A stretch of 64,000 nucleotides of DNA from Arcticibacter svalbardensis MN12-7 (GTDB lineage Bacteria; Bacteroidota; Bacteroidia; Sphingobacteriales; Sphingobacteriaceae): positions 1 through 64,000 of the forward strand of contig NZ_AQPN01000043.1 in NCBI RefSeq assembly GCF_000403135.1, written 5' to 3'. The position numbers and the translations under genes are program-made. This document shows, piece after piece, positions 1 to 64,000 of this stretch. Numbering within the stretch: the first letter of the stretch is position 1; each line of letters starts with the position of its first letter. Below the pieces are notes generated by a model. The model had not been told where the DNA came from. It worked only from the letters and a program-made list of their open reading frames with translations, and did not search any database.

Positions 1-54
1 ATGAATGTTATTTAGATTGATAAACCTTATTTAGTCAAGCATAAAACTGCTCAA

Positions 55-2007
55 CTAATTATTATCGTACTTTATTCGGGTAAGATCTACCGTATCTGTC
101 GTGGTTACTATCAAAGGAACCTGCTCTACGGTAACGAAACTTAGATCTAAGCCAAAACCTTTCTCTTCAGAAAGACCAAGACGTTTGAGTATAAAGTAAT
201 AAGCCATGGTGAGTCTTTCAACCAAACTTAGTTTATTAGAGCGGGAAAGAACTTTTTCCAGCACCACAAATCTAAAGTCACCTACAATATGATGCTTATT
301 AAGTGATGGGTATTTACTGGTGATGTCAATTTCGCCGTTTTTAACCAGCTCCTCTACCACTAACCTAAAAAGTACGTTGATACGTTGCTCAATGCGGAAA
401 CCAAGTTTAAAATCTATTCTGATTAGTTTCTGAGGAATTAAAAAATCAACTTTATACTCTAGTGTATAAGGCTCATCCGTAACATCAACATGTACTAACC
501 AGTATACGTCGGCACGCTTAGGCTGTTTCTGAAGTATAGAGTACATGATCTTTGCTTCAATCTCAGATTTAAAGTTTGCACTTGTAAGGTAAATTAGCTG
601 CGATGCATATTTAGGAATACTGGTATCTTCACTTAAATCATTGATGATGGTATAATAATCTTCCACCTCTACAAATTTCACATAGCGGTTCTTAATCCTT
701 CGGGCAGCGGACCATGACCACATGACCGAGAATATAATCACAGAAAGCATGATTGTAAACCAACCACCATGAAAGAACTTGGCCATATTACCAATTAGGA
801 ATACTAGCTCAAGCACTCCATATACGACAGCAAAGGTTAAGATCGCATATAGAGGAAATCTTTTTCGCTGAAGGTATACCGTAACCAGAATGGAAGTCAT
901 AATAAAGGTAACTGTTATAGCAAGACCATAAGCACCTTCCATTGCTTCCGATCTTTTAAACAAAAGGATAACCACAATACAGCCTGCCCATAAAATCCAG
1001 TTCATAGAAGGAACATATAATTGTCCTTTTTGATCAGAAGGGTAATTGATTTTAACCTTCGGCCATAGATTAAGTCGTACTGCTTCAGAAATTAAGGTAA
1101 AAGAGCCGGTAATCATGGCCTGACTGGCAATCACGGCTGCAAGTGTTGCAATGGCGATACCATAAGGGAGAAACCATTCGGGCATGATCAGGAAAAAGGG
1201 ATTGTTACCAATACCCAGTGTTGCACCCTGATGTTGCCATAACCAAGCGCCCTGACCAAAATAATTGAGCAGTAAACAGGTCTTTACAAACATCCAGCTG
1301 ATGCGGATGTTATCACGTCCACAATGGCCTAAGTCAGAATATAACGCTTCAGCCCCAGTAGTACACAGGAATACAGCACCTATAATAAGTAAGGCAGCGG
1401 GGTTGCCGTATAAAATATGCCATGCATAGTAGGGATTAACCGCCTTTAATATAAAGGGACTTTCAAAAACATAAGCAGCTCCAACAACAGCCATTGTTCC
1501 AAACCATATAGACATCATGGGTCCGAATGCTTTCCCTAAATGAGAAGTACCAAATTGCTGGATCACAAAGAGCAGTGAAATGATGATAATGACGATGGGA
1601 ACCGTTGGGAGATCTTTAGAAAATATTTGGAGTCCTTCGATAGCAGATGATATGGTGATTGGTGGAGTGATCATCCCATCGGCTAAAAGAGAGGCGCCTC
1701 CGATCATAGCGGGAAAAACCAGCCATTTTGCCCTTCTTTTTACGAGGGAGTACAAAGCAAAAATACCTCCTTCACCCCTGTTATCAGCACGGAGTGTAAT
1801 AATCACATACTTAATGGTAGTTTGAAGGGTAAGCGTCCAGAAAATACAGGAAAGTCCCCCCAAAATAAGGTCTGTTGTTATAATACGATCGCCTATAATT
1901 GCTTTAAAAACGTATAAGGGAGAGGTTCCGATATCGCCGTATATAATACCTAAGCTGATTAATAATCCTGCAGCTGTAAGTTTGTTTAAATCTTTGTGAT
2001 TTGCCAC
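55..2007 (-). CDS. kup: Kup-family potassium uptake protein
   Basis: This is a 650-residue inner-membrane K+ transporter of the KUP/HAK/KT family, which takes up potassium, probably by proton symport. The family signature GDIGTSPLY lies at residues 24-32. About twelve hydrophobic segments fill the first 440 residues, and the remaining 200 form a soluble cytoplasmic domain, as in E. coli Kup (about 620 residues). The gene stands alone. Its ATG is preceded by a good Bacteroidota promoter, so the start is well placed. It is transcribed divergently from the T9SS cargo gene. I see no disruption. The family assignment is firm; the transport mechanism is inferred from the family. Confidence 0.95.
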   Translation of the reverse strand: MANHKDLNKLTAAGLLISLGIIYGDIGTSPLYVFKAIIGDRIITTDLILGGLSCIFWTLTLQTTIKYVIITLRADNRGEGGIFALYSLVKRRAKWLVFPAMIGGASLLADGMITPPITISSAIEGLQIFSKDLPTVPIVIIIISLLFVIQQFGTSHLGKAFGPMMSIWFGTMAVVGAAYVFESPFILKAVNPYYAWHILYGNPAALLIIGAVFLCTTGAEALYSDLGHCGRDNIRISWMFVKTCLLLNYFGQGAWLWQHQGATLGIGNNPFFLIMPEWFLPYGIAIATLAAVIASQAMITGSFTLISEAVRLNLWPKVKINYPSDQKGQLYVPSMNWILWAGCIVVILLFKRSEAMEGAYGLAITVTFIMTSILVTVYLQRKRFPLYAILTFAVVYGVLELVFLIGNMAKFFHGGWFTIMLSVIIFSVMWSWSAARRIKNRYVKFVEVEDYYTIINDLSEDTSIPKYASQLIYLTSANFKSEIEAKIMYSILQKQPKRADVYWLVHVDVTDEPYTLEYKVDFLIPQKLIRIDFKLGFRIEQRINVLFRLVVEELVKNGEIDITSKYPSLNKHHIVGDFRFVVLEKVLSRSNKLSLVERLTMAYYFILKRLGLSEEKGFGLDLSFVTVEQVPLIVTTTDTVDLTRIKYDNN

Positions 2008-2030
2008 TTTACTTGTTTAAAAGACGGATG

Positions 2031-2061
2031 CAAAAGTAAGTTATGAAATCCATTTAAACAA
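2031..2061 (-). promoter_or_regulatory. Promoter of kup
   Basis: On the minus strand TTG (2061-2059), a 20-nt spacer and TACTTTTG (2038-2031) match the Bacteroidota housekeeping consensus TTTG-N19-21-TAnnTTTG. Transcription would start near 2025, leaving a leader of under 20 nt before the ATG at 2007. Confidence 0.65.
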
Positions 2062-2190
2062 TGACCATTTTTAATAGATTATTTCGTAAATTACAAAAGA
2101 AAATCAAGAGGTTTGTTAAATTTTGTTAAATAAGATTTCGTTTTAGTTTAATATCTATTAAATCATTAGTTTTGTTAAAGCATTTAGAAT

Positions 2191-2712
2191 ATGAAAAAAA
2201 TCTACCAAATCTCTATACTGTTTTACTTTACTTTACTGGGCGTCAACGCTTTCGGTACTAGTAAATTCCTTTTAAGTAAGGCGGATGCTTCCGATTCTAC
2301 CAAGAGAATACAGCAAAAAGGTGCCTCTCATATAACAGATACGCGCCCAAACAGACCCTCGAAGGCTGATGTTAGGTTAAATATCACTCCATTTAAGCCT
2401 TTGGCATCCCGTCCTGTTGGCTCTTCATCTAAGGCTGCTTCAGATTTTAAAGTCTTGAATAATGTTAAAGTATATCCTAATCCTGCGGAAGATCAGATTA
2501 CCATTTCTTATACATTAACAAAAGAATCGACTGTTACGATCAAGATTATGGATGTTTTAGGGAATGAAATTGCAACTCTTTTATCCCAGCGTCTCCCATC
2601 AGGTGAACAGAATAACAGCTTTAACATCGCATCGCGTTTAAACAGTGGATATTATTTCATCCGTTTATTAGCGGGTAATGAAACAGTTATCAAGCGAATC
2701 TCTATTTTGTAA
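2191..2712 (+). CDS. Secreted protein with T9SS type A C-terminal sorting domain
   Basis: This 173-residue exported protein has an N-terminal signal peptide (MKKIYQISILFYF through about residue 20). A low-complexity linker rich in Ser, Lys and Pro follows, to about residue 90. The last 80 residues form a Por secretion system C-terminal domain: VYPNPAEDQITISYTL, then LNSGYYFIRL and a final KRISIL. Type IX secretion substrates are carried across the outer membrane by this domain, which is usually removed during anchoring. Unusually, nothing recognisable sits between the signal peptide and the sorting domain, so this is either a minimal cargo or a remnant of a larger one. It is monocistronic. 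The sorting domain is clear; the function of the mature part is unknown. Confidence 0.85.
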   Translation: MKKIYQISILFYFTLLGVNAFGTSKFLLSKADASDSTKRIQQKGASHITDTRPNRPSKADVRLNITPFKPLASRPVGSSSKAASDFKVLNNVKVYPNPAEDQITISYTLTKESTVTIKIMDVLGNEIATLLSQRLPSGEQNNSFNIASRLNSGYYFIRLLAGNETVIKRISIL

Positions 2713-2821
2713 ACAATCCTGTATAGAGAGCTTGCCCTAATTATTTAAATTCGATGATCGACTCATTCCATGTAGTGAGCGAAATTTTCTTGTTTAATTT
2801 TTTAAAAAATAAATCAGACAC

Positions 2822-3433
2822 ATGAAGATCATTGCTATAGGTAGGAATTATGCTGAACATGCTAAAGAACTAAATAATCCGGTACCCGGAGTTCCTGTTA
2901 TCTTCATGAAGCCGGAAACGGCCGTTCTGAAAGATAATCTACCTTTCTACTATCCTGAATTTTCAACAGATATCCATCATGAGATTGAAATTGTTCTAAA
3001 GATCTGCAAGGAAGGAAAGTATATTTCCGAGAAATTTGCAGGGAACTACTATGATGAAATAGGTCTTGGAGTTGATTTTACAGCCCGGGATATTCAAACT
3101 ATACATAAGGAAAAAGGTTTACCATGGGAACTGGCTAAGGCGTTTGATAACTCTGCCCCTATCAGTGCTTTTAAGTCCAAGGAGTCTTTTCAGGATATTT
3201 ACAATCTGAACTTCAGTTTAAATATAAATGAAGAAACAGTGCAAATGGGCAACACAAAGGACCTGTTATTTTCGTTTGAAAAGATAATTGCATTTGTTTC
3301 ACAGTACATCACCCTAAAAAAAGGGGATCTTATTTTTACCGGAACACCAAAGGGTGTCGGTAAAATAAATGTAGGAGATCGGCTTCAGGGATTTATAGAA
3401 AAAGAAAAGCTTTTTGATTTTGAGATTAAATAA
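2822..3433 (+). CDS. Fumarylacetoacetate hydrolase family protein
   Basis: The 203-residue protein is a single-domain FAH-fold enzyme of the acylpyruvase/oxaloacetate decarboxylase type. It begins with IAIGRNYAEHAKEL and carries the divalent-metal ligand pattern HHEIEIVL near residues 53-60. It also has GVDFTARDIQ near 84-93 and the family C-terminal motif LIFTGTPKGVG. Such enzymes cleave C-C bonds in beta-diketo or acylpyruvate substrates in the cytoplasm, using Mg2+ or Mn2+. The exact substrate cannot be read from sequence. Its stop lies 20 nt inside the following M23 peptidase gene, so the two are probably translationally coupled. Confidence 0.9.
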   Translation: MKIIAIGRNYAEHAKELNNPVPGVPVIFMKPETAVLKDNLPFYYPEFSTDIHHEIEIVLKICKEGKYISEKFAGNYYDEIGLGVDFTARDIQTIHKEKGLPWELAKAFDNSAPISAFKSKESFQDIYNLNFSLNINEETVQMGNTKDLLFSFEKIIAFVSQYITLKKGDLIFTGTPKGVGKINVGDRLQGFIEKEKLFDFEIK

Positions 3434-5135
3434 TTTTCGCACCGTAATTTTAGGTACACTTTTACACATTTTTAGTTACCCCCTTTTAGCACAGGTCTCT
3501 CCCGAGTTATTTCCTGCTACAGATTTCAGATTGCCTCTTGATATTAAACCAGCTTTAGCTGGTTCATTTGGGGAAATAAGAAGCACTCATTTTCATTCTG
3601 GTACTGATTTCAGGACCAATCAAAGAGAGGGCTACCCCGTTTATGCTGTCTCTGACGGTTATGTATCTCGTTTAAAGGTTCAGATTGGAGGATTTGGAAA
3701 CGCAGTTTATCTTACCCACCCCAATGGCTATACAACTGTGTACGCACATTTACAACGTTTTAATACCGCTATTACGCGTGTTATTACAGCTCGTCAATAT
3801 AGAACCCGTTCTTTTGCAGTAGACATCCCTCTTCTAGCAATTGAAATTCCAGTTAAAAAGGGAGATATCATCGCATGGTCGGGAAATACAGGTGGGTCTG
3901 CAGGGCCACATCTTCATTTTGAGGTGAGGGATAGCAGAACGGAGGATATTGTTAATCCAGCTTTATTGGGCATCACTCTTCCAGATAACATAAAGCCTAC
4001 AATCAGTGGTTTCTATATGTACCGGCTAAATGGATTGCCATTCAATGAAAGTACGGTTAGACAATCTTTTGAGTTGATAGGAAGTAATGGAAATTATAAA
4101 CTAAATAAGTCCCCAATAATTAATTTTAGTGGTGATATTGGATTTGGAATCAGTGCATATGATCTTCAGCCAGCGGGTAATAAAAATGGCGTTTATTCTA
4201 TTGAACTTCAATTGGATAAGGCTACGATTTATGAGTCGGAATTAAATCAGTTTTCTTTTTATACCAGTGGTGCGGTATCCTCCCACATGGATTATCCTTA
4301 TTACAAACGATCAAACAGAACAGTGATCAAGAGTTTTGTGGAGCCTGGTAATCCTTTAAAGATTTACAAAAATTTGGTAAACAGAGGGGTGATCAATATA
4401 ACCGATGATAAAATCCATGAGTTGAGGTATATTGTAAAAGATGTGAAGGGAAATACGAGTATTCTGGACTTTAGAATCCGTTATAACGCAAAATCAGTGA
4501 TTACCTCTTCTTATCCTGAGGGGCTGAAAAAGTTTAGCTATAACCAGGCAAATGAATACGCCACCAGTGATTTTATTATTAAAGTGCCTGCAGGAGCTTT
4601 ATACAGTGATCTTAATTTCAGGTATAGTAAGGGGCCAAAGAAAGGCTACTCGGCAATTCATCGTGTGCATACCTCTTTGATTCCTATTGATGGCAGTTAT
4701 AATCTTTGGATCAAAGCGGACTCTTCACTCCCTGTTCAGCTGCAAAGCAAAGCTTTAATTGTAAATGAAAGAGGTAGATCAGTGGGCGGTACTTATGAAA
4801 ATGGCTATGTAAAAACCAGTTCAGGAGCGTTTGGAGAATTTAATGTAAGTGTGGATACCACAGCGCCTGTCATTCGGTCAATAAATGTAAAAGACGGAAT
4901 GTCGGTTTCCGGTATTCCTGTTTTGAGGTTTAGAATTTCTGATAATTTATCGGGGATCAGCAGCTTTAGTGCTACTATTGATGGACAATGGGTTTTAACA
5001 GAATATGATCCGCGGAATGGCTCTGCATGGCATACTTTGGATAAATCATTGGCATCAGGAAAACATCATCTTCAATTTTCAGTTACTGATGTAAAGGGAA
5101 ATTCTAAAACCTTTAACGCAATATTTTATAAATAA
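3414..5135 (+). CDS. M23 family metallopeptidase, exported
   Basis: The protein (573 residues) has a signal peptide ending near SYPLLAQ (residues 21-27). A LytM/M23 zinc peptidase domain follows, with ligands H61 and D65 in HSGTD and the HLH motif at 166-168. These peptidases cut peptide cross-links in peptidoglycan. The remaining 400 residues are beta-rich and probably periplasmic; they include an Ig-like segment (DTTAPVIRSINV...GISSFSATIDG) near 480-530. No ATG is available at the N terminus. The frame opens at TTG (3414), or at the TTG two codons later, inside the end of the FAH gene. The intact signal peptide supports this unusual start. bcp follows after 4 nt, so the run looks like one operon. 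Confidence 0.88.
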   Translation: MILRLNNFRTVILGTLLHIFSYPLLAQVSPELFPATDFRLPLDIKPALAGSFGEIRSTHFHSGTDFRTNQREGYPVYAVSDGYVSRLKVQIGGFGNAVYLTHPNGYTTVYAHLQRFNTAITRVITARQYRTRSFAVDIPLLAIEIPVKKGDIIAWSGNTGGSAGPHLHFEVRDSRTEDIVNPALLGITLPDNIKPTISGFYMYRLNGLPFNESTVRQSFELIGSNGNYKLNKSPIINFSGDIGFGISAYDLQPAGNKNGVYSIELQLDKATIYESELNQFSFYTSGAVSSHMDYPYYKRSNRTVIKSFVEPGNPLKIYKNLVNRGVINITDDKIHELRYIVKDVKGNTSILDFRIRYNAKSVITSSYPEGLKKFSYNQANEYATSDFIIKVPAGALYSDLNFRYSKGPKKGYSAIHRVHTSLIPIDGSYNLWIKADSSLPVQLQSKALIVNERGRSVGGTYENGYVKTSSGAFGEFNVSVDTTAPVIRSINVKDGMSVSGIPVLRFRISDNLSGISSFSATIDGQWVLTEYDPRNGSAWHTLDKSLASGKHHLQFSVTDVKGNSKTFNAIFYK

Positions 5136-5139
5136 AAAA

Positions 5140-5607
5140 ATGGCAGAGTTAAAAGAAGGAGATTCAGCTCCACAGTTTACAGCAAAGGATCAACATGGCA
5201 AGACTATCTCGCTAAGTGATTATGTAGGTAAAAATGTGATACTTTACTTTTATCCTAAAGATGACACCCCGGGTTGTACTGCTGAAGCATGTAATTTCAG
5301 GGATAATTATCATCGCTTACAGCAACAAGGTTATGTTGTATTGGGAGTGAGTACAGATGACGAAACTTCACACCAGAAATTTATATCTAAATATGAATTG
5401 CCTTTTACGCTGATTTCTGATGATAAAAAAGAGATTGTAGAAGCTTACGGGGTATGGGTGGAGAAAAACATGTATGGCCAAAAGTATATGGGCACTGCAA
5501 GAAAGACCTTTGTTATTGATGCTGATCAAAAGATCAATAAAATCATTACGAAGGTTGATACAGCGAATTCCTCTCAACAGGTTCTTGATTTATTAGCTAA
5601 AGATTAA
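5140..5607 (+). CDS. bcp: Thioredoxin-dependent thiol peroxidase (Bcp/PrxQ)
   Basis: This 155-residue peroxiredoxin reduces hydrogen peroxide and organic hydroperoxides in the cytoplasm, using thioredoxin. The PrxQ motif PGCTAEAC supplies the peroxidatic Cys46 and a likely resolving Cys51, preceded by YFYPKDDT. Length and architecture are typical of the family, and the protein is complete. It begins 4 nt after the M23 gene, so it is probably cotranscribed with it. The assignment is firm. Confidence 0.95.
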   Translation: MAELKEGDSAPQFTAKDQHGKTISLSDYVGKNVILYFYPKDDTPGCTAEACNFRDNYHRLQQQGYVVLGVSTDDETSHQKFISKYELPFTLISDDKKEIVEAYGVWVEKNMYGQKYMGTARKTFVIDADQKINKIITKVDTANSSQQVLDLLAKD

Positions 5608-5683
5608 TAAATTGTCTTTATTTAGTAAAAATTTTAGTTGATATCTGAGTGCTATTTCATACTTTAGGCGCTTTGAAATAAAT

Positions 5684-6529
5684 ATGAAACCAGATATTGA
5701 AAAATTAACTGACATTGCGACTCAGGTTCGTCGGGATATTGTAAGAATGGTACATCAGTGCCAGTCAGGTCACCCCGGCGGTTCTTTAGGTTGTGCAGAT
5801 TATTTTACAGCCCTTTATTTTCATGTATTAAAGCATAATCCAGACTTTAATATGGATGGAACGGGCGAAGATCTTTTCTTTCTTTCCAATGGACACATTT
5901 CTGCAGCATGGTATAGTGTGCTTGCCCGTTCGGGATACTTTGAAATTAAAGAACTTTCTACTTTCCGCAAAATAAATTCACGTGTTCAGGGTCATCCTGC
6001 AACGCATGATCATCTTCCGGGAATTCGTGTTGCTTCCGGTTCTCTTGGACAGGGTTTATCTGTTGCTATCGGTGCAGCGCTTGCTAAAAAACTTAATGGC
6101 GACGATCGGTTAGTTTACACCCTTCATGGTGATGGTGAACTACAGGAAGGTCAGATTTGGGAAGCTGCCTTATTTGCTCCTCATAACAAGGTTGACAATT
6201 TAATTTCTACCATTGACGTAAATGGCCAGCAAATAGATGGTCCTACGGATAGAGTACTTTCTTTGGGAAATTTACACGCTAAGTGGGAAGCTTTTGGTTG
6301 GGATGTTCTGGAAACAAATGGAAATGACATGGAAGCACTAGTTGCTACCCTTGATTTGGCTAAAAGCAGAGCATTTAAAGGTAAACCAATTATGATCCTG
6401 ATGCATACTAATATGGGTCACGGTGTGGACTTCATGATGGGTTCTCATAAATGGCATGGTGTTGCACCTAATGATGAACAGTTAGCCGCAGCGCTTGCTC
6501 AACTTACATGTTCTACCCAAGACTATTAG
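5684..6529 (+). CDS. Transketolase, N-terminal subunit
   Basis: The 281-residue protein corresponds to the thiamine-diphosphate-binding half of transketolase. It carries QSGHPGGSLGCADY near residue 27 and the ThDP/metal motif HGDGELQEGQIWEA near 149-162. With the next gene it should form a two-gene transketolase that moves two-carbon units between sugar phosphates in the non-oxidative pentose phosphate pathway. Split transketolases are common in Bacteroidota and archaea. The subunit length of about 280 is normal, so this is not a frameshifted gene. The partner starts 22 nt downstream in the same operon. Confidence 0.95.
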   Translation: MKPDIEKLTDIATQVRRDIVRMVHQCQSGHPGGSLGCADYFTALYFHVLKHNPDFNMDGTGEDLFFLSNGHISAAWYSVLARSGYFEIKELSTFRKINSRVQGHPATHDHLPGIRVASGSLGQGLSVAIGAALAKKLNGDDRLVYTLHGDGELQEGQIWEAALFAPHNKVDNLISTIDVNGQQIDGPTDRVLSLGNLHAKWEAFGWDVLETNGNDMEALVATLDLAKSRAFKGKPIMILMHTNMGHGVDFMMGSHKWHGVAPNDEQLAAALAQLTCSTQDY

Positions 6530-6551
6530 TCGTTAACAAAGAGATACTTTA

Positions 6552-7511
6552 ATGAAGAAATATACTTTTACAGAAAAAAAAGACACACGGTCTGGTTTTG
6601 GTGCCGGACTTCTAGCAGCTGGTAAAAAGAATAAAAATGTGGTAGCCTTATGTGCTGACCTTGTTGGATCACTTAAAATGGAAGCTTTTATTAAGGAGTT
6701 TCCAGAAAGATTTATCCAGGTTGGTATTTCAGAAGCGAACATGATGGGTATGGCAGCAGGTTTAACTATTGGTGGAAAGATTCCTTTTACAGGAACTTTT
6801 GCTAATTTTTCTACCGGTAGGGTTTATGATCAGATTCGTCAGTCTATTGCCTATTCAGAGAAAAACGTAAAGATTTGTGCTTCACATGCTGGTTTAACTT
6901 TAGGAGAAGATGGGGCAACGCATCAGATTCTGGAAGATATAGGCATGATGAAAATGCTTCCTGGAATGACGGTTATTAATCCATGTGACTATAACCAAAC
7001 TAAAGCGGCTACAGAAGCTATAGCTGAGTTTGAAGGTCCTGTTTATCTTCGCTTTGGTCGTCCGGTTATCCCTATATTCACTGATCCTGATCAGGAATTC
7101 ATCATTGGAAAAGCATGGATGGTGAATGAAGGTAAGGATGTCAGTATTTTCGCAACCGGTCACCTGGTGTGGGAAGCGATCTTAGCTGGAGAAAAACTGG
7201 CTGAACTTGGCATCGATGCGGAGATTATCAATATCCATACGATTAAACCTCTTGACGAGGCAGCGGTATTGAAATCAGTAGCCAAAACAGGTTGTGTGGT
7301 TTCAGCTGAAGAGCATAACCGTATTGGTGGACTTGGCGATAGTATAGCGCAACTGCTTGTACGGAATAACCCTACTCCACAAGAGTATGTGGCTGTTGAT
7401 GATTCCTTTGGAGAAAGTGGTAAACCTGCTGAACTGATGGCTAAATATCATTTGGATTGCGATGCTATTGTTGCTGCAGTACAAAAGGTAATTGCTAGAA
7501 AGAAGAAGTAA
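6552..7511 (+). CDS. Transketolase, C-terminal subunit
   Basis: This 319-residue protein carries the pyrimidine-binding and C-terminal domains of transketolase. It has the ISEANMMGMAAGL segment with the conserved glutamate that activates ThDP, and the GLTLGEDGATHQ loop. The last third is a transketolase C-terminal domain (ATGHLVWEAILAG). It acts as a heteromer with the preceding subunit. The reading frame starts at its own ATG after a 22-nt spacer and is followed closely by a rho-independent terminator, which closes the operon. Confidence 0.95.
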   Translation: MKKYTFTEKKDTRSGFGAGLLAAGKKNKNVVALCADLVGSLKMEAFIKEFPERFIQVGISEANMMGMAAGLTIGGKIPFTGTFANFSTGRVYDQIRQSIAYSEKNVKICASHAGLTLGEDGATHQILEDIGMMKMLPGMTVINPCDYNQTKAATEAIAEFEGPVYLRFGRPVIPIFTDPDQEFIIGKAWMVNEGKDVSIFATGHLVWEAILAGEKLAELGIDAEIINIHTIKPLDEAAVLKSVAKTGCVVSAEEHNRIGGLGDSIAQLLVRNNPTPQEYVAVDDSFGESGKPAELMAKYHLDCDAIVAAVQKVIARKKK

Positions 7512-7530
7512 GAATTTCTATATTTTATAC

Positions 7531-7570
7531 AAAAATAGGCTGTCCTTTTGAGTAGGGATAGCCTATTTTT
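7531..7570 (+). terminator. Rho-independent terminator of the transketolase operon
   Basis: A 15-nt stem beginning AAAAATAGGCTGTCC, with one G:T pair, closes around a 10-nt loop and ends in a T-run. It lies 20 nt after the transketolase stop codon. The A-tract and T-tract make it potentially bidirectional. Confidence 0.85.
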
Positions 7571-7658
7571 GTATTTTTTTATTTAAGATTTGATTCGTTT
7601 TTTTTTGATTTGATCTAAAGAATGAGTTTAAGAAGTACACATTTTGATAATATGTTTT

Positions 7659-9677
7659 TTATGTAGGGATTTGAATATCTAATTCAATCCAGTTACCATC
7701 TTCCCGGATGATATCAATCAATTCATCCAATGCATTGTCCTTATTCACACTCTTTTTAACCACTTCTTTACCTCTATACAGGGTTATCTTACCAGGACCC
7801 ATGCCTACGTAGCCATAGTCTGCATCAGCCATCTCACCGGGTCCATTTACGATACAACCCATTATAGCGATCTTGACGCCTTTAAGGTGACTGGTTCTAC
7901 TCCTGATCATTTGGGTTGTTTCCTGAAGATCAAATAAAGTACGTCCACAACTAGGACAAGAAATGTACTCCGTTTTAGAGATCCTGGAGCGGGTTGCCTG
8001 CAGGATGACAAAAGAAGTACTCACGATGGTCTTTGCTGAAACAGTACCGGAATTAAGCCATATTCCATCGCCGAATCCATCTAGCAGCAGTGCTCCGACA
8101 TCTGTGGAAGAATACAGTTGAAAGTCAGAATCCAGCTTATCCTGTAGCTCAAGAACTTCAGACTTGGTTGTATACGATCTTTTTATAATTACAGGAGTTT
8201 GAATCCCTGCATTCTCGAGGGCAAAAAAGAACTGCCGCTGGTCTGCCATACCATGTGATTGATCGGTTGTCAACACAAAAACAAGGGTTTTATCTGTTGA
8301 TAGGATCTTGAAAACACTAAGATATTGCAGGAGGTCTTTGTTGCTTACCTGTACCAGATTTAAGTACTGATCCTTTAATTGTGCTGACTGAAAGTCATTC
8401 CATGAAGCAAACAGAGGATGCATATTCTTTTTGTCTGTAATTTTAAGCCAGGTAGAGTAATCATACAATTGTTTCAGATTTCCCGGCATATTGAATGAAG
8501 GAAGCTGATCTGCCAGGTAAACAAAATCAACAGACTGCTCTGCCATATTGAATTTATCCAGTAGCGGTGAGTACAAATAACCAGCAGCTGCAAGGATCTG
8601 TGGATCCATTAGGCTAGACTTGGATAGGTCAAGAATAACACGTGGAACCTGATGCCCACCTATAAAAGTATTGAGTTCAGTGGTTATGCGTTTGGTATAT
8701 TGATAAGGACTAAAGCCAATGGGTACCGGTATGGTAACATCTGGTTCGTCTTTAATAAGTTGAGTCCTGTGTTTATATCTATCAGCCAGGGCGATTGCTA
8801 CAGGAGCCTCCAGTTCCGGATCTTCTGTTAAAGAAACGCGGATAGTATCACCTAATCCGTCTTCCAGAAGTGTTCCTATGCCTACAGATGATTTAATTCT
8901 TCCATCCTCTCCATCACCTGCTTCTGTAACGCCCAGATGTAAGGGGTAATTCATTCCCTCTTTGTTCATGGTTTCCACTAGAAGCCTGTAAGCCTGCACC
9001 ATCACCTGAGGGTTGCTCGCCTTCATGGAGATGACAAGGTTATAATAATTCAGGCTTTCGCACATGCGCATGAATTCCATAGCCGATTCGACCATTCCTC
9101 CAGGTGTATCACCATAATAGCTCATGATGCGATCGGATAATGATCCATGATTGGTACCAATGCGCATAGCCGTACCATATTCTTTACAAACCTGAACAAG
9201 GGGAGCAAACTTTTTATAGATCCTTTCTAACTCAGCTTCGTATTCAAAGCTGGTATATTCCAATTGATCAAAGCGTTTCTTATCGGCATAGTTACCCGGG
9301 TTGATCCTTACTTTTTCAACAATCCTTGCTGCTGCTTCTGCTGCATTAGGGGTAAAATGGATATCGGCAATTAAGGGCACATTATATCCTCTTGCAAGGA
9401 GCTCTTTCTTTATCGCTGCTAGATTGAGTGCTTCTTTAATACTTGGGGCTGTAATCCGTACATATTCGCAACCTGCATCTACCATGCGGATAGTCTGCTC
9501 TACAGTACCTATAGTATCCATGGTATCGGTAGTGGTCATACTTTGAATCCGGATAGGGTTGTTAGCGCCCATTGGAATATGCCCAATCGATACTTCCCGT
9601 GTCAGGTATCTGGAGTAATCTGTTAAAGAATTGCAGTAAAGACCTTTTAAGGGTATGCTGGAAATAGAAGCGTTCAT
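7659..9677 (-). CDS. ispG: 4-hydroxy-3-methylbut-2-enyl diphosphate synthase, long form
   Basis: IspG (GcpE) converts 2-C-methylerythritol 2,4-cyclodiphosphate to HMBPP, the penultimate step of the MEP isoprenoid pathway. The 672-residue protein has an N-terminal TIM barrel (MGANNPIRIQSMTTTDTMDT near residue 36). A large insert follows at about 300-550. The C-terminal [4Fe-4S] domain has cysteines in ISCPSCGRTLFD and MGCIVNGPGEMADADYG. The insert is the known long form found in Bacteroidota, Chlamydiae and plants, compared with about 370 residues in E. coli. TACTTTTG at 9704-9697 is a probable -7 element just upstream of the ATG. The gene is complete. Confidence 0.96.
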   Translation of the reverse strand: MNASISSIPLKGLYCNSLTDYSRYLTREVSIGHIPMGANNPIRIQSMTTTDTMDTIGTVEQTIRMVDAGCEYVRITAPSIKEALNLAAIKKELLARGYNVPLIADIHFTPNAAEAAARIVEKVRINPGNYADKKRFDQLEYTSFEYEAELERIYKKFAPLVQVCKEYGTAMRIGTNHGSLSDRIMSYYGDTPGGMVESAMEFMRMCESLNYYNLVISMKASNPQVMVQAYRLLVETMNKEGMNYPLHLGVTEAGDGEDGRIKSSVGIGTLLEDGLGDTIRVSLTEDPELEAPVAIALADRYKHRTQLIKDEPDVTIPVPIGFSPYQYTKRITTELNTFIGGHQVPRVILDLSKSSLMDPQILAAAGYLYSPLLDKFNMAEQSVDFVYLADQLPSFNMPGNLKQLYDYSTWLKITDKKNMHPLFASWNDFQSAQLKDQYLNLVQVSNKDLLQYLSVFKILSTDKTLVFVLTTDQSHGMADQRQFFFALENAGIQTPVIIKRSYTTKSEVLELQDKLDSDFQLYSSTDVGALLLDGFGDGIWLNSGTVSAKTIVSTSFVILQATRSRISKTEYISCPSCGRTLFDLQETTQMIRSRTSHLKGVKIAIMGCIVNGPGEMADADYGYVGMGPGKITLYRGKEVVKKSVNKDNALDELIDIIREDGNWIELDIQIPT

Positions 9678-9768
9678 ACTTATTTAAAATCTATTACAAA
9701 AGTAATAATTAATATGTTTGAACGCTCCTGTATGTCTGAATGAGAAGGGTACAATAAAATTTACACGA

Positions 9769-10755
9769 TTATTTACTTGCCGCTGATAAAGAGAATGGTT
9801 TATCGGCTGCAGTTAGCCCCTTTTCTTTTGCAGGATTACTTCCCATTTCAAATTTTAGCGTGCAAACATTGGTGATATCTGATTGTCTGAAATAGTGAGC
9901 GGTGTAATTTTTACCATTCAATGTAGCTGATTGGATCTATACGATTTTGCCATTATTATTAGTGGCCTCAATAATGAATTTCTTCTCGTTTTCCAAAGTA
10001 ATGGTTGCCTTTTTGAAAACAGGACTTCCTATTGTATACTGATCGGTACCCGGACAAACGCTATAAAAGCCTAATGCACTTAGCACGTACCAGGAAGATG
10101 TTTGTCCCGGATCTTCAACACCTGGATAACCATTTTCAGTAGAATTATATAAGCGGCTCATCACCTGACGGATATGATATTGCGTCTTCCAAGACTCTCC
10201 TGCATAATTGTACAGGTAAATCATATGCTGTATAGGTTGATTTCCATGAGCATACTGTCCCATATTTGCCATTACCATTTCCGTCATTTCATGGATCATT
10301 CCTCCATAAGTGCCGACGTTCACTTTATTAACCTGAGTTCGATGGTTGATAATAATTAGGTTTGCTGTCTCATTAGAATGACTCAATCATGTAGCTCTCT
10401 CCTCTTCATTTACTTTTAATACGCCAGTAACGGGCATAAAAGAAAAGACGGCATAGTCATTATTCCAGGAGCTGCACTGATGCGCTTGCTGAAATCCCCT
10501 AATTGTTTTTTTCTCCTACTGATATTTCAAGCCATCATCATTTCTTCCTGTTTGTGGTGTCCAGGTATTCATTCCATTGAGCAAAGCTGTTGTTGGGTAG
10601 ATATTTCCACGTGTAAGCTCATGTTTTGAATTGCTACCTTGAAGTGTATTTACATAATGTACCAGCTCTGGTGTCTGTGCAAAAAATGGTCTAATAAAAA
10701 GTAAGAGAATCTTAATTTCATAAGCAAGTACTTTACACCGTGATTTTGGAAGCAA
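9769..10755 (-). pseudogene. Decayed GH92 alpha-mannosidase (internal deletion, three in-frame stops)
   Basis: Read on the minus strand in one continuous frame, this is a glycoside hydrolase family 92 exo-alpha-mannosidase remnant. The N-terminal part has a signal-like hydrophobic run, VHYVNTLQG, HELTRGNIYPTTAL and WTPQTGR. It continues through SSWNNDYAVFSF and SHSNETA, then jumps to the C-terminal active-site region: VGTYGGMIHEMTEM, GQYAHGNQPIQHM, GQTSSWYVLSALGFY. In-frame stops lie at 10518-10516 (TAG), 10389-10387 (TGA) and 9939-9937 (TAG). The frame then runs to a natural stop at 9771-9769. GH92 enzymes are usually above 700 residues, so roughly 400-500 residues of the middle are missing, with a junction near 10330. 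No frameshift is needed, only stops and one deletion. Confidence 0.88.
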
Positions 10756-10996
10756 TTTAGTGTCAGAATTTATAATAGCTAATTGTTGCCTGTTGTAAAT
10801 TAAAAGAACGGACAGTATTTAATGGTTTACTTTTAGGTTGAAAACAATTGTATAAAACAAATATAAATTGTATTAAACGAATGAAAAATATAATACTCCA
10901 ATTTAATAACACTGAATAAGTTTTATCAACACCGCTCTATATGACCTACATCCTAACCAGAAAGCAGAATTTCAGTTTAAGTAAAAGTATGAAGGC

Positions 10997-11611
10997 TTAA
11001 ATAAGACGATCCCTGACTACTAAGGTTTTCGCAATCCGATCATGCCAGCATTGTTGTTTTCTATCAAAAAAGCCAGCTAGGTAACCAATTCCCAAACTTA
11101 AAATACAAAGAAGCTTTAAGCTATTTCGATAAAAGCTTTGTTTAAGGTTCAAGGGATTGGTGTCTTCAGTCGTAACCTTTATACCCAGCCATGACTTACC
11201 AAATGTTCCCTGTCTTTTAGAAGCCTCCATGAACACATTCATAAAAAATTTAATGATAGGAATTACAGGTAAAAAAGACACCGATACGGCCACTCTAAGA
11301 TATTGAGACTGACTATTAGAGATTTTGATTATAACAACAATGAGGATCAGGTAGATAAAAAGCAATAATAAATAATCTATGACAGCAGCAAGGAGGCGCA
11401 TATCCATAGAGGCAAAATATTGTGCATGCGCTTTTTCAAGTTTAAATCCAAGAGCATCACATAAAACAGCAATTTCATGTGCTTCTTTATAATCACTCAT
11501 TTTACTCGTTTTGACAAAAGTGTCCGGAGTGATTTGCATTCCCTTCATTTCTTCTATCGAGAAAGGGCCTTGAGGTTTACCTGATCGAACAACGAAATAG
11601 TTTTCTTCCAT
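10997..11611 (-). CDS. GYF_2 plus RDD-family membrane protein
   Basis: The ATG at 11611 gives 204 residues. The start is chosen because it lies 1 nt beyond the stop of the upstream gene; an open extension of 12 codons overlaps that gene. Residues 1-60 look like a GYF_2 domain (YFVVRSGKPQGPFSIEEM), a small module that binds proline-rich peptides. Residues 70-190 form an RDD domain with about three membrane segments, including MRLLAAVIDYLLLLFIYLILI. RDD proteins are poorly understood; some have been linked to ion transport. It is the last gene of a three-gene operon with LiaF-like and PspC proteins, which suggests an envelope-stress role. Confidence 0.8.
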   Translation of the reverse strand: MEENYFVVRSGKPQGPFSIEEMKGMQITPDTFVKTSKMSDYKEAHEIAVLCDALGFKLEKAHAQYFASMDMRLLAAVIDYLLLLFIYLILIVVIIKISNSQSQYLRVAVSVSFLPVIPIIKFFMNVFMEASKRQGTFGKSWLGIKVTTEDTNPLNLKQSFYRNSLKLLCILSLGIGYLAGFFDRKQQCWHDRIAKTLVVRDRLI

Positions 11612-11612
11612 A

Positions 11613-12545
11613 TTAATACCGGTCAACATGAAATTTGGAAAATCCACCTTTCATATTAATGATAATTTTACTAGACGCAGTATTGAAATTAGAGGTTTGA
11701 TAAGAATCCTTACCGGTTGAATTAAATCCTTCAAAATCACTTGATGATAAACCTGAATCCGTTTTTATAGTACATCCCGAAGATTCAGGTACAGAAATAT
11801 TTATTTCTGATATACCTGATTCAATGGTTACTACCGTATATTTATTCAAATCACCCATCTTAATATCAAAAGAGGCAACCCCACCCTGAAGTTTTAAGGT
11901 ACTAATTTTGAATCGGGTTAAGTCAAATTCTGTTTTCCCAGCACCTGTTTCTAAATTAATGGCCCATAATGGTTGAGTATTTAAAGCCAATACCACTTGA
12001 TTCGCTTTTGACTTATTCATATCCCAGTTACTCTTCCCTGTCATTTTAAAATCTACAGTTTCGGTACTATCGCCAGACGTTTTGAATAACGAATAGTTTC
12101 CATAGGTTTTCTTCACTTGCGCAGTAACCAATGTAGAAGAGCTATCCTTAAGTATAAACATGGTAGCCCCACCCTTTATATTTAGAGTCGCGAGACGAGT
12201 TCCCTTGACGAAAGGCTCACTAAATACTGTAGATTTAAGCTTATCTGTATCTTTATTGAATAAATCGCCTTCATCAAAAAAAGGAATACCTTCTCTTCCT
12301 GATGTATTAATACCTTTATAAGCAATAAATGACAACACGATTATGGTGATTAAGATAGAAACAAGACTACCTGCCTTATTAGTTGAATAAGAAAATAACA
12401 TATTCACACCAATCAGGATCAGAATAACGGGCCAGAATCTCCAAATAGTAGCCCAATCAAAACTAATCTGATCAAAGTTCTGCAATAGCAAAATCCCTCC
12501 TATAAAGAGGAGCACTATTCCCCAAATAATCCTTTCAGTCTTCAT
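11613..12545 (-). CDS. LiaF-like membrane protein (DUF5668 plus C-terminal beta domain)
   Basis: The protein (310 residues) opens with four short transmembrane helices in the DUF5668/LiaF transmembrane pattern: IWGIVLLFIGGILLLQN and WRFWPVILILIGVNMLF. A soluble, probably beta-helical domain of about 200 residues follows (LKLQGGVASFDIKMGD, IESGISEINISVPESSG), resembling LiaF-like C-terminal domains. In Firmicutes LiaF dampens a cell-envelope stress two-component system; here only the architecture is shared. It starts 8 nt after the PspC gene and abuts the GYF-RDD gene, so all three are cotranscribed. No LiaRS-type kinase or regulator is adjacent. Confidence 0.8.
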   Translation of the reverse strand: MKTERIIWGIVLLFIGGILLLQNFDQISFDWATIWRFWPVILILIGVNMLFSYSTNKAGSLVSILITIIVLSFIAYKGINTSGREGIPFFDEGDLFNKDTDKLKSTVFSEPFVKGTRLATLNIKGGATMFILKDSSSTLVTAQVKKTYGNYSLFKTSGDSTETVDFKMTGKSNWDMNKSKANQVVLALNTQPLWAINLETGAGKTEFDLTRFKISTLKLQGGVASFDIKMGDLNKYTVVTIESGISEINISVPESSGCTIKTDSGLSSSDFEGFNSTGKDSYQTSNFNTASSKIIINMKGGFSKFHVDRY

Positions 12546-12553
12546 ATAAGTAT

Positions 12554-13063
12554 TTATGTTAAGGGTTGATCGTCTGTTGGTTCATTAAACTTAAATTCCT
12601 CTTTTTTCACTTCTTCAACTTTCTGCTTCTTACCCGATCTGAAGAGGAAAACCAACCCTATTATGATTAATATGACTGGCCATAATTTTCTCAGTTCAAA
12701 CCAATCAGGAACAAAACCGAATTCTTCAAATAAAAAGTAAACCCCTAAAGCCACCAGAATTAGTCCTGCAATAGGCGCATTTTTTGATCGCTTGCCCATA
12801 TCTCCAAAGGTGCGAAAGGAACCAGGGTTTGCACTATAATCCCCATTTATTTTAGCATCCGAATCGAAAGGAAATGTACAAGGTTTTGCAGGTACAACGA
12901 TCCATAATATAAGATAAATCAATACTCCGGATAACCCAAGTACAATCATCAGTATAAAGATCAGCCTTATCCACATCACCTCAATCTCAAAGTATTCTGC
13001 TAAACCGGCAGCTACTCCGGCCAGAACTTTATTATTTTCATCTCGCTGCAGTTTCTTTTCCAT
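12554..13063 (-). CDS. PspC domain protein with C-terminal DUF5668
   Basis: The protein has 169 residues from the ATG at 13063, chosen because MEKKLQRDENNKVLAGV is the normal PspC opening; five upstream codons are open but atypical. The PspC domain (GVAAGLAEYFEIEVMWIRL) with a membrane helix covers residues 1-60. A second pair of helices of DUF5668 type (LILVALGVYFLFEEFG, LWPVILIIIGLVFLF) lies near 105-150. PspC proteins sense or counter inner-membrane stress. As the first gene of the operon, it pairs with the LiaF-like protein that shares the DUF5668 helices, so the two may interact in the membrane. The 285-nt upstream spacer has no gene. Confidence 0.85.
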   Translation of the reverse strand: MEKKLQRDENNKVLAGVAAGLAEYFEIEVMWIRLIFILMIVLGLSGVLIYLILWIVVPAKPCTFPFDSDAKINGDYSANPGSFRTFGDMGKRSKNAPIAGLILVALGVYFLFEEFGFVPDWFELRKLWPVILIIIGLVFLFRSGKKQKVEEVKKEEFKFNEPTDDQPLT

Positions 13064-13347
13064 AACCCCGATAATCAAGCTAATTAATAAACAATTATCT
13101 AATCATTAGAGATTTCTTTATAGACTTTGTTACAGATGATTCATTTATCACTTGTAAAGGTCTATATTATAATACAGGCATAAAAATTCGAACAATTAGA
13201 ATTGAGAGTTACATGACGATTAATTAAAACATCGACTCAAAGATTATGTTGTTGCCTTAGTTAGCAAACGACATAGTTTTAAAGATTCAGAAATTTAATT
13301 AATTTAGCTATCATTATAATTATCATATAAAATATACGCAATCATAT

Positions 13348-14079
13348 ATGTTTACAGATTTCGGAAGATATATTCTTCTCCTAAAAGCAGTATTCAAACG
13401 CCCTGAGCAGTGGAAGATCTATTGGAAAAACATCAGTCACGAAATGGTATATATCGGCGTAAACTCCCTATACCTTATTGGCATAATTTCCGTATTTGTA
13501 GGAGCTGTAATGACCTTGCAGATTGCTTTTCAGCTACAAAGTGACCTGATACCTAAAACAATCATCGGATCTGTAAACCGTGACTCTGCTATCCTGGAAC
13601 TTAGCCCTACCATCAGTGCCTTGGTACTGGCCGGAAAGATAGGCTCGTCCATTTCATCTGAAATTGGGACGATGCGTGTTACAGAGCAGATTGATGCTTT
13701 GGAAATTATGGGAATTAACGCTCCCGGATTTCTGATTCTCCCCAAAATTATTGCGGGTGTAACCATGATTCCTTTGCTAGTCATTGTATCCATTGCCTTA
13801 AATATTATAGGCGGCTACATTGGAGGAACCTTTTCGGGCGCAATCACAGGATCTGATTATTACAGAGGCATCACCGAGGGATTCAATCCTTTTACTATTG
13901 TAGTCTCTTTAGTTAAAGCTTTCTTTTTCGGTTTTATCATTACTACTGTATCTGCGTATCAGGGCTATTACGTTAAAGGAAGTGCATTAGAAGTAGGTCG
14001 TGCAAGTACAAGCACTGTGGTTATCAGCTGCATTTCTATTCTATGTGCCGATTATGTGATTACAGATTTATTATTATGA
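13348..14079 (+). CDS. mlaE: MlaE-type ABC transporter permease
   Basis: The 243-residue integral membrane permease belongs to the MlaE/YrbE family, which moves phospholipids between the inner and outer membranes. It has about five membrane helices. The conserved region around SALVLAGKIGSSISSEIGTMRVTEQIDALEIMG (near residues 88-120) is the family signature. It overlaps the ATPase gene by 4 nt (ATGA), which indicates translational coupling. No MlaD-type substrate-binding protein lies next to it; in Bacteroidota this gene is often elsewhere. The assignment is firm for the family and inferred for the lipid substrate. Confidence 0.92.
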   Translation: MFTDFGRYILLLKAVFKRPEQWKIYWKNISHEMVYIGVNSLYLIGIISVFVGAVMTLQIAFQLQSDLIPKTIIGSVNRDSAILELSPTISALVLAGKIGSSISSEIGTMRVTEQIDALEIMGINAPGFLILPKIIAGVTMIPLLVIVSIALNIIGGYIGGTFSGAITGSDYYRGITEGFNPFTIVVSLVKAFFFGFIITTVSAYQGYYVKGSALEVGRASTSTVVISCISILCADYVITDLLL

Positions 14080-14828
14080 TCGAAATAAAGGACATCCATA
14101 AATCATTTGGAGATAATTATGTCTTAAAAGGTATATCCGGGAAATTTGAAGCGGGAATGAATAACCTGATCATTGGTGGTTCAGGATCAGGAAAAACGAC
14201 TCTTTTGAAATGTATGGTTGGCTTGCACGAACCTGATGAAGGTTATGTGTTGTATGATGGACGTGACTTTACCCGCCTCACCAAAGATGAGCGAATAGAT
14301 ATCAGAAAGGAAATCGGCATGCTCTTTCAAAACTCTGCACTTTTTGACTCGATGACTGTACAGGAGAACGTGATGTTTGCTTTGAATATGTTTACGAAGC
14401 AGAGCAAAGAAGAAAAGTTAGAACGGGTAAATTTCTGTCTGAACAGGGTTAATCTTGAAGGGAAAAATGATTTATACCCATCTGAACTATCAGGGGGAAT
14501 GAAAAAGCGCGTTGGTATTGCCCGTGCTATATCCATGCAACCCAAATACCTCTTTGTTGATGAACCCAATTCAGGACTTGATCCCCTTACTTCAATCGTT
14601 ATTGACGAACTTATTGATGAAATTACCAATGAATATAACATCACTACAGTAGTAGTTACCCATGATATGAATTCAGTAATGGGGATTGGTGAAAGTATAT
14701 TATTTCTTGCTGAAGGTAAAAAAGAATGGGAAGGTTCTAATAAAGAGATTGCTCACACGGACAATCAAAGGGTAAATGACTTCGTTTTCGCAAGTAAATT
14801 CGCTCAGGCAGCTAAAGAAAAACTATAA
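14076..14828 (+). CDS. mlaF: MlaF-type ABC transporter ATP-binding protein
   Basis: The ATPase has 250 residues from the ATG at 14076, which overlaps the permease stop; an 11-codon upstream extension lies inside mlaE and is unlikely. It shows Walker A GGSGSGKTT near residue 36, the ABC signature LSGGMKKRVGIARA, Walker B YLFVDEPNSGLDP and the switch histidine in VVTHDM. The GGMKKR signature is characteristic of the MlaF subgroup. It powers the lipid transporter formed with the preceding permease. No terminator is visible after it. Confidence 0.93.
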   Translation: MIEIKDIHKSFGDNYVLKGISGKFEAGMNNLIIGGSGSGKTTLLKCMVGLHEPDEGYVLYDGRDFTRLTKDERIDIRKEIGMLFQNSALFDSMTVQENVMFALNMFTKQSKEEKLERVNFCLNRVNLEGKNDLYPSELSGGMKKRVGIARAISMQPKYLFVDEPNSGLDPLTSIVIDELIDEITNEYNITTVVVTHDMNSVMGIGESILFLAEGKKEWEGSNKEIAHTDNQRVNDFVFASKFAQAAKEKL

Positions 14829-14945
14829 TCTTTTCTACCTGAAAATTATACCACAGAGCTGATTAAGTCCTTCCTGGATTATTTTTTCCAAGTATGCTGT
14901 CTATATTTAGTAATTTCGCAATCTTAATTACGGATATAATTAGCT

Positions 14946-15842
14946 ATGATTGCATTACTTACACCTGAACATTGGAAAGATTACGAACTATTAGACTGCG
15001 GAGATTTCGAAAAGCTCGAAAGATTCGGAAACGTGGTTCTTATCCGTCCTGAACCTCAGGCAGTATGGTCCAAGCAATTGCCCCCGTCTGAATGGCAAAA
15101 TCTAGCTGACATTCGTTTTCAGGGACGTTCAGCTACTTCAGGTGAATGGGCAAAGAAAAATAGTAAAACACCTGATCGCTGGCACATCACTTATCGCAAT
15201 AACGACATTGAAATCAAATTCCGCCTGGCATTAACTTCCTTTAAACATGTAGGGATTTTTCCGGAACAGGCTGTTAACTGGGACTTTATATCCAGCACGA
15301 TCAAGGAATTCAGCACTCCTCAGCCCAAAGTTCTAAATCTTTTTGCTTATACAGGCGGTGCATCTCTGGTAGCTAAAGCTGCAGGTGCTGACATCACACA
15401 TGTCGATTCAATTAAACAAGTGGTAAGCTGGGCAAATGAAAATCAGGAGTTATCCGGATTAAAAGATATCCGCTGGGTGGTAGAAGACGCCTTAAAATTC
15501 GTTAAAAGAGAAATCAAAAGAGGAAAAACATACAATGGTATTATTCTTGACCCTCCCGCATATGGCCATGGACCAAATGGTGAAAAGTGGAAATTAGAAG
15601 ATCAGATTCTTGAAATGATGAATGATGTCGCTAACCTTCTTGATCCTGAGGAACACTTTATGATTTTAAATACCTACTCATTAGGGTTTTCATCCGTTAT
15701 TGTAGAAAATCTGATCAAGGACTCGATTAAAAATCCTCATAATTTGGAAACAGGTGAGCTTTATTTACAAGCAAAGACTGGAAATAAATTACCACTTGGT
15801 GTTTTTGGTAAAATCAAAAAGGTTAGAGCAGTAAACAAATAA
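14946..15842 (+). CDS. Class I SAM-dependent methyltransferase (RlmI/RlmK-like)
   Basis: This 298-residue protein has a Rossmann methyltransferase core. It binds SAM through VLNLFAYTGGASLVAKAAGA near residues 128-147 and has an acidic strand at THVDSIKQ. The catalytic motif LDPPAYGHGP near 201-210 resembles the N-terminal half-motif of rRNA cytosine-C5 and large-subunit methyltransferases. It lacks the PUA domain of RlmI, and the first 100 residues are a family-specific domain. The most likely role is modification of rRNA, but the target nucleotide cannot be read from sequence. It is separated from mlaF by 117 nt and so may have its own promoter. Confidence 0.78.
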   Translation: MIALLTPEHWKDYELLDCGDFEKLERFGNVVLIRPEPQAVWSKQLPPSEWQNLADIRFQGRSATSGEWAKKNSKTPDRWHITYRNNDIEIKFRLALTSFKHVGIFPEQAVNWDFISSTIKEFSTPQPKVLNLFAYTGGASLVAKAAGADITHVDSIKQVVSWANENQELSGLKDIRWVVEDALKFVKREIKRGKTYNGIILDPPAYGHGPNGEKWKLEDQILEMMNDVANLLDPEEHFMILNTYSLGFSSVIVENLIKDSIKNPHNLETGELYLQAKTGNKLPLGVFGKIKKVRAVNK

Positions 15843-16079
15843 ACGATTGAACTGAATTTACAATTCTAAACTCCATAATCCCTAATTTTGCTATACCCTA
15901 TTTTAAGAGTTCCGCATAAACAGGAAGCGCTAAAATTTCAGACTGATAACGATGATACCAGACCATTTTCACCTGTCTTTGTACTCTAATTCAAAAGAAT
16001 AAGGTTATGAAATGACCTACAAAGTGATAATCTTAATTCTTTTGACTACTTTGGTTGAAATTTTACTTCAATTTTTATA

Positions 16080-17123
16080 ATGACTTATAAGTTCTTAACA
16101 GTAGTAATGTGTGCATCATGCATCATTTCTCTTGGATGCAGCGAAAATAAAAGTACCGCAAGTTCAAAAACCGCACTAAATATCTCTACTCAAAAACAAA
16201 CAGTAGAAGGTGAGGCTGATAGCTTAGCAGTCAGCAATACTATAGACACATCAGACTATAATAAAAGGAACTTACACCTGGCAAATGGAGATACTTCAGG
16301 TTACTGGCCTGTAAAGAAACAGCCATACCCGCTTCCCGGAGCTATCTTGCCTTTCAAAAGAATTATAGCTTATTATGGAAACTTATACTCGGTAAGAATG
16401 GGTGCCCTGGGCGAATATGCACCTAAAGAAATGCTTGCTCGTCTAAACGTTGAAGTTAAAAAATGGGAGAAAGCAGATCCTGGTACTCCTGTGCAACCAG
16501 CTTTACATTATATAGCCGTAGTGGCTCAAGGCGCTGCCGGAAAAGATGGTATGTATCGTACCCGGATGCCTGATAAACAAATTGATTCGGTTCTCACAAT
16601 TGCTAAAAAAATCAATGCAATAGTATTTCTGGATATTCAGGTCGCTTTAAGTACCGTCAAAGATGAACTTCCTTACTTTGAAAAATATCTAAAATTACCA
16701 CAGGTTCATTTAGGAATAGATCCTGAATTCTCCATGAAAACTGGCGCAAAACCAGGTACCCGCATAGGCACTTATGACGCTGCTGATATTAATTATTGCT
16801 CAGCTTACCTGGCCAAACTGGTTATCGATAACAATCTTCCTCCCAAAGTACTTACCGTTCATCGTTTTACCCGAAAAATGATAACAAATACAGAAAACAT
16901 TAAACTTCATCCTGAAGTTCAAATTGTAATGCACATGGATGGATGGGGTCAGCCTGAATTGAAAAAAGGAACTTATCGCCACTGGATCTATCCTGAGCCA
17001 GTTCAATTCACAGGATTCAAACTTTTTTACAAAAACGATATCAAACAAGCTCCTAAAAGAATGATGACTCCAGAAGATCTTTTAAAATTAAAACCTCAAC
17101 CCATCTACATTCAGTACCAATAA
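16080..17123 (+). CDS. Conserved lipoprotein of unknown function
   Basis: The 347-residue protein begins with a lipoprotein-type signal peptide; the candidate lipid-modified cysteine is Cys20 in ISLGC. A Ser/Thr-rich linker extends to about residue 65. The folded part repeatedly shows beta-strand-like segments ending in acidic residues: PALHYIAVVAQ, AIVFLDIQVAL, VHLGIDPEFSM, VQIVMHMDGWG. This is compatible with a TIM-barrel glycosidase-like fold, and I recall similar secreted proteins in Actinobacteria, but I cannot name a family. It is the gene before msrA, with a 40-nt spacer, and may be cotranscribed. No enzymatic function is claimed. Confidence 0.7.
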   Translation: MTYKFLTVVMCASCIISLGCSENKSTASSKTALNISTQKQTVEGEADSLAVSNTIDTSDYNKRNLHLANGDTSGYWPVKKQPYPLPGAILPFKRIIAYYGNLYSVRMGALGEYAPKEMLARLNVEVKKWEKADPGTPVQPALHYIAVVAQGAAGKDGMYRTRMPDKQIDSVLTIAKKINAIVFLDIQVALSTVKDELPYFEKYLKLPQVHLGIDPEFSMKTGAKPGTRIGTYDAADINYCSAYLAKLVIDNNLPPKVLTVHRFTRKMITNTENIKLHPEVQIVMHMDGWGQPELKKGTYRHWIYPEPVQFTGFKLFYKNDIKQAPKRMMTPEDLLKLKPQPIYIQYQ

Positions 17124-17163
17124 AACTTGAAAAACATTGCCATTAAATCTGCGTTATTAATTT

Positions 17164-17706
17164 ATGGCATTAGAACAAGCAACTTTTGGAGCAGGATGTT
17201 TTTGGTGCACTGAAGCAGTTTTTCAGGGACTTAATGGTGTATCATCATCTATATCCGGATATATGGGAGGTGAGCTTCCAAATCCGAATTATAACGATAT
17301 CTGCAGGGGCAACACAGGACATGCAGAAGTAATCCAAATAGATTTTGATCCCAGTATCGTAACCTATGAAGAATTACTTCTGGTCTTCTTTAAGACACAC
17401 TCCCCGACTTCTCTAAATAAGCAAGGCAACGATAGTGGCACACAGTACCGTTCTGTGATTTTTTATCATAATCAGGAACAAAAAAAAGCTGCTGACTTTA
17501 TGATCGATACCTTAACTAGAGAAATGGTATATGATAAACCTATTGTAACTGAAATTGTACCCGTTTCCGAATTTTATAAGGCAGAGGACTATCACCAGAA
17601 TTTTTTTAATAATAACCCCTTAAAGGCTTATTGTGTATTTGTTATCCAACCGAAACTGTCCAAGTTTACCAAGGATTTCAAAGAAAAGCTTAAACTACAA
17701 CAGTAA
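17164..17706 (+). CDS. msrA: Peptide-methionine (S)-S-oxide reductase
   Basis: MsrA (180 residues) reduces methionine-S-sulfoxide in oxidised proteins. The catalytic motif GAGCFWCTEAVF is near residues 9-20, with the nucleophile Cys12 and a second cysteine at 15. GNTGHAEVIQIDFDP and the downstream GTQYRSVIFYHN are also conserved. There is no signal peptide, so the protein is cytoplasmic. It ends 2 nt from the end of the convergent parC, with no recognisable terminator in between. Confidence 0.96.
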   Translation: MALEQATFGAGCFWCTEAVFQGLNGVSSSISGYMGGELPNPNYNDICRGNTGHAEVIQIDFDPSIVTYEELLLVFFKTHSPTSLNKQGNDSGTQYRSVIFYHNQEQKKAADFMIDTLTREMVYDKPIVTEIVPVSEFYKAEDYHQNFFNNNPLKAYCVFVIQPKLSKFTKDFKEKLKLQQ

Positions 17707-17708
17707 AA

Positions 17709-20462
17709 TTAAAAAAGGTCAAGTTGCCCTTTATCATCTATATCATCCGGATTGGTAATTTCCAGCTTGATATCTTTACCTTTTTTTGGAGCAGGCAAGT
17801 CTTTCTTAGCAGGCAATTTTGCAACAGGTAATTTATCTTCCTCAACGGCATCCGTATCTAATTCCACAACATCCTTTTCCGCTTCTTCATCAGCCTTCTC
17901 TGCCTCAACTACCTCTTCCAATGAAGATTCAGGTATAGGGCCAGGAACATCCTCTTCATCATCATGTTCTGCGATGAGCTCAATGTTCTTTATATCAAAA
18001 GCAGACAATTTATTTCCCTGCGCTTTCATACCCTTAATATCAATAGTATCTGCCAGGTTCAGTTCAAACTGTTCTACAGCCTGATTTTTCCCCTTACTTA
18101 TTTCTAACCTTACTACAGGCTGCGCCGCACCAGAAATCATTCTAAGTTTTGATCCACTTTCTTCATTAATGATATGTACCGTTTTCCCGATTGAAATATC
18201 ATCAAATTTAAACCGCTTCACATAATAGTTTTTAGTCTTTCCATCCAGATGGATTACGGTATACACTTTATCAGCATCATACTTTTCAATGAGCACCATT
18301 TTATCATCAAAATGATTAGTCAGATCAAAAGAGCTAAGCTCATAAATCCCTGCTGCTGAAACAGTAAGAATTTTATCTGATCCATCAAATTCACCCAGAT
18401 ATATTCCCCTGCTATCTACATTTAAACGTTTTAAACTTTCATCATACCATATCTTTCGACCTGATAAAGTAGAAATCCCCCTGCTTTTCAATACCACCTT
18501 TCGAACCGGATATTTAGTAACAGTATTACCCATTGAACCACGTCCCTTTATAGAAATATCTGCAAAATTTACATCAAGCTGTAACTTTTTTAGTTTTGAA
18601 TGAGGTTTCAATTGAATAGTAACTACCTCCGCTTCTCCATTTGGATTTGCGCTAAAATAGTATAGTTTAGAACCCTTAGTGCCCTTAGTCAGATCATATT
18701 CTTTATCCCGGGTCACCCCTAAAACAGCAAATCTTTTCACATAACAGGTTCCGCTCTCCCCATCTTTATAGATCATGTTGTACACAGTACGTTCATCGCC
18801 CTTTTTAAACACGGCAACATGAATAATATCCTTCCCAACGAAAACCTTATCCTGGATCTTAGTAACGACAAAGCGTCCTCCCTCTCTAAAAACAATTATC
18901 TCATCCAGATCGGAGCAATCACAAATAAATTCATCCTTTTTAAGTCCTGTACCAATAAAACCGTCAGCTTTGTTTACATACAACTTCACGTTAGCCAGAG
19001 CAACTTGTGTGGCTTCAACCCGATCAAACACACGAAGTTCGGTTTTACGTCCCCTATCCTTACCATACTTATCCCTGATGTGTTCAAACCAGGATACCGT
19101 ATATTCAACCAGGTTCTTTAAGTTATGCGTAACTTCTTTTATCCCGTCTTGTAAAGATTTCAACTGTTCATCCGCTTTCTTCACATCAAAGCGGGTAATG
19201 CTACTCATCGGCCTTTCAATAAGCCTTTTATAGTCCTCCGGTAGAATAACGCGATAAAACTTAGGAAAATAAGGTTCAAATAACTTATCCAGCACTACAA
19301 CAACCCGCTCAAAACTGTTTGAACTTTCGTACTCAGTATTTTTGTACATTCCCTCCTGAATAAAGATCCTTAACAGGGAGCTGAAGAATATTTTTTCCTT
19401 CAATTCCAATAAGCGGATCTCCAACTCACGTTTCAATAGATTACGGGTGTTATTGGTATTTTCAATCAGGATATCATTTACACTTAAAAAATGAGGTTTA
19501 TCATCTTTGATGACACAGGTATTTGGAGAAATGGATACCTCACAATCAGTAAAGGCATATAAAGCATCTATGGTTACATCAGGAGAGGTTCCTGGTGCCA
19601 GATGGATCATGATCTCTACATCCTTTGCCGTATTATCCTCAATCTTTTTTATCTTAATCTTTCCCTTGTCATTAGCCGAAATCACACTATCAATCAAACT
19701 GCTTGTTGTAGTAGAAAATGGAATTTCAGTAATGGCAAGCGTCTTTTTATCTCTTTCCTCAATCTTTGCACGGACCCGAACTTTTCCTCCTCGTTGTCCT
19801 TCATTATAATTGGAACAATCTGCGGTACCTGCTGTAGGAAAATCCGGCAATAACTGAGGTCGGATTCCTTTTAACACGCCAATCGAAGCATCTATAAGTT
19901 CAATAAAGTTGTGAGGAAGAATTTTTGTTGCTAACCCTACTGCTATTCCTTCAGCACCCTGAGCCAATAATAATGGGAATTTAACAGGCAAGGTTATCGG
20001 TTCCTGATTCCTACCATCATAACTAGCTTGCCAATACGTAGTATCCGGATTAAAAACAACTTCTAAAGCAAATTTAGAAAGACGTCCCTCAATATATCTT
20101 GGTGCAGCTGAAGAGTCGCCAGTCATTGGATTTCCCCAGTTTCCCTGCGTTTCAATAAGAAGGTTCTTCTGACCGATTTGCACCATAGCATCACCAATAG
20201 ACGCATCACCATGTGGGTGATATTTCATGGTATTGCCTATCACATTTGCCGCCTTGTTAAATCTGCCATCATCCATTTCTTTTAAAGAATGGAGAATTCT
20301 TCTTTGAACTGGTTTAAAACCATCATTAATATGTGGCACTGCCCGGTCTAATATTACATAGGAAGCATAATCAAGGAACCAATTTTCATATAAACCATTA
20401 ATAAGAATGACATTTTGCAACTTATCTCTATTCTCATTATTATTACTCGACTCTTCGCTCAT
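17709..20462 (-). CDS. parC: DNA topoisomerase IV subunit A
   Basis: The type IIA topoisomerase A subunit (917 residues) cuts and rejoins DNA together with the ParE subunit encoded at 42.9-44.8 kb. The N-terminal cleavage domain has the QRRILHSL segment and the catalytic tyrosine in APRYIEGRL (near residue 125). A coiled coil lies at roughly 340-470. The C-terminal beta-propeller-like region is followed by an acidic and Lys/Pro-rich tail that ends in DLF. Topoisomerase IV rather than gyrase is favoured because its partner ParE is the Bacteroidota topo IV type. TATCTTTG at 20496-20489 is a likely -7 element just upstream. Confidence 0.9.
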   Translation of the reverse strand: MSEESSNNNENRDKLQNVILINGLYENWFLDYASYVILDRAVPHINDGFKPVQRRILHSLKEMDDGRFNKAANVIGNTMKYHPHGDASIGDAMVQIGQKNLLIETQGNWGNPMTGDSSAAPRYIEGRLSKFALEVVFNPDTTYWQASYDGRNQEPITLPVKFPLLLAQGAEGIAVGLATKILPHNFIELIDASIGVLKGIRPQLLPDFPTAGTADCSNYNEGQRGGKVRVRAKIEERDKKTLAITEIPFSTTTSSLIDSVISANDKGKIKIKKIEDNTAKDVEIMIHLAPGTSPDVTIDALYAFTDCEVSISPNTCVIKDDKPHFLSVNDILIENTNNTRNLLKRELEIRLLELKEKIFFSSLLRIFIQEGMYKNTEYESSNSFERVVVVLDKLFEPYFPKFYRVILPEDYKRLIERPMSSITRFDVKKADEQLKSLQDGIKEVTHNLKNLVEYTVSWFEHIRDKYGKDRGRKTELRVFDRVEATQVALANVKLYVNKADGFIGTGLKKDEFICDCSDLDEIIVFREGGRFVVTKIQDKVFVGKDIIHVAVFKKGDERTVYNMIYKDGESGTCYVKRFAVLGVTRDKEYDLTKGTKGSKLYYFSANPNGEAEVVTIQLKPHSKLKKLQLDVNFADISIKGRGSMGNTVTKYPVRKVVLKSRGISTLSGRKIWYDESLKRLNVDSRGIYLGEFDGSDKILTVSAAGIYELSSFDLTNHFDDKMVLIEKYDADKVYTVIHLDGKTKNYYVKRFKFDDISIGKTVHIINEESGSKLRMISGAAQPVVRLEISKGKNQAVEQFELNLADTIDIKGMKAQGNKLSAFDIKNIELIAEHDDEEDVPGPIPESSLEEVVEAEKADEEAEKDVVELDTDAVEEDKLPVAKLPAKKDLPAPKKGKDIKLEITNPDDIDDKGQLDLF

Positions 20463-20488
20463 TATATCAATAAAGATCTTGGGATGGG

Positions 20489-20496
20489 CAAAGATA
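20489..20496 (-). promoter_or_regulatory. Probable -7 element of parC
   Basis: TATCTTTG on the minus strand matches TAnnTTTG 27 nt upstream of the parC ATG. It lies between that ATG and the clpC terminator, so parC is probably transcribed separately from clpC. No clear -33 TTTG is seen at the expected spacing. Confidence 0.5.
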
Positions 20497-20507
20497 AGAG
20501 TTTAAAT

Positions 20508-20533
20508 AAAAAAACCCCATGTTTCCATGGGGC
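20508..20533 (-). terminator. Rho-independent terminator of clpC
   Basis: The hairpin CCCCATG / CATGGGG with a TTTC loop is followed, on the minus strand, by a run of seven T residues. It lies about 40 nt beyond the clpC stop. Confidence 0.85.
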
Positions 20534-20573
20534 TTTTAAAATCTATTAAATCAAATGATAAAAAAAAGGAAAT

Positions 20574-23135
20574 TTATTCTTCGTCGGCATCCTTTTTACC
20601 TTCCGGCAAATGAGGCTCTTTCTTCTTTTTTACAGCTATCAGTTTTGGAGTTATAACAATCTTATCATTTTCTTTGTTATAATCTACTTCCATTACCTGG
20701 CCTTCTGTCAAATCACCCTTTAGAATTTCTTCCGCAATCGGATCTTCCAAATGTTTCTGAATCGCTCTCTTTAAAGGTCTTGCTCCAAACTGTGAATCAT
20801 AACCCTTTTCCGAAATAAACTCTTTCGCTGCGTCGGTTAATGTAATTTCATAACCTAAATCATGCACTCTTGAAAAAAGAGCAACCAATTCAATATCAAT
20901 GATCTTAAATATATTCTCCTTTGACAATGAATTAAATACAATTACATCATCAATACGATTTAAGAATTCCGGTGCAAAAGCACGTTTCAGTGCATTTTCA
21001 ATAACCCCTCGGGAATGATTGTCTACCTGCAATGACTTAGCCGATGTAGTAAATCCAACACCTTGTCCGAAATCTTTCAACTGACGTGCTCCAATATTGG
21101 AAGTCATGATGATAATTGTGTTACGAAAATCAACTTTCCGTCCTAAACTATCTGTTAGCTGACCTTCATCCAACACCTGTAACAGAATGTTAAATACATC
21201 CGGATGTGCTTTTTCAATCTCATCCAGTAGAACTACTGAATATGGTTTACGACGAACTTTCTCTGTCAGCTGACCACCTTCTTCATAACCTACATATCCC
21301 GGAGGCGCTCCCACTAAACGTGATACAGCAAATTTCTCCATGTACTCACTCATATCAATCTGGATCAATGAATCCTCATTGCCAAACATGAAACGAGCCA
21401 GTTCTTTTGCTAACTCCGTTTTACCAACTCCAGTAGGACCCAGAAATATAAAGGAGCCAATAGGCTTCTTTGGATCCTTTAATCCGGCTCTGGTACGTTG
21501 AATTGCTTTCGTTAACTTCTTAATCGCTTCATCCTGTCCGATAATCCGACCAGCCATCAACTCAGGCATAGCCAGTAACTTCGCACTATCAGACTGGCCT
21601 ACACGCTGAACAGGAATCCCTGTCATCATCGAAACCACTTCAGCAACATTATCTTCCGTAACCGTGTACCTTTTTGTCTTTGTATCAGCTTCCCATGCGC
21701 CCTTAGCACGTTCTAACTCTTCAAGCAAATGCTTTTCAGTGTCCCGTAACTTAGCAGCTTCTTCATATTTCTGACTCCTTACAACCTTATTCTTTTCGAT
21801 CTTGATCTCTTCGATCTTTTGTTCGATATCAATAATTTCCTGAGGAACATGAATATTAGTCAAATGGACACGAGATCCTGATTCATCCAAAGCATCAATT
21901 GCTTTATCCGGAAGGAAACGATCTGTAATATACCTGGAAGTTAAACTTACGCAAGCATTGATTGCTTCAGGAGTATAAGTCACACCATGGTGCTCTTCAT
22001 ATTTCTCCTTAATCCGATTCAAAATTTCAATTGTTTCTGCAGGAGTAGCAGGTTCAACCATCACCTTTTGAAAACGACGATCCAAAGCACCATCTTTTTC
22101 AATATACTGACGGTATTCATCCAATGTAGTGGCACCCACACATTGAATTTCTCCCCTAGCTAATGCAGGTTTAAACATATTCGATGCATCCAGAGAACCC
22201 GAAGCCCCTCCAGCACCAACAATAGTATGAATCTCATCAATGAACAGAATCACATCCGGAGATTTTTCCAGTTCGTTCATCACCGCCTTCATCCTTTCTT
22301 CAAACTGTCCCCGGTATTTAGTACCAGCAACTAGCGAAGCAAGATCAAGCGTAACCACCCGTTTGTTAAACAATACACGGGAAACTTTACGTTGGATAAT
22401 CCGAAGAGCAAGACCTTCTGCAATCGCAGACTTACCCACTCCAGGCTCACCAATTAAAATTGGGTTATTCTTTTTACGACGGGATAAAATCTGAGATACC
22501 CTTTCGATCTCCTTATCCCTACCAACAATAGGATCAAGTTTACCATCTTCAGCAGCTTTGGTCAAATCGCGACCAAAGTTATCCAATACAGGAGTCTTTG
22601 ATTTAATATCCGATACTTTTTTAGGTTGACTAAAAGAAGACTCTTCCTCACGGAAATCATCATCTCCTGCCGCAGAACCAGATGCTTCATCTCTGAAACC
22701 ATCTCTGTTTTGTTCTACTTCTCCTTTAAATATATCGTAATTAATATTGTACTGCATTAAAATCTGCGATGCGATGTTGTCATCGTCCCTTAAGATAGAT
22801 AGCAGGAGATGTTCGGTACCGATCACATCACTTTTGAAAATCTTAGCTTCCAGATAAGTGATCTTCAAAACCTTCTCTGCCTGCTTTGTAAGTGGGATAT
22901 TACCTAAGTTTGCGGTCGTTCCAGAAGTACTTTTAACAGCATCTTCTATCGTCCTGCGCAATCTTGAAGTATCGACAGCTAGTGATTTAAGAACCTTTAT
23001 AGCCATTCCATCACCTTCCCGGATAAGACCCAGCAGTAAGTGTTCTGTACCAATATAATCATGTCCTAAGCGAAGTGCTTCTTCTCTGCTATACGAAATA
23101 ACGTCTTTGACACGGGGTGAAAATTTAGCTTCCAT
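20574..23135 (-). CDS. clpC: ClpC-type AAA+ unfoldase of the Clp protease
   Basis: This 853-residue Hsp100 chaperone unfolds proteins and feeds them to ClpP. Two Clp_N repeats occupy residues 1-150. The first AAA+ module has Walker A GEPGVGKSAIAEG near 210. A middle domain with a UVR-like helix (EEAAKLRDTEKHLLEELERAK) follows near 430. The second AAA+ module has GPTGVGKTELAKE near 550, and the C terminus is Lys/Asp rich. The UVR-like helix marks ClpC rather than ClpA or ClpB. No ctsR or mcsAB genes are adjacent, as expected outside Firmicutes. It is a single-gene unit with its own terminator. Confidence 0.93.
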   Translation of the reverse strand: MEAKFSPRVKDVISYSREEALRLGHDYIGTEHLLLGLIREGDGMAIKVLKSLAVDTSRLRRTIEDAVKSTSGTTANLGNIPLTKQAEKVLKITYLEAKIFKSDVIGTEHLLLSILRDDDNIASQILMQYNINYDIFKGEVEQNRDGFRDEASGSAAGDDDFREEESSFSQPKKVSDIKSKTPVLDNFGRDLTKAAEDGKLDPIVGRDKEIERVSQILSRRKKNNPILIGEPGVGKSAIAEGLALRIIQRKVSRVLFNKRVVTLDLASLVAGTKYRGQFEERMKAVMNELEKSPDVILFIDEIHTIVGAGGASGSLDASNMFKPALARGEIQCVGATTLDEYRQYIEKDGALDRRFQKVMVEPATPAETIEILNRIKEKYEEHHGVTYTPEAINACVSLTSRYITDRFLPDKAIDALDESGSRVHLTNIHVPQEIIDIEQKIEEIKIEKNKVVRSQKYEEAAKLRDTEKHLLEELERAKGAWEADTKTKRYTVTEDNVAEVVSMMTGIPVQRVGQSDSAKLLAMPELMAGRIIGQDEAIKKLTKAIQRTRAGLKDPKKPIGSFIFLGPTGVGKTELAKELARFMFGNEDSLIQIDMSEYMEKFAVSRLVGAPPGYVGYEEGGQLTEKVRRKPYSVVLLDEIEKAHPDVFNILLQVLDEGQLTDSLGRKVDFRNTIIIMTSNIGARQLKDFGQGVGFTTSAKSLQVDNHSRGVIENALKRAFAPEFLNRIDDVIVFNSLSKENIFKIIDIELVALFSRVHDLGYEITLTDAAKEFISEKGYDSQFGARPLKRAIQKHLEDPIAEEILKGDLTEGQVMEVDYNKENDKIVITPKLIAVKKKKEPHLPEGKKDADEE

Positions 23136-23324
23136 TTATTAACCTTTCTAACGTGTGAACGCCCTAATGTAATAATTTGTTTCATCAATACACCAAGCGA
23201 ATTTGTAATATTTTAAACAACAATTAAGCCAATTTGAAAATAATCGCTGTCCATACTTCTAAGTTAATAAAAAATTATATCAAAACGCCCCAATTATTGA
23301 TATTTGCACCATTAATAAGCAAAT

Positions 23325-25007
23325 ATGGCAGACGAAAAAATAATCTTTTCAATGGCTGGGGTGAATAAAATCTACCCTCCCCAAAAACAGGTTCTTAAAA
23401 ACATTTACCTATCTTTTTTTTACGGTGCAAAAATTGGTGTAATTGGCTTAAATGGCTCCGGAAAATCTTCTTTATTGAAGATTATTGCTGGCTTAGATAA
23501 ATCCAATCAGGGTGAAGTAGTTTTTTCTCCCGGTTACAGCATAGGATATCTCGCTCAGGAACCTATTCTTGAACCAAGTAAGACAGTAAGAGAAGTCGTT
23601 TTGGAAGGTGTAGCAGAAACCACAGCGATTTTAAAGGAATATGAAGATATTAACGAGCAGTTTGGCTTGCCTGAAGTATATGAGAATGCCGATGCAATGG
23701 ATAAACTCATGCTCAAACAAGGTCTGCTGCAAGATCAAATCGATGCCCTGGGGGCATGGGAGCTCGATTCTAAGCTTGAAAGAGCCATGGATGCTTTACG
23801 CACACCCGACCCTGATGCCTTAGTAGCCAATTTGTCAGGAGGTGAGCGCAGAAGAGTAGCACTTTGTCGCCTTTTACTTCAGGAACCTGATGTTTTACTC
23901 CTGGATGAGCCTACCAATCACCTGGACGCTGAATCCATCGACTGGCTGGAACAACATTTAAAGCAATATAAAGGAACCGTAATTGCGGTAACACATGATC
24001 GTTATTTTCTGGATAACGTAGCCGGATGGATTCTCGAACTTGATCGCGGGGAAGGCATTCCTTGGAAAGGGAATTATTCTTCCTGGTTAGACCAAAAATC
24101 TAAACGACTGGCTCAAGAGGAAAAGACCGAAAGCAAACGGCAAAAAACGCTCGAAAGAGAACTCGAATGGGCGCGCATGGCTCCTAAAGCACGTCATGCC
24201 AAGTCTAAAGCCCGTTTAGCCAACTACGATAAACTGGCCTCCGAAGAAACTAAAGAAAGAGAAGATAAGCTGGAATTATTTATTCCACCAGGCCCCCGTC
24301 TTGGAAATATCGTCATCGAAGCTCAAAATGTAAGTAAGGCTTATGGTGACAAAATATTATTTGACAATTTGAACTTCTCTCTTCCCCCTGCAGGTATTGT
24401 AGGTATAATAGGACCAAATGGAGCTGGAAAAACTACACTTTTCCGTCTGATTACCGGACAGGAAACCGCCGATAGTGGATCCTTCCGTGTAGGCGAAACA
24501 GTAGCGCTTGGTTACGTAGATCAAATGCACAATGACCTGGATGCCGACAAATCAGTTTGGGAGAACATTACAGATGGGCAAGAAACCATTTTATTAGGCA
24601 ATAAACCTGTTAATTCCCGTGCTTATGTATCCAAGTTCAACTTCAACGGAGCTGATCAGCAAAAGAAAATCAGTGTAATTTCCGGGGGAGAACGAAATCG
24701 TGTCCATCTGGCAATCACGCTTAAAAAAGACTCCAACGTACTTTTACTCGATGAGCCAACCAATGATATAGATATCAACACGTTAAGAGCACTGGAAGAA
24801 GGAATGGAAGGATTTGCTGGTTGTGCTGTAATTATTTCCCATGACAGGTGGTTCCTTGACCGCATTTGCACGCATATACTTGCCTTTGAAGGCGATTCCC
24901 AGGTCTATTTCTTCGAAGGAAACTACAGTGACTATGAAGAGAACCGTAAAAAGAGATTGGGTGACCTTGCTCCTAAACGAATAAAGTATAAAAAACTCTC
25001 AGTTTAA
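23325..25007 (+). CDS. ettA: Energy-dependent translational throttle protein (ABC-F)
   Basis: EttA, an ABC-F ATPase (560 residues), binds the ribosomal E site and gates the first elongation step according to the ATP/ADP ratio. There are two ABC domains: Walker A GLNGSGKSS near 40 with signature LSGGERRRVALCRL, and GPNGAGKTT near 360 with ISGGERNRVHLA. They are separated by a charged interdomain linker near residues 255-310. The length and the GAWELDSKLERAM arm segment match E. coli EttA (555 residues). There are no transmembrane helices. GATATTTG about 30 nt before the ATG is a weak -7 candidate. Confidence 0.93.
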   Translation: MADEKIIFSMAGVNKIYPPQKQVLKNIYLSFFYGAKIGVIGLNGSGKSSLLKIIAGLDKSNQGEVVFSPGYSIGYLAQEPILEPSKTVREVVLEGVAETTAILKEYEDINEQFGLPEVYENADAMDKLMLKQGLLQDQIDALGAWELDSKLERAMDALRTPDPDALVANLSGGERRRVALCRLLLQEPDVLLLDEPTNHLDAESIDWLEQHLKQYKGTVIAVTHDRYFLDNVAGWILELDRGEGIPWKGNYSSWLDQKSKRLAQEEKTESKRQKTLERELEWARMAPKARHAKSKARLANYDKLASEETKEREDKLELFIPPGPRLGNIVIEAQNVSKAYGDKILFDNLNFSLPPAGIVGIIGPNGAGKTTLFRLITGQETADSGSFRVGETVALGYVDQMHNDLDADKSVWENITDGQETILLGNKPVNSRAYVSKFNFNGADQQKKISVISGGERNRVHLAITLKKDSNVLLLDEPTNDIDINTLRALEEGMEGFAGCAVIISHDRWFLDRICTHILAFEGDSQVYFFEGNYSDYEENRKKRLGDLAPKRIKYKKLSV

Positions 25008-25014
25008 AATCACT

Positions 25015-25039
25015 AACCAACCGGGAATTCCGGTTGGTT
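25015..25039 (+). terminator. Hairpin after ettA
   Basis: A perfect 10-bp stem, AACCAACCGG / CCGGTTGGTT, has a 5-nt loop. It begins 8 nt after the ettA stop and is followed only by TAATTTC. It is a probable attenuating terminator, because the MOSC gene begins 13 nt later. Confidence 0.6.
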
Positions 25040-25052
25040 TAATTTCAACCGG

Positions 25053-25874
25053 ATGTTACAAATCACCGAACTCTTCATCTATCCTATCAAGTCATTAAGC
25101 GGTATATCGGTTAATCAGGCGGAGGTTACTTCCCGTGGATTTAAATACGACAGACGATGGATGCTGGTGGATGAGCATAATCGTTTCCTTACCCAGCGCG
25201 AACACCCGCAAATGGCCCTCATTCAGGTGCACATCACCAATACAGGTTTGCAAGTTTCTCATCCTTTACACGGATCGCTGAACATTCCTTTCCACAACCT
25301 GGATCAAAACAAACTGCCTGTAGTCATTTGGGATGATACCTGCGACGCCGAATTCGTCGGGGATCAGCAGGATGCCTGGTTCAGTACTGTCCTGAACACA
25401 AAATGCCGCCTGGTTTATATGCCTGATGACAGCAAACGCGAAGTCGATCAGCGGTATGCAAAATCAGGAATCATTACCTCTTTCTCCGACGGATACCCTT
25501 TTCTATTGATTGGACAGGCCTCACTGGACGATCTGAATTCACATTTACAACAGCCTTTGCCAATAGATCGGTTCAGACCCAATATAGTCTTTCAAGGAGG
25601 CCAGCCCTATGAAGAAGATCGTATGAACGCCATTACTATTGCAGGAATTCAATTTTATGGCGTAAAACTATGTGCCCGCTGCACCATCACCACTATCGAT
25701 CAGCAAACAGGTATCAAGGATAAGGAGCCTTTAAAAACACTGGCCACATATCGTTTAAAAAATAATAAGGTACTCTTTGGACAAAACCTGACGCATGAAG
25801 GTTCAGGACACCTTACCATTGGTGATCAGATCAAAGTCTTAAGCATACATGATGAAGATCGGTTTATCGTATAA
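25053..25874 (+). CDS. MOSC domain protein (YcbX/mARC-like)
   Basis: The protein (273 residues) has an N-terminal MOSC_N beta-barrel (LFIYPIKSLSGISVNQAEV) followed by a MOSC domain. The conserved RFRPNIVF is near residue 176, and a cysteine pair is present in KLCARCTITTID near 210. In this family a MOSC cysteine ligates the molybdenum cofactor. Homologues reduce N-hydroxylated compounds or move sulfur. It lacks the C-terminal 2Fe-2S ferredoxin domain of E. coli YcbX, so an external electron donor would be needed. It converges with the phosphoesterase gene with a 3-nt gap. Confidence 0.88.
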   Translation: MLQITELFIYPIKSLSGISVNQAEVTSRGFKYDRRWMLVDEHNRFLTQREHPQMALIQVHITNTGLQVSHPLHGSLNIPFHNLDQNKLPVVIWDDTCDAEFVGDQQDAWFSTVLNTKCRLVYMPDDSKREVDQRYAKSGIITSFSDGYPFLLIGQASLDDLNSHLQQPLPIDRFRPNIVFQGGQPYEEDRMNAITIAGIQFYGVKLCARCTITTIDQQTGIKDKEPLKTLATYRLKNNKVLFGQNLTHEGSGHLTIGDQIKVLSIHDEDRFIV

Positions 25875-25877
25875 CAA

Positions 25878-26939
25878 TCATATAATTTGCTCCTCATAAA
25901 TCAGCTTACCCTTACTTAAATTCCCCGAAGTATCAAGAGCCCAGGCAGAGAGATAAACAGTACCATCAATGGCAAAATGCAGCTTAAAAAAACCCTTACT
26001 CTTCTCTCCAAATTGCAGGTATTTACCCGATTGCACCACATATTTCACTTTCGATCCCGAACCACTTACTATAAAATGATTTCTATTTTTACGGATATAC
26101 TGCAGATTATGCTCATGTCCTGCTGCATAGATCAGATTACTATAATTAGAAAGAATTTCTTTTAATTTATGCCTCAGTCTGCGGTAAGGCGGATGCGCCA
26201 TATCTTCCCTCGCCCCTAAAAAACGCCGGTATAAAGGCAGCAAAGACCCAATGCCCGGCAATGGGATCCATGCATCCTGATCAAAGAGCGTTAAAGGGAA
26301 AATATGATGTTTTAATTTAAAGCGACCACCATGAATGGCGTAACTATAAACCGGATGATGCCCTATTACCAACAAATGTTTTCTCCGGTTGGCATCCAGC
26401 AACTGCACCAACCGGTCAAAAAAATCTTCTTCCGATGTTAACCCGTCCGCACAAGCTAATCCATTAAAACTTAAGGCCTTTTGCATCCACCACTGCGTAT
26501 CAATGGCCACAACTGCTATATTATCATTCAGGGTAAAGGATGCGGGACCGGGACAACCTCCTTCCGGGAGCAAAACCTTTTCCCCAAATAAACCTTCGAG
26601 GTATTGACCCTGCCGCTCAATATATTCCTTTCCATTTTTTCTTCCTTTATTCCAATCGTGATTACCCGCTATAAAAACCACCTTACCCGGATAATTTTTT
26701 AAGGCCTCATGATGTCGGATCAATGTATTTTCGGCATTCTTCCGAAGGATATTCCCTACCGGAGGCAATCCACGCGGATAAATATTATCACCTAAAAAAA
26801 TGACCGACGATGCTTGATTCGGATCAAAGTGCGCATTGAGCATTTCCAGTACAGGGTCAGGCTTAGACAAAGCAATGTCTCCCGTATCACCAATAAGGAA
26901 TAAATCAAAAGATGTGTTAGAGGAGGTTTGAAGCGGCAT
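25878..26939 (-). CDS. Calcineurin-like metallophosphoesterase
   Basis: This 353-residue protein has the full set of dinuclear metal motifs in order: GDTGD near residue 17, GDNIYPRG near 50, AGNHDW near 97, GHHPVYS near 196 and GHEHN near 275. There is no clear signal peptide, although larger surface homologues in Bacteroidota have one. The fold resembles purple acid phosphatase-like enzymes that act on phosphomonoesters or diesters; the substrate is unknown. It is a single gene, and its 5' side faces a 245-nt spacer with no recognised feature. Confidence 0.85.
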   Translation of the reverse strand: MPLQTSSNTSFDLFLIGDTGDIALSKPDPVLEMLNAHFDPNQASSVIFLGDNIYPRGLPPVGNILRKNAENTLIRHHEALKNYPGKVVFIAGNHDWNKGRKNGKEYIERQGQYLEGLFGEKVLLPEGGCPGPASFTLNDNIAVVAIDTQWWMQKALSFNGLACADGLTSEEDFFDRLVQLLDANRRKHLLVIGHHPVYSYAIHGGRFKLKHHIFPLTLFDQDAWIPLPGIGSLLPLYRRFLGAREDMAHPPYRRLRHKLKEILSNYSNLIYAAGHEHNLQYIRKNRNHFIVSGSGSKVKYVVQSGKYLQFGEKSKGFFKLHFAIDGTVYLSAWALDTSGNLSKGKLIYEEQII

Positions 26940-27184
26940 AATTACTTAACAAGCCCCCCATGATATTGTTGAAATTCATTTTAATAAGGTTTTCCTAAGC
27001 AGTAGACGTATCAGATTTATGCTATAAAACTCATCAAAATATAATTTTTAAACATTTAAATAATACAAATTCTCTTCTATACAGGAAAAATGTTAAACTT
27101 TATAACAATTTGAGAGTTATTAAAGTAACGCCTCAAAAGTTTTGAATCAACGAATGCTTTTTCCATAAAATCATATATAAAAGA

Positions 27185-27562
27185 ATGCTGAATTTATATC
27201 GTCAGTTAATTAGCACTAATCTTAATAATACTATTTTCGAAGAATTATCCGAAGAGTGGTTAGACAGGATTTCACCTGAAGTCAGAAGTGTGATTATTAG
27301 CGGATTTTATAACGCAGGCATTTTGACCATTAACCTTTCCGATTTCAATAAAAATGAGTTTTACACGAAAACCATCCGGCACAAATTCCCGCACTACTGC
27401 GAAAATTTATACATCCAAATAGGACCTATCATTCAAAGATGTTTGCGTAGAATGTTCCTGGGATTTAACCCCAATCTTCTGGAATACAAAGTCGTACTAT
27501 TTATGGAAGGAAACGATGATGATCATCTGGAACCTGTAAAGTTTCATCTGGAGATCTTTTAG
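27185..27562 (+). CDS. Hypothetical protein, 125 residues
   Basis: I do not recognise this protein. It has no signal peptide or membrane segment. It is mixed alpha/beta, contains the Asp-rich run GNDDDHLEP near its end and has two cysteines. Its coding pattern looks real: it ends just before a short hairpin terminator and occupies the only open frame in the spacer between two minus-strand genes. No functional clue comes from the neighbours. Confidence 0.6.
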   Translation: MLNLYRQLISTNLNNTIFEELSEEWLDRISPEVRSVIISGFYNAGILTINLSDFNKNEFYTKTIRHKFPHYCENLYIQIGPIIQRCLRRMFLGFNPNLLEYKVVLFMEGNDDDHLEPVKFHLEIF

Positions 27563-27582
27563 ACCCTTGAAGTCAAAAACAA

Positions 27583-27602
27583 GCTTTTACAAAAGCATTT
27601 TT
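27583..27602 (+). terminator. Small terminator after the 125-residue gene
   Basis: GCTTTT-AC-AAAAGC is followed by ATTTTT, 20 nt downstream of the stop. The stem is short and AT-rich, so it is probably weak. Confidence 0.5.
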
Positions 27603-29562
27603 ACCTTTTAAAGGTAAAGAAAAACTCAGCCCCTTTATCCTGTCCACTTTCAACCCAGATCAAGCCATCGTTAGCCAGAATAAACTCTTTACACAACATT
27701 AAACCAATACCAGTTCCAAGTTCTCCATTAGTCCCCTCTGCTTTAAGTGCAAACGAAGAAAACAGATTCTGCGCATCCTGCTCATTCATCCCTTTTCCAT
27801 TGTCGCACACAGAAAAACGGATATATATATCCCACACCTGAGCCTTTAGCTCAATAACACCTCCTGCGTAAGTAAATTTTATCGCATTACTGATCAGGTT
27901 TCTTAACACAAAATCAAAATGATCCGGATCAGCACATATCTGAATCCCCGCCGGAATATGATTTACAATTTGTATCAACTTCGCGCTCGAAGGAGCTTGA
28001 AAAATGTTCAGATTTTTCTTAACAATACTGTCAACCTCAAAACTCGTTTGTTTAACACTCACGCCCTGAATCTGAATTCTTCCCCAATCTAGTAAAGAAT
28101 CCAGGGTTGACAATGAGGCCTCTGTATGCTTTTTAAGCACCCCAACGATCCCCTTCAATTCAGCCTGATCCATTCCTCCGTTTTCGAAGAGCGTTAACAT
28201 TTGTACAATATTACCCACCGGACCTCTTAAATCATGTCCAATTATAGAAAATAGTTTATCCTTTACCAGATTCGATGCCTTTAGTTTTTTATTTAGTTTA
28301 CGAACATTGTATAAGGTGATGTATACGGATGCGAGAATAAGGATCACAAAAATGGCTACTCCTATTCCTGTATTTCGCTGAAGTGTTCTTTTGCTATTTA
28401 CAAATTGGAGCGTTTTAACATGTGCATTTGCCTTATCTTTTTCGTAGACAGACTGCATCATTTCCATCTCTTTTTTTCGGTCTATACTAAATGCATCCTT
28501 ATTTAAATTATATCGCTTCTCCGATATTAGAAAAGCATCTTTATAATTCCCCTGTTCATTAAAAACCGCAATCATTGCCTCACAGCTTTCTGATATGAGA
28601 TTTTTATCGTGAATAAAAATGGCTATGCTTAACGACTTTTGTAACCGCTCAAGCGCCTGTTTAAATTCTTTTTTATCCGAATAATCGGAAGCAAGATTTA
28701 ACAATGCCCTGGATTCGCTTGCTGGCAATTTATAAATCCTGGATTCTGAAAGTGATTGCTGATAATAAGTCAGCGCTTTATCCTTATATCCCAGCTTATA
28801 ATACGCATTACCTGTATGTATAAGCATAGGTACATGCAAACTTGCAAACGCTGGCTTGTTGGATTTTTGAACTCCTTTTAAAAAATAGGTTAATGCCTGC
28901 TGCGTTTTACCCATACTGACATATAAAATTCCAAAACCTTGTAATATCCTTATGGTCTCGTATTCCGAAGGTTTTTTGTCGCTCAACCGCTGCGCCTTTT
29001 TATAATAACCCAAGGACTTTTCCAGCTCTCCTGCACCACTACAAATCTCCGCTAGCTTGATAGTGGATTGAACAACACCAACATTATTATTTAATTTTTT
29101 ATAGATCGCAACCGACTTTAGTAAATCCGCTATCGCCTCGGGATAGTTTCCCATTTTGCTTTCCACAGTCCCAAGAACATCATATCCGGAAGCAACCCCT
29201 TGTTTATTATTAATTTTTATTAACCCTTTTAAAGATTCTTCTGCATAATGTTTAGCCAGACTTAAGTTACCATCATAGGTATTGATGGTCGCCAATTTAC
29301 CTATCATCACCAGTTCAGCATAGGGATAATTTACTTTACGCGCCAGGGTTAGTCCACTTTTTATATAATAAAGCGAGGAATCTAAATTTGAACCCAAATA
29401 ATAAGTACCAAGATCCTGATAGATCCATACTTTAGCCGTGTCAGATTTTTCCACTTTTAGCTTTAAAAGCAGTTTTGAAGGATGTTCCTGTGATAAGGCA
29501 ATCGTATTTAAAAACACAAAACAAATAAGTGAGAGTTGCCTCATTGCTTTACTATTCTTCAA
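27601..29562 (-). CDS. Tetratricopeptide-repeat sensor histidine kinase
   Basis: The protein (653 residues) has a signal peptide (residues 1-24). About eight TPR-like repeats follow to residue 380, such as GNYPEAIADLLKSVAIYKK and GYKDKALTYYQQSLSE. A single membrane helix (GVAIFVILILASVYITLYN) lies near 402-420 and leads into a cytoplasmic kinase. The phosphoacceptor region is FSIIGHDLRGPVGN near 440. The ATPase has N box LRNLISNAIKF, G1 CDNGKGMN and G2 GTGIGLML. The family is common in Bacteroidota. It would sense an extracytoplasmic signal through the TPRs and phosphorylate a response regulator. No response regulator is adjacent, so it is an orphan kinase. Confidence 0.9.
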   Translation of the reverse strand: MKNSKAMRQLSLICFVFLNTIALSQEHPSKLLLKLKVEKSDTAKVWIYQDLGTYYLGSNLDSSLYYIKSGLTLARKVNYPYAELVMIGKLATINTYDGNLSLAKHYAEESLKGLIKINNKQGVASGYDVLGTVESKMGNYPEAIADLLKSVAIYKKLNNNVGVVQSTIKLAEICSGAGELEKSLGYYKKAQRLSDKKPSEYETIRILQGFGILYVSMGKTQQALTYFLKGVQKSNKPAFASLHVPMLIHTGNAYYKLGYKDKALTYYQQSLSESRIYKLPASESRALLNLASDYSDKKEFKQALERLQKSLSIAIFIHDKNLISESCEAMIAVFNEQGNYKDAFLISEKRYNLNKDAFSIDRKKEMEMMQSVYEKDKANAHVKTLQFVNSKRTLQRNTGIGVAIFVILILASVYITLYNVRKLNKKLKASNLVKDKLFSIIGHDLRGPVGNIVQMLTLFENGGMDQAELKGIVGVLKKHTEASLSTLDSLLDWGRIQIQGVSVKQTSFEVDSIVKKNLNIFQAPSSAKLIQIVNHIPAGIQICADPDHFDFVLRNLISNAIKFTYAGGVIELKAQVWDIYIRFSVCDNGKGMNEQDAQNLFSSFALKAEGTNGELGTGIGLMLCKEFILANDGLIWVESGQDKGAEFFFTFKR

Positions 29563-29731
29563 TTTTAGGAATATAAGTAAGATTTATGCTTGTCAAAAAA
29601 AAAAGCTTGTTAACTTAATTTTGATGTATAATTTATCAAAATAAATTCAAGTATACCTCTTTTGCTTTGCAATATAGGCTTAAGCTTTTATTAATTGATC
29701 GTTGCTGGATATGGTTACCCATAAGACTACC

Positions 29732-29842
29732 CTAATAAATGATTTCAATCATCTCAAATAAGTCCTTCTGATCACTTTTTATTTTCTCAAATACACGGAT
29801 GTTTGTCTCAATGATTGTTGCTACCCCAAGCAACTTTTTCAT
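29732..29842 (-). CDS. Possible small protein, 36 residues
   Basis: The open frame begins ATGAAAAAGTTG and encodes MKKLLGVATIIETNIRVFEK, then a charged helix ending EMIEIIY. It may be a real small protein or the remnant of a larger helical one. No ribosome-binding signal or promoter is evident. The rest of the 390-nt spacer (29563-29952) holds an unassigned plus-strand terminator and the mnmA promoter. Confidence 0.25.
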   Translation of the reverse strand: MKKLLGVATIIETNIRVFEKIKSDQKDLFEMIEIIY

Positions 29843-29855
29843 AGGTAGATGTAGG

Positions 29856-29889
29856 GTCAGGCAGTTTCATATTGCCTGACTTTTTTTTT
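29856..29889 (+). terminator. Strong terminator with no gene in front of it
   Basis: GTCAGGCA / TGCCTGAC with a 9-nt loop is followed by nine T residues on the plus strand. No plus-strand gene lies within 2 kb upstream, because the histidine kinase is on the other strand. It could end an untranslated transcript from about 29.6 kb or be left over from a lost gene. Confidence 0.75.
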
Positions 29890-29909
29890 AGGCTACATTT
29901 TACACGTCA

Positions 29910-29943
29910 TTGACCCCCTATACTCATCTTTAATTTATCTTTG
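29910..29943 (+). promoter_or_regulatory. Promoter of mnmA
   Basis: TATCTTTG at 29936-29943 matches the Bacteroidota -7 element, and TTGAC at 29910 is a possible -33 element with a slightly long 23-nt spacer. The predicted start of transcription would be within about 5 nt of the ATG at 29953, giving a nearly leaderless mRNA. Confidence 0.5.
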
Positions 29944-29952
29944 TAAATAATT

Positions 29953-31041
29953 ATGAGTAAGCACGGAAGAATTTTAGTGGCAATGAGTGGCGGAGTGGAT
30001 AGTTCCGTAGCTGCTGTCATGTTACACGAACAGGGCTATGAAGTAATAGGCCTGACGATGAAAACCTGGGACTATGCTTCCTCTGGTGCTTCATCAAAAG
30101 AAACAGGATGCTGCAGTCTGGATTCCATCAATGATGCCCGTTCTTTAGCCGTAGGATACGGATTTCCTCATTACATTCTGGACATTAGAAGTGAATTCGG
30201 AGATTTTGTGATCGACAATTTTGTCGATGAATACCTGGCGGGAAGAACGCCCAACCCATGTGTATTATGCAACACCCACATCAAATGGGAAGCGCTATTA
30301 AAACGTGCAGACAAACTGGACTGCGAATTTATAGCTACAGGTCACTATGCCAATATCCGACCTCAGGATAGCGGACGTTATGTAATTTCAAAAGGTAAAG
30401 ACGAAAACAAGGACCAATCTTATGTCTTGTGGGGCGTGTCGCAAAAAAACCTTTCCCGTACTAAATTCCCATTAGGAAGTTTTACAAAAACAGAAATCAG
30501 GCAAATGGCGGTCGATATGGGCCAGACCGAACTCGCCAAAAAAAGTGAGAGTTACGAAATTTGTTTTGTTCCCGATAATGATTACCGTTCTTTTTTACGC
30601 CATCGCGTAGAAGGACTGGAAGAAAAAGTAGAAGGCGGAAACTTTGCACTCACCGACGGATCAATTGTAGGCAAACATAAAGGTTATCCTTTCTACACAA
30701 TAGGTCAGCGAAAAGGTCTGGGCGTTGCTTTTGGACATCCCATGTTTGTGAAGGAAATATTACCCGAAAGCAATACAGTAGTACTAGGCACACATGAGGA
30801 GCTAAACAAGTCTGTAGCCTTCGTAAAGGGCTTAAACCTGGTCAAATACGCAAGTATAGACCAGCCGATGGAAGCCATTACCAAAATAAGATATAAGGAT
30901 GCTGGTGCCAATAGTATTATCGTGCAGGAAGAGGGATTAATGAAGATCGAATTTGAGCACGCGGTTACCGGAATCGCACCAGGACAATCAGCCGTTTTCT
31001 ATGAAGGAAATGACCTTTTAGGTGGAGGTTTTTTAATCTAG
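29953..31041 (+). CDS. mnmA: tRNA-specific 2-thiouridylase
   Basis: MnmA (362 residues) activates and thiolates U34 of Lys, Glu and Gln tRNAs. The PP-loop ATP motif SGGVDSS is at residues 12-18. TPNPCVLCNTHIKW near 99 supplies one catalytic cysteine, and ESYEICFVPDND near 200 supplies the second. GHYANI and the C-terminal GQRKGLGVA and PGQSAVFYEG segments are standard. The gene is complete and of normal length. Confidence 0.96.
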   Translation: MSKHGRILVAMSGGVDSSVAAVMLHEQGYEVIGLTMKTWDYASSGASSKETGCCSLDSINDARSLAVGYGFPHYILDIRSEFGDFVIDNFVDEYLAGRTPNPCVLCNTHIKWEALLKRADKLDCEFIATGHYANIRPQDSGRYVISKGKDENKDQSYVLWGVSQKNLSRTKFPLGSFTKTEIRQMAVDMGQTELAKKSESYEICFVPDNDYRSFLRHRVEGLEEKVEGGNFALTDGSIVGKHKGYPFYTIGQRKGLGVAFGHPMFVKEILPESNTVVLGTHEELNKSVAFVKGLNLVKYASIDQPMEAITKIRYKDAGANSIIVQEEGLMKIEFEHAVTGIAPGQSAVFYEGNDLLGGGFLI

Positions 31042-31127
31042 TTATTAAAATAAGCAGGCCCAAATCAACATCTTATTTTGGATTGGGTTGATTAATGCCT
31101 TTATTTGCAGAAAAACCAAGCGATTGA

Positions 31128-33473
31128 ATGGCTAAAAATTTACTAATCGTAGAATCTCCTGCTAAAGCAAAAACCATAGAAGGTTATTTGGGTTCCGATT
31201 TCATGGTAAGATCTAGTTACGGACATATCCGTGATTTGGTTAAAACCGATGATGCTATAGATGTTAATAATAATTTTACCCAGCGGTATGAAGTACCGGC
31301 GGATAAAAAAGCTGTGGTCAGCGAACTGAAGAAATTAGCTAAGGAAGCCGAGATGGTTTGGCTGGCGTCGGATGAGGATCGCGAGGGTGAAGCCATTTCC
31401 TGGCACCTTTTTGAAACTTTAGGACTAAAGGACGAAAAGACGAAGCGCATTGTTTTCCATGAAATCACTAAACCGGCAATTTTAAAAGCGATTGATTCAC
31501 CACGAACCATCGATTATAATCTTGTTTATGCACAACAGGCACGCAGGGTACTGGACCGTCTGGTAGGTTTTGAATTGTCTCCCATTCTATGGAAGAAAGT
31601 AAAACCATCTTTATCTGCGGGCAGAGTTCAATCCGTTGCTGTACGATTAATCGTAGAGCGCGAACGTGAAATCAATAAATTTACCCCCATTGCTGCCTAT
31701 AAGGTTACTGCCATCTTCAGCACAGACAAAGCCAAAGAGATCTTTAAAGCTGAGCTCCCTGATCGTTTTGATACGGAAGCTGAAGCAACAGACTTTTTAA
31801 ACGCTTGTATGGATGCTACCTATAAAGTAACATCTGTTGAAAGCAAACCGACAAAACGTAACCCATCCGCTCCATTTACCACTTCTACCTTACAACAGGA
31901 AGCGAGCAGAAAGTTAGGTTTTTCAGTTTCCAGAACTATGTTAATTGCCCAGAAGCTTTATGAGTCAGGGAAAATCACTTACATGAGAACAGACTCCGTG
32001 AATTTATCGGATACTGCTCTGGAAGCTGCCACCAACGAAATCAACAATGCTTATGGCGAAAAATACCATCAGCACCGTAAATATAAAACCAAGTCTGCCG
32101 GCGCTCAGGAAGCGCATGAGGCAATCAGACCTACCTATTTTGATGTCCATTCCATTGATGGTGATGCTTCAGAAAAACGTCTGTATGAACTGATCTGGAA
32201 GCGCTCTATTGCTTCTCAGATGAGTGAAGCTCAATTTGAAAAAACAATTGCCAAGATCAACATCTCTACCCGGAAGGAAAACTTTACTGCCAATGGTGAA
32301 GTTATGAAGTTCGACGGATTCCTGAAAGTATATATGGAATCGGTGGATGACGATCTGGAACAGGATGTTAACCTGGATGAAGACGCAGATAATGCCCTGC
32401 TCCCTCCTCTTACTAAAGATCAGTCACTGGTTAATCAGGAAATCAAGGCAACTGAACGTTATTCGCGTCCACCTGCCCGTTATACTGAAGCCAGTTTAGT
32501 TAAAAAGTTAGAAGAGCTTGGTATCGGTCGTCCATCTACTTACGCGCCAACCATTTCAACTGTTCAGAACAGGGGTTACGTACTAAAGGAAGACCGCGAA
32601 GGAAAATCAAGGAATTTCAATGTATTGACTCTTGCCAAATCAACTGTAGTTAAAGATATCAAAACAGAGATTACAGGTGCGGAGAAATCTAAATTATTCC
32701 CTACTGATATCGGTGCGGTTGTTAATGACTTCCTGGTACAACATTTTAAGGGGATTGTCGACTTTCACTTTACCGCTAGTGTAGAAAAAGAATTTGATGA
32801 GATCGCCAACGGACTAAAAGACTGGACCGAAATGCTTAAGGCATTTTACAGTCCATTTCATGCAGAAGTAGAGAACACCTTACTCAATGCGGAAAAAGCC
32901 CGTGGAGAAAGAGACCTCGGTGAAGAACCAGGAACTGGTAAAAAGGTTTCTGTAAGGATTGGCCGCTACGGTCCCTTTGTTCAGATTGGTGATACCGAAG
33001 GAGAAGAAAAACCACGTTATGCCAGCTTACGTTCCGGCCAGATGATTGAAACCATTACGATGGACGAAGCAATGGAGCTTTTCAGACTTCCTAAGGTTGT
33101 AGGCGTGTTTGAAGAAAAAGACATGACTGTAGCCATCGGACGTTTTGGTCCTTACGTACGCCATAACAGTATTTTTCATTCTTTACCAAAAGGAGTAGAT
33201 CCACATTCGGTTACCGAAGAAGCTTGTATTGAAATCATCAAGGAAAAACGTCAGAAAGATGCCGAAAAGTTAATTAAAACGTTTGATGAAGATCCAACAG
33301 TTAAAATTCTGAATGGCAGATGGGGACCCTATATTGAATACGGAAAAGCTAATGTGAAAATTCCTAAAGATAAAGAAGCAAGTGAACTGACTTACGAAGA
33401 AGTAAAGGTCTTATTCGAAGCTTTTGAGAAGGAACCTAAAAAAGCAACAAAAAAATTCGCAAAGAAAAAATAA
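31128..33473 (+). CDS. topA: DNA topoisomerase I
   Basis: The type IA topoisomerase (781 residues) relaxes negative supercoils. The Toprim domain starts LLIVESPAKAKTIEGYLG, with DEDREGEAISWH near residue 83. The catalytic tyrosine is in ITYMRTDSV near 288. The C-terminal third has repeated GRYGPFVQ / GRFGPYVR / GRWGPYIE modules of the topoisomerase C-terminal repeat type instead of zinc ribbons. It ends in a basic Lys-rich tail that probably binds DNA. A small conserved gene follows after 24 nt. With parC and parE this window holds three topoisomerase genes, though they are not in one operon. Confidence 0.95.
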   Translation: MAKNLLIVESPAKAKTIEGYLGSDFMVRSSYGHIRDLVKTDDAIDVNNNFTQRYEVPADKKAVVSELKKLAKEAEMVWLASDEDREGEAISWHLFETLGLKDEKTKRIVFHEITKPAILKAIDSPRTIDYNLVYAQQARRVLDRLVGFELSPILWKKVKPSLSAGRVQSVAVRLIVEREREINKFTPIAAYKVTAIFSTDKAKEIFKAELPDRFDTEAEATDFLNACMDATYKVTSVESKPTKRNPSAPFTTSTLQQEASRKLGFSVSRTMLIAQKLYESGKITYMRTDSVNLSDTALEAATNEINNAYGEKYHQHRKYKTKSAGAQEAHEAIRPTYFDVHSIDGDASEKRLYELIWKRSIASQMSEAQFEKTIAKINISTRKENFTANGEVMKFDGFLKVYMESVDDDLEQDVNLDEDADNALLPPLTKDQSLVNQEIKATERYSRPPARYTEASLVKKLEELGIGRPSTYAPTISTVQNRGYVLKEDREGKSRNFNVLTLAKSTVVKDIKTEITGAEKSKLFPTDIGAVVNDFLVQHFKGIVDFHFTASVEKEFDEIANGLKDWTEMLKAFYSPFHAEVENTLLNAEKARGERDLGEEPGTGKKVSVRIGRYGPFVQIGDTEGEEKPRYASLRSGQMIETITMDEAMELFRLPKVVGVFEEKDMTVAIGRFGPYVRHNSIFHSLPKGVDPHSVTEEACIEIIKEKRQKDAEKLIKTFDEDPTVKILNGRWGPYIEYGKANVKIPKDKEASELTYEEVKVLFEAFEKEPKKATKKFAKKK

Positions 33474-33497
33474 ATCGTTTGATCTGACTATCCACCT

Positions 33498-33902
33498 ATG
33501 AAAAAAGATATTCCAGAAAACCGCGTAGAAGATATTGGGATAACCGTTGTACTTGAAAGTGACAGTCCCCAGGGACGTTCATGGAATGTATATCTGATAA
33601 ACTTGAAAAATGTGGCCATTGAAACTGTCCTGGTATCATCCAAAGGATATGGAACAAAAAATGGAGTGGAAGTAAAAACTTCTATTTTAAGACATTCAAT
33701 TGGTGATGTATCATCAAAAGGATATGCTAAAATAGAAGCCATAGATGAACAGGTATTTGGCTTGACAAATGAATATTTATTAAGCTATTATATTGATAAA
33801 CAGATCTTCGATAAGAAATACATATTCGTGCCCGAAAGTATTGTAGAAACGAATATGGTACGAATTCCACTACTCAATAAACCTGGTGTATTAATCCTGT
33901 AG
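33498..33902 (+). CDS. Small conserved protein downstream of topA
   Basis: The protein has 134 residues, no signal peptide and no transmembrane segments. It is beta-rich (VVLESDSPQGRSWNVYLINL, ETVLVSSKGYGT). I do not recognise a named family. It lies 24 nt after topA and ahead of a strong terminator, so it is cotranscribed with topA. Any link with topoisomerase function is only by position. Confidence 0.65.
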   Translation: MKKDIPENRVEDIGITVVLESDSPQGRSWNVYLINLKNVAIETVLVSSKGYGTKNGVEVKTSILRHSIGDVSSKGYAKIEAIDEQVFGLTNEYLLSYYIDKQIFDKKYIFVPESIVETNMVRIPLLNKPGVLIL

Positions 33903-33930
33903 GTTAGGATTTATTATACTTTGTATCTTT

Positions 33931-33967
33931 AAAAAGAGGCGACCGATCAGGTCGTCTCTTTTTTTTT
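33931..33967 (+). terminator. Rho-independent terminator of the topA operon
   Basis: GAGGCGACC / GGTCGTCTC with a 5-nt loop and one G:T pair is flanked by an A-tract and a run of nine T residues. Confidence 0.9.
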
Positions 33968-34062
33968 GTTTTATTATTAGAAAGCAGACAAATAGATCTA
34001 GTCTTTAAATTCCACATACTGAACTAAGGTAAATCTAACATCAAATAATGGTCAGATTTACG

Positions 34063-34190
34063 GTGATGCCACAGTGATGCCACGGTGACGCCACAGTGAG
34101 GCCACGTTTTTGCGTCAAAAGGTGGCCTCACTGTGGCGTCACTGTGGCATCACCCTTGCGTCAAGGATAATCTGATGGTAATCTGAAGGT
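34063..34190. repeat. Inverted array of 11-bp repeats
   Basis: Four tandem 11-nt units run from 34063 to 34106: GTGATGCCACA, GTGATGCCACG, GTGACGCCACA and GTGAGGCCACG. Three reverse-complement units lie at 34122-34153, in the order that makes a long imperfect stem. The loop holds TTGCGTCAA, which occurs again at 34156-34164. Two further 11-nt units, AATCTGATGGT and AATCTGAAGGT, follow at 34169-34190, and a partial complement of them (ATGGTCAGATTTAC) precedes the left arm. No ORF covers the array. The whole 417-nt spacer (33903-34319) otherwise holds only the topA-operon terminator and presumably the rnr promoter. Confidence 0.9.
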
Positions 34191-34319
34191 AACTTGTTTA
34201 ATCCTTTTGATCTAAAAGACTACCATCGATCGTAGTAATTTTATATATTCGATCCAGATAAAAGGCAAATTTATTAACTTGGCCTTTTACGATCAATACA
34301 TCTGAAATAACCATGAACT

Positions 34320-36449
34320 ATGGCAAAAAAAAAATCCAACCATCTGATAGTTGTTTTTACGCAACTCATCACTGATATCTTGGAAAAGGGAGGTAACACT
34401 CCTATGAATTATAAACAGATTGCTTCAAAACTAAATTTGACTGACCCCGAATCACGGGAGACCATATTATTAGTATTGCAGGAGGAGACCCATAAAGGAA
34501 TCTTTTCTGAACCTCAAAAGGGCAAATTTCAACTGAAAGAACTTAAAACCATTGTCACAGGTAAAGTTTCAATGACCAGTGATGGCTCTGCTTTCATTGT
34601 ACCTGATGATGACCTTGAGGAAGACATCTACATCGCTCCCCGAAAAGTAGGGATCGCGCTAAATAACGATAAAGTCCGCGCTTACGTTTTTGCAAACACC
34701 AAAGGCAGAAGAAAAGAGGGCGAGATCATCGAAATCCTGGCCCGTGCCAAAATGGATTTTACGGGAATCGTAAAGATCTCAGATAACTTCGCTTTTTTTA
34801 TACCGGACGACCGCAAGATGCTGAGGGATATTTTTATTCCATTAGAAAAGCTGAACGGAGCTAAACACGGAGAAAAAGCAGTTGCCAAAATCACGAACTG
34901 GCCCGACGATGCGAAGAATCCACTAGGAGAAATCACTACCGTATTGGGTAAACAGGGTGAAAACGATACCGAAATGACCGCTATTCTGGCCGAATACGGG
35001 TTTCCTTTAAAATTTCCAAAAGAAGTAGAGCAGGAAGCGGACGCAATTAAGGATGGGATTACAGCAAAGGAAATTGCGAAGAGAAGAGATTTCCGCGACA
35101 TCCTGACCTTTACAATTGACCCTGCAGACGCAAAAGACTTTGATGATGCGATTTCCTATCGTGTGCTGGAAAATGGAAACTATGAAATAGGGGTTCATAT
35201 TGCGGATGTTTCGCATTACGTCATCCCCGGTACAGCATTGGATACGGAAGCCTTTGAACGGGGTACTTCAGTATACCTGGTCGATCGTGTGATCCCGATG
35301 TTGCCGGAGCGGCTTTCGAACGGAGTATGTTCATTACGTCCAAACGAAGACAAATTAACTTTCTCAGCGGTATTTGAGCTGGACAAAAAAGCGAATGTTA
35401 TTGAACAATGGTTTGGAAAGACTATCATCCATTCCAACAGACGTTTCAGTTATGAAGAAGCACAGGAAGTGATTGAAGGCAAATCAGAAGATCTGAAGGA
35501 CGAAATCCTGAAACTGAATGAACTTGCTTATATCCTGAGGGACAAAAAATTTAAACAGGGAGCGATCAGTTTTGAGACTTCTGAAGTGAAGTTTAAGCTT
35601 GATGAAGCGGGTAAACCTATCGGTGTATACGTGAAGGAACGCAAGGATGCACATAAACTGATTGAAGATTATATGTTGCTGGCCAACAGAAAGGTGGCTG
35701 AGCTGATTGCAAAAAAAGGAAAGGGTAAAAACAAATACACGTTTGTATACCGTTCGCATGATGCACCAAAGGAAACCGCTTTACTTAGTTTTGCGCAGTT
35801 TGCTGGTAAATTTGGCTATAAAATCAATACCTCTTCCAGTAAAGAAGTGGCCAAATCGCTCAACCAGTTAATGGAGGATGTGGAAGGCAAAAAAGAACAA
35901 AATGTGCTGACTCATCTGGCAATCCGCTCCATGGCAAAAGCCGTTTATACCACGAAGAAATCCAGTCACTATGGCCTGGCTTTCGATTATTATACCCACT
36001 TTACCTCTCCTATCCGCCGCTCACCCGATGTGATGGTGCACCGTTTGTTGCAACATTACCTGGATGGAGGGAAGTCCGTGAATGAAGAAGAGTACGAAAA
36101 ACTGTGTCTCCATGCTTCACAAATGGAGAAGAAGGCAGCAGATGCAGAACGTGCTTCGGTTAAATATAAACAAGCTGAGTATCTTCAGGACAATATTGGT
36201 AAAGAATACAATGGTATTATTTCCGGTGTTACTGAATGGGGCATGTTTGTGGAGATTGAAGAAAATAAATGCGAAGGCATGATACGGCTTCGGGATATCT
36301 CAGATGATTTCTATGTATTAGACGAGAAGAATTACTGTATCATCGGTCAGCGCAAAAAGAAGAAATATCAGCTGGGAGATGAAGTCAGGATCCTGGTGAA
36401 AAAAGTAGAATTGGCTAAACGTCAGATTGACTTTAAATTATTGCATTAA
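34320..36449 (+). CDS. rnr: Ribonuclease R
   Basis: RNase R (709 residues) is a processive 3'-5' exoribonuclease of the RNB family that degrades structured RNA. An N-terminal helix-turn-helix segment (residues 1-65) and cold-shock-like domains are followed by the RNB core. Its metal-binding motif is DPADAKDFDDAIS near 266-278. YTHFTSPIRRSPDVMVHRLL is near 560, and a C-terminal S1 domain (YNGIISGVTEWGMFVEIEENKCEG) completes the protein. The gene is followed after 20 nt by a polyprenyl synthetase gene. Confidence 0.95.
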   Translation: MAKKKSNHLIVVFTQLITDILEKGGNTPMNYKQIASKLNLTDPESRETILLVLQEETHKGIFSEPQKGKFQLKELKTIVTGKVSMTSDGSAFIVPDDDLEEDIYIAPRKVGIALNNDKVRAYVFANTKGRRKEGEIIEILARAKMDFTGIVKISDNFAFFIPDDRKMLRDIFIPLEKLNGAKHGEKAVAKITNWPDDAKNPLGEITTVLGKQGENDTEMTAILAEYGFPLKFPKEVEQEADAIKDGITAKEIAKRRDFRDILTFTIDPADAKDFDDAISYRVLENGNYEIGVHIADVSHYVIPGTALDTEAFERGTSVYLVDRVIPMLPERLSNGVCSLRPNEDKLTFSAVFELDKKANVIEQWFGKTIIHSNRRFSYEEAQEVIEGKSEDLKDEILKLNELAYILRDKKFKQGAISFETSEVKFKLDEAGKPIGVYVKERKDAHKLIEDYMLLANRKVAELIAKKGKGKNKYTFVYRSHDAPKETALLSFAQFAGKFGYKINTSSSKEVAKSLNQLMEDVEGKKEQNVLTHLAIRSMAKAVYTTKKSSHYGLAFDYYTHFTSPIRRSPDVMVHRLLQHYLDGGKSVNEEEYEKLCLHASQMEKKAADAERASVKYKQAEYLQDNIGKEYNGIISGVTEWGMFVEIEENKCEGMIRLRDISDDFYVLDEKNYCIIGQRKKKKYQLGDEVRILVKKVELAKRQIDFKLLH

Positions 36450-36469
36450 AAAAGGAACCCTATTCGCGA

Positions 36470-37450
36470 ATGATGTACACGATTACGCAATTACAGGATT
36501 TAGTAAATAAGCAGATAGCTGCGAAGAGTTACACGGAATCCCCGTCGGAACTATATGAACCTATTACTTATATTATGTCGTTAGGGGGCAAGAGAATGCG
36601 CCCTGTGCTAACTTTAATGGCTTGCGACATGCTCGATGGACCGATTACTGCCGCACTTGATGCTGCAGTAGCCATAGAAGTGTTTCATAATTTCACATTG
36701 ATGCATGATGATATTATGGATAAGGCTCCTTTACGAAGAGGAAAGGCGACTGTGCACTCGAAGTGGAATGACAATATAGCAATCCTTTCGGGCGATGTGA
36801 TGCTTATTGAATCATACAAACTGCTGCTGGGTTCGGTGGAGAGCAGTATCTTGAAAGAGGTACTGGATGTATTCAACGATACCGCCGCGGGTGTATGCCA
36901 GGGGCAACAGATTGATATGAACTTTGAAATCACAGATGAAGTCAGCGTTGCCCAGTATATGGAGATGATCCGGCTTAAAACAGCTGTATTGCTTGGTGGA
37001 AGTTTAAAAATTGGTGCGCTGATTAGTAAAGCTTCTACCGCAGTAGCGGATGAGTTGTATAATTTTGGGGTAAATGTTGGAATTGCCTTCCAGCTGCAGG
37101 ACGATATTCTGGATGTTTACGGAGATCCGGAGAAATTTGGTAAGCAGGTTGGCGGGGATATTCTTTCCAATAAAAAAACGTTCCTCCTGATCAAAGCACT
37201 GGAATTAGCAGATGAGCTGGATAAAGAAGAATTAACCTATTGGATTAATGCCAGGGATTTTGATCCTGCCAGCAAAATAAATTCCGTTACAGGAATTTAT
37301 AACCGCTTAGGCTTAAGACCACTTGCTGAAGAAGAAATGAACCACTATGCCAGGAAGGGACTTGCCGCACTGGACCAGGTTTCCGTAGCTCAGGAGAAAA
37401 AGCAAGCGCTGGCAGAATTTGCGGGACAGCTTTTAACCAGGGAAGCATAA
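36470..37450 (+). CDS. Trans-isoprenyl diphosphate synthase
   Basis: The protein (326 residues) is an all-helical polyprenyl synthetase. The first Asp-rich motif is HDDIMDKAPLRRGKAT near residue 82, and the second is QLQDDILDVYGDPEKFGKQVGGD near 205. It elongates allylic diphosphates with isopentenyl diphosphate, giving precursors for quinones, carotenoids or undecaprenyl lipids; the chain length cannot be set from sequence alone. It uses products of the pathway to which ispG belongs. The start is one of two adjacent ATG codons at 36470 and 36473. It is likely in an operon with rnr. Confidence 0.92.
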   Translation: MMYTITQLQDLVNKQIAAKSYTESPSELYEPITYIMSLGGKRMRPVLTLMACDMLDGPITAALDAAVAIEVFHNFTLMHDDIMDKAPLRRGKATVHSKWNDNIAILSGDVMLIESYKLLLGSVESSILKEVLDVFNDTAAGVCQGQQIDMNFEITDEVSVAQYMEMIRLKTAVLLGGSLKIGALISKASTAVADELYNFGVNVGIAFQLQDDILDVYGDPEKFGKQVGGDILSNKKTFLLIKALELADELDKEELTYWINARDFDPASKINSVTGIYNRLGLRPLAEEEMNHYARKGLAALDQVSVAQEKKQALAEFAGQLLTREA

Positions 37451-37471
37451 GTTTCCAATCTGGCTTAAATA

Positions 37472-37533
37472 AATTTATCGTGTAATAAAAAAGGCTACTG
37501 ATCAGTAAGGCCTTTTTTATTACACGATAAATT
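37472..37533. terminator. Bidirectional terminator between the prenyl synthase gene and rpmA
   Basis: Two perfectly complementary 24-nt arms (37472-37495 and 37510-37533) flank a 14-nt loop that includes the palindrome TACTGATCAGTA. A/T tracts inside the stem give U-tracts in both directions. It serves two convergent genes, the synthetase (+) and rpmA (-), and its edge lies 1 nt from the rpmA stop. Confidence 0.9.
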
Positions 37534-37534
37534 C

Positions 37535-37849
37535 TTATTCAGCAGTAGCAAGAGCTTCAGCTTCAACAGCTGGACTTTCTACTAGAACAGAAGCTTCTAA
37601 AGGAAGAATAGAAACATATGATCTGTTATCTTTTTTCTTTCTGAACATTACAGTACCATCAACCAGAGCGAAGATCGTATGATCTTTCCCTAAGCCAACA
37701 TTCTTATCTGGATGGTGTTTAGTTCCACGTTGACGAACAATGATGTTACCTGCAATAGCTGCCTGACCACCAAAGATCTTAATACCTAAGCGTTTGCTAT
37801 GCGATTCTCTACCGTTATTCGAACTACCAGCGCCTTTCTTATGTGCCAT
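37535..37849 (-). CDS. rpmA: 50S ribosomal protein L27
   Basis: L27 (104 residues) is a large-subunit protein near the peptidyl transferase centre. It begins [16 protein letters not shown] and has the conserved [16 protein letters not shown] and HTIFALVDG segments. The last 18 residues, rich in Ala, Glu and Val, are an extension beyond the core. It lacks the N-terminal leader cleaved in Firmicutes. It is cotranscribed with rplU, 70 nt upstream. Confidence 0.97.
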
Positions 37850-37919
37850 GTTTTTTTATATTTTTGAATTGAAAGATCAATTCAGGTTATTATTCTGTGT
37901 CTGTATATTAATTTGTGAA

Positions 37920-38231
37920 TTACAAACTAATACTTGTGATTGCAATCTTTGTGAACTGTTGACGATGACCGTTCTTTTTCTTGTATCCTTTACGACGTTT
38001 CTTTTTGAATACAATCACTTTATCTCCTTTTAAATGAGTTAAGATCGTTGCTGAAACTTTCGCACCAACTAAAGAGGGAACACCTACTTTAATATTACTT
38101 CCGTCTACAGCTAACAATACCTGATCAAATTCAACACTAGCGCCTTCTTCTCCTTGTAAGCGATGTACAAAGATCTGCTGGTCTTTTGCAACCTTGAATT
38201 GCTGTCCTGCTATATTTACTATTGCGTACAT
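37920..38231 (-). CDS. rplU: 50S ribosomal protein L21
   Basis: L21 (103 residues) is a 23S rRNA-binding protein of the large subunit. It begins MYAIVNIAGQQFKVAKDQQ and has the basic core FKKKRRKGYKKKNGHRQQFT. It forms the standard rplU-rpmA pair. The upstream promoter is one of the best matches to the Bacteroidota consensus in this window. The leader is too short to hold a known ribosomal-protein autoregulatory RNA. Confidence 0.97.
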   Translation of the reverse strand: MYAIVNIAGQQFKVAKDQQIFVHRLQGEEGASVEFDQVLLAVDGSNIKVGVPSLVGAKVSATILTHLKGDKVIVFKKKRRKGYKKKNGHRQQFTKIAITSISL

Positions 38232-38261
38232 TGTTAGTTATTATTTTTTTTAAATGAGGTG

Positions 38262-38292
38262 CAAATATAGAAATTATTTCTTAACAGGACAA
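38262..38292 (-). promoter_or_regulatory. Promoter of rplU-rpmA
   Basis: TTG (38292-38290), a 20-nt spacer and TATATTTG (38269-38262) on the minus strand match the consensus. The ATG lies 31 nt downstream of the -7 element. Confidence 0.65.
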
Positions 38293-38502
38293 GCATGTGT
38301 ATATAAATGCGCATAATAATTAATTTGAGTAGTTTTTGAGGTACTAAACTACACACCGTGGTGATGTTCTACATATTCTACTTACAAGTAGAATCCATTA
38401 AGCATTCATAACGAGCGTTTTAGCTATATTTCTAACAGTGGCACGGTAATGCTACGAGGGTTTATATAAATAATTGAATAATTTAATTTAAAACAATATA
38501 AC

Positions 38503-38706
38503 ATGAAAAAATTAATGATCGCCGCTTCTTTAATGGCATTTGCAGGAGTTACAACTTTGACAGCTACAAGTCACCCGGTTAAATATACTACAACACAAGT
38601 TGCACAGGACACTACAACTGTTCCTACCGATACTACGAGTACACCAGCACCTACTCCAACGGATACAACAACTGTACCGACTGACACTACAACGGTTGGT
38701 CAATAA
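38503..38706 (+). CDS. Small exported Thr/Pro-rich repeat peptide
   Basis: The 67-residue protein has a clear signal peptide (MKKLMIAASLMAFAGVTTL). A 40-residue tail is built from repeats of the type VPTDTTT / APTPTDTTT and ends in VGQ. It has no cysteines and no folded domain. The many Thr and Ser residues could be O-glycosylated at the D-T motif known from Bacteroidota. A strong terminator follows, which supports a real single-gene unit. Function is unknown. Confidence 0.65.
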   Translation: MKKLMIAASLMAFAGVTTLTATSHPVKYTTTQVAQDTTTVPTDTTSTPAPTPTDTTTVPTDTTTVGQ

Positions 38707-38756
38707 TCTGTTCATCACAGAGATTTCCCTTTAATATATAATTAAAAACTACCTTA

Positions 38757-38779
38757 AAGCCCCTATATGGGGCTTTTTT
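38757..38779 (+). terminator. Terminator after the Thr-rich peptide gene
   Basis: AGCCCC / GGGGCT with a TATAT-type loop is followed by TTTTTTC, about 50 nt after the stop codon. Confidence 0.85.
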
Positions 38780-38817
38780 CATTTAAAATCCTGATCTTCC
38801 GTTTTTAAAATAAAGAT

Positions 38818-39099
38818 ATGATACAGGTAAACGAATATTTTGACGGTACAGTTAAGTCATTGGGATATGAATCACCAGAAGGAAAATCGACTATTGGAGT
38901 GATGGAAAAAGGTGAATACGAATTCAATACCTCCCAAAAGGAATACATGACCGTAATAGAAGGAGAGTTAGTGGTATTGCTACCTGAAGCTACGGCATGG
39001 AAAAGTTTTAAAAAGAATGAGACCTTTAGTGTAGATGCTCATCTATCCTTTAAAGTAAAGGCTAACGAACAAAGTTCTTACCTCTGCAAATATGCCTGA
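38818..39099 (+). CDS. ppnP: Pyrimidine/purine nucleoside phosphorylase
   Basis: The 93-residue single-domain cupin of the former DUF1255 family is called PpnP in E. coli. There it phosphorolyses several nucleosides to a base and ribose-1-phosphate. It opens with NEYFDGTVKSLGY and has the cupin core GEYEFNTSQKEYMTVIEGE, then FSVDAHLSFKVKA. Length matches the family (about 94 residues). It is convergent with the deacetylase-like gene. Confidence 0.93.
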   Translation: MIQVNEYFDGTVKSLGYESPEGKSTIGVMEKGEYEFNTSQKEYMTVIEGELVVLLPEATAWKSFKKNETFSVDAHLSFKVKANEQSSYLCKYA

Positions 39100-39123
39100 T
39101 GGAAGGAGGGCAACCTGCTCTCT

Positions 39124-40026
39124 TTAAAAGAATAACTGATCTGCAACTCTATAGGTATTGCAATGGGCCTCTACAATATCGATCATCTGAACGGAGTAAC
39201 CACCACCCATACTAACCTGCAAGGGGATATTCCATTGCTTGCAAGTACGCAGCACAATTTCATCGCGTGATTTGCAACCTGCCCTGCTTAAGGAAAGATG
39301 TCCCAATTTATCAGAAGCCAATACATCTACACCGGATAAATAGAACACAAAATCGGGTTTTATCTTTTCAAAAAGCTTTGGGAGCTGCGTATTTAATATA
39401 TCCAGATATTCCTGATCTTCCATACCATTAGGTAATCCAATATCCAGATCGGACTTTTCCTTTCGGAAGGGAAAGTTTTTCTCCGCATGCATAGAAAAGG
39501 TAAAGACCTTGTTATTATTGGAAAAGATTTCCGCAGTACCATTGCCCTGATGCACATCCAGATCAACAATTAAAATATTTTGCGCTAAGTGTTCGCTAAG
39601 CAGATAATTGGCGGCAATGGCCTGGTCGTTTAAAAAACAAAAGCCTTCAGCCCAATTACTGCCGGCATGATGCGTACCACCAGCTACGTTAAAGGCAATA
39701 CCATATTGCAGCGCGTAATGGCAGCCGGCAATGGTACCTTGGGCAATCCGCAGTTCGCGATCTACCAATGGACGTGTTAAAGGGAAACCTGATCGTCTGA
39801 TTTCTGCAGGACTTAAACGCAAATCCCGCAAACGTTCCCAATAATCTTGCTGGTGGGATAAAAGAATGATATCTTCAGTGACCTTACCGGGAGAAAAGAT
39901 ATTCTCTTGCGTGATTAATCCCTCATAAAGCAGCTGTCCCGGAATCAATTCATACTTCAGCATTGGAAAACGGTGCCCCCCAGGTAAAGGCAAAACATAT
40001 GTGGGGTCCCAGGCGATCTTTAACAC
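39124..40026 (-). CDS. Histone deacetylase-like (arginase/deacetylase fold) protein
   Basis: The family normally starts at LKIAWDP, so the GTG at 40026 is preferred over a TTG five codons upstream; this gives 300 residues. Zinc and catalytic motifs are present: GGTHHAG near residue 115, GFCFLNDQAIAA, and VDLDVHQGNGTAEIF near 168. The C-terminal SGVDVLASDKLGHLSLS is also conserved. Bacterial members deacetylate acetylpolyamines, acetoin-related compounds or proteins; the substrate is unknown. It is divergent from the Smr gene. Confidence 0.88.
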   Translation of the reverse strand: MLKIAWDPTYVLPLPGGHRFPMLKYELIPGQLLYEGLITQENIFSPGKVTEDIILLSHQQDYWERLRDLRLSPAEIRRSGFPLTRPLVDRELRIAQGTIAGCHYALQYGIAFNVAGGTHHAGSNWAEGFCFLNDQAIAANYLLSEHLAQNILIVDLDVHQGNGTAEIFSNNNKVFTFSMHAEKNFPFRKEKSDLDIGLPNGMEDQEYLDILNTQLPKLFEKIKPDFVFYLSGVDVLASDKLGHLSLSRAGCKSRDEIVLRTCKQWNIPLQVSMGGGYSVQMIDIVEAHCNTYRVADQLFF

Positions 40027-40109
40027 AGCCCTAAAATACAAAAGAAATGAAACTCCCTTATATCATTCGCTAATTAAGTAGTTTTGTTTTTCAATTAAGA
40101 TACATCATC

Positions 40110-41054
40110 ATGGATTTGAAGCTAGGAGAATTTGTTCGGTTTGTAGACGAAAAAATGGAAGGTTATATCACCCGTATCATCAGTGAAGATATGATAGGAG
40201 TAACAGGAGAAGATGACTTTGAAATTCCTGTACCGGTTGCCAAGGTAACGCGGGTACATGGGCATAAATATGCGGATTCGCCCGAAGAGGTAACGCCTGC
40301 AGCAGCAGTATATACAGGACCATTTGAAACCAAGGGAATCTTTGTTTCTGTGGTACCTGATCAGAATAAAGGATCAGTGGTTCATTTTAACCTGGTGAAT
40401 GAAACCTCCTTTCAACTTCTGACAACACTGGTTACAGAGAAGGCGGGCGTATCCAAGGGAGAATACGCGGGTATGATCAATCCACATTCCACAATGGATA
40501 TCTATTCTGCTAACCTGGCAGACCTGAGTGTATGGCCTGCATTTACAGTAGAGATCCTTTACTTCTCGAAACTAAGTAGCAGTATCCCTGCTGCGCTACG
40601 GTTTACAGAGCGTTTTAAAGGAAAGGATTTTGCTGGAACGAAAAAGAGGGTTGCCCTTCTAAATAAGGATGCCTGGACATTCCGCCTGGATGAAGAAGAT
40701 GTTGTTATTGACGCAGAAGCACTGAAGGAAAGTTTTTTTAAGCCAACAGAAGAAAAGAAGACCGTAGAGAAACCGGCAAATGAAATTGATCTGCATATCG
40801 AAAAGTTGCGGGATGATTTTGCGCTTTTAAGCAAGACCGAGATTCTTAAGATCCAGATGGATCATTATCAGAAGGCTTTGGATGCCGCTATTGTACATAA
40901 GCTACATTCCGTGGTCTTTATTCATGGCGTTGGCAATGGAACCCTAAAAATTGAAATCCACAAAACCCTTGGACGGAATAAACAGGTAAAGACCTTTATG
41001 GATGCCCGCAAAGAAAAATTCGGGTATGGAGCTACAGAGATATTTTTAAAATAG
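40110..41054 (+). CDS. Smr domain protein (DUF2027/MutS2-like)
   Basis: The 314-residue protein has an N-terminal KOW/SH3-like region (VRFVDEKMEGYITRI) and a DUF2027-type middle domain. The C-terminal Smr domain (residues 235-314) has EIDLHIEKL and the loop HGVGNGTLKIEIHKTL. Smr domains are nicking or RNA endonuclease modules, found also at the end of MutS2. No MutS ATPase core is present. A -7-like TAGTTTTG lies about 25 nt before the ATG. The following gene begins 20 nt downstream and is probably coexpressed. Confidence 0.85.
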   Translation: MDLKLGEFVRFVDEKMEGYITRIISEDMIGVTGEDDFEIPVPVAKVTRVHGHKYADSPEEVTPAAAVYTGPFETKGIFVSVVPDQNKGSVVHFNLVNETSFQLLTTLVTEKAGVSKGEYAGMINPHSTMDIYSANLADLSVWPAFTVEILYFSKLSSSIPAALRFTERFKGKDFAGTKKRVALLNKDAWTFRLDEEDVVIDAEALKESFFKPTEEKKTVEKPANEIDLHIEKLRDDFALLSKTEILKIQMDHYQKALDAAIVHKLHSVVFIHGVGNGTLKIEIHKTLGRNKQVKTFMDARKEKFGYGATEIFLK

Positions 41055-41074
41055 TATATAATATAATTTTCCCT

Positions 41075-42121
41075 ATGCCGGATTACGAAACCAGAGCAGA
41101 CGTACCTTCAAAGAAAAAGTTCTGTTACCCTATTACTGAACCCTTAAGGGAATATTTAGTCAAATACAACAGGGAGGTAAAACTTCCTGTGCAGTATGCC
41201 GATTTGCTGCGTTTTCAATTCAGCACTCCTTTATTAGATAAGGCAGGAAATGACACTCTATGGCAAACGGTATATTATGACCAGTCGGAAATGGCGGACC
41301 TCTTTCCGAACCTGAATTATATTTATGCGTTGATGAATGCGGACGGGGATATGCAGGTAATGGAACATCTGCATATTGCGCAAATAGACTATTGTACGTT
41401 CGGGAATTCCAAACCTTTCCGGATCAGGGTAATCAATAGGTTCAATGATAACTACGATTACTTCTATGTAAAGGTGGCAGACGCTTCCAGAGTGTACGGA
41501 ATCGAGCTGGAGCACATTCTATCGCCAAATCGAATTACGTACCTTACAGACAACAATACGCTTATTGAGGAGCATATCTCCGGACTTCCGGGTGATGTTT
41601 TCATTCAGCAGCGTACGAATACCTCGAAATTTAACCAGATCCGTATTTGCAAGGAGTTTGTTAAATTCAATGAACGCTGTTTTATCCGTTTGCTTGGCGA
41701 CATGCGGTCCTATAATTATGTAGTTCATATTACTCCGGATATTGAGGGGAATCAATATCGGATCAGGGCGATTGACTTTGATCAGCAATCCTATGAAGGG
41801 CGAAGAAACTTTTATCTGCCACAGTATTTCAAAGAAAACAACAAGCTTGTTCAGTTGGGCATACAACATATGGACAAAACAACCATGCGGCAATATCAGG
41901 AAGAAGAGCGAAGCTTAATCAATGGTCGCATGAAACTAGTGAAATACCGGCTTAGCGATATATTGAATGTCATGAAGAAACATGAGATTTCTCCAAGGGA
42001 AAAAGTGCTGCAATTACGCAACGAATTATGGGAATATCATAAAAAGGGGTCTTTCTTAAAATGCAACACCATGGGAGAATTAGTAGAGGAACAACTCATA
42101 GTATTCTTCGAAAAAAAATAA
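41075..42121 (+). CDS. Conserved hypothetical protein, 348 residues
   Basis: I do not recognise the family. The protein is soluble, has no signal peptide and is basic. Near residue 228 it has RAIDFDQQSYEG preceded by FIRLLGDMRSYNYVV, which loosely recalls the catalytic and metal-binding loops of kinase-fold phosphotransferases (a D...N then DFD layout). The evidence is thin. A helical C terminus (residues 270-340) is rich in Glu, Arg and Lys. The only link to its neighbour is the 20-nt spacing after the Smr gene. Confidence 0.7.
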   Translation: MPDYETRADVPSKKKFCYPITEPLREYLVKYNREVKLPVQYADLLRFQFSTPLLDKAGNDTLWQTVYYDQSEMADLFPNLNYIYALMNADGDMQVMEHLHIAQIDYCTFGNSKPFRIRVINRFNDNYDYFYVKVADASRVYGIELEHILSPNRITYLTDNNTLIEEHISGLPGDVFIQQRTNTSKFNQIRICKEFVKFNERCFIRLLGDMRSYNYVVHITPDIEGNQYRIRAIDFDQQSYEGRRNFYLPQYFKENNKLVQLGIQHMDKTTMRQYQEEERSLINGRMKLVKYRLSDILNVMKKHEISPREKVLQLRNELWEYHKKGSFLKCNTMGELVEEQLIVFFEKK

Positions 42122-42360
42122 TGTGCTTAAGGTCATTTTTAAAGAGGCATATTTGATAAAAATCACAATATAATTAATGCTTTTTTTAATCGAAAAACCA
42201 CTTAAAAGCGATAGTAGAAAAGTAATAATTTGCAGAAATTACAAGGGCTTTCATACATTGTTGAAATTCAAGCAAAAGTACTGTTGAATGATGTGAACAG
42301 GCTTTTTCAGCTGTATATTTGTTGTACAAAAAATAAAGAACAACTAAATAAAATAAAGTT

Positions 42361-42786
42361 ATGAAAGCTTTTAAATCTATACTCGCCACATTATTATTGT
42401 TATCCTTAATTATCACTTCAGGTTATGCTAAAGTTGACAAAGAGTCTCTTACTATGGACTATGCCATTAAAACTTACATAGGTGCTGTATCTCAAGGAAA
42501 AGTTAAAGGAATAGAAGATATATTAGATCGCAATGTTAAGTTTACTCTTGCACAGGGAAGTAAGGTAATCAACTATAACAGAGCCGATATGATCAGCTCT
42601 ATGAAAGTGTCAGAAAACATTAACCAAAACTGCAAGACAGATTACTCTATAATTGAAAAGGGAGATGCGCAGTCTATCGTTAAAGTAACTATGACTTACG
42701 AAAACTTTTCAAAAGTGAACTATGTCACTATTTCAAATACAGATGAAGGATGGAAAATCACTAACGTATCAAGTGTATTCAACTAA
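42361..42786 (+). CDS. Exported NTF2-like (putative lumazine-binding) protein
   Basis: The 141-residue protein has a signal peptide (MKAFKSILATLLLLSLIITSGYA). An NTF2-like domain of the putative lumazine-binding type follows: AIKTYIGAVSQGKVKGIEDIL, then FSKVNYVTISNTDEGWKITNV. Such small exported proteins are common in Bacteroidota, and most have no known ligand. TATATTTG at 42314-42321 is a possible -7 element. A strong terminator follows the gene. Confidence 0.8.
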   Translation: MKAFKSILATLLLLSLIITSGYAKVDKESLTMDYAIKTYIGAVSQGKVKGIEDILDRNVKFTLAQGSKVINYNRADMISSMKVSENINQNCKTDYSIIEKGDAQSIVKVTMTYENFSKVNYVTISNTDEGWKITNVSSVFN

Positions 42787-42794
42787 TCGTATTC

Positions 42795-42846
42795 ATTAAA
42801 CACAAGAAGGGGCTGTATTTGCATACAGCCCCTTCTTGTGTTTAAT
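42795..42846. terminator. Bidirectional terminator between the NTF2-like gene and parE
   Basis: A perfect 24-bp stem (arms 42795-42818 and 42823-42846, core CAAGAAGGGGCTGTAT) has a TTGC loop. It is symmetrical and lies between convergent genes, 20 nt from the parE stop. Confidence 0.88.
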
Positions 42847-42866
42847 GGTTTTTTACGTTTTTTTTA

Positions 42867-44765
42867 TCAGGCAGCAGAATCTCCTTCATCATCTTCTGCT
42901 ACTGTTATTTTCTCTTCTGTGAGAATGAGGTTGTCATCTTTCTCTACACGCAGATTTCGTACAATATGCTGCTGCCGATCAGGTGTATTTTTACCCATAA
43001 AGTATTGCAGGAGTGCCTGGATATTGGAATCCTTCAATATGACAGGGTCTAAGCGGATATCTTTACCGATAAACAAGCCGAATTCACTGGGTGAGATTTC
43101 GCCCAATCCTTTAAACCGGGTGATTTCTGGTTTAACACCAAGCTTGGTTATGGCTTTGAGACGTTCATCATCACTGTAACAATAGATTGTTTCTTTTTTA
43201 TTTCGTACCCGGAATAAGGGCGTCTGTAAGATAAAAACATGTCTGGCTTTGACCAGGTCGGGGAAAAACTGAAGAAAGAACGTCATCAGTAAAAGCCGGA
43301 TATGCATTCCATCCACATCGGCATCCGTTGCGATCACTATATTATTATAGCGGAGACCATCCAGCCCGTCTTCTATATTCAGCGCATGCTGCAAAAGGTT
43401 GAACTCTTCATTTTCATAGACCACTTTTTTAGTTAGTCCGAAGCAATTTAGCGGTTTACCCTTAAGGGAGAACACGCCCTGGGTCATTACATCTCTCGAT
43501 TGCGTAATGGATCCGCTTGCAGAATCACCTTCGGTAATAAATAAGGTGGTATCTTGTTTACGCTCGTGATTATCTTCAAAATGTATTTTACAATCTCTTA
43601 GTTTACGATTATGGAGCGATGCTTTTTTGGCGCGATCGTTGGCCAGTTTTTTAATTCCGGCAATATCCTTACGTTCGCGTTCTGACTGCATGATCCGCTT
43701 TAGCAAGGCTTCAGCAACTTGCGGATACTTATGCAAATAGTCATCCAGACTTTTTTTAATGAAATCGTTGACAAAGACACGTACTGTTGGTCCATCCGGA
43801 CCCACATTTAGAGAACCTAATTTAGTTTTAGTTTGAGATTCGAACACGGGTTCCTGAATACGTACCGAAACAGCAGCAACAATTGATGCCCTTACATCAG
43901 CGGCTTCAAATTCTTTCTTAAAGAATTCACGGATTGTTTTGACTACGGCTTCGCGGAATGCAGCCTGATGGGTACCTCCTTGAGTGGTATGCTGACCGTT
44001 TACAAAGGAATAGTACTCTTCGCCATATTGCTGCGCATGAGTTAGGGCAACTTCAATATCATCCCCTTTCAGGTGAATGATGGGGTATCGAAGCGTTTCG
44101 GCCTCTGTATTTTTAACCAGCAGGTCGTGAAGACCACGTTCAGAGAAGTATTTTTTTCCGTTGAAAATAATGGTCAGTCCTGCGTTCAGGAATACATAAT
44201 TCCAGATCATATTTTCTATGAATTCGGGAATAAAGCGATAGTGTCTGAAGATGGAATCGTCAGGATGGAACGTGATTGATGTGCCGTTACGCTGTGTGGT
44301 TTCCTTTTCTTCTTCATCCCTGACAATCTCACCTTGACTAAACTCTGCAATTTTCGTCCGGTTATCCCGATAGGATTGTACAATAAAGATAGATGAAAGT
44401 GCATTTACAGCCTTTGAGCCCACTCCATTCAGACCAACGGATTTTTGAAAGGCACGGGAATCGTATTTACCCCCGGTATTTATTTTAGAAACGCAATCCA
44501 CTACCTTACCAAGAGGGATGCCCCTACCATAATCGCGAACAGATACTTTATGCTCCGAAATATTAATATCAATCGTTCTTCCTGCCCCCATCACGAATTC
44601 ATCTATGGAGTTGTCGACAATCTCTTTTAATAAAACATATATACCGTCATCGTAAGCAGACCCGTCACCAAGTTTTCCTATGTACATTCCGGGTCTTAAG
44701 CGAATATGTTCTTTCCAATCCAGTGACTTGATGCTATCTTCACTGTATGCGTTAATTTCCGCCAT
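42867..44765 (-). CDS. parE: DNA topoisomerase IV subunit B
   Basis: The ATPase subunit (632 residues) of type IIA topoisomerase forms a heterotetramer with ParC (17.7-20.5 kb). The GHKL ATPase domain has [20 protein letters not shown] and [11 protein letters not shown]. The Toprim domain has [10 protein letters not shown] near residue 425 and [13 protein letters not shown] near 490. A C-terminal GLGEIS segment is also conserved. It lacks the extra insert of GyrB. An acidic tail (EDDEGDSAA) closes the protein. Confidence 0.92.
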
Positions 44766-44791
44766 ATTAGTATACTTTCAGTCCTCAGTTG

Positions 44792-44820
44792 CAAAAATAA
44801 GAATAATCAATCCTTCTCAA
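44792..44820 (-). promoter_or_regulatory. Promoter of parE
   Basis: TTG (44820-44818), an 18-nt spacer and TATTTTTG (44799-44792) lie 27 nt upstream of the ATG on the minus strand. Confidence 0.55.
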
Positions 44821-45003
44821 ACATGGATTCGTCCTTTTCCTGCTACAATAACATGGGAAACGGATGTATTTATCGAAATTGTGTATAGAATTAATGACAG
44901 TGCTTATTTTATTGTCGTTACATGACCGTGAATTTATGTGAAATTCCATGAATTTTTCAATCCTTTATCAATCTTGGTATGGTATTGGCAAACGGTTAAG
45001 TAT

Positions 45004-45195
45004 ATGGTTATATCAAATAAGTTAATCATCCCTAAAATAGAGCAGGAAGAGAATCCGGAGAAAGAGGATTTATCCTGGGAAAACCCATCTGATCCTGAAA
45101 ATGCATCAGATGTAAGAGATGTTGAACAATTGCAAAGGCAAAAAAAAGAAGCAGAAGCAAGGAAAAATAATTTATCAGATCATCCATCAAGTTAG
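45004..45195 (+). CDS. Possible small acidic protein, 63 residues
   Basis: From the ATG at 45004 the frame encodes MVISNKLIIPKIEQEENPEK followed by an acidic and then a Gln/Lys/Glu-rich helix (QRQKKEAEARKN). Composition is protein-like and unlike the surrounding AT-rich spacer. A GTG start at 44938 would add 22 atypical residues, so it is not preferred. No homologous family is recognised. It sits in an 800-nt region (44766-45566) that has no other certain gene. Confidence 0.4.
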   Translation: MVISNKLIIPKIEQEENPEKEDLSWENPSDPENASDVRDVEQLQRQKKEAEARKNNLSDHPSS

Positions 45196-45223
45196 TACAT
45201 CATTACCACCTAGGCTAAACGAC

Positions 45224-45379
45224 ATGAAAACTAGAAAAACAGCACAGATAACACCATTAAAAAAAATAGTTGCAGCACCAGTGAGAATTCATAGGATCGA
45301 ATCTCATTTGTCAAATAGTGGTCCTGATCATATTATTATTAATATGATCCCCTACTCTCAATGTTTTTTAATTGCTTAA
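45224..45379 (+). CDS. Possible small basic protein, 51 residues
   Basis: The open frame encodes MKTRKTAQITPLKKIVAAPV, then RIHRIESHLSNSG and a hydrophobic end. It lies 28 nt after the small acidic ORF and before a hairpin, so the two could be one transcript. Its 3' part overlaps an AT-rich inverted repeat (GATCATATTATT, 45327-45351), which weakens the coding case. Confidence 0.3.
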   Translation: MKTRKTAQITPLKKIVAAPVRIHRIESHLSNSGPDHIIINMIPYSQCFLIA

Positions 45380-45424
45380 CACATAAACAATTTTAACTAA
45401 ACGGCGCTCTCATCGCTCAAAATA

Positions 45425-45456
45425 AAGAGGGTGTATCTTAACAGATACGCCCTCTT
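45425..45456 (+). terminator. Hairpin upstream of ruvB
   Basis: AAGAGGGTGTATCT and AGATACGCCCTCTT pair over 14 bp with one G:T pair and a TAAC loop. There is no T-run after it. It would end the small-ORF transcript and isolates ruvB. Confidence 0.6.
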
Positions 45457-45566
45457 ATGCATTAAAATCAGATTGTATATTTAGGGATGAGATTTGATAC
45501 TGAATTTCCATAACCTGTATACCAAAAAATTTAGTATACTAATAAATGATTTAGTAATTTAGCAGC

Positions 45567-46592
45567 ATGCTGAATGAGAATATAGATCCCGACTCAGAAC
45601 GTCTAACACCCACAGACCGTGATATAGAGCGGGTGTTGCGACCACAGGTATTTGAAGATTTCACAGGACAGTTTAAGCTGCTTGAAAATCTCCGAATATT
45701 CGTACAGGCAGCTAAACAAAGGGGTGAATCTTTAGATCATGTATTGCTACATGGCCCTCCAGGCCTTGGAAAAACTACCCTTTCGCATATCATTGCGAAT
45801 GAAATGGGTGTAAATATTAAAATTACTTCGGGGCCTGTATTGGATAAACCAGGTGATCTTGCAGGGTTGCTAACTAATTTGGAAGAAGGTGATATCCTCT
45901 TTATTGATGAGATCCATCGTTTAAGTCCGGTAGTTGAAGAATACCTTTATTCGGCAATGGAAGACTTTAAGATCGATATTATGCTGGAATCAGGACCTAA
46001 TGCACGTTCGGTGCAGATTACACTGAATCCATTCACGTTGATTGGAGCAACGACACGATCAGGACTCCTTACTGCGCCTTTAAGAGCCCGTTTTGGCATC
46101 AATTCCAGGTTAGAATATTACGATGCGAAGTTACTCACCACTATTGTACTACGTTCCTCTTCGATCCTTAAAACACCTATAACTGAAACAGGGGCATATG
46201 AAATAGCCCGACGGAGCCGTGGAACTCCCCGTATAGCGAATGCATTATTAAGACGTACGCGTGATTTTGCACAGATAAAAGGGAATGGATCCATTGATAC
46301 GGATATAGCTAAGTATGCGCTTAATGCGCTTAATGTGGACAGCTATGGACTGGATGAAATGGATAATAAAATCCTGGTTACTATTATTGATAAATTCAAG
46401 GGTGGGCCTGTAGGGCTTAAAACGATCGCTACAGCTGTGGGAGAAGATGAGGGAACTATTGAGGAAGTATACGAACCCTTTTTAATTCAGGAAGGCTTTT
46501 TAATGCGGACAGCAAGAGGCCGTGAAGTCACTGACCTGGCTTACCGTCATTTAGGTCGGCTGAAAGCCACTGATCACCCTACTTTATTTTGA
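45567..46592 (+). CDS. ruvB: Holliday junction DNA helicase RuvB
   Basis: RuvB (341 residues) is the AAA+ motor that drives branch migration with RuvA. It starts near [16 protein letters not shown] and shows Walker [10 protein letters not shown] at residues 63-71 and Walker [11 protein letters not shown] near 110. The sensor and arginine-finger segment [18 protein letters not shown] lies near 165. The C-terminal winged helix contains [13 protein letters not shown]. The gene is complete. ruvA and ruvC are not adjacent. Confidence 0.97.
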
Positions 46593-46652
46593 GTTTTGCC
46601 TCCAGTTCTATGTTATCATTAATAATGGTACATTTGCAACCATTTGAAAACA

Positions 46653-48239
46653 ATGAGTGTCCATCCAGAAATAGATAAAAGAAAAACTTTCGCAATCATT
46701 AGTCACCCCGATGCGGGAAAAACAACTTTAACTGAAAAGTTTTTGTTATTTGGTGGTGCAATCAATACTGCCGGTGCAGTTAAACGAAATAAAGCGAATC
46801 AGAATACAACTTCCGACTTTATGGAAATTGAAAAGCAGCGTGGTATTTCGGTGGCTACTTCTGTGATGGGTTTTGAATATAAAGGTAAAAGAATAAATAT
46901 TCTGGATACACCGGGACATAAAGACTTTGCTGAAGATACATACCGCACATTATCTGCAGTGGATAGTGTGATTTTGGTTGTAGACAGTGTAAAAGGTGTA
47001 GAAGAGCAGACTGAAAAACTAATGGAAGTCTGCCGGATGCGTAGTACACCGGTTATTATATTCATTAATAAAATGGATCGGGAAGGGAAAGATACCTTTG
47101 ATCTGTTGGATGAACTGGAAACAAAACTTGCGATTAGTGTTTGTCCGCAATCATGGCCTATCGGTCAGGGGCATACCTTCAAAGGTGTTTATAATATTTA
47201 CGGCAATCAGCTTAATTTATTTGAGCCTGATAAGGCAAAGGTTACTGAGCCTGTCATTCATGTGAAAGATTTGCATGACCCTACCCTTTCAGAATATCTG
47301 CAAGACAAAGCATTGGATAAATTGAAGTCTGATCTTGAACTGACGGAAGGAATCTACGGTCCACTAGATAAAGAAATGTATCAGGAAGGTTTGCTGGCTC
47401 CTGTATTTTTTGGCAGTGCCATTAACAATTTTGGAATTCGTGAATTATTAGAGACGTTTATCGTTATTGCACCAAGTCCGGCTAGTCGTGAAGCAGACCA
47501 ACGTATGGTTTATGCAGATGAAAAGGCCTTTACAGGTTTCGTTTTTAAGATTCATGCTAACCTGGACCCTAAACACCGTGACCGTATTGCTTTCTTAAGA
47601 ATCTGTTCCGGAAAGTTTGAGCGTAATAAGTTTTATTTCAATACCCGTCTGAATAAGAAGCTGAAGTTCTCCAATCCGATGGACTTTATGGCAAATGATA
47701 AAACACTTGTAGAAGAAGCATGGCCAGGTGATGTAGTTGGCTTGTATGACAGTGGAAACTTTAAAATAGGCGATACGCTAACTGAAGGGGAAGAATTGCA
47801 GTTTAAAGGCATACCAAGTTTTTCTCCGGAGATTTTCAAAGAAGTCGAAAATAGAGATCCTTTGAAGACCAAACAGTTGGAAAAAGGAATTCAGCAGTTA
47901 ACCGAAGAGGGTGTTGCCCAGTTATTTATTCAACAACCGGGGAATAGAAAGATTGTTGGAGCTGTTGGTGCATTGCAATTTGAGGTGATCAATTTCAGAC
48001 TAGAGCATGAGTATGGTGCAAAATGTGCATTCAGACCTCTGTCTTTCTCCAGATCAAGCTGGATTACTGCTAAAGATAAAAAACAGCTACAGGAAATCAT
48101 ACAACGACGCTCAGCTCATATTGCTTTGGATAAGGATGGCAATGCCGTATTTCTAGCGGATAATGATTGGGCCATCAATCTGGCTAAACGTGATTTTCCA
48201 GAAATAGAGTTTCACCTAACATCTGAATTTAAAAAATAA
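46653..48239 (+). CDS. prfC: Peptide chain release factor 3
   Basis: The ATG at 46653 is preferred over a TTG three codons earlier; it gives 528 residues. RF3 is the GTPase that recycles RF1 and RF2 from the ribosome after termination. The G domain has [13 protein letters not shown] near residue 17, [14 protein letters not shown] near 86 and NKMDREG near 140. Domain 2 and the family-specific C terminus follow ([22 protein letters not shown]). TACATTTG at 46629-46636 is a plausible -7 element close to the start. Confidence 0.95.
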
Positions 48240-48309
48240 TAATTTAGCTGCATTTATAATTCATATAATAATTTTGGTGAATTTGTAACGGATACAATAC
48301 ATATTTCCA

Positions 48310-48340
48310 TTGCAAATGATAGTTTCATCCTATATCTTTG
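48310..48340 (+). promoter_or_regulatory. Promoter of the 109-residue exported protein
   Basis: TTG at 48310-48312, a 20-nt spacer and TATCTTTG at 48333-48340 match the Bacteroidota consensus, 34 nt before the ATG. It supports the next small ORF as a real gene. Confidence 0.6.
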
Positions 48341-48374
48341 AGACCAGCAGTACAACAGTTATGTACCTTAGGTT

Positions 48375-48704
48375 ATGAAACTCAAATTGCTCAAACAGTA
48401 TATAATTACGTTCTTTTGTATCTTTGCCATCTTGGAAAGATCAGGAATTCCGGTTGTATCTGTATTTATGGCTGATAAAAATCAAGCAGTTGAGATGATG
48501 CTGTCTGATACAGAAAGCAGTTCCAAAAGTCTTGAAAAATTAAATGAATCTTCACCTCTCAATGAGTTTTGGACAGCATTTAACAAATACAGATCCCTTA
48601 CTCCTTACTTTAGGTACTTAATTAATGCATTTTATTTAGTTGAATTACGCCAACACCTTACTTACATCCCCTCTGTTCTTACACCGCCACCTGATTATTC
48701 TTAG
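48375..48704 (+). CDS. Hypothetical small exported or membrane-associated protein
   Basis: The protein (109 residues) has a basic N terminus and a hydrophobic stretch (YIITFFCIFAILERSGIPVVSVFMA) suggesting a signal anchor. A Ser-rich segment follows, and it ends VLTPPPDYS. I cannot name the family. A well-formed promoter just upstream is the main evidence that it is expressed. The next gene starts 82 nt later on the same strand. Confidence 0.55.
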   Translation: MKLKLLKQYIITFFCIFAILERSGIPVVSVFMADKNQAVEMMLSDTESSSKSLEKLNESSPLNEFWTAFNKYRSLTPYFRYLINAFYLVELRQHLTYIPSVLTPPPDYS

Positions 48705-48786
48705 CTTTTACGACATCGATACTTTTATCGATTATGAAAAAGAAAGATTGATAATCAGTTAAACGAAAAGTAATAAACAGAACCAC

Positions 48787-49230
48787 ATGAAAGTATTAAG
48801 TTTCATAACAGGATTGTCCCTGATGGGGATTTCCTGCCTTACCTTAAGCGTATCCGCACAAACGAATCGGCCAACTAATAGTGAGCTAATTAAGCAATCC
48901 TCGCCATTAATCAATACCTTATCAGATATTAACCAGTTAAATCCTGTCATTTTTGAATATGACACAAATCAAAGTCAGAAGTTAAAACTTCCTTCAGGAC
49001 AGCAATATGGGTTCATTGCGGAAGATGTTCACAAGATCAGGCCTGAATTAGTAAAAAGCAGTAAAAAGATGATTCCTGCAGGAAAGAATGCATTTAATAC
49101 TGTTGATGTGAAAGATGTAGATATGAACAGTATAATAGCCCTTCTGGTGGCTTCGGTAAAGGAGCAACAAATAGAGATCGAAAGACTCAAATCGGAGATG
49201 CAATCGTTAAAATCTATATCAGCTCGTTAG
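48787..49230 (+). CDS. Exported S74-like (tail-fiber chaperone type) domain protein
   Basis: The 147-residue protein has a signal peptide to about residue 22 (SLMGISCLTLSVSAQ). The rest resembles the intramolecular chaperone domain of peptidase S74: LSDINQLNPVIFEYD, YGFIAEDVHKIRPELV, then DMNSIIALLVASVKEQQIEIERLKSE as a closing coiled coil. In phage tail spikes this domain trimerises and cleaves itself. Free copies with a signal peptide are frequent in Bacteroidota surface proteins. The catalytic Ser-Lys pair is not obvious here, so it may be an inactive trimerisation module. Confidence 0.75.
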   Translation: MKVLSFITGLSLMGISCLTLSVSAQTNRPTNSELIKQSSPLINTLSDINQLNPVIFEYDTNQSQKLKLPSGQQYGFIAEDVHKIRPELVKSSKKMIPAGKNAFNTVDVKDVDMNSIIALLVASVKEQQIEIERLKSEMQSLKSISAR

Positions 49231-49240
49231 CGCTATGGAA

Positions 49241-50020
49241 TTATTTTCTAACCGACTTCTTGTATGCAAGCACAGCATTCATGAGGTCGGTTACAATTTC
49301 ACTCTGACCTTGAGATGATCGCATATATTGTTCCTCAGCAGGACTACTTAAGAAACCGATCTCAGTAAGCACAGCAGGCATAGATGCACGAGCCAATACA
49401 GCCAGACTTTTCTCTTGTACTGTGCGATCCTGTCGTCCTGATTGAGTAAATTCCTTTTGAATAATTGAGGCTAGTTTGATGCTCTGATTTCGATAAGCAT
49501 TTTTCATTAGCGATAGAATAATGTAACTCTCCGGATTTCTGGGGTCATATCCTGCATAGTTTTTCTTGTAATCTTTTTCCAGAAGAATAGATGCATTCTC
49601 ACGAAGTGCAATATCCTGTTCATCCAATCTACCAAAACCCGAAACAAAGGTTTCTGTGCCCTTTATAGATGCACGATTGCTTTTATTTTGTGGCATAGAG
49701 TTGCAATGAATAGAGATAAACAAATTTGCTTTTACTTTATTGGCAAGGCCAATTCGCTCATATAATGGTATGAATCGGTCAGTACTCCTCGTAATAATCA
49801 CTTTAACCCCCTTCTCCCTTAATTTTTCACTAAGAAGAAGAGAGACTTTTAGTGCAATATCTTTTTCTTTGGATATTTTACCGGCAGCACCACCATCATG
49901 TCCCCCATGACCTGGATCTATGACTACTGTAAATGTTGTAGCTATCTTTTCGGCAGACTCACCTAAAATAAGTTGAGGAATCAATAATAGTAAGATTCCC
50001 TGGAAAATAAATTTGATCAT
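49241..50020 (-). CDS. N-acetylmuramoyl-L-alanine amidase (Amidase_3)
   Basis: The protein (259 residues) has a signal peptide (IFQGILLLLIPQLILG). A zinc amidase domain follows, with VIDPGHGGHDGGAAG near residue 34, a metal-binding SIHCNSMP near 101 and the catalytic glutamate in LTEIGFLSSPAEE near 222. It cuts the bond between MurNAc and the stem peptide and may act in cell separation or peptidoglycan recycling. There is no SPOR or LysM domain. TATCTTTG at 50058-50051 is its likely -7 element. Confidence 0.92.
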   Translation of the reverse strand: MIKFIFQGILLLLIPQLILGESAEKIATTFTVVIDPGHGGHDGGAAGKISKEKDIALKVSLLLSEKLREKGVKVIITRSTDRFIPLYERIGLANKVKANLFISIHCNSMPQNKSNRASIKGTETFVSGFGRLDEQDIALRENASILLEKDYKKNYAGYDPRNPESYIILSLMKNAYRNQSIKLASIIQKEFTQSGRQDRTVQEKSLAVLARASMPAVLTEIGFLSSPAEEQYMRSSQGQSEIVTDLMNAVLAYKKSVRK

Positions 50021-50046
50021 GTGCGATATAGTTCGTTAATGATAAA

Positions 50047-50079
50047 GGCGCAAAGATAGTATAAATACTAATTTGCGCC
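50047..50079 (-). promoter_or_regulatory. Hairpin overlapping the amidase -7 element
   Basis: GGCGCAAA...TTTGCGCC with an inner TAGTAT/ATACTA stem spans 33 nt. It lies after the DUF4136-like gene and can act as its terminator. The 3' arm on the minus strand contains TATCTTTGCGCC, so the same bases include the candidate -7 box (50058-50051) of the amidase gene. Confidence 0.55.
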
Positions 50080-50122
50080 TTTTCCATTGTGAACAAAGCT
50101 TATTGAAGCTTGATAAGGTCTG

Positions 50123-50761
50123 TTAAAATTGCTTGATTACTCCATCTTCAATCATTTTTTGAGCGATCACTTTTGCGTATCCTTCAATAAATTTATTCAG
50201 GCTGGAAGGATTATGCGTACGTGACTGTACTGACCAAATAAGTTCACCGCTTTTTGAGTTGAAAACATTTGTTTCCAGGTAGTAATCCTTGTCTAAAGAG
50301 GAGAATCCGTTATCATAGAAACCTCCACCCCATCCCCCATACATACCCATACCCCATCGGTTTCCCCAACCCCAAGGTCCATAACCACCACCTGAATAGT
50401 TTTGACTAACTTTTTTATCAACTACCGTGTTTGTAACAATGATGTCACTATTAAATCTACGGAGTTTCCGGAGCAAAGCTTCTTTGTCTTTGGAAGTTTT
50501 ACTGTTCAGATTAGGAGGAAAAGCATCTATACTTTTAGTGACAACAACCCCTGGTCTGCTCAGTATCATTGATAATTCCTCTTCTACTTTTTGCTGCGCG
50601 TTTATGTTATTAGTTAAAGCGGCAACTAATACCCTTTGATAATTCAAGGTTTTTATTTCGGACTTTTGCCAGGATCCAACGATCTGAGTTGAAGTCCCGC
50701 AAGAACTTAATAATACAAAAGGTATTATTAAGCTTGCTAATAATTTCAAATACTTATTCAT
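50123..50761 (-). CDS. Putative lipoprotein, DUF4136-like
   Basis: The protein (212 residues) has a lipoprotein signal with lipobox LLSSC (Cys21). The body resembles small envelope lipoproteins of the DUF4136 type: a VVTKSIDAFPPN segment in the middle and a final helix RTHNPSSLNKFIEGYAKVIAQKMIEDG. A Gly/Trp/Tyr-rich loop (GGGYGPWGWGNRWGMGMYGG) at about 124-143 is probably flexible and surface exposed. Function is unknown. It is a single gene in front of the amidase. Confidence 0.7.
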   Translation of the reverse strand: MNKYLKLLASLIIPFVLLSSCGTSTQIVGSWQKSEIKTLNYQRVLVAALTNNINAQQKVEEELSMILSRPGVVVTKSIDAFPPNLNSKTSKDKEALLRKLRRFNSDIIVTNTVVDKKVSQNYSGGGYGPWGWGNRWGMGMYGGWGGGFYDNGFSSLDKDYYLETNVFNSKSGELIWSVQSRTHNPSSLNKFIEGYAKVIAQKMIEDGVIKQF

Positions 50762-50855
50762 GTGTGTTTGTTTTAATTCGTCTACTATATGTACGTATTG
50801 TTTGAGCTCTTTGTGTCAAGGTATCGAACATTTTACTTCTTTTTTATTAAAATCA

Positions 50856-51998
50856 TTATAATAATAAAGTGTCTATACGATGAGCCTGTACAATATTAGC
50901 CAAAGGTGACCATGAAAAGATAGTAAATACGCCATCCTGAGAAGCCACTAAAGCAATTGCATCATGCTGATCATGTACGAATTGAGCTGCAGACAAGTGC
51001 CTTGTGCCACCAATCTTTCCCGGATGGACGGTATCTGCTTCTCCTCCTACAATTGGTTCAATTAAAGCGACACGTTCAATACGAATACTAGTTTTCGCTA
51101 TACCTACTTTTGCCCCAAATGCAATTAATTCATGCTGATCATTTAAAACTGTAGCACCATCAATTGCAGTAAGACCACCTATATTGTCCACTTCTTTGTT
51201 CAGCATACTCTGCCAAACACTTTCGCTTCGATCTATCCCCTCTTTCCATACCATTTCGGCCAGGCCAGTAAAGGGGGGATTGACCGCATATTGCATCGGT
51301 TGAATGACAGAGTGTTTCCATTCAGTGCTACCTGCAGGAACGACGAGTAATATTCCACCCTGACCATGCGCCCGCATAGAAACAGCCAATTGAATTAATA
51401 CGTTTACAGAATGATTAACAAAGGAGGATAGATCCAGTAAAGCTTTTACAATAGGAGGACAATCTAACGACTGCACGCAAGATTCATCGACTACCTTAAT
51501 CTGATCTCCTTTTAGAACGGCGACGTTTGAATATTTTCCAAAACCACACATGCGCCTGTGTTTAATAACCAGTAAGCCCGGTTCGGAAACATCAAGTACA
51601 AAACAGAAGTTTGGCAATTTTATAGTAGTACCCCAAACAAACAATCCATCTTCGTCATACCATACACCTAAATGAATACCAGGTCTTTCTACTCCGGGAG
51701 CTAACTTAGTTAAAACAAGTGGAGTAAGAGGTTGTCTGGATTCAAATAATAATGCTTTAGAAACTTGATCAGGAGCTAAGAAAGCAATAGAAATACGGGG
51801 ACTTCTCCCTTCTTCCTTCCTTAAGCTTGCCCAAAATGCAGCATCTATCATTGCTTCAATATAATAAGCAGGAGGTTGTTTTGCCAGATTTAGCATGCCT
51901 TGTTCAGAAGCAACACTTACGTGATGAGCAAAATGAGCCTCCACTGTTTCAGCTACAGAACGTGCGGCCATGTAAGTTGAATCGTAATTTCTGGTCAT
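50856..51998 (-). CDS. DACNV-type putative nucleotide sensor protein
   Basis: The 380-residue soluble protein has no membrane segments. Its C-terminal 170 residues follow the layout of diadenylate cyclase (DisA_N/CdaA) domains: GGILLVVPAG near 214-223, the DGA motif at 280-282 and GGTRHLSAA at 330-338. The family GTRHRAA is RHR, whereas this protein has RHL. The domain ends DAIALVASQDGVFTIF. I match it from memory to the DACNV family, which comparative genomics has proposed as a nucleotide-sensing relative of DAC enzymes. Whether it makes c-di-AMP or only binds nucleotides is unresolved. It is a single gene without effector neighbours. Confidence 0.7.
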   Translation of the reverse strand: MTRNYDSTYMAARSVAETVEAHFAHHVSVASEQGMLNLAKQPPAYYIEAMIDAAFWASLRKEEGRSPRISIAFLAPDQVSKALLFESRQPLTPLVLTKLAPGVERPGIHLGVWYDEDGLFVWGTTIKLPNFCFVLDVSEPGLLVIKHRRMCGFGKYSNVAVLKGDQIKVVDESCVQSLDCPPIVKALLDLSSFVNHSVNVLIQLAVSMRAHGQGGILLVVPAGSTEWKHSVIQPMQYAVNPPFTGLAEMVWKEGIDRSESVWQSMLNKEVDNIGGLTAIDGATVLNDQHELIAFGAKVGIAKTSIRIERVALIEPIVGGEADTVHPGKIGGTRHLSAAQFVHDQHDAIALVASQDGVFTIFSWSPLANIVQAHRIDTLLL

Positions 51999-52247
51999 GA
52001 TATAAAATTAAACTAATTGTCGGACGCTTTTGCAATATGTATGGGTATCTATACAATTTTACACTGTAATTGTACAAATAGAACATTTTGATTAAAAATT
52101 TTAAAACAAATAAAAAGTTTAATTTTTATGATTATTTAAGGTTAAGATACTCGATCTCAATTAACTATAGGTAAATAATTTGTTATTCTAACCGCATTAA
52201 ACCTTTTTGGCATCATTATGTCATATATGTTTACGAATTATACGATT

Positions 52248-52748
52248 ATGAAAAAAATATTAATTATACTCGCTTTTGCCTCAATAGTTGTTGCATGTAG
52301 CTCAAATAAAAAAACTGAAGCTGATCTTAAAGCAAAGAATGATTCAATGAAGATTATGAAGGATAGTTTAAAACTTGATAGTTTTCAAAGAGCATCTACA
52401 CTTATAGAGGAGCAAAAAAGAATTGAAGCCCAAGAAGCTAAGGAAGCTGAGGAAGCTGCAGTTTTAGCAGCCGCAGCCAGAAAATCAACTAAGAGTACAA
52501 ATACAGTACGTTACGTAAATTCTCCTTCAAGTTCTTCTACTAGCGCAGCTACAACACAATCACAGAAAAAAGGAATGAGTTCTGCTGCAAAAGGAGCACT
52601 TATAGGTGGTGGTGCTGGTGCTGTAACAGGAATACTGGTTGATAAGAAAAATGGTCGTGGAGCTATTATTGGTGGTGTCCTTGGTGCTGGTACTGGTTAT
52701 GTTATCGGACGTGGTAAAGATGTAAAATCAGGTAGAGTTCAAAAATAA
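52248..52748 (+). CDS. Lipoprotein with glycine-zipper segment
   Basis: The start is the ATG at 52248 because it opens a lipoprotein signal (MKKILIILAFASIVVAC, lipid Cys17); an upstream ATG at 52218 would bury it. The middle is a charged Ala/Glu/Lys-rich helix (about residues 50-75). The C-terminal 45 residues are a glycine-zipper: AAKGALIGGGAGAVTGILVD and AIIGGVLGAGTGYVIGRG. Such segments insert in membranes or assemble there, as in SlyB or YMGG families. The mature protein has 150 residues. A strong terminator follows. Confidence 0.8.
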   Translation: MKKILIILAFASIVVACSSNKKTEADLKAKNDSMKIMKDSLKLDSFQRASTLIEEQKRIEAQEAKEAEEAAVLAAAARKSTKSTNTVRYVNSPSSSSTSAATTQSQKKGMSSAAKGALIGGGAGAVTGILVDKKNGRGAIIGGVLGAGTGYVIGRGKDVKSGRVQK

Positions 52749-52765
52749 CACTTACCTTTTAATTT

Positions 52766-52820
52766 ATAAGCCCTCTAATTGAATCTTATGAAAAGATTGA
52801 ATTAGAGGGCTTATTTTTTT
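52766..52820. terminator. Terminator between convergent lipoprotein and MG2/plug genes
   Basis: A 22-bp stem with a single mismatch (arms 52766-52787 and 52793-52814; AAGCCCTCTAATT core) has a 5-nt loop and is followed by T-runs. It sits between the lipoprotein gene (+) and the large minus-strand gene. Confidence 0.88.
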
Positions 52821-52824
52821 GATA

Positions 52825-55548
52825 TTATTTGATCGTATAGCGATAAACAAATCTGCCAATATTACCTTCAGTATCCATACCTTCAATTATTGCACGGTAG
52901 GTACCTTTTGAATCTGCATTATAGTACTCTACAACTGCATTACCGGATTTATCCGTTGTAATTAAAGGATTCCAATAAATAGTAGTTCTCAGATCGGCAG
53001 TAATTACACCCTTTTTAGGCCCCTCATATTTAGGAGAATAAAATTGCTTTGCTTTTCTATACCCCATAGGCGAAAAGTCAATCACATTACTTTTAGGGAG
53101 CAAATCTGCCAACTGACCTGGCTTTAATTTAATCTTTTCTATTTTTTTAGTATTAACAACCAGTACACCATTGGTATTATAAAGGCGATTTACCGTTCCC
53201 AGATCATCCCGTAGAAAGATTTCAACAGATTCAACCTCTGAAGAATTAACTGTACTCAAACCATTTACATCAATAGGCATCCCATTTAAAAAGACTTGTA
53301 CTGGTGTACGGTTTCCTGAATTATAATCTCTATTGACATAGAACTGTTCGTCCGCAAAGATCAACCCCATTGCTGAAGTCTTCAAACAATTCAACAGAAA
53401 AGGACAATCTTTAAACCGATCACCAGTTATTAGATGATCTGGCATCATACTTAGCCCGCTCAAAGAAGAGTGGTCTGCATGACTTGGTTTTTTTATAGTG
53501 CTTTTAGCCATAATAACCACTTCATCCAATAAATTCGCTGTACGATACTGGCGCTTGCTATTTTGCAAATACGGATTTAAAGTGCTATCAATATTGACAA
53601 CAGCATCGGCCATGTTGGTATTTTTCGTAACCGAAGGGAAGGCAGATCCATCTACAACAATGATCATATTACGAGAATTCAGGTTATTTCTGGCACTTAA
53701 TATCGCTTTAGCAGAATCAGGAAAAACCAGATTACTAAACCTAAACTTACCCTCTTCATCTGTAAGTACGCTTAATGAAATATTCTTATCCGGAATACTT
53801 AACTGCATATTACCCTTTATAACAGGCATTCCATTCATCATTCTTAATGTACCTGTTATTTCCATGCCTTGTTCGGGCAGAAAAGAAATAGGAGGATATT
53901 TGTCGTTTAAATAGTTTTCATATTCAAAGGCACGGTATCCTTGTGTCAGCATGAGTAAATCAAGATCAGCTCTTTTTTTATCATCCTGTTTATTAAAATA
54001 ATAATTAGGTAACTCTATATATCCACGAAGATCGGAACGAAGAAGCATGCTACTGAATATAGAGGTTTCTGCATCTTCATTATAAGGTACCTTACTTTCA
54101 TCTACTACCGAAAGGGAATAACTCCCAGGTAAAACTTTAAGTATATTTTTAGCCGAAACCGTCATCTTTACCTTTTGTCGGGGTAAGTATGATGGTTTAT
54201 CACTCGTTAGTGTCAATTTAAACGTTTCAGGGTGCTGAACAAATGCAATCCGCTCACTCAAAGGCATGCCTGATGAGGTAAATAATGTTATTTGAACAAT
54301 CCCATTTGGAAACTTGTTTTTCGGAATCAACGCATTATAAATCTGGCTCTGCAGCTTTATCTGAGCGGCATAACAAACCACACCAGAACTCTGTGCGATG
54401 ATATAAAATGCTTTATTTTTATAATTGTCAACAAAGGTGCTACTTGCAGCAATCCGCACAGATAAACTAGCGGTATCCACATCGTTAATTGCAATATTGA
54501 TCCCTTCCTTTAATGCGGCAGGCATATTGTAAGTACTACTTGTTCCATCTGCAAATGACACATTGGCTTTATACGTTTTATTTGGTTCAGGAATATAGTT
54601 GAGCATCCCTAATCCCAGATGCTGAGAGGCGAATTTCACCACCTCTTTGCCTTCATTATCAGTAATGTTTCCCTTTACCGCAATTCCCAAACCGTCAGAT
54701 TTAATTGCTTTAAAAGCGAATTTTGTGGTAAGACCGATAAGGGCTACACCGCCTTCTGGAAGAAACTGAATCTCGTTAGTTGTTAATGTAGATTTTAAAG
54801 AAAATGAACTGCTTAACGTTTTTTCAGTACTTACGGAAAGATCAGTTTCAAGTGTTCCAGCATTTAAAAGAGCCCTATTCGCATTTGTTGCAGAAATATT
54901 AATAAAGCCGTTCGCATCTGTTACTGCTTTTCCCTTGCTGATTTCCTCAAATTTGGACACTACTTTCCAGTTCACTTTCCTATCAGAATAAGGTTTTCCT
55001 GCTTCATCCTTAAATTGAACCTTTGCATTTACCTCTGCTTGTTTATCTGTAAAGCTACTTTTAAGCGTAATATTGGTATATAATTTCTTATTGAGTGTAT
55101 TTCCTATAGTGATGGTTTTATTAAAGAAATACGCTTCTCCAAAATTCATCATCCAATTGGTATAAGCCCTGAACTGATAGTTTCCCTCAGCATAGTTCAT
55201 CGGTGCTAAAGTCAGATTTCCATTTGCAATACCACTTGAAACAGGAAGCTTCATGGTTTCTATCAAAGAATCACGGTCATTTATAACATCGACATAGACC
55301 ACTTTACTAATTGGTGATGGTTGCTGAAGTCTGCTCGATATATAGGTCTTAAACCAGAGCGTATCACCAACGGCATAATAAGGTTTATCAAAATGAAGAT
55401 GAACCTTCTCTGTTGGGTAATGTTCAGAGTATTCAACGGCCTTTTCAATAATGGTCTTCAGACTAACACTATCTTCTTGTGCCATGACTGAAATATGCAT
55501 TGCTAAACATAAAAGCAAAAGAGTAAAGAATTTTATAATTGAATTCAT
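52825..55548 (-). CDS. MG2-type (alpha-2-macroglobulin-like) protein with TonB plug domain
   Basis: The protein (907 residues) has a signal peptide (residues 1-23). An N-terminal MG2-type domain follows (VHLHFDKPYYAVGDTLWFKTYI). Several beta-sandwich repeats come next, with a carboxypeptidase-regulatory-like module near 540-610. A TonB plug-like domain lies near 715-790 (TPVQVFLNGMPIDVN, NSSEVESVEIFLRDD), and a final Ig-like strand set contains TTDKSGNAVVEYYNAD. No transmembrane beta barrel follows the plug. The combination is frequent in Bacteroidota and lacks an assigned function; it is probably anchored at the periplasmic face of the outer membrane. It is a single gene. Confidence 0.8.
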   Translation of the reverse strand: MNSIIKFFTLLLLCLAMHISVMAQEDSVSLKTIIEKAVEYSEHYPTEKVHLHFDKPYYAVGDTLWFKTYISSRLQQPSPISKVVYVDVINDRDSLIETMKLPVSSGIANGNLTLAPMNYAEGNYQFRAYTNWMMNFGEAYFFNKTITIGNTLNKKLYTNITLKSSFTDKQAEVNAKVQFKDEAGKPYSDRKVNWKVVSKFEEISKGKAVTDANGFINISATNANRALLNAGTLETDLSVSTEKTLSSSFSLKSTLTTNEIQFLPEGGVALIGLTTKFAFKAIKSDGLGIAVKGNITDNEGKEVVKFASQHLGLGMLNYIPEPNKTYKANVSFADGTSSTYNMPAALKEGINIAINDVDTASLSVRIAASSTFVDNYKNKAFYIIAQSSGVVCYAAQIKLQSQIYNALIPKNKFPNGIVQITLFTSSGMPLSERIAFVQHPETFKLTLTSDKPSYLPRQKVKMTVSAKNILKVLPGSYSLSVVDESKVPYNEDAETSIFSSMLLRSDLRGYIELPNYYFNKQDDKKRADLDLLMLTQGYRAFEYENYLNDKYPPISFLPEQGMEITGTLRMMNGMPVIKGNMQLSIPDKNISLSVLTDEEGKFRFSNLVFPDSAKAILSARNNLNSRNMIIVVDGSAFPSVTKNTNMADAVVNIDSTLNPYLQNSKRQYRTANLLDEVVIMAKSTIKKPSHADHSSLSGLSMMPDHLITGDRFKDCPFLLNCLKTSAMGLIFADEQFYVNRDYNSGNRTPVQVFLNGMPIDVNGLSTVNSSEVESVEIFLRDDLGTVNRLYNTNGVLVVNTKKIEKIKLKPGQLADLLPKSNVIDFSPMGYRKAKQFYSPKYEGPKKGVITADLRTTIYWNPLITTDKSGNAVVEYYNADSKGTYRAIIEGMDTEGNIGRFVYRYTIK

Positions 55549-55640
55549 TAAAACTATTTAAACAATATGGAGCATAAAGATATTCAATTATGACCGAGCA
55601 ATAAAGTTTCCGGTCATGTTTAACACTTTTTCACATTCAT

Positions 55641-56789
55641 ATGGTTCGTTTAGGCCTAATTATAACTATTTTGTTACTTTCTCTTCTTGCTTTATTTAAC
55701 GCGCCGACCTATCATCTCTGGCTTGCTGCGGTAGCAATTACTGAATTTCCATTAATCTTCATAGGGATCACCTTTATTTTGATCCTTTCTGTAACCATTA
55801 CAAGAAGATTTAAATCAATAGGCACTTTCCTGGGGATTATTGCTTTGATTATTTTTAGTACTCCAATTGCCCGTGCTTATTTGATTGCTGATAACCTGGA
55901 GATTGAAATGGATGAAGCCTTTAAATCAAGTCCCGTTACTTCCCATAATTATAAATTTAATTTTTGGAAACTTGCCTCTAGGGAAGCTGATCTATCTTCC
56001 TACCAAACACTGAGATATGTAAAAAGTCAGGATGCAGACTTAACTCTGGATTATTATCAATCTGACAGTGCAGGCCGGAGACCATGCATTATTGTCATTC
56101 ATGGGGGATCCTGGAGTAGCGGAAATAGTCAGCAATTGCCTGAATTAAATACGCGCCTTGCCAAACTAGGCTATAATGTTGCATCGGTAAACTATAGAAA
56201 GGCCTCTAAGTTTAAGAGTCCGGCTCCACTGGAAGATGTAAAAAACGCATTATCCTTTCTCAGTAAAAATGCGGACAACCTGCATATTGACACGACCTCA
56301 TTTATATTACTAGGTCGATCTGCTGGTGCACAAATTGCTCTTTTAGAAGCTTACACACTCAAAAATAAAGGCATTAAAGGAGTTATAGATTTTTACGGAC
56401 CTGCTGACATGGTTTGGGGTTACTCCGTACCTGCTAACCCGCGGGTTATGAACTCCCAAAGAGTGATGGAAAATTATCTAGGAGGAACTTATAAACAAGT
56501 GCCAGAAAGCTACAAATCAAGCTCCCCCTTAAATTATGTGAGTAAAAACAGCGTACCCACCTTGATGATTCATGGTAAAAATGATGTATTGGTATCTTAT
56601 CAGCACAGTATTCATCTGCAAAAAAAACTTAATGACCTCGGGATTCCAAATTATTTACTCAGCTTGCCTTGGGGAACCCATGGACTAGACTACACCTTAA
56701 ATGGCCCCAGTGGCCAGCTATCCACGAATGCAATAGAAATATTTCTTAAAAAACTGACTACAGAACAATCTGCTGTAAGACAGCAATAA
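55641..56789 (+). CDS. Membrane-anchored alpha/beta hydrolase
   Basis: The protein (382 residues) has three N-terminal hydrophobic segments (residues 1-85). The hydrolase domain shows the oxyanion motif VIHGGSWSSGN near 150 and the nucleophile elbow GRSAGA near 225. A catalytic acid lies in MIHGKNDVLV, and the His is in WGTHGLDY near 350. The HGG motif and fold fit carboxylesterase/BD-FAE-type enzymes of the hormone-sensitive-lipase clan. The substrate is unknown. The membrane part places the catalytic domain on the periplasmic or cytoplasmic face; orientation is not decided here. Confidence 0.85.
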   Translation: MVRLGLIITILLLSLLALFNAPTYHLWLAAVAITEFPLIFIGITFILILSVTITRRFKSIGTFLGIIALIIFSTPIARAYLIADNLEIEMDEAFKSSPVTSHNYKFNFWKLASREADLSSYQTLRYVKSQDADLTLDYYQSDSAGRRPCIIVIHGGSWSSGNSQQLPELNTRLAKLGYNVASVNYRKASKFKSPAPLEDVKNALSFLSKNADNLHIDTTSFILLGRSAGAQIALLEAYTLKNKGIKGVIDFYGPADMVWGYSVPANPRVMNSQRVMENYLGGTYKQVPESYKSSSPLNYVSKNSVPTLMIHGKNDVLVSYQHSIHLQKKLNDLGIPNYLLSLPWGTHGLDYTLNGPSGQLSTNAIEIFLKKLTTEQSAVRQQ

Positions 56790-56888
56790 TAGAAATACAC
56801 TATTTATGAAATAATTATTTTAATTATTATTCTTTTACCAAAAATTGCTTTTTTTCGCTTATCTTTACAACTTTAATATTTAAATACA

Positions 56889-57080
56889 ATGCAAGAAGGA
56901 ACAGTAAAATTTTTCAACGAAACAAAAGGTTTCGGATTCATTAAACCAAGCTCAGGTGGCAGCGAAATCTTCGTTCACTCTTCAGGTCTTATCGATAGCA
57001 TTCGTGAGAATGATACTGTAAGCTACGAAGTAGAACAAGGTAAAAAAGGTTTAAATGCGGTTAATGTAAAAGTAATCTAA
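56889..57080 (+). CDS. CspA-family cold-shock protein
   Basis: The protein (63 residues) is a single cold-shock domain. RNP1 is KGFGFIKP and RNP2 is EIFVHSSG, with VEQGKKGLNAVNVKVI at the end. It binds single-stranded nucleic acid and melts RNA structure. The spacer upstream has a TATCTTTA -7-like element near 56860 and an AT-rich leader. Length is slightly shorter than E. coli CspA (70). The gene is complete and closed by a strong terminator. Confidence 0.95.
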   Translation: MQEGTVKFFNETKGFGFIKPSSGGSEIFVHSSGLIDSIRENDTVSYEVEQGKKGLNAVNVKVI

Positions 57081-57109
57081 AGATTAAATTAACATCATAT
57101 ATCGTATAA

Positions 57110-57137
57110 GCATCCGGCTCCTCCGGATGCTTTTTTT
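57110..57137 (+). terminator. Rho-independent terminator of the csp gene
   Basis: GCATCCGG / CCGGATGC with a 5-nt loop is followed by seven T residues, 30 nt after the stop codon. Confidence 0.92.
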
Positions 57138-57155
57138 GTTTAAAGACAATTATTT

Positions 57156-59753
57156 TTACTTCGTTGTCACCTTAAACATCGTTGCTATTCCAATTCGGTA
57201 ACCAAATTCTTTATAATGACTATCCAAAAATGAGGTAGCTATTTCAACCCTGAAAATTCTAAATATATTATCAAGCGAATAACCCAGCTCGTAATAGTTT
57301 GCAGATCGCTCTGTTTTTAAATAATTACCAAACAAATTTTCTTTTAGCCCTGCTAGCCTTACCTCAGGAATCCGTGTAAATAATAATTTCCTGATTTGAT
57401 AGTATACATTTGCCGTAATATAGGATCCATTTGTACTGTAATAATAGTAATCCAACAACCGGAAAGTACCTGCAGGTTTTGCACTTGCCAGAAAGACCCT
57501 GTTCGCGTCGAAATGTTTGTAATCCATAAAATACATCTGCTTGCTGTTCAGAAAAGTTCCTCCTCGCACTTCAAAGTTCAATCTTGATCCTAGTCCTGCT
57601 TCAAACCCATGATTAACACCCAGCTCCACCTGATCAAAGTCTACATCACTTCCTAATAATCCCGAGATACCCTTTTTGTAATTCAGCAAAAGCTCAGGAG
57701 ACCTTTCATATAATGGAATTTTCTTCCCGTTGTAAGTCCGGTAACTTTGAATAGGCCGGTATTTCAATTGTATATCTGCTATAAATGCATTATGAGTGGC
57801 AAAATCAGTATTTGGATCTTCTATGTTTACAGGACTATTAAGCGTATAATCCCTGGAATCTGGTTTAAAAAAGCTATAATCCGACTGATTAGTTAAAGCT
57901 GACCTTTTTGCCCATTCCGCATTTACTGACATCGAGAAAAAGGCAGAAGGCTTATAGCTATAACCCGCTTTAAGAAAAGTCTTCTCATACAATTTCATAT
58001 AATTCCGTCTGGCAAATAAGGAAGTTATTGAATTAACTAAAGGATGGATAGGTTCCTCATCATTAAATTGACTCACAAATTGCCCTCCGGATAGAAAAAA
58101 AGCAGTAATAGCACCCACATTTTCTTTCTGGTAGTTCAAAGTAGCTTTTGAGTATAGCGTGTGACTGGAAAACCCGTAGCGCAAGACAGGAGCAAAAGAC
58201 AGGGATCTCTTCAGACTATCAAAATCATATTTGAGCTCTCCGCTTAGGTTCACATTAAAGCCCTCTACAGTATTAAAATAGAATTGTGTTATAGTTGGGT
58301 CTATTTTCATTGAAGTAGGCTTGGATACTTTATAATACCCTCCTGTTACGAGATTAAGGGGGCTAAATTGCTTATGCTTTTTTACCCCAGTTGAATCTTT
58401 TAATGATTTTTTCATGGAGTCCACTATTACAAGCGAATCATCCCGATGGTATCCCTGCACCTCTTTAATAGTTAAGGGAACAGAACGCTCATTCGTCCAA
58501 TAAACCGAATCTCTCTTCCTTGCCAATGAATCAGTAGTTATTGCTCGTTCTTTAATAATTTCCGGATTACGCTGTTGTTTTAGTGATTCCTTTTCAGCCT
58601 GATCAATCATTTTCCTAAACTGCTTTCTATTGAGCTTAGCGTTATTGCTTACAGGTAACTCAACTGCAGATGAGGATACCGGTTTACTATCCTCCATAAG
58701 CTCTGCTTTTGCAATTAATTCCTTATTTAAGGTAACCTTAAACTGGCTGCATACCGCTATGTACTTATAGTGACCAGCAAAACCCAATACATTTCCAGAG
58801 AAATCATATTGATGATTAACAGGCAACCATACCAAAGGGGCAACTTCTGCGAAATTCTGTCTAACCAATATGGGAAAACCTAGAACACTGGTCCTCAAAT
58901 TAACGCTATGAATAGCCCATTCATCTTCAATAATAAAAATGCTGCCTTCGAATACATTGTCTCCTTTTGAACGTGGGATAACCAGAATTTTATTAATAAT
59001 ATGATTACCCTCCGTAAAACTTCCCTCATACTTAAACCTGTAATAATTAAAAGCAGAACGAGATAACGGAGAAATAATATTGGCCACTTTATCCTTATAA
59101 AAAGTCGCTGCAATGAACATTGATGGAGAACCGACACCCGAATCTTCTCCCGTACTACGTATGGCAATTACTTTTTCAGTAACCTTATCCGGCTGACTAA
59201 AGTTAATCAGACTGACAGATTCGGAAGTATACGCTTCATTTAATTTAACCCCTTCCTTCTTTAGTTTTCCCTTAACAAAAAAGGGAGCTTTCAGCAGTTC
59301 ACCAGTTCCTTTAACATATACCTTCATCTGATAATCAGTATATTGTAAACGATGAAATTTACTTCTAGCAATCGCATTCCGGATAATGGTATTGGCATAA
59401 TCACCTTTTTCACCCTTACCGATACGTACTTCCTGCAACAAATAACCTTGTACTTTTAAACTGAAATCCTGCTTTACCCATTCATCATTTACAGTCACAT
59501 CTTTTTCCTGAGAAACATAGCCAATGTTTTGAATCCGTAAAGCATAAGTTCCCGAAGTTAGCTTGATCTCGTATTCACCAATTGAATTTGCAGAAGTACC
59601 TGATTTACTTCCTACTAAAAAGATAGAAGCATAAGGCAATGGCTCGCCATTTGCACCTCTCACCACCCCCTTTATTCCCTGGGCATATACAGAAGAAAAA
59701 ACACACAATAAGGCAAATGCAGCTGTTATAAGTTTAGGGTAAAAGATGTTCAT
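57156..59753 (-). CDS. DUF5686 and carboxypeptidase-regulatory-like outer-membrane protein
   Basis: The protein (865 residues) has a signal peptide (VFSSVYAQ) and a CarboxypepD_reg-like domain at about 25-105 (GVVRGANGEPLPYASIFLVG). A long DUF5686 region follows with many amphipathic beta strands in its C-terminal half, likely an outer-membrane barrel (YSKATLNYQKENVGA, RIGIATMFKV). Lys-rich hydrophilic sequence lies near 370-450. The family is widespread in Bacteroidota and of unknown function; the layout resembles SusC-like relatives without a plug domain. TATATTTA lies just upstream of the start. Confidence 0.85.
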   Translation of the reverse strand: MNIFYPKLITAAFALLCVFSSVYAQGIKGVVRGANGEPLPYASIFLVGSKSGTSANSIGEYEIKLTSGTYALRIQNIGYVSQEKDVTVNDEWVKQDFSLKVQGYLLQEVRIGKGEKGDYANTIIRNAIARSKFHRLQYTDYQMKVYVKGTGELLKAPFFVKGKLKKEGVKLNEAYTSESVSLINFSQPDKVTEKVIAIRSTGEDSGVGSPSMFIAATFYKDKVANIISPLSRSAFNYYRFKYEGSFTEGNHIINKILVIPRSKGDNVFEGSIFIIEDEWAIHSVNLRTSVLGFPILVRQNFAEVAPLVWLPVNHQYDFSGNVLGFAGHYKYIAVCSQFKVTLNKELIAKAELMEDSKPVSSSAVELPVSNNAKLNRKQFRKMIDQAEKESLKQQRNPEIIKERAITTDSLARKRDSVYWTNERSVPLTIKEVQGYHRDDSLVIVDSMKKSLKDSTGVKKHKQFSPLNLVTGGYYKVSKPTSMKIDPTITQFYFNTVEGFNVNLSGELKYDFDSLKRSLSFAPVLRYGFSSHTLYSKATLNYQKENVGAITAFFLSGGQFVSQFNDEEPIHPLVNSITSLFARRNYMKLYEKTFLKAGYSYKPSAFFSMSVNAEWAKRSALTNQSDYSFFKPDSRDYTLNSPVNIEDPNTDFATHNAFIADIQLKYRPIQSYRTYNGKKIPLYERSPELLLNYKKGISGLLGSDVDFDQVELGVNHGFEAGLGSRLNFEVRGGTFLNSKQMYFMDYKHFDANRVFLASAKPAGTFRLLDYYYYSTNGSYITANVYYQIRKLLFTRIPEVRLAGLKENLFGNYLKTERSANYYELGYSLDNIFRIFRVEIATSFLDSHYKEFGYRIGIATMFKVTTK

Positions 59754-60064
59754 AGTTTAAATATAGTTATAGCTAGTAATAAACAAATAGACTTTCTAGT
59801 TAAACACAAAAATATTGGATGTTCGGACGATTAATTAGGCACATTCTTTAACTGATGTGAGGATTTCAGTAAAAAAGATCTGCAATTTTAAATAGGAAAA
59901 GAATTACTTTTTCAATACTATGGCGACTTACCTGCAAATCGTGTTATTAATTAATGCTTAAAAAAACTTTTCTTAATCTGGGTTAAGTGTATTTTTCAAC
60001 AGGGCCCTTACTTTTGTTCAACGATAATTACTAAAAAACATTAAACATAAATAATAATAAAATC
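59754..60064. other. Divergent spacer with probable yceI promoter
   Basis: The 311-nt spacer between the DUF5686 gene and yceI has no gene I can support. TACTTTTG at 60009-60016 matches the -7 element for yceI, about 50 nt before its ATG; no -33 TTTG stands at the expected distance. Confidence 0.5.
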
Positions 60065-60595
60065 ATGGCAACTAATTGGAAAATTGATCCTACGCACAGT
60101 GAAATTCAGTTTAAAGTGAAACATTTGATGATCACTACAGTCACTGGTAACTTTAACGAATTTGAGGGGTCAGCCACTACTGAATCAGACGATTTCGGTA
60201 CCGGTTCTCAAAGTGAATTTACAGCAACTATTAGTTCAATCAGCACCAATAACGAACAACGCGATGAACACTTAAAGTCTGCAGACTTTTTTGATGCTGC
60301 TCAATACCCAACCTTATCCTTTAAAAGCACTAAAACTGAAGGTTCAGGAGATGATATCAAAATATATGGTGACCTGACTATTAAAGGAGTAACAAAACCA
60401 GTTGTTCTGAATGCCGAGTTCGGTGGCATAGTAGTTGATCCTTACGGACAAACAAAAGCAGGTTTTACAGTATCAGGTAAAATCAGCAGAAAAGAGTTTG
60501 GCCTTACCTGGAGTGCTGTTACTGAAGCAGGATCAGTTGTTGTAAGTGACGACATTAGATTATTAGCTGAAGTACAATTTGTTAAGCAGGGATAA
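60065..60595 (+). CDS. YceI-family lipocalin-like protein
   Basis: The protein (176 residues) has no signal peptide and is a complete YceI domain: WKIDPTHSEIQFKVKHL, TVTGNFNEFEGSATT, DYFDAA-type SADFFDAAQYPTLSFKST, then GDLTIKGVTKPVVLNAEFGG. YceI barrels bind polyisoprenoid-type lipids. Cytoplasmic variants without a leader are common in Bacteroidota. The stop codon lies at the start of a tandem repeat. Confidence 0.95.
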   Translation: MATNWKIDPTHSEIQFKVKHLMITTVTGNFNEFEGSATTESDDFGTGSQSEFTATISSISTNNEQRDEHLKSADFFDAAQYPTLSFKSTKTEGSGDDIKIYGDLTIKGVTKPVVLNAEFGGIVVDPYGQTKAGFTVSGKISRKEFGLTWSAVTEAGSVVVSDDIRLLAEVQFVKQG

Positions 60596-60721
60596 TTCAA
60601 TGATTGAAAAACAATTGCACATGCATAGTTCAATCATTAAAAAACAATAATTCGAGCATTAGTTAATAATTGAATATTTATAGTATAAGCATAGTTCAAT
60701 CATTAAAAAACAATAGTAAAT
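60590..60721. repeat. 33-bp tandem repeat (4 degenerate copies) after yceI
   Basis: Four 33-nt units run in register: 60590-60622, 60623-60655, 60656-60688 and 60689-60721. Copies 2 and 4 share an identical 27-bp stretch (60623-60649 and 60689-60715, core TTCAATCATTAAAAAACAAT). Copies 1 and 3 are degenerate; copy 1 overlaps the yceI stop codon. The array ends just before a terminator, so it is transcribed as the 3' untranslated part of yceI mRNA. Confidence 0.85.
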
Positions 60722-60723
60722 GT

Positions 60724-60758
60724 AAAAAGGGAAGGCTCCAATAAGGCTTTCCCTTTTT
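60724..60758. terminator. Terminator shared by yceI and the HAD operon
   Basis: AAAAAGGGAAGGCT and its near complement ending CCCTTTTT form a stem with flanking A and T tracts. It lies between convergent yceI (+) and the HAD-IIA gene (-). Confidence 0.8.
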
Positions 60759-60818
60759 ATGTATATAATCAGCTTTCCCCATGCTCCTTTCTGTCAATGC
60801 TCATCTCAATTACAATTC

Positions 60819-61670
60819 CTACCCTACCACAGCCGACTCGCAAATATACGTAGGTATTATACCCGTAGAGGCAATCAATGCATCCCGATCTGCAGATAAC
60901 GTATTACCTGACAAGACCAATACCGTATCCAGGCCAAACTTATTCCCCCCAAGGATATCCGTAAAAAGGGTATCCCCTACCATGAGAATATCATTCTTAG
61001 TAGCCATAGATGTTTTCCTTACCAGATCATAAGCAAACATAAACAACTGCGAATCCGGTTTACCAAAATTGATAAATTCTCTGCCAAGTATATTCTCAAT
61101 CATAGATGCAACCCCTCCAATAGCTATAGAAACCTCATTTTTATTTACCGGATAGGCATAATCTGCATTTGCCACAATGACAGGTATAGTCCTGTTTCTT
61201 AATAAATTAACGGTTTTATTTAAATCCCTGCACCAGTCAAAACCCTCATCATCCAAAAACACCAATACATTAACCAAATCAATATTACTCTCATCAATCA
61301 AACTCACCGGTAATGTTTTAAGTCTTGAGCTCTCAATATAATGGGCCGAATTGCTCGTTCCCAGATAAGCCACAATGCCATCGTGCACCTTTAAATCAAG
61401 GTATTCTCTGGCCAGCATGCCTGATGAAATAATCCGGTGGTGCGAAATAGAAGGGAGCCCCATCTGATGGTATATTGAAGCTAACTGCCTCGGACTTCTT
61501 GAAGCATCATTTGTCAGGATATAATACTCCTTCTGTTTAGCCTCTAGTAGAGCAAACGTCTTTTCAATACCAGGGAACAGTCCATTATAATTTCTCAACA
61601 CGCCATATGCGTCGAAGAATATTACTTTATACTTTTCTATAATGGATTCAAAGTTGCTTAAATAAGTCAT
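60819..61670 (-). CDS. HAD-IIA family hydrolase with altered motif I
   Basis: This 283-residue HAD superfamily protein of the NagD-like IIA group is the last gene of a three-gene operon, starting 13 nt after the kinase gene. Motif I reads FFDAYGVL near residue 19. The usual second Asp of DxD is Tyr, as in haloacid dehalogenases rather than most phosphatases. Motif II is ILTNDASRS near 53, the motif III Lys is in NFGKPD, and motif IV is MVGDTLFTDILGG near 236. The general acid/base Asp is therefore missing, so phosphatase activity is uncertain. The fold assignment is firm; the reaction is not. Confidence 0.85.
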   Translation of the reverse strand: MTYLSNFESIIEKYKVIFFDAYGVLRNYNGLFPGIEKTFALLEAKQKEYYILTNDASRSPRQLASIYHQMGLPSISHHRIISSGMLAREYLDLKVHDGIVAYLGTSNSAHYIESSRLKTLPVSLIDESNIDLVNVLVFLDDEGFDWCRDLNKTVNLLRNRTIPVIVANADYAYPVNKNEVSIAIGGVASMIENILGREFINFGKPDSQLFMFAYDLVRKTSMATKNDILMVGDTLFTDILGGNKFGLDTVLVLSGNTLSADRDALIASTGIIPTYICESAVVG

Positions 61671-61683
61671 GCTTCAATTTTAT

Positions 61684-62724
61684 TTAATTAATATGCAATG
61701 CTTCAATTATCTTTTCCGGATCAAAATCCCGATCTATCGAAGGCAAATAGATCTCAAAGGCTTCAGCCTGCAACTTCGAAGCATATTGCTCACTAAAGAA
61801 ATGCGTTCCATCCTTAATCACGTAGTTCAATATAAAAAACCGATACACCTCTCTGATAAACCTAACCTCCATAACCGTCAGCGGATTGATCTTATGATAC
61901 TCTTCCAGAAAAATGATGAACCGATCTTCATTAAGCGGACCGATAAGATAACTAAATACCGTTTTATCTCCCGCATCGGATACTACACGGCTTAGGAAAT
62001 AAAAATCCATCACCCTGCTGCTCATCCGAAACCAATCATAATCCCAGCGCGAGTAAAGCTTTAGCGCTGGAGTAACAGAAAAATTCCCAATATTCCAGTC
62101 TATAAACACAGGAATACTTTCGAAAGCAAACGCATTAAATAATAGCCTGTTCTTCAAAAAGCTCTCACAATGATACCGCAGTACCTCTATTTGTTCGGCA
62201 CTAAACTGCTTTTTAAGCTTTGCAGTATCCAATTGTTTAATCAGCGTATTGATATCGGTGCTTAAGTTCTTTGAGGACTTAGGAAGCACCTTACTTACCC
62301 TGGAACATGCCCGGTGAAAGCGACCAATCTGTTGTCCAAGTTTTCGAATCTGCTGCTCTTCTAAACGTTTAGGCAAGCGATTTTGTACCCTTGCCGGGTT
62401 GTAAAACACCACCCAGGTATCCACCTTTCCTGTTTTATGATGATACGTGTACACCCGGTTATTCTTCAATAAAGACTTAGCTAATAAGTTTTCAAAAGGA
62501 TACAACAGGTTATTTGCCAATGCATGTATGATCCGATGGTCCTCCTTAAAATGCTCATACTTACCAAAAAAAGACAGTTTGGCTATCACAATATCTTCAT
62601 CCTCAAAAATAATCCGGAACACATGATTGGTAGAAACCATGGCACTTATGTCCTGGATCTTTACAATAGTTTTCGATGGATCATAATCTTTCCATGCCTT
62701 TTTAATAATTCTGGAATAGTCCAT
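61684..62724 (-). CDS. APH-fold small-molecule phosphotransferase
   Basis: The 346-residue protein is of the aminoglycoside/choline kinase fold. The catalytic loop is VFIDWNIGNFSV near residue 208, in a D-x4-N layout with Asp replacing the usual HGD start. The metal-binding segment is SRWDYDWFRMSSRVMDFYFL near 227. An N-terminal ATP-binding lobe is suggested by VIAKLSFFGKYE near 46. It would phosphorylate a small alcohol or amine. It sits between a glutamine-synthetase-like gene (17 nt) and a HAD gene (13 nt), so the three should share a pathway. The real substrate is not deducible. Confidence 0.8.
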   Translation of the reverse strand: MDYSRIIKKAWKDYDPSKTIVKIQDISAMVSTNHVFRIIFEDEDIVIAKLSFFGKYEHFKEDHRIIHALANNLLYPFENLLAKSLLKNNRVYTYHHKTGKVDTWVVFYNPARVQNRLPKRLEEQQIRKLGQQIGRFHRACSRVSKVLPKSSKNLSTDINTLIKQLDTAKLKKQFSAEQIEVLRYHCESFLKNRLLFNAFAFESIPVFIDWNIGNFSVTPALKLYSRWDYDWFRMSSRVMDFYFLSRVVSDAGDKTVFSYLIGPLNEDRFIIFLEEYHKINPLTVMEVRFIREVYRFFILNYVIKDGTHFFSEQYASKLQAEAFEIYLPSIDRDFDPEKIIEALHIN

Positions 62725-62741
62725 GAATACGCTCTATCTAT

Positions 62742-64000
62742 TTATATACTTTCAAAATACCTTCTCAACTCCCAGTCACTTACATACTTACTATGTTCAT
62801 TACACTCCCAGAAGCGGGTTTTGCTAAAATGATTAATAAAATCAACACCAAATAGTTCTGCAGGCAATGGCGACTTGTACATGATCGTCGTTGCCTCAAG
62901 CAAACTAGATGGAAGCCGTTCTGCATTCATTTGCGCATAAGCATTTCCTTTAACCGAAGGAATATGAAGTGGTATTTTATTCGCAATTCCATACAGACCT
63001 GATGCCAAAGAAGCAGCCATGGCAAGGTAAGGATTAGTATCCGAACCAGGAATCCTCATTTCCAAACGAGTTAACGCATGATTCTGATTGATCACCCGTA
63101 ACGCTGTTGTGCGGTTTTCAACCCCCCAGCTTACCGTTGTCGGCGCCCATGCCCCTTCCACCAACCGTTTATAACTATTGATCGATGGCGCGTAAAAGGG
63201 CATAATATAAGGCATGCAATAAAGCTGTCCAGCCAGATAATGCTTAAATGTGTCACTCATTTTGTCCACATCCTGCTCATCATAGAACAAATTTTGCTTT
63301 TTGTCCCGATCCCATAAACTTTGATGAATATGGCCGCTGCAACCAGGAAGCGTTTCATTCCACTTGGCCATAAAAGAAGCTAGCAGACCGTGGTTGCTTG
63401 CAATCTCTTTTACCGACGACTTTAATAATAGCGCCTGATCCGCTGCCTCCAGCACTTCATTATGTATTATGGCAGCTTCATACACTCCCGGACCAGTTTC
63501 TGTATGCAATCCTTCGATAGGCACTTTAAACTTAGACAGCTGATTTGCCAGGTCATTATAAAACTCAAATTGCTGAGACGGCCGCAGAATGGAATAGCCC
63601 AACATTCCCGGACTCATTGTCTGCAGATTCCTGAAGTTTTTATCCACTATTGATTGTGCGTTCTCCTTAAAGTTGAACCACTCAAACTCCTGTGCAAACT
63701 CAGCATGAAAGCCCATTTCAGTACACTGCCTTCTGATTTTTTTCAATAGACTTCGAGGACATGCATAGAGCCCTTCTTCTTCCCCTTTACTAAAATCAGC
63801 GATAAAAAAAGGAATGTCATGCTGCCAGGGAATCGTACGGAAGGTAGAAAGATCTATAAAACAAGGTTTATCCGGATAACCGCTATGCCAGCCTGTTACC
63901 TCCAGATTAGTATTTAAAACATCTGCACTATCCCAACCGAATACAACATCACAAAAGCCATATCCAGTATCAAGACCCGCTATAAATTTATCTTTATGGA
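62742..64000 (-). CDS. Glutamine synthetase-family ligase, 5' end beyond the window
   Basis: The frame is open from the window edge (64000) to the stop at 62742, so only the last 419 codons are visible and the start lies outside. An internal TTG at 63746 is not a credible start, because conserved sequence continues upstream: AGLDTGYGFCDVVFGWDSAD and PGVYEAAI. The catalytic region has GCSGHIHQSLWD, YAPSINSYKRL, GVENRTTALRV and MRIPGSDTNPYLA. The GYGFCDVVFGWD type belongs to the FluG/PuuA-like branch, whose members often join glutamate to amines, rather than to the housekeeping enzyme. It heads the operon with the kinase and HAD genes. Confidence 0.88.
   Translation of the reverse strand, partial: HKDKFIAGLDTGYGFCDVVFGWDSADVLNTNLEVTGWHSGYPDKPCFIDLSTFRTIPWQHDIPFFIADFSKGEEEGLYACPRSLLKKIRRQCTEMGFHAEFAQEFEWFNFKENAQSIVDKNFRNLQTMSPGMLGYSILRPSQQFEFYNDLANQLSKFKVPIEGLHTETGPGVYEAAIIHNEVLEAADQALLLKSSVKEIASNHGLLASFMAKWNETLPGCSGHIHQSLWDRDKKQNLFYDEQDVDKMSDTFKHYLAGQLYCMPYIMPFYAPSINSYKRLVEGAWAPTTVSWGVENRTTALRVINQNHALTRLEMRIPGSDTNPYLAMAASLASGLYGIANKIPLHIPSVKGNAYAQMNAERLPSSLLEATTIMYKSPLPAELFGVDFINHFSKTRFWECNEHSKYVSDWELRRYFESI

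Follow-up and report, generated by a model that had tools for sequence, protein, structure and literature searches.

Dispersed extragenic inverted repeats tied to a cognate gene are known from REPIN-RAYT systems, in which the gene is accompanied by the same repeat type and this type differs by gene copy (PMC3116915). Repeats of 11 bp are known from plasmids, where ParR of R1 binds given at least two 11-bp repeats and the operon is preceded by the parC repeats (PMC9426499). Within the Bacteroidota, the BrickBuilt MITE of Porphyromonas gingivalis has 23-bp tandem units with a leader and a tail (PMC4596501).

Here we describe an array of 11-bp units in Arcticibacter svalbardensis MN12-7, found in a window of 64,000 nucleotides (the whole stretch of DNA analysed; contig NZ_AQPN01000043.1, positions 1 to 64,000), together with a partner gene found beside related arrays. 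The genome carrying the window is denoted G000; other G- and L-numbers denote comparison genomes and loci. The array resembles REPIN-RAYT in layout only, with extragenic inverted pairs, a cognate gene beside the same repeat type and one type per gene. It differs in that the partner is not a Y1/HUH transposase, in that arrays of ~192 bp built from 11-bp units replace paired short REPs, and in that there are 8-12 copies per genome, not hundreds, and no hairpin coupling of the arms. A search for the Y1 transposase (PF01797) gave 0 matches in G000, while the same profile matches 5 of 14 control genomes; mobilisation of the arrays by a Y1/RAYT enzyme was rejected because G000 has no Y1 gene.

The likeness to ParR-parC (R1 type, low-copy plasmids) is one of geometry only, namely 11-bp repeats upstream of a gene, whereas the present arrays have two inverted arms, are chromosomal and are multicopy. 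By sequence, the partner has no ribbon-helix-helix match in Pfam or PDB, and no actin-like gene was noticed beside it; the genes on either side of the three Arcticibacter gene-linked copies are other ORFs. BrickBuilt shares tandem units inside an intergenic, multicopy inverted-repeat element in the Bacteroidota, but its units are 23 bp, its architecture with leader and tail is another one, and its abstract reports no partner gene (PMC4596501). By these features, the array and its partner belong to neither REPIN-RAYT nor ParR-parC.

Architecture of the array

The initial annotation of the window described a palindromic array of 11-nt units at 34063-34190, with four forward and three reversed copies. 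The block is real: seven exact GTGANGCCAC units, four forward and three reversed, occupy 34063-34153 at 11-bp spacing. Allowing one mismatch, the unit matches the window 13 times against 5.9 expected, a count reached in 0 of 100 shuffles. In a scan for palindromes with 11-bp periodicity the array scores 2.08, and the best of five window shuffles 1.34. The runner-up of that scan in the window is a 33-bp tandem repeat of 3.8 copies (ATAGTTCAATCATTAAAAAACAATAGTACAAGC) at 60592-60718. The extent given initially was too short, since the element spans about 34018-34209 once its outer arms are included. Its parts and neighbours are as follows.

34018-34209, no strand: whole array element, about 192 bp, from comparison with other genome copies
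34018-34061, no strand: left outer arm, four degenerate 11-bp units ACTGAACTAAG GTAAATCTAAC ATCAAATAATG GTCAGATTTAC; family consensus about RTCAGATTAAG
34062-34105, + strand: left inner arm, units GGTGATGCCAC AGTGATGCCAC GGTGACGCCAC AGTGAGGCCAC
34106-34121, - strand: asymmetric 16-bp centre GTTTTTGCGTCAAAAG (CTTTTGACGCAAAAAC on the - strand)
34122-34165, - strand: right inner arm, three GTGGCNTCAC units and a diverged fourth, CTTGCGTCAAG (34155-34165)
34166-34209, no strand: right outer arm GATAATCTGAT GGTAATCTGAA GGTAACTTGTT TAATCCTTTTG, from 11-bp phase and information content
33932-33965, + strand: separate hairpin then T run, judged by eye to be a likely terminator for the genes before it
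34320-36449, + strand: gene that, following the initial annotation, we take to be rnr (RNase R); a neighbour, not the partner gene, starting about 110 bp beyond the right arm

The element thus consists of two inverted arms, each with four inner and about four weaker outer 11-bp units, and lies between rnr and a 134-aa ORF downstream of topA. The inner units follow the consensus RGTGANGCCAC; the outer units differ in consensus and stay in 11-bp phase. Across the eight full G000 copies, outer units 5-8 of the arms carry information content over background in this phase, and in G004, which has the clearest outer units, lags 11 and 22 are the two top flank autocorrelations on either side. The 16-bp centre reads CTTTT-N6-AAAAC in one orientation, a layout common to all 28 full Arcticibacter copies, one of which has 17 bp.

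This architecture also accounts for words that had been listed separately. Of the two reported occurrences of TTGCGTCAA, the one outside the array is the diverged fourth right-arm unit CTTGCGTCAAG, and the one in the loop is part of the conserved centre. The two further units listed there (AATCTGATGGT and AATCTGAAGGT) belong to the outer arms and keep to the 11-bp phase. A weak echo reported near 38445 amounts to at most two unit-like words and has no score in the array scan; these letters (38433-38456, CAGTGGCACGGTAATGCTACG), upstream of a minus-strand gene at 37920-38231, look like two decayed units and may be a remnant or chance.

Copies in Arcticibacter genomes

G000 holds eight full copies and one half copy of the array, and two congeners hold 8 and 12. 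All 29 Arcticibacter sites are extragenic, lying between main ORFs as proposed for the window copy, in tandem, divergent and convergent settings alike and beside many unrelated genes. A few short ORFs that overlap G004 arrays look like chance frames. The initial annotation had named the absence of any such array from close relatives as a refutation, and arrays are present there. The array could also be a neutral satellite or an assembly artefact. Slippage can yield tandem 11-mers, and L111 offers a pure satellite of a similar unit, but unlinked arrays in several genomes and genera share a fixed 4+4 units per arm and a conserved centre, which leaves this explanation next to negligible. The L111 satellite (about 2410-2540, Verrucomicrobiia MAG) is a pure tandem GTGAAGCCACC repeat with no palindrome and is probably unrelated.

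G001 has orthologous arrays for seven of the G000 sites, and at one further site G000 carries the G001 array minus its centre. At two other sites G001 has a palindromic block of different spelling in the same place; in one of these (C10/C23) the centre is nearly identical. In orthologous arrays the inner units are 82-98% identical, while outer units and flanks drift (flanks 26-89%), in agreement with the selection on the units proposed at the outset. That proposal had also pointed to a preserved unit order. Orthologous arrays do resemble each other more than non-orthologous arrays do (0.90 vs 0.825, p 0.0014), but the order differs between sites.

Every site compared between G000 and G001 is an array or a remnant in both, with no clean empty site, and no target-site duplication was seen by eye at the arrays. 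The sites that are fixed yet altered in spelling suggest, from sequence comparison, rewriting or conversion rather than recent jumping. The G004 sites mostly differ from those of G000, which suggests dispersal on a longer timescale. Genomes with different spellings have some sites in common: a solo array adjoins an mraZ-like gene in G002 as well as in G004, and a purH-linked site is occupied by a solo array in G004 and by a gene module in G000. Arrays lacking the centre or one arm were seen in G000 on contigs 43 (146056-146100) and 44 (about 59000), a loss that would be expected of unstable long palindromes.

Duplex DNA or folded stem

The initial annotation noted that the arms can fold into a long stem, and the predicted RNA fold of the array is very stable (-95.9 kcal/mol, z -11.7). 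Such a fold follows from inverted copies of one unit. If the stem were selected, the two arms of an element should be closer to each other than to the arms of other elements. This is not the case: the arm-to-arm match shows no excess within over between elements (permutation p 0.97, 0.999 and 0.38), nor is there coupling of the arms at the N position of the unit (p 0.10, 0.13 and 0.30). In other genera the arms are visibly non-complementary along their length. An Rfam search with the array gave no match, and the separate hairpin and T run just upstream (33932-33965) are a likely terminator, so that termination here does not call for the array. A structural RNA or cruciform, in which a stem acting as terminator, RNase III substrate or recombination hairpin is the functional form, is for these reasons very improbable, and a hairpin as the selected form was rejected on the negative arm-coupling test. 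The geometry agrees instead with the other part of the initial proposal, that one unit per helical turn is what would be expected of a protein bound along one face of the duplex.

A recurrent partner gene

Of the genes that adjoin about 64 arrays, those for one protein family recur far more often than any others, at 12 loci in 12 genomes and three genera. The partner protein is ~280 aa long, and the array lies roughly 100-350 bp upstream of its start codon (90-312 bp at the 12 loci). In G000 the partner gene is on contig 43 at 146.2 kb (146214-147062), outside the window, with an array of the same type upstream. A second neighbour cluster consists of topoisomerases at four loci in four genomes (L134, L143, L158 and L163; topA, topB-like in L158), two of them the same site in sister genomes. 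At L163 the array lies between the partner gene and topA.

The partner family has no significant match in Pfam, NCBIfam, PHROGs, the PADLOC models of anti-phage defence or PDB. It has no recognisable DNA-binding domain, no similarity to any transposase family and no homologue on the viral contigs. An AlphaFold2 model from two sequences was poor (pLDDT 44), and no fold search was based on it. In four genomes of the genus (L218, L219, L235 and L270), the partner gene is directly followed by a DUF6266-like (PF19781) gene. Profile comparison of DUF6266 with the partner gives a weak match over the full length (hhalign E 7e-4, probability 26%), but the partner family has no PF19781 match above the Pfam cut-off.

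A search of 399 Sphingobacteriaceae genomes found family members in 162. In 21 of 26 members, picked by protein homology only and not all independent, the 420 bp upstream show their strongest periodicity at lag 11, against 16 of 350 control regions, which came from Arcticibacter loci only. G000 itself has 23 family copies, of which the one on contig 43 belongs to the array-linked group; the 22 lower-scoring paralogs have merely short, weak palindromes upstream.

A second gene group (MATIDxKGMVHGTAGSVIYR...) forms about 20 dispersed close copies in G000 (L246-L267, e.g. contig 135, 2183-2956), and many of them are preceded, at about 150-320 bp, by an AAGTCSGACTT palindrome. These copies are modules, with homology running from around the upstream palindrome to the end of the gene (14 of 22 loci compared).

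The array and its partner could form a REPIN-like mobile element, in which a transposase-like or DNA-processing partner moves non-autonomous solo arrays and there is no host function. The module-like spread of these G000 paralogs favours this reading, as do the G004 sites that are mostly unlike those of G000 and the combination of dispersed extragenic inverted repeats with a cognate gene and one spelling per gene, as in REPIN-RAYT (PMC3116915). We regard it as rather unlikely, given a partner that resembles no transposase family in a genome lacking Y1 transposases, the lack of any clean empty site between G000 and G001, and no target-site duplication seen by eye.

Spellings across the Sphingobacteriaceae

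In an exact-pattern genome scan, the named species with repeated matches were Arcticibacter. The restriction to this genus that such scans suggested was overturned once mismatches were allowed: the same architecture occurs with other spellings in other Sphingobacteriaceae (GTGAGTCCAC, GTGAGTGCAC, ATGAGTGCGC, GTGAGTCCGC, GTGAGTACGC and others). Reversed-pattern controls in the mismatch-tolerant searches were near zero, and pattern searches of this kind detect only spellings near the query. When the class was searched with the centre only, no array turned up beyond the family; the closing bases of the few non-family centre matches pair, unlike those of the arrays. Five head-to-tail GTGGCNTCACT units in the spelling of the window were seen on a viral contig (L118, IMGVR_UViG_3300011116_001022, about 5890-5950).

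Before searching, we fixed the prediction that the gene-linked spelling recurs at solo sites in G002 and G192 (TGAGTGCAC; GTGAGTGCAC, ATGAGTGCAC) and in G243 (TGAGTGCGC; ATGAGTGCGC), and that these spellings are absent from G000, G001, G004, G400 and G372. G002, G192 and G243 gave 26, 16 and 10 matches of the predicted spelling, and G000, G001 and G004 gave 0 each; the reversed-pattern control had no match in these six genomes. The matches listed for G243 were the predicted TGAGTGCGC. G400 and G372 matched 5 and 7 times, only at two mismatches and in GTCC forms near their own spelling; for these two genomes the predicted absence held only for the exact spelling. Solo sites inspected in G002, G005, G192 and G243 have the expected layout, with no partner-family gene within the 2-3 kb inspected.

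The genome G005 has two gene copies with different spellings. Its solo arrays form two groups: C12, C30 and C2:122k resemble most the array at gene C80 (identity 0.64-0.69), and C37 and C1 the one at gene C2:282k (0.71 and 0.56), with cross-identities of 0.50-0.53. These sets weigh on a regulon in which an unrelated transcription factor binds the arrays and the recurring gene is its most conserved target. Arrays upstream of the partner gene and beside many unrelated genes would fit such a regulon, but a single outside factor does not explain two spelling sets, each matched by different solo arrays, and solo arrays occupy tandem, divergent and convergent intergenic regions alike. We consider a regulon of this kind improbable. 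Across the family, the gene-linked spelling predicts the spelling of the dispersed arrays, which on sequence evidence points to an undescribed protein-DNA recognition system.

Discussion

We favour, with a probability of roughly 0.6, a cognate pair in which the partner protein binds its own array cooperatively and the solo arrays are dispersed sites of the same protein. The array in the window would then be one solo representative of a DNA recognition element that is built of several units and acts as duplex. Most likely, the partner would bind each 11-bp unit on one helix face, cooperatively along both arms, and the T4-N6-A4 centre may bend the DNA and so bring the arms face to face. An array at the partner gene would give autoregulation, while the solo arrays would serve as dispersed chromosomal sites of the protein, having perhaps first spread from the gene-linked copy in a REPIN-like manner and then been kept. 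Copy numbers, recurrence of the gene, lag 11 upstream of it, the predicted spellings, the two G005 groups, conservation of the units and the lack of arm coupling support this model. Counting against it are the lack of a recognisable DNA-binding domain, the poor structural model and the weak palindromes at the 22 paralogs. Shared spelling could also come about without protein binding, if solo arrays are copies of the gene-linked array, or another factor could bind all arrays with the partner gene as one target.

More tentatively, the paralogous proteins may share an undescribed DNA-binding fold and each have its own array, such that drift in specificity causes arrays at fixed, unlinked sites to be rewritten together with the gene-linked one and the pairs act as orthogonal chromosomal organisers or regulators. 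We hold this extension to be possible rather than probable.

No earlier description of the array or the partner was found in the open-access literature searched, and our claim of novelty rests on this and on the absence of the partner from family libraries. The layout has an analogue, but neither array nor partner fits any family tested.

For the Sphingobacteriaceae, the finding ties an unannotated repeat to an unannotated protein family present in 162 of the 399 genomes. The matched protein-DNA pairs come with natural spelling variants, so their specificity can be put to a direct test. Pairs that prove orthogonal would supply a natural set of distinct DNA-recognition pairs; should the protein move the arrays, the system would be mobile and REPIN-like, with an enzyme of a new kind.
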